From a virus: DNA of 20,961 bases. The translations under genes were made by a program, and so were the position numbers. Under the pieces are notes generated by a model that was not told where the DNA came from, made no database searches, and saw nothing but the letters and a program-made list of their open reading frames with translations. Below are positions 1 to 20,961 of this stretch, piece after piece; the first letter of the stretch is position 1, and each line of letters opens with the position of its first letter. Location: IMG/VR virus record IMGVR_UViG_3300032087_001767, positions 1-20,961 of that record; one strand, 5' to 3'.

Positions 1-10
1 ATAGAAAATT

Positions 11-2434
11 ATGGCTGAGTCAGTTGTAAAGAGTTATTTTCCTAGCCAAGTAGCTAGTGATTTAGAAAAAGTAAGTTCAGAATACGGGCTTAAGGTTGCG
101 AAAGCAATAGAAGATGAGTGGTTTAAAAGAGATGGTGGTGTATACCGTTTTCACAGCAACCAAGAAACATTTCACAATAGAAGACAATATGCTAGAGGCG
201 AGCAGTCTATACAGAAATACAAAGATGAGTTATCTATCAATGGAGACTTGTCATACTTAAACCTAGACTGGAAGCCAGTACCTATTATACCTAAGTTTGT
301 TGATATCGTTGTAAACGGTATATCAGAAAGAACATACGACGTTAAAGCGTTTGCACAAGACCCGTATGGTGTATCCAAGCGAACACAGTACATGGAGTCT
401 GTGCTTAGAGACATGCAGACCAGAGAATTATCTGATTTTGCAGAAGAAGCTTTTGGTGTTAGCTTATACGAAAACCCAAAGCAAACACTACCTGATAGCA
501 CTGAAGAGCTAGAACTACACATGCAGTTGAGCTACAAGCAAGGCGTTGAGATCGCAGAAGAGCAAGCTATCAGAACCATACTAGAAGACAATAAGTATGA
601 AAACATAAGAAAAAGGCTCAACTATGATCTCACTGTTCTTGGTATGGCTTGCGTTAAAAACACATTTAACAAGTCAGAAGGTATTAAAGTAGAGTACGTT
701 GATCCATCTGCATTGGTATATTCTTTCTCAGAGTCTCCGTACTTTGATGACTTATACTACGTCGGTGAGGTTAAGAACGTACCGGTAAACGAATTAAAAA
801 AGCAGTTTCCAGAGTTAACTGATGACCAGTTAGAAAATATCATGAAGAAGAGTATTTATGATAGGGGTCACTACAGTAACTCACCTAGAAACAACCACAC
901 TATTGACGCTAACACTGTTCAGGTTTTGTATTTCAACTACAAGACCTATATGAACGAGGTGTATAAGGTTAAGGAGACTGCTACAGGTGCTAGCAAGATT
1001 ATATTGAAAGACGACCAGTTTAACCCACCAGCAGATCTGCAGGGTGAGTTTGGTAGAGTTTCAAGATCGCTAGAGGTATTATACGAAGGTGCATTAATAC
1101 TTGGTACAGACATACTACTCAAGTGGGAGTTGGCTAAGAACATGATGAGACCAAAGAGTGATGATACTAAGGTTAAAATGAACTACAACCTTGTAGCACC
1201 TAGAATGTACCAAGGGCGTATCGAGTCTTTGGTGTCAAGAATCACTGGGTTTGCTGATATGATACAGCTTACACACTTGAAACTACAACAAGTGCTGACC
1301 CGTATGGTACCAGATGGTATATACATCGATGCTGATGGTCTAGCTGAAATTGATCTTGGCAACGGTACGAATTACAACCCGCACGAAGCATTAAATATGT
1401 TCTTCCAAACGGGTAGTATCATAGGTAGATCGTTTACTTCAGAGGGTGATATGAACCCTGGTAAAGTGCCTATACAAGAGGTTACATCTGGCGCTGGTGG
1501 TCAGAAAATACAAGCTTTGATTAGCACGTACAACTACTACTTACAGATGATCCGTGATGTTACGGGTCTGAACGAAGCTAGAGATGGTTCTATGCCTGAT
1601 AAGCACGCTTTAGTTGGTGTACAAAAACTAGCCGCGGCTAACTCTAACACAGCGACTAGACACATACTACAGTCTAGCTTGTTCTTAACAGCTGAGCTTG
1701 CTGAAGGTATATCGCTAATGATTTCAGATGTAATCGAGTTCTCACCGATGAAAGATGCGTTGATAAACAAGATCGGAGCGCACAAGACTGAGATTATAGG
1801 TGAGTTGTCTGACCTACACTTGCATGATTTTGGTATATTTATAGAACTAGCGCCTGATGAGGAAGAAAAGCAGATGCTAGAAAACAATATACAACAAGCA
1901 TTGGCTCAGCAGTCTATAAACTTAGAAGACGCTATTGATATTAGAGATATTAAAAACGTCAAGCTAGCAAATCAATTGCTTAAACTACGTAGACGCAAGA
2001 AAGAAGAGAAAGACCAGATGATGGCTCAGCAGAACATGCAAGCACAAGCACAAGCAAATGCTCAGACGCAACAAGCTGTAGCACAAGCTGAAGCTCAGAA
2101 ACAACAGGTTATTTCTCAAGGTAAAGCGCAGTTAGCTCAGCTACAGTCTCAATTAGACCTGAAGAAAATGCAGACAGAAGCTAAGATTAAGAAGGAATTA
2201 ATGGCTAAAGAGTTTGAGTACAACATGCAGTTGAGAGGTGTAGATGCTAATGCTCAGAAGAAAAACGAAGAGTACAAAGAAGACCGTAAGGATAAGAGAA
2301 CCAAAATACAAGCCACACAACAGAGCGAGTTGATAGAGCAAAGACAAAAGGGTAAACCACCTAAAGACTTTGAATCATCTGGAAACGACACGCTTACAGG
2401 GGATTTTGGATTAGGTTATTTTGAACCTAGGTAA
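11..2434 (+). CDS. Portal protein
   Basis: This is very likely the portal, the dodecameric ring at one capsid vertex through which DNA is packaged and ejected and onto which the neck is built. It has 807 residues, longer than T7 gp8 (about 536) but in the range I recall for crAss-like and related marine phage portals. Seen: an N-terminal alpha/beta body with VDIVVNGISERTYDVKAFAQ near residue 98, a central segment (about 395-440) rich in helices, and GLNEARDGS at 519-527 followed by a long helical stretch suited to the stem/wing. From about residue 668 the chain is Gln/Ala-rich and then charged (KKEL, EDRKDKRTK), predicting a long coiled coil, probably the C-terminal barrel inside the head. 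It ends in an aromatic tail (GLGYFEPR). The start lies behind an A/T-rich leader without Shine-Dalgarno. The scaffold and capsid genes follow directly, which supports the role. Identification is from remembered family pattern and synteny, not from a search. Confidence 0.88.
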   Translation: MAESVVKSYFPSQVASDLEKVSSEYGLKVAKAIEDEWFKRDGGVYRFHSNQETFHNRRQYARGEQSIQKYKDELSINGDLSYLNLDWKPVPIIPKFVDIVVNGISERTYDVKAFAQDPYGVSKRTQYMESVLRDMQTRELSDFAEEAFGVSLYENPKQTLPDSTEELELHMQLSYKQGVEIAEEQAIRTILEDNKYENIRKRLNYDLTVLGMACVKNTFNKSEGIKVEYVDPSALVYSFSESPYFDDLYYVGEVKNVPVNELKKQFPELTDDQLENIMKKSIYDRGHYSNSPRNNHTIDANTVQVLYFNYKTYMNEVYKVKETATGASKIILKDDQFNPPADLQGEFGRVSRSLEVLYEGALILGTDILLKWELAKNMMRPKSDDTKVKMNYNLVAPRMYQGRIESLVSRITGFADMIQLTHLKLQQVLTRMVPDGIYIDADGLAEIDLGNGTNYNPHEALNMFFQTGSIIGRSFTSEGDMNPGKVPIQEVTSGAGGQKIQALISTYNYYLQMIRDVTGLNEARDGSMPDKHALVGVQKLAAANSNTATRHILQSSLFLTAELAEGISLMISDVIEFSPMKDALINKIGAHKTEIIGELSDLHLHDFGIFIELAPDEEEKQMLENNIQQALAQQSINLEDAIDIRDIKNVKLANQLLKLRRRKKEEKDQMMAQQNMQAQAQANAQTQQAVAQAEAQKQQVISQGKAQLAQLQSQLDLKKMQTEAKIKKELMAKEFEYNMQLRGVDANAQKKNEEYKEDRKDKRTKIQATQQSELIEQRQKGKPPKDFESSGNDTLTGDFGLGYFEPR

Positions 2435-2470
2435 TATAACTAATAGTATCTTTTAATATTTTATTTAGAC

Positions 2471-3682
2471 ATGGAAGAAGAAAACATGGTAAGCCAGGAA
2501 GAAAAAGTCCAGGCTACTACCGAAGATGACGGTGTCATCAAGGTTGATTTAAGAAACTTTAAACAAGAACAAGATGGCGTATCAAGCGAAAATGCCGAAG
2601 AAACCGGGGTGCGGATGTCCGACGATGAATTGTCAGTGTCAAGCGACACCACAACCAGTAACACAGACAGCGACGAGCCCAGCGAAGTACGGGAAGTCAC
2701 CAGCGAAGATGAGTCCGTACAAAATGACGGAGAGCCCGTTGAAGAAGTACGGGTGCTCGAGGAAGTAGTAGACGAGGAGGAACCCGTAGAAACTATTTCT
2801 GAAAACGTTGATGTAGAACCACCTACAGAAGCAGAAGAGCAAAAGGTAAACATTGAATTACCTGAAAACATCGAGAAACTGGTTGAGTTCATGAACGAAA
2901 CTGGTGGAACGCTTGAGGATTACGTTAGATTAAACCAAGATGTAAATGCTCTAGACGAGCAGAGCTTGGTGAAAGAATATTACAAGGTGACTAAACCACA
3001 CCTTGACGACGATGAAATTAATTTCTTGATCGAAGACAGTTATTCGTTTAACGAAGAGATGGATGACGAGAGAGATATTAAACGTAAAAAACTACTCTAC
3101 AAAGAAGAAGTTCAACGTGCTAAGGATCACTTGAACAATATGAAGAGCAAGTATTACGATGAGATTAAAGCTGGTAGTAGGTTAACGCCTGATCAGCAAA
3201 AAGCGGTTGATTTTTTCAATCGTTACCAGAAAGAAAATGAGGAATCATCAAAGCTAGTTGAAAAACAACAATCGGTTTTTAGAAATAAAACTGCTCAAGT
3301 CTTTAATGAAAAGTTCAAAGGTTTTGAATATAATGTTGGGGACAAGAAGTACCGATTTAACGTTAAAGACGCTAGTAAGGTAAAGGATGAACAGAGCGAC
3401 CTTAGTAATTTTACCAAAAAGTTTTTGGGTGAAGACAATACTATAGGAGACGCAAAGGGATATCACAAAGCCTTGTTTACGGCAATGAACGCAGATGCCG
3501 TAGCTAACCACTTCTACCAACAGGGTAGAGCTGACGCGATGAAAGAAAGCAGTCAACGTTCTAAGAATGTTGATATGAGTCCTAGAGGTACTCATGAGCA
3601 GACAACTCAAGTTGGCGGCTTCAAGGTAAGAGCGATTAGTGGTGATGATTCTGGTAGACTGCGTGTGAAAATTAGAAAATAA
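2471..3682 (+). CDS. Capsid scaffolding protein
   Basis: A 403-residue protein between portal and major capsid genes, the usual place for a scaffold that fills the procapsid and is lost at maturation. Residues 1-125 are extremely acidic and low in complexity (Glu, Asp, Ser, Thr, Val). Residues about 128-260 are helical and charged (NIELPENIEKLVEFM at about 127-141, then LEDYVRLNQD to 158). The C-terminus is basic and helix-forming (HFYQQGRADAMKE, then KVRAISGDDSGRLRVKIRK), the expected capsid-binding end. ATG 2471 was chosen because it follows the portal stop by 36 A/T-rich bases; ATG 2486 in the same frame is an alternative. Codons for residues 35-99 use CGG, CCC and TCC and avoid third-position T, unlike the rest of the gene; a second gene appears to lie in the +1 frame there. 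The function is inferred from position and composition; no enzymatic motif is visible. Confidence 0.8.
   Translation: MEEENMVSQEEKVQATTEDDGVIKVDLRNFKQEQDGVSSENAEETGVRMSDDELSVSSDTTTSNTDSDEPSEVREVTSEDESVQNDGEPVEEVRVLEEVVDEEEPVETISENVDVEPPTEAEEQKVNIELPENIEKLVEFMNETGGTLEDYVRLNQDVNALDEQSLVKEYYKVTKPHLDDDEINFLIEDSYSFNEEMDDERDIKRKKLLYKEEVQRAKDHLNNMKSKYYDEIKAGSRLTPDQQKAVDFFNRYQKENEESSKLVEKQQSVFRNKTAQVFNEKFKGFEYNVGDKKYRFNVKDASKVKDEQSDLSNFTKKFLGEDNTIGDAKGYHKALFTAMNADAVANHFYQQGRADAMKESSQRSKNVDMSPRGTHEQTTQVGGFKVRAISGDDSGRLRVKIRK
2574..2768 (+). CDS. Overprinted small basic SPxK/cysteine protein (candidate)
   Basis: A 64-residue reading frame wholly inside the scaffold gene, shifted +1. It starts at an ATG after TTTAAACAAGAACAAG, the same kind of A-rich leader as the accepted genes; the frame is open upstream only back to a TAA at 2550. 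The product is strongly basic (10 Lys and 1 Arg against 1 Glu). Two parts are visible: an N-terminal cysteine cluster C13-x-C15-x4-C20-x-C22, and a C-terminal run of four S-P-x-K motifs (35-38, 42-45, 47-50, 54-57) with KYG repeated at 38-40 and 58-60 and a last Cys at 61. SPKK-type motifs in histone H1 and related proteins bind the minor groove of A/T-rich DNA, so DNA binding or condensation is possible, but this is inference. Against chance: chance +1 frames elsewhere in this T-rich-wobble sequence are hydrophobic, this one is not, and scaffold wobble positions are distorted here. It could still be a by-product of an acidic low-complexity tract. Confidence 0.5.
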   Translation: MAYQAKMPKKPGCGCPTMNCQCQATPQPVTQTATSPAKYGKSPAKMSPYKMTESPLKKYGCSRK

Positions 3683-3701
3683 ACTTTAAACGATTTAAAA
3701 C

Positions 3702-5123
3702 ATGAGTTTTGCATCACAGGGGGCGTACCCAGCAGGGTTGACTCCGTCTCCAACTAAAACATTGTTCGATAAGAACTACTTGTCTATTGCAGACAATGAT
3801 TTTAACTTCACCAAGCAATTCTTGCCTGAAGTTTACGAAAAAGAAGTAGAGCGCTACGGTAACAGATCTATCTCATCTTTCTTGAGAATGGTTGGTGCTG
3901 AAATGCCAATGGCTTCTGACGAAGTTGTATGGACAGAACAAGGCCGTTTGCACGTTGCTTACAACGACGCGGTTATTGCTACTGCCAACGACGCGACTGA
4001 CAACACCATCAACATCACTGGTCACGCTATCCGCGCTAACCAAACTATCATCGTTGCTGTAGGTGTTACTACTGTACGTGCTTTCGTTAAGTCTGTTTCT
4101 ACTAACAGCATCGAAGCATACCCATACGACAGCGACACTTGGCCAGCTGCTTTCGTTGCTTCTGGTACTAACCCAGACTTGAAAGTATTTGTATTTGGTT
4201 CTGAGTTTGGTAAAGGTGCTGCAGGAATGTCTGGATCTATCGATGCAGGGTTCCAAAAGTTCAGCAACTCTCCTATCATCATGAAAGACAAATACAACAT
4301 CAACGGTTCTGACACTGCTCAGATCGGTTGGGTTGAGGTTACTTCTGAGTTGGGTACTTCTGGTTACCTATGGTACTTGAAGTCTGAGCACGAAACACGT
4401 CTACGTTTCGAAGACTACTTGGAAATGACTATGGTAGAAGCTGAAAAAGTAACTGCTAGCTCTGGTATCTCTGATGCTTCTGGTGCTACAGTACGTGGTA
4501 CTGAAGGTTTGTTCGCGGCTGTTGAGTCTCGCGGTCTTCAGTTCAACGATCACGACTTTAACAACGGTACTGGTTTGACTGGTTTGGCTGAGTTTGACTT
4601 GGTTCTTCAAGAGCTTGACAAGCAAGGTGCTATTGAAGAGAACATGCTTTTCTTAGATCGTGGTACTGCTTTGGCAATTGACAACATGTTGGCTCGCGCT
4701 AACTCTTACGGAACTGGTGGTACTTCTTACGGAGTATTCGAAAACAGCGAAGACATGGCATTGAACTTGGGCTTCTCTGGTTTCCGTCGTGGTTCTTACG
4801 ATTTCTACAAAACTGACTGGAAATACTTGAATGACGCTGCAACTCGTGGGTTGACTGGTGACATCGATGGTATCTTGGTTCCAGCAGGTGTTTCTACTGT
4901 ATACGACCAAACATTGGGTAAAAACATCCAGCGTCCATTCTTGCACGTTCGTTACCGCGCTTCTGAAGCTGACGATCGTCGCATGAAGTCTTGGATCACT
5001 GGTTCTGTTGGTGGTAACTACACTAGCGACATTGATGAAATGAACGTACACATGCTTTCTGAAAGATGTTTGTGTGTTCAAGGTGCGAACAACTTCGTAT
5101 TGTTCAAAGACACTACTGTCTAA
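3702..5123 (+). CDS. Major capsid protein
   Basis: The 473-residue major head protein, expected to adopt the HK97 fold. It follows the scaffold directly and has the strongest expression-type codon bias in the window: Ile is only ATC or ATT (no ATA found), Arg is mostly CGT/CGC with three AGA, and Leu is mostly TTG, whereas neighbours rely on ATA, AGA and CTA/TTA. Seen: an N-terminal arm (residues 1-60, ending FLRMVGAEMP), a Thr/Val/Ala-rich beta domain around 80-165, then IIMKDKYNINGSD and QIGWVEVTSE, a pattern I remember from crAss-like and related marine capsid proteins, and a C-terminal ERCLCVQGANNFVLF strand. No insertion Ig-like domain is evident and no protease cleavage site can be identified. 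A strong terminator lies 15 bases after the stop, which would isolate its high-level transcription from the genes below. The call rests on position, codon bias, length and remembered motifs. Confidence 0.9.
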   Translation: MSFASQGAYPAGLTPSPTKTLFDKNYLSIADNDFNFTKQFLPEVYEKEVERYGNRSISSFLRMVGAEMPMASDEVVWTEQGRLHVAYNDAVIATANDATDNTINITGHAIRANQTIIVAVGVTTVRAFVKSVSTNSIEAYPYDSDTWPAAFVASGTNPDLKVFVFGSEFGKGAAGMSGSIDAGFQKFSNSPIIMKDKYNINGSDTAQIGWVEVTSELGTSGYLWYLKSEHETRLRFEDYLEMTMVEAEKVTASSGISDASGATVRGTEGLFAAVESRGLQFNDHDFNNGTGLTGLAEFDLVLQELDKQGAIEENMLFLDRGTALAIDNMLARANSYGTGGTSYGVFENSEDMALNLGFSGFRRGSYDFYKTDWKYLNDAATRGLTGDIDGILVPAGVSTVYDQTLGKNIQRPFLHVRYRASEADDRRMKSWITGSVGGNYTSDIDEMNVHMLSERCLCVQGANNFVLFKDTTV

Positions 5124-5137
5124 ACAGTAAAACAAAT

Positions 5138-5186
5138 GTAAGTCTTGCCCTCGTCCTTGTGACGGGGGTAATTCTTACTCTTTTTT
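5138..5186 (+). terminator. Strong Rho-independent terminator after the capsid gene
   Basis: The left arm 5138-5155 (GTAAGTCTTGCCCTCGTC) pairs with the right arm 5161-5178 (GACGGGGGTAATTCTTAC) around a 5-base loop CTTGT. By hand I count 16 pairs, two of them G-T, with one 2-base internal mismatch. The stem is followed at once by TC and six T residues (5181-5186). It begins 15 bases after the capsid stop and ends 14 bases before the next start. This is the canonical layout of an intrinsic terminator and would cap the abundant capsid transcript, or act as a partial stop that lowers expression of the neck and tail genes. Confidence 0.88.
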
Positions 5187-5199
5187 ATATAATTATATT

Positions 5200-5964
5200 A
5201 TGGCAACAAAAACTAAGCAACCAGCTACTAGCTGGGAACTAAAAGATCGTGTGTACTATCTTATCGGTAACAAGCAACCAATTGTTATGACGTTACCATC
5301 AAGACACACTGAAAAAAGACCACTACTCTGGTTTGACGAAGAAAAAGGATACCAGAGAGAACTAAGGTACGCTACTAATATGCGTTCACCTTTTGCAGAT
5401 GAGCAAGAAGGTCCAGTGACCCTGGCTCATATTATTTTTAGAGACGGTACACTAGTTGTACCAAAGCAACAGCAAGCTCTTCAAAAACTTCTTTCATTAT
5501 ATCACCCTTTGAAAGATAGACTGTACGCTGAGTTTGATGCTGTTAAAGAAGCTGTAGATGAATTAGACTACATTGAAGCAGAGCTAAACGCATTGAATTT
5601 AGCGGCCTCTATGGAGATCGATGATGCTGAAGCGATACTACGTGTTGAGTACGGTTCTAAAGTCAACGAGATGACGTCTAAGGAACTCAAGCGTGACATT
5701 ATGGTGTTTGCTAAGAGAAACCCAGGTTTGTTCATCGAGCTAGCGCAAGATGAAAACGTTCAGATCAGAAACTTTGGTATTAAAGCTGTAGAAGCTGGTA
5801 TCATTAAATTAGCTGATGATCAAAGAACATTTAACTGGGCAAGTAATGGCCGTAAAATCATGACAGTGCCGTTTGATGAAAATCCATATTCAGCACTAGC
5901 AGCCTTCTTTAAAACTGATGATGGTATTGAGATTTACCAAAACATCGAAAAAAGGTTGAAATAA
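5200..5964 (+). CDS. Conserved-type virion-region protein of unknown function
   Basis: A 254-residue protein that I cannot assign a function. The first 100 residues look like a compact beta-rich domain (YYLIGNKQPIVMTLPSRH at about 19-36, LLWFDEEKGYQRELRYATN at 42-60, HIIFRDGTLVVPK at 77-89). Next comes a helical linker with HPLKDRL and a Glu/Asp/Ala-rich coiled-coil-like stretch (about 108-150), then a helical C-terminal half with KELKRDIMVFAKRNPG and a NPYSALAAFF motif near the end. There is no signal peptide, membrane segment or catalytic motif. The two-part layout resembles proteins I recall next to capsid genes in uncultured marine phages, where they are unannotated; a capsid accessory, head-completion or DNA-end protein would fit the position. 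It stands alone between two hairpins (5138-5186 and 5971-6003), so its dose may be set separately from both capsid and tail genes. The gene itself is not in doubt; the role is. Confidence 0.87.
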   Translation: MATKTKQPATSWELKDRVYYLIGNKQPIVMTLPSRHTEKRPLLWFDEEKGYQRELRYATNMRSPFADEQEGPVTLAHIIFRDGTLVVPKQQQALQKLLSLYHPLKDRLYAEFDAVKEAVDELDYIEAELNALNLAASMEIDDAEAILRVEYGSKVNEMTSKELKRDIMVFAKRNPGLFIELAQDENVQIRNFGIKAVEAGIIKLADDQRTFNWASNGRKIMTVPFDENPYSALAAFFKTDDGIEIYQNIEKRLK

Positions 5965-5970
5965 CAGTTG

Positions 5971-6003
5971 AGGGGGTGATTTATATTATAGGTCACCCCT
6001 TTT
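5971..6003 (+). terminator. Weak intrinsic terminator or attenuator hairpin
   Basis: The arms 5971-5979 (AGGGGGTGA) and 5993-6001 (TCACCCCTT) pair over 9 positions including one G-T pair, with a 13-base A/T loop. Only four T residues (6000-6003) follow, overlapping the stem base, so termination is probably partial. It begins 7 bases after the stop of the 254-residue gene and ends 17 bases before the next start. Confidence 0.55.
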
Positions 6004-6019
6004 AACAAACAATATAGAA

Positions 6020-6712
6020 ATGGCAATAAGCGTAGATACTGTATACCAAAGGGTACTAGCAATACTCAATAAAGAACAAAGAGGTTATGTAACGCCCGAG
6101 GAGTTCAACCTTTTTGCCAACCAAGCACAACTCGATATATTCGAGCAGTACTTTTATGATATAAATCAGTTTGGCAGAATACATGGTAATGATACCGAGT
6201 ACTCTGACATGCTTGATAATCTAAACGAGAAGATAAGTGAGTTTGAAAAATCAGCTACACTATCTTATTCAGCAAACCACTTTCAAGTACCAACTGACCT
6301 ATACAGAGTCGGTACTCTCATATATAACAACAGAGAGGTTGAAAGGGTTAACAAAAACGAATACTTGTACATACTACAGTCACCGATAGCTAAACCATCG
6401 GACTCAAGACCTATATACATTAAAGACACGAGCGGTTTTAAAGTATATGGCGCAAATGAGTTTGACAATACAAAGACCGTAAGTATCAATTACATAAAGA
6501 AACCAGCTAAGGTTATTTGGAACTATAACACTGTCGCTGGTAATGCTCAGTACAAAGCCACTGGTTCTCAGGACTTTGAGCTACACCCATCTGAAGAAAC
6601 AGATCTAGTCATAAATATACTAGCGTTGTGTGGTGTTGAAATTAGAGACTTGAGCTTGTATCAGCTAGCTGTTCAGGAAGATATTAGAGACACTCAAGAA
6701 GAAAAACAATAA
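6020..6712 (+). CDS. Neck / ring (head-tail connector) protein
   Basis: A 230-residue protein placed where phages encode proteins that ring the portal exit. Residues 1-55 form a helical start (VDTVYQRVLAILNKEQRGYV, then EEFNLFANQAQLDIFEQYFY), followed by a beta-rich middle (FQVPTDLYRVGTLIYNNREV near 89-108, RPIYIKDTSGFKVYG near 130-144, VSINYIKKPAKVIWNY near 155-170) and a helical end (ETDLVINILALCGVEIRDLSLY). This helix-beta-helix pattern matches adaptor and ring proteins, and I remember this N-terminal pattern from uncultured marine phage genomes. The following gene begins only 3 bases later after tandem stops TAA TAG, so the two are presumably co-translated and may form adjacent rings. A role equivalent to T7 gp11 or to a crAss-like ring protein is inferred from position and fold pattern, not proven. 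Confidence 0.68.
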   Translation: MAISVDTVYQRVLAILNKEQRGYVTPEEFNLFANQAQLDIFEQYFYDINQFGRIHGNDTEYSDMLDNLNEKISEFEKSATLSYSANHFQVPTDLYRVGTLIYNNREVERVNKNEYLYILQSPIAKPSDSRPIYIKDTSGFKVYGANEFDNTKTVSINYIKKPAKVIWNYNTVAGNAQYKATGSQDFELHPSEETDLVINILALCGVEIRDLSLYQLAVQEDIRDTQEEKQ

Positions 6713-6715
6713 TAG

Positions 6716-7582
6716 ATGGGATTATTTACTGGAACACAAGAAGATTACTACACTGGGTCCGACTTTGGAGGATACCAGTTCATATCCATAGATGATCTCA
6801 TTACCAACTTTATCATAGCTTACGTTGGTGAAGACAAGATCATATCTAAGATAAAGAGAACTGATGTGGCGTTTCATGCCCACAGAGCTTTACAAGAACT
6901 TAGCTACGACACATTGAGATCATATAAGTCTCAAGAAATAGAGATACCACCGTCATTGACAATGGTGTTACCACACGACTACGTTAACTACGTTAAGTTA
7001 ACTTGGATGGACGATGCTGGTATAGAGCGCGTTATTTACCCTGCCTCTAAAACATCCAACCCTGCTGCGGTTATACAAGACTCAAACTATAACTATACGT
7101 TTGACTCTAACGGTAACATCGTTTATGCGTCCGATTCAGATACTTGGGGTAAGTATAAAACAGCTACAACAGATAACACAGCAACTGATGACGCGCCTGA
7201 GTTTGACGCTACGTATGGTAGTCGCTTTGGTATAGACCCACAGCATGCTCAAATAAATGGTACCTTCTACATCGATGATATAAAAAGTAAGATACATTTT
7301 GGATCTGAAATGGTTGGTAAGACTATTACATTGAAGTATATTAGTGACTCTGTAGCCACAGATGCTGAAATGAAGGTTCACAAATTTGTTGAAGAAGCTG
7401 TATATAAGCACATCGCTCACGCTATACTAGCTACTAGAGCAAATACACCTGAATACCTTGTAGCAAGGTTTAAGAGAGAGAAATTTACCGCTAAGCGCAA
7501 CGCTAAGCTTAGATTGTCAAACCTCAAACTAGAGGAACTAACCCAAGTATTGAGAGGCAAGTCTAAGCAGATAAAACACTAA
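6716..7582 (+). CDS. Tail tubular / adaptor ring protein
   Basis: A 288-residue protein between the first neck gene and the nozzle gene, the slot of T7 gp11 (tail tubular A, 196 residues). Seen: an N-terminal helical part (IDDLITNFIIAYVGEDKIIS at about 25-44; FHAHRALQELSYDTLRSYKS at about 52-71), then EIEIPPSLTMVLPHDYVNYVKLTW split around 73-97, a Thr/Asp/Tyr-rich variable beta insertion (about 110-200), a strand block IHFGSEMVGKTITLKYIS, and a basic helical C-terminus (FKREKFTAKRNAKLRLS, GKSKQIKH). The helical ends with an inserted beta sandwich are typical of portal adaptors. The stop is separated from the nozzle start by 3 bases. The basic tail could contact DNA or the acidic portal mouth; that is inference. 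Confidence in a neck or tail-ring role is good, in the exact ring low. Confidence 0.68.
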   Translation: MGLFTGTQEDYYTGSDFGGYQFISIDDLITNFIIAYVGEDKIISKIKRTDVAFHAHRALQELSYDTLRSYKSQEIEIPPSLTMVLPHDYVNYVKLTWMDDAGIERVIYPASKTSNPAAVIQDSNYNYTFDSNGNIVYASDSDTWGKYKTATTDNTATDDAPEFDATYGSRFGIDPQHAQINGTFYIDDIKSKIHFGSEMVGKTITLKYISDSVATDAEMKVHKFVEEAVYKHIAHAILATRANTPEYLVARFKREKFTAKRNAKLRLSNLKLEELTQVLRGKSKQIKH

Positions 7583-7585
7583 AGC

Positions 7586-10500
7586 ATGCCAGAGTTAAAA
7601 AGAGTATTCACATCGGGTAAAATGAACAAAGACCTCGATGAGCGCTTGATACCTAACGGTCAATATAGAGACGCGCTTAACGTACAGGTTAGTAATTCAG
7701 AAACCGCGAATGTAGGAGCAATAGAAAGTGTACTTGGTAATACTGCTAAGTCTACTATTGCATTCAGTAATGCTACTTGTATTGGTTCTATAAGAGATAC
7801 TCAAAACAATAAGGTATACTGGTTTGTAACAGACGACAACGGTGACTACATATTAGAATACAATGAGTCTAACGAAGCTGTTAGCTTTATTCTTATAGAC
7901 TACAATAGTGTGCTAAACTTTAGCACTAGTTATCTCATAACAGGCGTCAATATATTTGACGATATGTTGTTCTGGACGGATGATCTTAACGAGCCTAGAA
8001 AAATACGTATATCAAGGTTTAAAGCCGGTACAAATCAATCGGGCCAAGACCATACTGTCGTGTATAGCAGAGACTTTATAGCCTCAGACGTTACTGTTAT
8101 AAAGAAAAAACCTAATTTAAAACCGGATTACACCGCAGCTTCTACTACTAGAAGCGGTGTTGGTTCTGGTTTGAACTACGTGACCACTACAAAGAACTTC
8201 ACAGATCTTTACAACGGTAATCACGTTCCAAAAGAAGTAGGTAGTTCTGTTTCTTTTACGGTTAGCGCGTCGCCAAACTGGGTGGCTAATGATATTATCA
8301 TACTTAACGCTAGTGAGATAAACGATAATAATTTCACTGATGAATACCAAGTTAGGATAAAAGTAGTTTCTATTACTGGTTCTCTATTAAGATATGTTAC
8401 CGGTACAATCCAGTCTATATCATCTGATTTAAGAAACATTGAGTACGAGTGGACCTGTATTCTAGAGGAAGAACAACCTATGTTTGAGCTTTCTTTTCCA
8501 AGGTTTGCGTACAGATGGAAATACATAGACGGTGAAATATCTGGCTTTTCTCCATGGACAAACCCAGTGTTCGTACCTGGTGATTTTAAATACGGATCTT
8601 CAGACGCTTATAACGAAGGCATGATTAACAACCTTCGCAAGCTCACACTTAGCGGTTTTGAGACACCACCCGCTGATGTTGATAAGGTTGAAATACTTTA
8701 CAAAGACTCTTCTAGTCAAGCTATATATAAGGTAGAATCTGTTTCGAAGTCCACGTCTTCTTATGTTCTTACATCAGAACTTATGAGTAACTTAGTGGAA
8801 TCCAACCAGTTGCTTAGAGCTTACGACAATGTTCCTTTAAAAGCTAAGTCTCAAGAGGTTATAGGAAATAGAGTTGTTTACGGAAACTATGTCCAGGGTT
8901 ACGATATACAGGACCCTGTTGATCTTACAGTAACCCTACAGTCTAATGATATTACGTCTGTAAAAACACCTGAGCCAACAATAAAGTCTCTAAGAAACTA
9001 TCAGGTTGGTATAGTCTACGTCGATGAAAACGGTAGAGAAACACCGGTGTTTAGTAATGACTACGCCACGATAAAAGTAGATATAGACAAAGCGCACAAG
9101 GTTAATAAAATAAAAGTTGACTCTGGTCAAGACGCACCAGCGTGGGCTACACACTTTAAATACTACGTTAAAGATATATCTAACGAGTACTATAATGTTA
9201 TACTTGATAGATACTACGCTGCTGATGACGGTAATATATGGCTATCTATACCTAGTGCTGAGAGAAATAAGGTGCAAGAGGGTGATTTCCTGGTTTTAAA
9301 AAAGAAGCACAACTCTGATGAACCAGTAAGTGGAACAGCTAGATACAAGATACTAGACATCAGTAGCGAAGCGCCAGACAGTGTTAAGACACATAGGAAA
9401 TTTGAATCCGCTAGTGAGGTAACCGTTGGATCGACAGATGTTATCGCTACCGGTGAAACAACATTTAAGTTTGACGGACCAAAGCTATCAGAAGACTCTG
9501 GTTTCTTTGACGCGTTTAGACAAGACTGTTATATAAGAATTAGAAGAGGTACAAACGTAAGCCAGTACTACGAAGTTGAAAGAGGTGGTTTTATAGGTAC
9601 TACAAACAGACAGTACGAGATAGAACTTAAGGAGAAGCTAGGTAGTGATGCAGCGTTTATAAACACGCTAAACTCTAGCGATACGTACACTATAGAGGTG
9701 TATCATAGAGAGGTGCACAATTCAGTTGAATATGAGGGTAAGTTCTTCGCTAAGATACATAGAGACGTAATCTTTGAAGAAAACATCATATACAACTTCA
9801 CTAACGATCCTAGTGATTACGAAGCACTAAGCAATGGTACTCTTGTTGTGGGTGACAATGTTGTTGATAATCCAGATTCTGATCTAGTATCTGTCGATAG
9901 CTTTGGTTGGGACGAAAACTCTAACGCGGCAGACCCTAGCGTTGTATCGTTTGGCAAACCATCTTTTGGTAGTGACGAATTTGGTTTGTACTTCGCCCCT
10001 TACGACGGTAGCTTAGGTAACAATACTACAGCATACACATGGGACAGTAATCTAGAAGATGCCGTGCTACAGTTTAGGGATTCAACAACCGGTAACTGGA
10101 GCGGTCTATACGAAGTTGACTCGTTTGTGTCTGGTACGTACGATAGACAAACCGGCACGGTCAATAACTCTGATGACGAAACTGGTTACTACTGGAATGT
10201 CACACTTAAAACGCCTTTTACAGAAGATGACTGGGATGCCGAGGCTGTTAGAATAGTGACGCGTAAGAGACTATTGTCAATTATATTCGATGAGAACTCC
10301 ACAGTGCTTTCATCTTCTAATCCAGCGGTGTTTGAGGTTGAGCCAAGCGAAGCTATAGATATAGATATATTCTACGAAGCTACAGAGGCAATAGCTATAG
10401 CTAACCTCGGTACAGAGCAGACACTCGATTACTGTAACGCATATTCCTTTGGTAATGGTGTTGAGTCAAATAGAATCAGAGACGACTTCAACGCTAAGAC

Positions 10501-11851
10501 AATGACAAAAGGTGTAAAGGCATCGAGTACTATAGACGAGGAGTACGCACAAGAACGTAGGGGCCATGGTATGATATACAGTGGTATATACAACTCTACT
10601 TCTGGTGTAAACAACCTGAATCAGTTTAACATGGCTGAGAAGATCACAAAAGATCTTAACCCTATATACGGTGGTATCCAAAAGCTTCACGCTAGAGACA
10701 CAGATCTCATAGCGTTGTGTGAAGACAAGATATTTAGAATACTAGCGAATAAAGATGCGTTGTATAACGCGGACGGTAATGCTAATCTAGTATCTACAAA
10801 CAGGGTGCTAGGCCAAACAACACCTTACGTTGGTGAGTATGGTATATCTAAGAACCCAGAGTCTTTTGCAAGCTTTGGTTTTAGGGCTTACTTTGTAGAC
10901 AAGTCGCGTAGAGCTGTTATAAGACTATCTAGAGATGGTATAACAGATGTAGCATCTAAAGGTATGTCTGATTACATTACAGATGCTCTATCATCACATA
11001 CTGGCGCGATACAAGGCTCGTTTAACGAGGATATGTCTAGCTACAACGTAACGATCAATGGTGAGACACTAGCGTTTAAAGAGAGTGTTGATGGTTGGTC
11101 AACTAGGTTAAGCTTTGTGCCTGAAAGCGGTTTGTCACTAAACGCTGTGTACTACACGTTTAAAAACGGTAACATATACGCACACACGAATACCACGGTA
11201 TCTAACTTCTATGGTACGCAGTACGATACCTCCGTAACGCTTTTGCACAATGATGAGCCTTCTAGAATTAAGAACTTTAAGACACTCTCTTACGAGGGTG
11301 ATAATGGCTGGACAGCTACTGTTGACACTGATCAGCAAGACGGTGAAGTTGTTACTTGGAAAGACAAAGAGGGTATATACTACAACTACATTAGAGGTAG
11401 AGTAGACACATGGAATAATTCAACACAAAGTGGTACATTAGATACTAGCGAATTTTCAGTACAAGGTATTGACACGGTGGATATATTAGGTACCGTATCT
11501 CCTACTATGCAGTTGTTATTCAATAATGAGATAAACGTATCTTTACAAGAGGCAGCTGACGACCTAGTATTTTACCAAAAATCAGACGGTACTATATACA
11601 AAATAGGCAACTGCACTGATATAAGTAAAAGCACCGACCATTACGTGGTTAGCGTGAACAATACTGAAAGTATCGCTTACGACGATGGCGGTACTGGTAT
11701 AGAAGACGGTGATTTTGTATTCTTCGTTAAGAATAGTCAGATCAACACTTCTGGTATTATAGGATACTACGCGTCTGTAAAGATGACGCAGACAACAGGG
11801 ACTAATAAAGAACTATTTGCAGTTAACTCTGAGATATTTGTCAGTAGCTAA
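7586..11851 (+). CDS. Giant tail nozzle / muzzle protein
   Basis: A 1421-residue, Thr/Ser/Tyr/Asn-rich beta protein expected to form the distal tail tube (T7 gp12-like nozzle; muzzle in crAss-like phages). The N-terminus has a hallmark I recall from many marine phage nozzle-like proteins: GKMNKDLDERLIPNGQYRDA at 11-30, followed by LNVQVS and a GN near residue 50. Other visible blocks are a fibronectin-like stretch near 310-390 (SGFSPWTNPVFVPGDFKYG), EVIGNRVVYGNYVQGYD near 430-446, RNYQVGIVYVDENGRETPV at 470-488, and a Trp/Tyr-rich block near 518-575 (WATHFKYYVKDIS; IWLSIPSAERNK). The C-terminus ends with a YYASVKM / ELFAVNSEIFVSS strand pair. It is almost twice the length of T7 gp12 (about 794 residues), so extra domains, possibly receptor-facing, are present. 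No signal peptide or catalytic motif is seen. It starts 3 bases after the preceding stop. Confidence 0.8.
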   Translation: MPELKRVFTSGKMNKDLDERLIPNGQYRDALNVQVSNSETANVGAIESVLGNTAKSTIAFSNATCIGSIRDTQNNKVYWFVTDDNGDYILEYNESNEAVSFILIDYNSVLNFSTSYLITGVNIFDDMLFWTDDLNEPRKIRISRFKAGTNQSGQDHTVVYSRDFIASDVTVIKKKPNLKPDYTAASTTRSGVGSGLNYVTTTKNFTDLYNGNHVPKEVGSSVSFTVSASPNWVANDIIILNASEINDNNFTDEYQVRIKVVSITGSLLRYVTGTIQSISSDLRNIEYEWTCILEEEQPMFELSFPRFAYRWKYIDGEISGFSPWTNPVFVPGDFKYGSSDAYNEGMINNLRKLTLSGFETPPADVDKVEILYKDSSSQAIYKVESVSKSTSSYVLTSELMSNLVESNQLLRAYDNVPLKAKSQEVIGNRVVYGNYVQGYDIQDPVDLTVTLQSNDITSVKTPEPTIKSLRNYQVGIVYVDENGRETPVFSNDYATIKVDIDKAHKVNKIKVDSGQDAPAWATHFKYYVKDISNEYYNVILDRYYAADDGNIWLSIPSAERNKVQEGDFLVLKKKHNSDEPVSGTARYKILDISSEAPDSVKTHRKFESASEVTVGSTDVIATGETTFKFDGPKLSEDSGFFDAFRQDCYIRIRRGTNVSQYYEVERGGFIGTTNRQYEIELKEKLGSDAAFINTLNSSDTYTIEVYHREVHNSVEYEGKFFAKIHRDVIFEENIIYNFTNDPSDYEALSNGTLVVGDNVVDNPDSDLVSVDSFGWDENSNAADPSVVSFGKPSFGSDEFGLYFAPYDGSLGNNTTAYTWDSNLEDAVLQFRDSTTGNWSGLYEVDSFVSGTYDRQTGTVNNSDDETGYYWNVTLKTPFTEDDWDAEAVRIVTRKRLLSIIFDENSTVLSSSNPAVFEVEPSEAIDIDIFYEATEAIAIANLGTEQTLDYCNAYSFGNGVESNRIRDDFNAKTMTKGVKASSTIDEEYAQERRGHGMIYSGIYNSTSGVNNLNQFNMAEKITKDLNPIYGGIQKLHARDTDLIALCEDKIFRILANKDALYNADGNANLVSTNRVLGQTTPYVGEYGISKNPESFASFGFRAYFVDKSRRAVIRLSRDGITDVASKGMSDYITDALSSHTGAIQGSFNEDMSSYNVTINGETLAFKESVDGWSTRLSFVPESGLSLNAVYYTFKNGNIYAHTNTTVSNFYGTQYDTSVTLLHNDEPSRIKNFKTLSYEGDNGWTATVDTDQQDGEVVTWKDKEGIYYNYIRGRVDTWNNSTQSGTLDTSEFSVQGIDTVDILGTVSPTMQLLFNNEINVSLQEAADDLVFYQKSDGTIYKIGNCTDISKSTDHYVVSVNNTESIAYDDGGTGIEDGDFVFFVKNSQINTSGIIGYYASVKMTQTTGTNKELFAVNSEIFVSS

Positions 11852-11884
11852 CCGTATGTAATAATAATAAAAGAATAATTAATT

Positions 11885-12547
11885 ATGGCAGCACCAGCTT
11901 TTTACGCAGCGGCCGGTTTGTTAAACATTGGCCAAGCACTTTATGGTAGGAAGAGAAGAAGAAGCGAGATGGCAGACGCTCAAGCTAACTTCAATCGTAC
12001 TATGGCTAACTACCAAAACCTAGACACAAGCAACCCGTACGCAAACATGGAGAACCCTATGGAGGATCTACCTGTTAATCAGCAAGAAGCTGATTTTATA
12101 GCTCAACAACAGCAGATGGGTATAGCCAACACCATGAACCAGATGAAACAAGCTACTGGTAATAGCGGTGTCGCGGCTTTAGCGCAAGCTATGGCTAACC
12201 AGCAGTCTCAAAACGCTGTACAAGCTGGAGCGCGTATAGGTAATCAAGAAGCTAGAAATGCGACTATGGCCGCACAAGGTGCTATGAACATACAGTCAAT
12301 GGAGCGTCAAGGTGATTATCTGTCTCAACAGATGAATCGTCAACAAGCTAGCACTGAATTAGGTATGGCGCAAGTTGAACTTGGTAGAACAAGAGCTGAA
12401 AGAGACCAAGCTACAAACCAGGTATTTCAAGGCATGGGTCAACTATCTGCTGCTGGTATAGGTACTTGGAACGCGTATTCATCTGGTACCGATGGTAGAG
12501 GTCCTTTGGATAATTCCATATATGGTGTTGAAAACAATTTTGGGTAA
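11885..12547 (+). CDS. Internal virion protein, T7 gp14-like by position
   Basis: A 220-residue protein rich in Gln, Ala, Met and Asn. It opens with a hydrophobic helix (APAFYAAAGLLNIGQALY, residues 3-20) followed by a basic stretch GRKRRR, then low-complexity helical segments (QQQQMGIANTMNQMKQATG; AALAQAMANQQSQNAVQAG) and a Gly-rich end. A hydrophobic N-terminal helix with a Gln/Ala-rich body resembles T7 gp14 (196 residues), which is ejected from the head and inserts into the outer membrane. Its place between nozzle and two larger internal proteins is the same as in T7. Its stop overlaps the next start by one base (TAATG). No sequence identity to gp14 is claimed; the role follows from size, composition and order. 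Confidence 0.65.
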   Translation: MAAPAFYAAAGLLNIGQALYGRKRRRSEMADAQANFNRTMANYQNLDTSNPYANMENPMEDLPVNQQEADFIAQQQQMGIANTMNQMKQATGNSGVAALAQAMANQQSQNAVQAGARIGNQEARNATMAAQGAMNIQSMERQGDYLSQQMNRQQASTELGMAQVELGRTRAERDQATNQVFQGMGQLSAAGIGTWNAYSSGTDGRGPLDNSIYGVENNFG

Positions 12548-12549
12548 TG
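12545..12549 (+). promoter_or_regulatory. TAATG stop-start overlap (translational coupling)
   Basis: The TAA stop of the 220-residue gene (12545-12547) shares its last A with the ATG of the 477-residue gene (12547-12549). There is no separate leader for the second gene, so reinitiation by the same ribosomes is the likely way its translation starts, keeping the two internal proteins in a fixed ratio. Confidence 0.75.
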
Positions 12550-13980
12550 GCTAAAACAAGAAACATGCCCACTGGGGCAGATACTAATTTAATATCAGCA
12601 GCGTCTTATGGCGCTAAGCTTTCTTCTGGCCAAGCAATGGGCTCTGGTGCCGCTGGTGTTTTGCAGAGTGCGCAAGGCATGCAACCTGATATAGATTACC
12701 GTAAACAACTTAGAAAGCAGGCAGAAACGACAATGGGTAATTTCATTGACAACATGCCTGCTAACATTGATATAGCCAAAGTACCTCAGTCTATGAGACA
12801 ACAATTGGGTAAACACCTAATTGAAATGAAGAACGAGTACTTCGAGAACGCTAAGCTAGCTTCTAGCAATAGCCCTAACTCTCCTATATACATGGAGGCT
12901 GTTGACAAGATGAACAGTATCACGCAGTCTTTTGCTAATCTCAATGCTGATTTTGAAAGGCTAAAGGAGATGAAGTATCAGGCTATTGAGGATTTTGACA
13001 AGGGTATGATATCTGATGGTAATAAACCAGAAGATATTGACTTCATATCAAAACTAACTACTGATCAAATTCAGTTTCAAATAGGACCTGGTGGTAGACT
13101 TGTGTACGGTGAAGGCGCTACACTTGATGACGTGCCTAAATACCATTACAAAGATCACGAAACAGCAACTAAAATACTTGAGTTAAGCAACACCTTGTAT
13201 GGAGCGGGTATGCCTATGGACAAGGGTCGTGAGCAAATAGTTAGGATGCAGCTTCAACAACAAATCAAAAAAGGAGGTAGAGATGCTGTTTTATCTATGG
13301 CTACTGACGACCATATTATACCTGGTGGACTTGGTATTCAAGATATCGATCTACTTGAAAACCCGGAAAGACAAGAAGAACTAGAGCAGTTTGTTATCAA
13401 TAGCTATATGGATGTGTTGAGAAGTTCAGCACAGTCTGGTTTCAACGCTCAACAGTCTAAGCTTGATAGAGCGGAAAAAAGAGCTATGGATAAAGCCATA
13501 GAGCTAGCTGAACTTAAAAAGGAAAAGGGACTTACTAGTACCGGTGAAATGACAGCGGCAGAACGTAGAGAGATAGATGCTACAGATAGAGCTAGCCTAG
13601 CTAACAATTATATGCAAGAGGTTATGCAGGGTAACACTAACTCGTTAATTGGTGGCAGCTATGCTGGTGAGAATATTGTTGGTGCTTCGTTTGTTGGTGC
13701 TAACGGCGCCGCCGCACAGAGAGCGTTAGAAGAAGCTGGTTTCTCACGTTCAGATATAAGAGATTTTGAGGCTAATCCAGATGAAATGCTTATAATCACA
13801 GATAAGTCTTACTATGTTGTTGATCCTTTCGACGAATCTGTAAATAAAGATCTTAGCAGAGCTATCATAACCAATAAGTTTGGTAACGATGCTACGACAG
13901 ATGCTGCTATAATGAAGGTTGAGCAATCTAAACCAGTTCTACCAGTGATCACCATTGGTCCAATGCCAGCTGGTCAATAA
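12547..13980 (+). CDS. Internal virion protein, T7 gp15-like by position
   Basis: A 477-residue soluble, largely helical protein. Residues 1-50 are Gly/Ala/Ser-rich and probably flexible. Residues about 55-160 are amphipathic helices (YRKQLRKQAETTMGNFI, EVDKMNS-like repeats, FERLKEMKYQAIEDFDKG). Residues 290-335 form a highly charged predicted coiled coil (KLDRAEKRAMDKAIELAELK, near 302-321). The last 110 residues become Gly/Ala-rich with a small beta element (MLIITDKSYYVVDPFDES) and a Pro-rich end. No enzymatic motif, signal peptide or membrane helix is seen. Coupled translation with the preceding gene and the giant gene 18 bases downstream support membership of the same internal or ejected complex. 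A very hydrophobic 33-codon frame preceded by AAGGAGG lies inside it at 13283-13384 and is discussed as a finding. The function is inferred from order only. Confidence 0.65.
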   Translation: MAKTRNMPTGADTNLISAASYGAKLSSGQAMGSGAAGVLQSAQGMQPDIDYRKQLRKQAETTMGNFIDNMPANIDIAKVPQSMRQQLGKHLIEMKNEYFENAKLASSNSPNSPIYMEAVDKMNSITQSFANLNADFERLKEMKYQAIEDFDKGMISDGNKPEDIDFISKLTTDQIQFQIGPGGRLVYGEGATLDDVPKYHYKDHETATKILELSNTLYGAGMPMDKGREQIVRMQLQQQIKKGGRDAVLSMATDDHIIPGGLGIQDIDLLENPERQEELEQFVINSYMDVLRSSAQSGFNAQQSKLDRAEKRAMDKAIELAELKKEKGLTSTGEMTAAERREIDATDRASLANNYMQEVMQGNTNSLIGGSYAGENIVGASFVGANGAAAQRALEEAGFSRSDIRDFEANPDEMLIITDKSYYVVDPFDESVNKDLSRAIITNKFGNDATTDAAIMKVEQSKPVLPVITIGPMPAGQ

Positions 13981-13998
13981 TATTAAAAACAAGTCATA

Positions 13999-16900
13999 AT
14001 GTTTGAATACGAAGGACAACAGTATTCTCTTGAAGAGGTTCAAAAAGCTGCAGAACAAAGCGGTTTATCCGTTGAAGACTACGTTGCTAACGCTGGTTTA
14101 AAACCTTTAGAAGAGGGAAAGCAAGAGGGCGTGGTAGAGGGCGAGACCACAGAAGCCCAAGATCAAAAGCCCGTTACGGAATCATCATCGGAAGATGGTT
14201 CTTCGGAATTACAAGCATTTGATCCTAGCAAGCTAGGACCTATGGTCCAGGAAGAAGAAACTTACATGGGTGTATCTAGAAAGCCTATGTTAGTTCCTGA
14301 TACAGCTGATTACGAGGAAATGCGTAAAGCGGCTATTGATGAATTCAATGGTAGAAAGGCTGGACAAAAATTAAAAAACACACCTTTTGGACCAGTATTG
14401 CCTTATGACGACGATAAGCTTATTAATGAGTTCAATAACGAAACACTAAACGCTCTTGTAACTAAAGACCAGAAGATACAAGGTTTGATATCTCAAACCC
14501 TTGATGAAAAGAAAGACGAGATACAAGAGGGTTTGAATAACATAATGTCTGAGTACGAGGGTATGGATATAGAAGATCTGTCCCCACAAGACATAAAAAA
14601 AGTACAAGAAAAGTACTCTACACTGATAAATCAGTTAGCGTTCGCTAACCCAGATGTACAAAAAAGGATAGACACTTACGAGGGTCTTATAGGGGATGCT
14701 CATAAAAAAGACTACGATGATTACGTGGTTGATGATACCGTACTCGATCTAATGAACCGTAGTACGTTTGACGGTGTTTTAAGAGCAGTATATCAAAATA
14801 TGCCTACGTTTGTTAGGGGTGGTTACAAAAACATACACGGTGTAGGAACCTCTATAAAAGCTGGTGGTTTGTCTCAAGCTGAGTACTTAAAGGTTCAAGA
14901 ACAACACAACCGCAACTTAAAGAGAGCTGAAGAAGAAGGCTGGGATGAAAACACCGTTGGCTTCTTTAACTCTAAAGGTGCTTTTGTAGTACCCAAACAA
15001 GGTCGTTACCATCCAATAACATATGGTTTTACGCAAAAAGGTAAGTGGGGTGACGCAAAGAACCTTGCTGAAGAAAAAATAAAAGACGGTAAAGAAAACC
15101 AAGCAGAGAACTTAAAGTTAATTTTTGAGAGACAAGCGCTTGAATCACACTTTGGCCACGCTGATGTTAGAGATGTGCTAAGATCGGGCAAGTCTTGGAA
15201 TACCATAAAGACTATCGTCTCAGAGCAGTTGCCACAAATGGCTTCTGCTATTTTAAGTTTTGGTACACTACCCGCTGCGCAGATGGCTGGTGACAACTAC
15301 CTTAGACAAGTACAGTCTATAGCTAAAGAGAGATACAACACACCACAACCTAGCATCGAGCAATTGATGAAGGTTGTTGAAGATGATGTTGATGATGAAA
15401 TATTTAATAGTGCTGTAGCTGTCGGTGTTTACGGTGGTGCTGCAGAATACGTGGGTGCCACATCTGTGCTAGGTAAGTCTTTAGGCATGAATCTGCTTGG
15501 TTCTGAAGCTAGAAAAAATACAGCTGCGCTTATGAAAGGCCAGTTTAAAGCTTGGGGCCAACAGCAGTTGAAAAGAACAGGTACTTCATTTAGAGGTGGC
15601 TTTGACGAAATGATGACAGAAGTATTTCAACAAGCCGCTAGTGACGTTACTGTAGGTGAATACATAAAAGAGAACTACATCCAAGGTGGTGGCGCTGGAT
15701 TCGTTATGGGCTTCTTAATGCCGTTTGGATCAAATGTAGCCGCCAGTACCGCTAAAGAAGCATCAACCGCATACTCTATCGCTTCTGGCAAGCTTGACTT
15801 GAAAGGCATGAAGCAGTTTCACCAGTACAACCTTGGTAGATTAGATCAGGATCTAAAGATCGGTCAAATCACGCAAGAGCAGTACGATAGCAAGAAACAA
15901 CAGCTTGAAGACTTTATGATGAGTTCACAGAGGTTTGATCGTACCATGAGTGCCGATCAGAAAGCTTCTTTGATGGACGCTGTTTATGAGAAAAACGAAG
16001 CAGAACAAAAGCTAAAAAAATTCCAGGACTCAGAAGAAGGCCAACGTATAAAAGAACTTGAGCGCATTAGAAAAGAGGAAACTCAAGTGTTGAATCAAGA
16101 GCTTAAAGACGGTATTATAACTGAAGAGCAGCATGCTTCTCAAATGAGGGTGCTTGACAGTAAGTACAGAACCGTTGAGTCTATGAATCAGTTAAGTGAG
16201 CTAAAGAACAATGTCATACAAAAGACCATCGACCTAGTAGACAACATAGACTACAACAACAACCTTAACAGCACTATTAAAGCTTTCGCTGATCTAGATA
16301 TAGTTGGTGAAAACATAGTTGTCGCTGGCACTAGTAGAGAGTATGCTGCGGCAGTGTTGAAAGACAAGGGTATAACAAACCCTACAAAAGAAGAATTAGA
16401 CTACGCTGAGCAAGAGCTTGCTAAAAAACCAGGTGTTTTCACATCGAACAATAAGATCATACTTAACTCAGAGGGCTCTATTGCAACCGGTAACATTACA
16501 ACTGCAAGCCACGAGGTCTTCCACGCTGTGTTATACAACACGTTTACAGCGATGAAAGAAGGCAAAGCAGTCGTGAACGAGCAAGCTTTAACACAGACTA
16601 TAGGTGCTCTTAACGAGTATCTTGTGCAACTAGAAGATTCTGGCAAGATAAAGAATTTAGACGCTTGGAGAGCGAGGTTAAGATCATACCAAACGTTTGA
16701 GTTACTAGGTAAGAAGTACAACGCTGATGAGCTATACGCTAAAGCGGGTAGAAACATGCAGGAGTTTAATAGGTTAGTTAGTCTTTCAGAAGCAACATTT
16801 GAAACTAAAAACCTAGAAGAGTTCATGACAACTATGTCTGACGCTCTATTAAATGGTACTGTGCAGTACGATACTGGTTTCTTCGAAGCTATGGGCGACT

Positions 16901-19900
16901 TTATAAGAAGACTGTTACAAGCAGTTGGATTAAAAAGCGTTGAGTTCAATACTGGTAAAGACGTATTCAATTTCATTAGAGACTATAACAATTCTGTTAT
17001 AAAAGGCAAGTCTAACAAAGCCCAGAGAAGATTTGCTGAGTACGGTGGCAAAGGTGTTTTGTTGCAGATAGATCCAAACTCTATAGGTTCAAAAGCCGCT
17101 GAGGACATGAACTCTGTATCGGACATGGATGGTAAGAAGTCTGGACCAACGAAGGCGCAGCAAGAAATGAGCGCTGAGGTTCAAAGGCTTTGGGAAGAAC
17201 AGGGTGTTGGCTCTGTTTACGACATAGCTGAAATGTATAGACCTATGTTCCGCAAGGTTGTTATTCGTGGTGGATGGGATGCTTTACCAGGCTGGAGTCA
17301 GTACGCTGATATCATAGAGGACGAAGCGTTACTCGATATGGACGGTTTGGTTGGTATAGTCATGAGCTACAAAGACGACAAAGGTGTACCACTTGCAGCT
17401 TACATAAACAAGTACTTTGCGCTAAGAGCAGCGAGCATAAAGAACAAATATCTTGGAAAGACGTTCGATAAGAATGTAGACGATTTAAAAGGTGGTGGCC
17501 CAGCAGTGAGCCAAGAGCAAGAGATAGAAGATGCCATCGATAAACCATCTGGTCAAGGTGAATTCAGCAGGATCAGACGTAAGCTTGGTCTAGACCCACA
17601 GGAGATGAACATCGTTAGGGCCATAGTAACAAGAACACTTAGCCTATCTCCAGATCTATTGTCTACTAAGAAATGGAAGCCAAGCTTGTTTAGAGCTTAT
17701 CTACTAGAGGCATATAAGACTCAGATATACAAAACAGTACTTGAAAAATTCCCTACAAGGTCTACTAGATTTCAAGAGTGGGCTATGAAAAATAAGGGCT
17801 GGATTCAAGAAGAAATAAGCTTGAACACGCTTAGAAAGTTCCCAGCGTTAAACGGTGTTCTGTATGAATTCCAAAAAGACGCTAACGGAAAAGTGATGCG
17901 TTACAATACCGAAGAGTCTATAAGACTAGGTATAAAAGATGTTTACTCTGGTGTAAACAAGATCCAGCGCAGATTCCCAACACAAGAAGAGTGGGCAAAT
18001 TACTTAGACCCCACGCGTATAGGTAGAAGTAGAAACATGCCACACGAGCACAAGAGGGTGTTGGCTGAAGCTATCGCAATGGAACTGGGTCTAGATGCTA
18101 CGTTAGAGGTGATGCAAAACCCTAACCAACAGCAATACGATTTAGAGGGTAACCCTATCGAAGGCAGAGAGGTCAACATGTACGAGCGTATGATCGAGAA
18201 AAACGCTGACGTTGTTGAAGAAAACCAAGTTATCGGTAGAGTAGCGTACTTGCTAGAACGTGATCCTTTGATGAAATTTAGCCAAAGTGCGCTAGATGCG
18301 GGTATGGGAGGTCTTCGCATGGCTGAGCTCATCATGGAGAAGCCTGGACCGTTGTTAGACGCGTTTAGAGCAGCTATAAAACCATATAGACTGTTAGATA
18401 CTGTACAGAGAGATAATTCACTAGGTCAGCTTAGAATAGCTTTATCTAATTCTTTGGTAAACGCGTTTAAAGAGCACTATCCTTGGTTAAACGAGCAAAG
18501 CGCGAGCGTACTGTCCAAGCAGCTGGCTGTTGACTTCGCTAATATCGCTAGGAACATTGATGAGCTAAGGCTTTTGAATCATGAAAGAACACAGAAAGAG
18601 TTTGTTGATGCTTTAGCTGACAATCTATTTAACATAGCTCAAAACACGGTACTCAACGAAGGGTATAAGAATATTCTCAACGTAGAGCAAAATACGATAT
18701 CTGAAGAAGCTAAACCTATAACACTACAAAAGGTTTTTGATAACGACGTTTTAGGTATGTTGAATGGTACGGTTTCTATAGATCCTCTGACATTAAAAAA
18801 CAAATTAAAAGAGTCTTTCGCTAACGTAAAAAATTTGTACGCTAAAGGTTTATTAACCAGAGAAGAGGTTGCTTTGGTTTTTGATACCGTATTTGAAGGC
18901 AATAATCCTTTGATAAATAATGCGTCTAGGTTAGGTGTTAGCATGGTGTTGGGTAAAAACGTGCCAACATCGCTCATGTACTCTATACCAACAAAATATA
19001 TATCTGGTTATCTCGCAAACGTAGTTACTAATCCTAGAAAAACATACTCAGACATAGGTATATTAGATGACTTTGTTACCATACGTGTTTCTAAAAACTA
19101 CGCTAATAAAATAGTTGACAAACAAGGTGTTGGCATGCCACACTTTAGAAACAACATCGAACCAACGTTCTTGTCTAGAATATCAAAAGTATCAGTTGGT
19201 AAACAAGGTTCTAGTAACATGGAGATATACAAGGAAAATGGTGATGTTGTTACTATAAATCACTCTGATCTTGTAGGTCTTGATTATAACAACACTGTAG
19301 GTAAAAACATCCAATCGCTAATAGATAATCTTGATAAATTCTCTGTAAGCAGCAATGGTAAAGGTAAAGATAAGGGTAAGAAAAGAACACTTAAAGACCT
19401 TGACTCTGACCTGCAAAACATACTTGAAGAGCTACAAAACAACGGTACGCTAAATCAAGACCCAGAAAAAATGGCTCAAATAGAAGAGGAAGAAAGGCTA
19501 AATCAAAAAGCTGCTGACCTCGATGCTGAGTTCAATAGCATACTTGAACAGGTTACTGGTGTAGATGCTGGTACAGAGTTCTCTGAAGTAGCAGCAAGAC
19601 AAATAGGTAAGGGTAAAAACGAAAGAGTATTCTTTGTACCGCCTTCTCATGATGACTACAAGGGTTTGATAGAAAATTACCTTGTTGGAAAAGGTGCAGA
19701 AGCTAAGAAGCATATATCTTTCTTTGAAGAATATCTATTCGAACCATACTACGAGGGCGTGAACAACTACTCTTCTGAGCGTGTTAGAATGATGCGTCAG
19801 TACAGAGACGTTAAGAACACATTTAAGCCATTATTCAAAGACTTAAAGTCAGAAGCTTTTCCTGGTATGAGCGTTGAAAACGCTATAAGAGTATACATAT

Positions 19901-20961
19901 GGAGTAGAAAGGGTTATGAAATACCAGGTATATCTACAGAAGAAATTCAGAAAGCACAAAGCTTTGTTGTTAAAAACGGTTTGGCTAGAGAGGTTGCTCT
20001 TGAAATAATGAAGATTACCGATCTACACGGCCACGTTACACCTGGTAAACACTGGAACGGTGGTGGTATAGTTGGTGATATCATAGACTCGCTGAAAAAG
20101 AATAGCCGTGCTAAGTATCTTGAAGAGTGGAATCAAAATGTTGATTTCATATTCAACGAGAAAAATATGAATAAGCTTAGAGCTGCTTTTGGTAACGAGT
20201 ATGTAGAGTCTCTACAGAATATTATCAAGAGAATGAAGAGTGGTAGAAACAGGCTTGAAACTGGTGATTCAAAATACACTAACCAGATAATGGACTGGTT
20301 GAACGGTTCTGTTGGTGTTGTAATGTTTGCTAACACTAGATCAGCGATGTTGCAGTTGATATCGTTTACCAACTACATCGAGGCCGCTGGACCAAATAAC
20401 GTATTAAAAGCCGGTGCTGCTTACGCTAATCAGAAACAGTTCTGGAGCGATGTGATGAAGTTGATCAACTCAGACTACATGAGAGAACGTCGTGAGGGTC
20501 TTAAGATAGATATAAACGAAGCTGAGCTTGCTGATTCAACAAAGAACGCTACAAACAAGTTTAAAGCTGCTGTATCGTGGTTGTTGTCTAAAGGTTTTAT
20601 GCCTACACAGATCGCGGATTCACTTGCTATAGTTATGGGTGGTGCTCCTTACTACAGAAACTATGTTAACCAATACATGGAGCAAGGGCTATCACAAGAA
20701 GAAGCAGAAGCAAGAGCGTTTATTGATTTTAGAAATAAAACCGAGGAGTCTCAGCAGTCGTCAAGACCTGATAGAATTAGCTCTCAACAAGCTAGTCTTG
20801 GCGGTAGACTATTGTTGACGTTTGCTAACACGCAGTCTCAGTACGATAGGATAATTAAGAAAGAACTAAACAACCTTAAAAACAAAAGAGGAAACGCAGC
20901 TAATTCAATAGCTAGGATAGCTTACTACGGTATGGCTCAACACGCGTTGTTTGTCTCTTTA
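13999..20961 (+). CDS. Giant internal (ejected) virion protein with zincin motif, 3' end outside window
   Basis: This frame stays open from ATG 13999 to the last base, giving at least 2321 residues. N-terminus: FEYEGQQYSLEEVQKAAEQS and GLSVEDYVANAG (2-33), then an acidic linker to about 80. Gly/Ala-rich hydrophobic segments lie near 410-435, 468-500 and 555-588. Two SHOCT-like hairpins occur at 615-642 and 698-725. Residues 818-850 have a strand then helix with HEVFH at 838-842, the HExxH signature of zinc metallopeptidases; E940 or E941 (LEEF) could be the third ligand. Beyond about 1870 comes a block that I recall as conserved in marine phage giant proteins: VFFVPPSHDDYKG (1877-1889), WLNGSVGVVMFANTRSAMLQ (2100-2119), GFMPTQIADSLAI, EESQQSSRPDRISSQQAS. 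By order it corresponds to T7 gp16, but no lytic transglycosylase domain is seen. It is probably packaged and ejected; cleavage of host or cell-wall protein is inference. No virion RNA polymerase DxDGD motif was found in this part. Confidence 0.82.
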   Translation, partial: MFEYEGQQYSLEEVQKAAEQSGLSVEDYVANAGLKPLEEGKQEGVVEGETTEAQDQKPVTESSSEDGSSELQAFDPSKLGPMVQEEETYMGVSRKPMLVPDTADYEEMRKAAIDEFNGRKAGQKLKNTPFGPVLPYDDDKLINEFNNETLNALVTKDQKIQGLISQTLDEKKDEIQEGLNNIMSEYEGMDIEDLSPQDIKKVQEKYSTLINQLAFANPDVQKRIDTYEGLIGDAHKKDYDDYVVDDTVLDLMNRSTFDGVLRAVYQNMPTFVRGGYKNIHGVGTSIKAGGLSQAEYLKVQEQHNRNLKRAEEEGWDENTVGFFNSKGAFVVPKQGRYHPITYGFTQKGKWGDAKNLAEEKIKDGKENQAENLKLIFERQALESHFGHADVRDVLRSGKSWNTIKTIVSEQLPQMASAILSFGTLPAAQMAGDNYLRQVQSIAKERYNTPQPSIEQLMKVVEDDVDDEIFNSAVAVGVYGGAAEYVGATSVLGKSLGMNLLGSEARKNTAALMKGQFKAWGQQQLKRTGTSFRGGFDEMMTEVFQQAASDVTVGEYIKENYIQGGGAGFVMGFLMPFGSNVAASTAKEASTAYSIASGKLDLKGMKQFHQYNLGRLDQDLKIGQITQEQYDSKKQQLEDFMMSSQRFDRTMSADQKASLMDAVYEKNEAEQKLKKFQDSEEGQRIKELERIRKEETQVLNQELKDGIITEEQHASQMRVLDSKYRTVESMNQLSELKNNVIQKTIDLVDNIDYNNNLNSTIKAFADLDIVGENIVVAGTSREYAAAVLKDKGITNPTKEELDYAEQELAKKPGVFTSNNKIILNSEGSIATGNITTASHEVFHAVLYNTFTAMKEGKAVVNEQALTQTIGALNEYLVQLEDSGKIKNLDAWRARLRSYQTFELLGKKYNADELYAKAGRNMQEFNRLVSLSEATFETKNLEEFMTTMSDALLNGTVQYDTGFFEAMGDFIRRLLQAVGLKSVEFNTGKDVFNFIRDYNNSVIKGKSNKAQRRFAEYGGKGVLLQIDPNSIGSKAAEDMNSVSDMDGKKSGPTKAQQEMSAEVQRLWEEQGVGSVYDIAEMYRPMFRKVVIRGGWDALPGWSQYADIIEDEALLDMDGLVGIVMSYKDDKGVPLAAYINKYFALRAASIKNKYLGKTFDKNVDDLKGGGPAVSQEQEIEDAIDKPSGQGEFSRIRRKLGLDPQEMNIVRAIVTRTLSLSPDLLSTKKWKPSLFRAYLLEAYKTQIYKTVLEKFPTRSTRFQEWAMKNKGWIQEEISLNTLRKFPALNGVLYEFQKDANGKVMRYNTEESIRLGIKDVYSGVNKIQRRFPTQEEWANYLDPTRIGRSRNMPHEHKRVLAEAIAMELGLDATLEVMQNPNQQQYDLEGNPIEGREVNMYERMIEKNADVVEENQVIGRVAYLLERDPLMKFSQSALDAGMGGLRMAELIMEKPGPLLDAFRAAIKPYRLLDTVQRDNSLGQLRIALSNSLVNAFKEHYPWLNEQSASVLSKQLAVDFANIARNIDELRLLNHERTQKEFVDALADNLFNIAQNTVLNEGYKNILNVEQNTISEEAKPITLQKVFDNDVLGMLNGTVSIDPLTLKNKLKESFANVKNLYAKGLLTREEVALVFDTVFEGNNPLINNASRLGVSMVLGKNVPTSLMYSIPTKYISGYLANVVTNPRKTYSDIGILDDFVTIRVSKNYANKIVDKQGVGMPHFRNNIEPTFLSRISKVSVGKQGSSNMEIYKENGDVVTINHSDLVGLDYNNTVGKNIQSLIDNLDKFSVSSNGKGKDKGKKRTLKDLDSDLQNILEELQNNGTLNQDPEKMAQIEEEERLNQKAADLDAEFNSILEQVTGVDAGTEFSEVAARQIGKGKNERVFFVPPSHDDYKGLIENYLVGKGAEAKKHISFFEEYLFEPYYEGVNNYSSERVRMMRQYRDVKNTFKPLFKDLKSEAFPGMSVENAIRVYIWSRKGYEIPGISTEEIQKAQSFVVKNGLAREVALEIMKITDLHGHVTPGKHWNGGGIVGDIIDSLKKNSRAKYLEEWNQNVDFIFNEKNMNKLRAAFGNEYVESLQNIIKRMKSGRNRLETGDSKYTNQIMDWLNGSVGVVMFANTRSAMLQLISFTNYIEAAGPNNVLKAGAAYANQKQFWSDVMKLINSDYMRERREGLKIDINEAELADSTKNATNKFKAAVSWLLSKGFMPTQIADSLAIVMGGAPYYRNYVNQYMEQGLSQEEAEARAFIDFRNKTEESQQSSRPDRISSQQASLGGRLLLTFANTQSQYDRIIKKELNNLKNKRGNAANSIARIAYYGMAQHALFVSL

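Follow-up and report, generated by a model that had tools for sequence, protein, structure and literature searches.

The phiX174 gene E, a same-strand overprinted phage gene that lies within gene D, encodes a membrane lysis protein, and DNA-binding tails built from SPKK motifs are known from histone H1 and sperm H2B. The ShiLan element is an out-of-frame HNH endonuclease hidden in a phage methylase gene (PMC11855218). Here we describe a gene that resembles the phiX174 E/D pair in being complete, with its own start, in an alternative frame of a putative head-assembly gene, and that resembles ShiLan (PMC11855218) in being small and hidden out of frame while the host gene stays open across it. 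In the open literature that we searched, no description of such a nested gene was encountered.

A nested reading frame in the scaffold-position gene

The DNA that we analyzed (hereafter the window) spans 20,961 bases, the full length of an IMG/VR virus record, and probably represents a genome fragment. On its plus strand, a portal protein gene (positions 11–2434; phrog_6547, E 1e-152) is followed by a gene for a 403-amino acid protein with an acidic N-terminus (2471–3682) and by a gene for a virion structural protein (3702–5123; phrog_13704); the latter is, by position, the major capsid protein (MCP) gene and has weak Pfam matches to Crass_capsid and SU10_MCP (E about 0.06). For the protein encoded by 2471–3682, searches of Pfam and PHROG gave nothing that rose above noise. 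Its location in the portal-MCP interval and its acidity agree with a scaffolding protein, and relatives carry the annotation “structural protein”; we refer to it as the scaffold gene by position, a label taken from gene order and acidity only.

Within this host gene, positions 2574–2768 (plus strand, stop codon included) form a complete reading frame with its own start and stop codons, which the offset of 103 bases from the host start (2574 − 2471) places in the +1 frame. The encoded protein of 64 amino acids is MAYQAKMPKKPGCGCPTMNCQCQATPQPVTQTATSPAKYGKSPAKMSPYKMTESPLKKYGCSRK. The features for which this frame had been singled out in a preliminary description of the DNA could all be verified: 64 codons with their own ATG, an A-rich leader, 11 basic residues (10 Lys and 1 Arg) against a single acidic one (Glu), four S-P-x-K motifs (SPAK at 35–38 and 42–45, SPYK at 47–50, SPLK at 54–57) and a repeated KYG (38–40 and 58–60). 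Five cysteines (residues 13, 15, 20, 22, and 61) include a CxC...CxC arrangement. The leader, which ends in TTTAAACAAGAACAAG, follows a nested-frame stop codon at 2550–2552 and extends to position 2573. The assertion that the other +1 frames of the window read as hydrophobic peptides holds broadly, since the residues AILMFWV make up 20% of the nested protein vs. 31–64% of the products of the other +1 ORFs of at least 28 codons, with the single exception of a 29-amino acid ORF at 24%. A Lys/Arg-rich +1 ORF of 29 codons is located at 2244–2330, close to the end of the portal gene.

The length of the nested ORF is by itself not significant: in codon-shuffled versions of the scaffold gene, an equal +1 stop-free run occurred in 11–15% of the cases (p = 0.11 with codon permutation, p = 0.15 with genome codon usage). 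Its status as a gene is argued from conservation and not from ORF length. The 64-residue protein had no match in Pfam, PHROGs, PDB sequences, or the INPHARED phages; an endonuclease of the kind expected in an out-of-frame homing element was not recognized in the hidden frame of 64 amino acids with Pfam and PHROG. AlphaFold could not assign the nested protein a confident structure (pLDDT 53).

Conservation and selection among close homologs

When viral contigs were scanned with the 64-residue protein, 13 loci were recovered, and all of them have the ORF inside the scaffold-position gene and in an identical frame. Removal of identical genes left 11 homologs in addition to the window; a further candidate (L106) was dropped as a GC-rich chance match. 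In each of the 11 unique homologs, the Cys/SPxK ORF is open, without stop codons, and its indels are multiples of three. SPAK-type units have been gained and lost in frame, and the number of SPxK motifs varies from 3 to 6.

Because codon position 1 of the scaffold gene is position 3 of the nested frame, stronger constraint on the +1 frame than on the scaffold frame should give a rotated substitution pattern. We compared ten close scaffold genes. In the overlap, 24 first, 12 second, and 13 third positions of the scaffold codons varied (each of 56), while outside the overlap 67 of 337 first positions and 187 of 337 third positions varied (Fisher's test: p = 1e-5 for position 3 and p = 5e-4 for position 1). 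We also compared nested proteins with a pairwise null in which both scaffold proteins were kept and codon pairs were redrawn. For the window and locus L082, the nested identity was 0.92, vs. 0.54 under the null (s.d. 0.06, maximum 0.75 in 3000 draws); for the distant locus L092, the identity of 0.45 equaled the null maximum, with a null mean of 0.24. Arginine is encoded by CGG in 3 of 3 cases inside the overlap and in 0 of 213 cases elsewhere (four other genes); codon use in the overlap is forced. Collectively, the nested frame is open and under purifying selection beyond the constraint exerted by the host gene. The check proposed in the preliminary description, an inspection of homologous scaffold genes for +1 stop codons and normal synonymous variability, has thereby been run and the ORF passed it, so that the claim of an overprinted gene within the scaffold gene is strongly supported by the rotated substitutions and by identity above the scaffold-only null.

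The opposing reading, namely that an acidic scaffold N-terminus and its unusual codon use produce the +1 ORF as a non-coding side effect, could draw on the non-significant ORF length (p 0.11–0.15) and on the fact that GAA-rich acidic frames give a Lys-rich +1 reading. It is refuted, however, by the rotated substitutions, by a nested identity far over the scaffold-only null, by the conservation of the ATG and its leader, and by the recurrence of the protein family within another host gene (see below), and we assign it a negligible probability. From these sequence comparisons, we regard 2574–2768 as almost certainly a real gene.

Translation initiation and dual coding constraint

In Flavobacterium johnsoniae, A residues at positions −13, −12, −6, and −3 raise translation (PMC6847099). 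At 178 nested starts in scaffold genes of the wider phage group, A occupies these positions in 90, 92, 84, and 75% of the cases, respectively; in scaffold N-termini that lack a nested ORF, A accounts for 29–48% of the bases, depending on the codon position. Predicted RNA structure at the nested start is weak (−2.1 vs. −5.4 kcal/mol elsewhere in the gene). The nested starts are in this respect suited to Flavobacterium ribosomes, and the window leader (TTTAAACAAGAACAAG-ATG) is likewise A-rich. Ribosomes would thus initiate independently at the nested ATG, through an A-rich, unstructured leader of the Bacteroidota type on the late head-gene mRNA, and the nested product is very probably made together with the head proteins.

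The same-strand +1 geometry would also suit ribosomal frameshifting, by which the +1 segment would become the C-terminal extension of a truncated scaffold protein. Yet in 113 of 113 cases the nested ATG is preceded by a +1-frame stop codon at a distance of 21 codons or less (median about 7), so that neither readthrough nor frameshifting is needed; moreover, similarity begins at the ATG and the leader fits an initiation site. We consider frameshifting very unlikely.

Lysine in the nested proteins is encoded by AAG in 66% of the cases, whereas the downstream scaffold region mostly uses AAA, and G is present at the nested wobble base in 54–56%. A wobble G turns the host codon into GNN, which makes the host frame acidic (GAA/GNN) and stop-free. 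Both frames are constrained at once, the wobble G keeping the host acidic and free of stops and the nested frame rich in lysine. Asp and Glu account for 32% of the overlapped host stretch, which is similar to the 35% of the corresponding region in relatives that lack a nested ORF.

Occupants of the same slot in related phages

Eighty loci, fetched solely by their capsid protein, gave 73 unique scaffold genes, of which 40 contain a recognized nested +1 ORF. When searches seeded on nested proteins were added, the set grew to 218 unique scaffold coding sequences, 178 of them nested, with 160 distinct nested proteins; since such searches favor nested cases, 40 of 73 is the fairer frequency. The earlier statement that similar proteins occur in uncultured marine phages is supported by these scans of homologs and relatives.

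In most cases, the occupant of the slot is another small basic protein, represented by MPFKSKAQMRFLYATNPKLAKKYQSKTSKKQLKNLPEK or the variant CYAQNNPKWDCKKW and here called the MPFKSK type. Profiles of the two variants align with an hhalign E-value of 2e-17; they share no row, but related sequences occur in both. Among 48 pairs without a common sequence, some of them close and with few differences, 37 of 40 had more change at scaffold position 1 than at position 3 inside the overlap, as against 1 of 48 outside it (pooled p = 6e-52). The family comprises basic proteins of 29–68 amino acids, constrained in both frames, from a diverse phage group. PHROG 1375, a group of small phage proteins, is matched by 12 of 26 MPFKSK-type nested proteins (best E 1.5e-5), although this is a loose model that also finds matches in 3 of 14 control genomes; the Cys/SPxK protein of the window does not match it. 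For an MPFKSK protein, AlphaFold predicts a confident three-helical structure with a disordered tail (pLDDT 84). A fold search with this model returned no solved structure and only uncharacterized phage proteins, none with an E-value below 0.001, and PDB matches of the MPFKSK profile to designed “Cake” proteins were discarded because they cover short stretches of designed repeats. No homolog of known function was found for the nested proteins, and none of the structural matches was significant.

A third nested +1 variant, short and Lys-rich (MPYKTKSKGMMKSKPM...), is present in the N-terminal region of the scaffold genes of L068 and L070. In L020, a truncated remnant (MPPLHNPLSNQRNSRLAKK) ends at a stop codon where L022 reads TGG, and the flanking scaffold sequence closely matches L022 and L032; the nested ORF has apparently been lost recently in L020. 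When the records of L012, L002, L020, and L076 and the phages Panino and phi38:1, several of these records being possibly fragments, were searched elsewhere for a nested basic ORF, no clear copy was found. The record of L076 (L219), a relative in which the nested ORF is absent, contains at about 13271 standalone small basic ORFs such as MANKFKPHMMYKGKSAIKADTYKKHLELKKKGYGHKKPK, which are possible functional substitutes.

How does the window protein relate to the MPFKSK type? Both occupy the +1 frame in the N-terminal part of a scaffold-position gene, and both have an SP-K tail theme. Profile similarity was confined to this tail (hhalign probability 3%, no PHROG match), which does not support homology of the two types. 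In the capsid tree, the Cys/SPxK type forms one clade (support 96), and its neighbors by capsid (L001–L004) have no recognized nested ORF, which indicates that the gene is dispensable or has been replaced there. The Cys/SPxK type may represent a replacement, an extreme remodeling or an independent origin.

A second host gene and standalone copies

The scaffold gene of the cultured Flavobacterium phage elemoE 6-9C (NC_055854), and that of MW202828, is devoid of a nested ORF. Both genomes encode instead an unannotated MPFKSK protein, nested +1 within a giant gene of the virion region that measures 11 kb. In NC_055854, the nested gene (52512–52640; L203:6513–6641) lies in the +1 frame of the giant structural gene gp18, and a DUF3293 domain follows about 60 codons further on. 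Nesting in giant genes was also found in 15 viral contigs and in 5 MAG contigs, one of them at 58% GC, and substitutions are rotated in these hosts as well (viral set, p = 6e-12). A family-profile search of 21 large records detected exactly one match in 19 of them. A giant gene of at least 2321 codons (13999–20961) runs past the end of the window; the portion searched gave no Pfam or PHROG match, and this gene likely corresponds to the giant genes in which the nested ORF resides in other phages.

None of the 178 scaffold-nested and 20 giant-nested copies has a stop codon in the frame in host phase, which follows from the way in which the set was built. Stop codons interrupt the corresponding frame in 12 of 13 standalone copies, so that the small protein as such does not entail an open host frame. 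Since the family also stands alone in unrelated phages, the small protein is probably the older partner at the MPFKSK loci, with the acidic host stretch overprinted on it. Host-gene switching could not be read from the nested-protein tree, whose 48 columns are too few; its starred branches force only 2 changes of the giant-gene label.

Standalone relatives are found directly upstream of terminase genes (L159, L165, L168, L193, and L319, in which the small terminase is gp3-like and a portal gene is present), in the portal-scaffold/MCP interval (L187), upstream of a scaffold-like gene and the MCP gene (L182) and, in other phages, amid small accessory ORFs. Sites next to packaging and head genes favor, but do not prove, a role in head formation or packaging. 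The positions just upstream of terminase genes and among accessory ORFs, together with Cys pairs that could bind a metal, would suit a peptide that serves regulation or host takeover (in late transcription, in the control of terminase, or as an anti-host factor) and is not a head component. All nested copies whose host gene can be placed are, however, in late genes of the virion region, and we hold a regulatory product to be rather improbable. An unannotated standalone gene (MPFKSEKQRKFLYANKPKLAKQWTKKYGTKKKRK) is located between two called genes of Phage C75C1 (L110, 4501–4605).

Different virion-region genes have acidic peptides in common (DAVQEQ...VPVQPE..GEEV.QG) wherever a nested gene underlies them; these echo peptides occur in L307, L310, L317, and L321 and in the giant genes of L170, L191, L192, L227, and L242. 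They could be mistaken for a domain in similarity searches.

Discussion

Our data suggest that the window gene fills a slot held in relatives by a small basic MPFKSK-type protein, which is encoded either in the +1 frame of the scaffold gene or a giant virion gene, or alone beside packaging and head genes. Most likely, a late small basic product of this kind would act while heads assemble and DNA is packaged, by binding either nucleic acid or the acidic scaffold, a role to which we give roughly an even chance. With somewhat less confidence, we propose that the small basic gene is mainly a +1 passenger, present in one copy per genome and moved among scaffold, giant virion, and standalone sites; the acidic host stretch (e.g., DAVQEQSTDESVLRTEQPEV) would then be largely an echo imposed by the passenger, which in the window clade was replaced by, or rebuilt into, the Cys/SPxK protein.

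The preliminary description had envisaged a packaged DNA-condensing protein that binds the minor groove through SPKK-type motifs. Like the SPKK tails, the window protein is a Lys-rich chain with Ser-Pro-basic repeats; its surplus of 11 Lys/Arg over one acidic residue, its richness in Pro and Ser, the lack of a confident fold, and the expansion and contraction of its SPxK repeats would fit such a protein. Unlike those tails, whose repeats read S/T-P-K/R-K/R, the window motifs (SPAK, SPAK, SPYK, SPLK) carry A, Y, or L as third residue; the protein has Cys pairs in addition, and its DNA binding is putative. The variable number of SPxK motifs weakens the proposal further, as do the same-slot proteins of most relatives, which are different, helical, and free of Cys/SPxK repeats. 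Beyond basic charge, we found no support for condensation and judge it unlikely.

Annotation has thus overlooked a conserved gene throughout a large set of aquatic phages, among them the cultured elemo phage NC_055854; the presumable reason is that gene callers reject an ORF contained in a longer one. Its presence explains acidic peptides common to otherwise unrelated virion proteins, and it points to an uncharacterized head or packaging factor that is testable in cultured Flavobacterium phages. One family nested in two unrelated host genes also offers a natural replicate for studies of overprinting.

In contrast to phiX174 E/D, the locus belongs to tailed dsDNA phages, its product is basic and hydrophilic and not a membrane lysis protein, and the slot protein of the relatives also nests in a second, unrelated gene. 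It differs from ShiLan (PMC11855218) in that HNH or homing signatures are absent and that a basic family of 29–68 amino acids is constrained in both frames.
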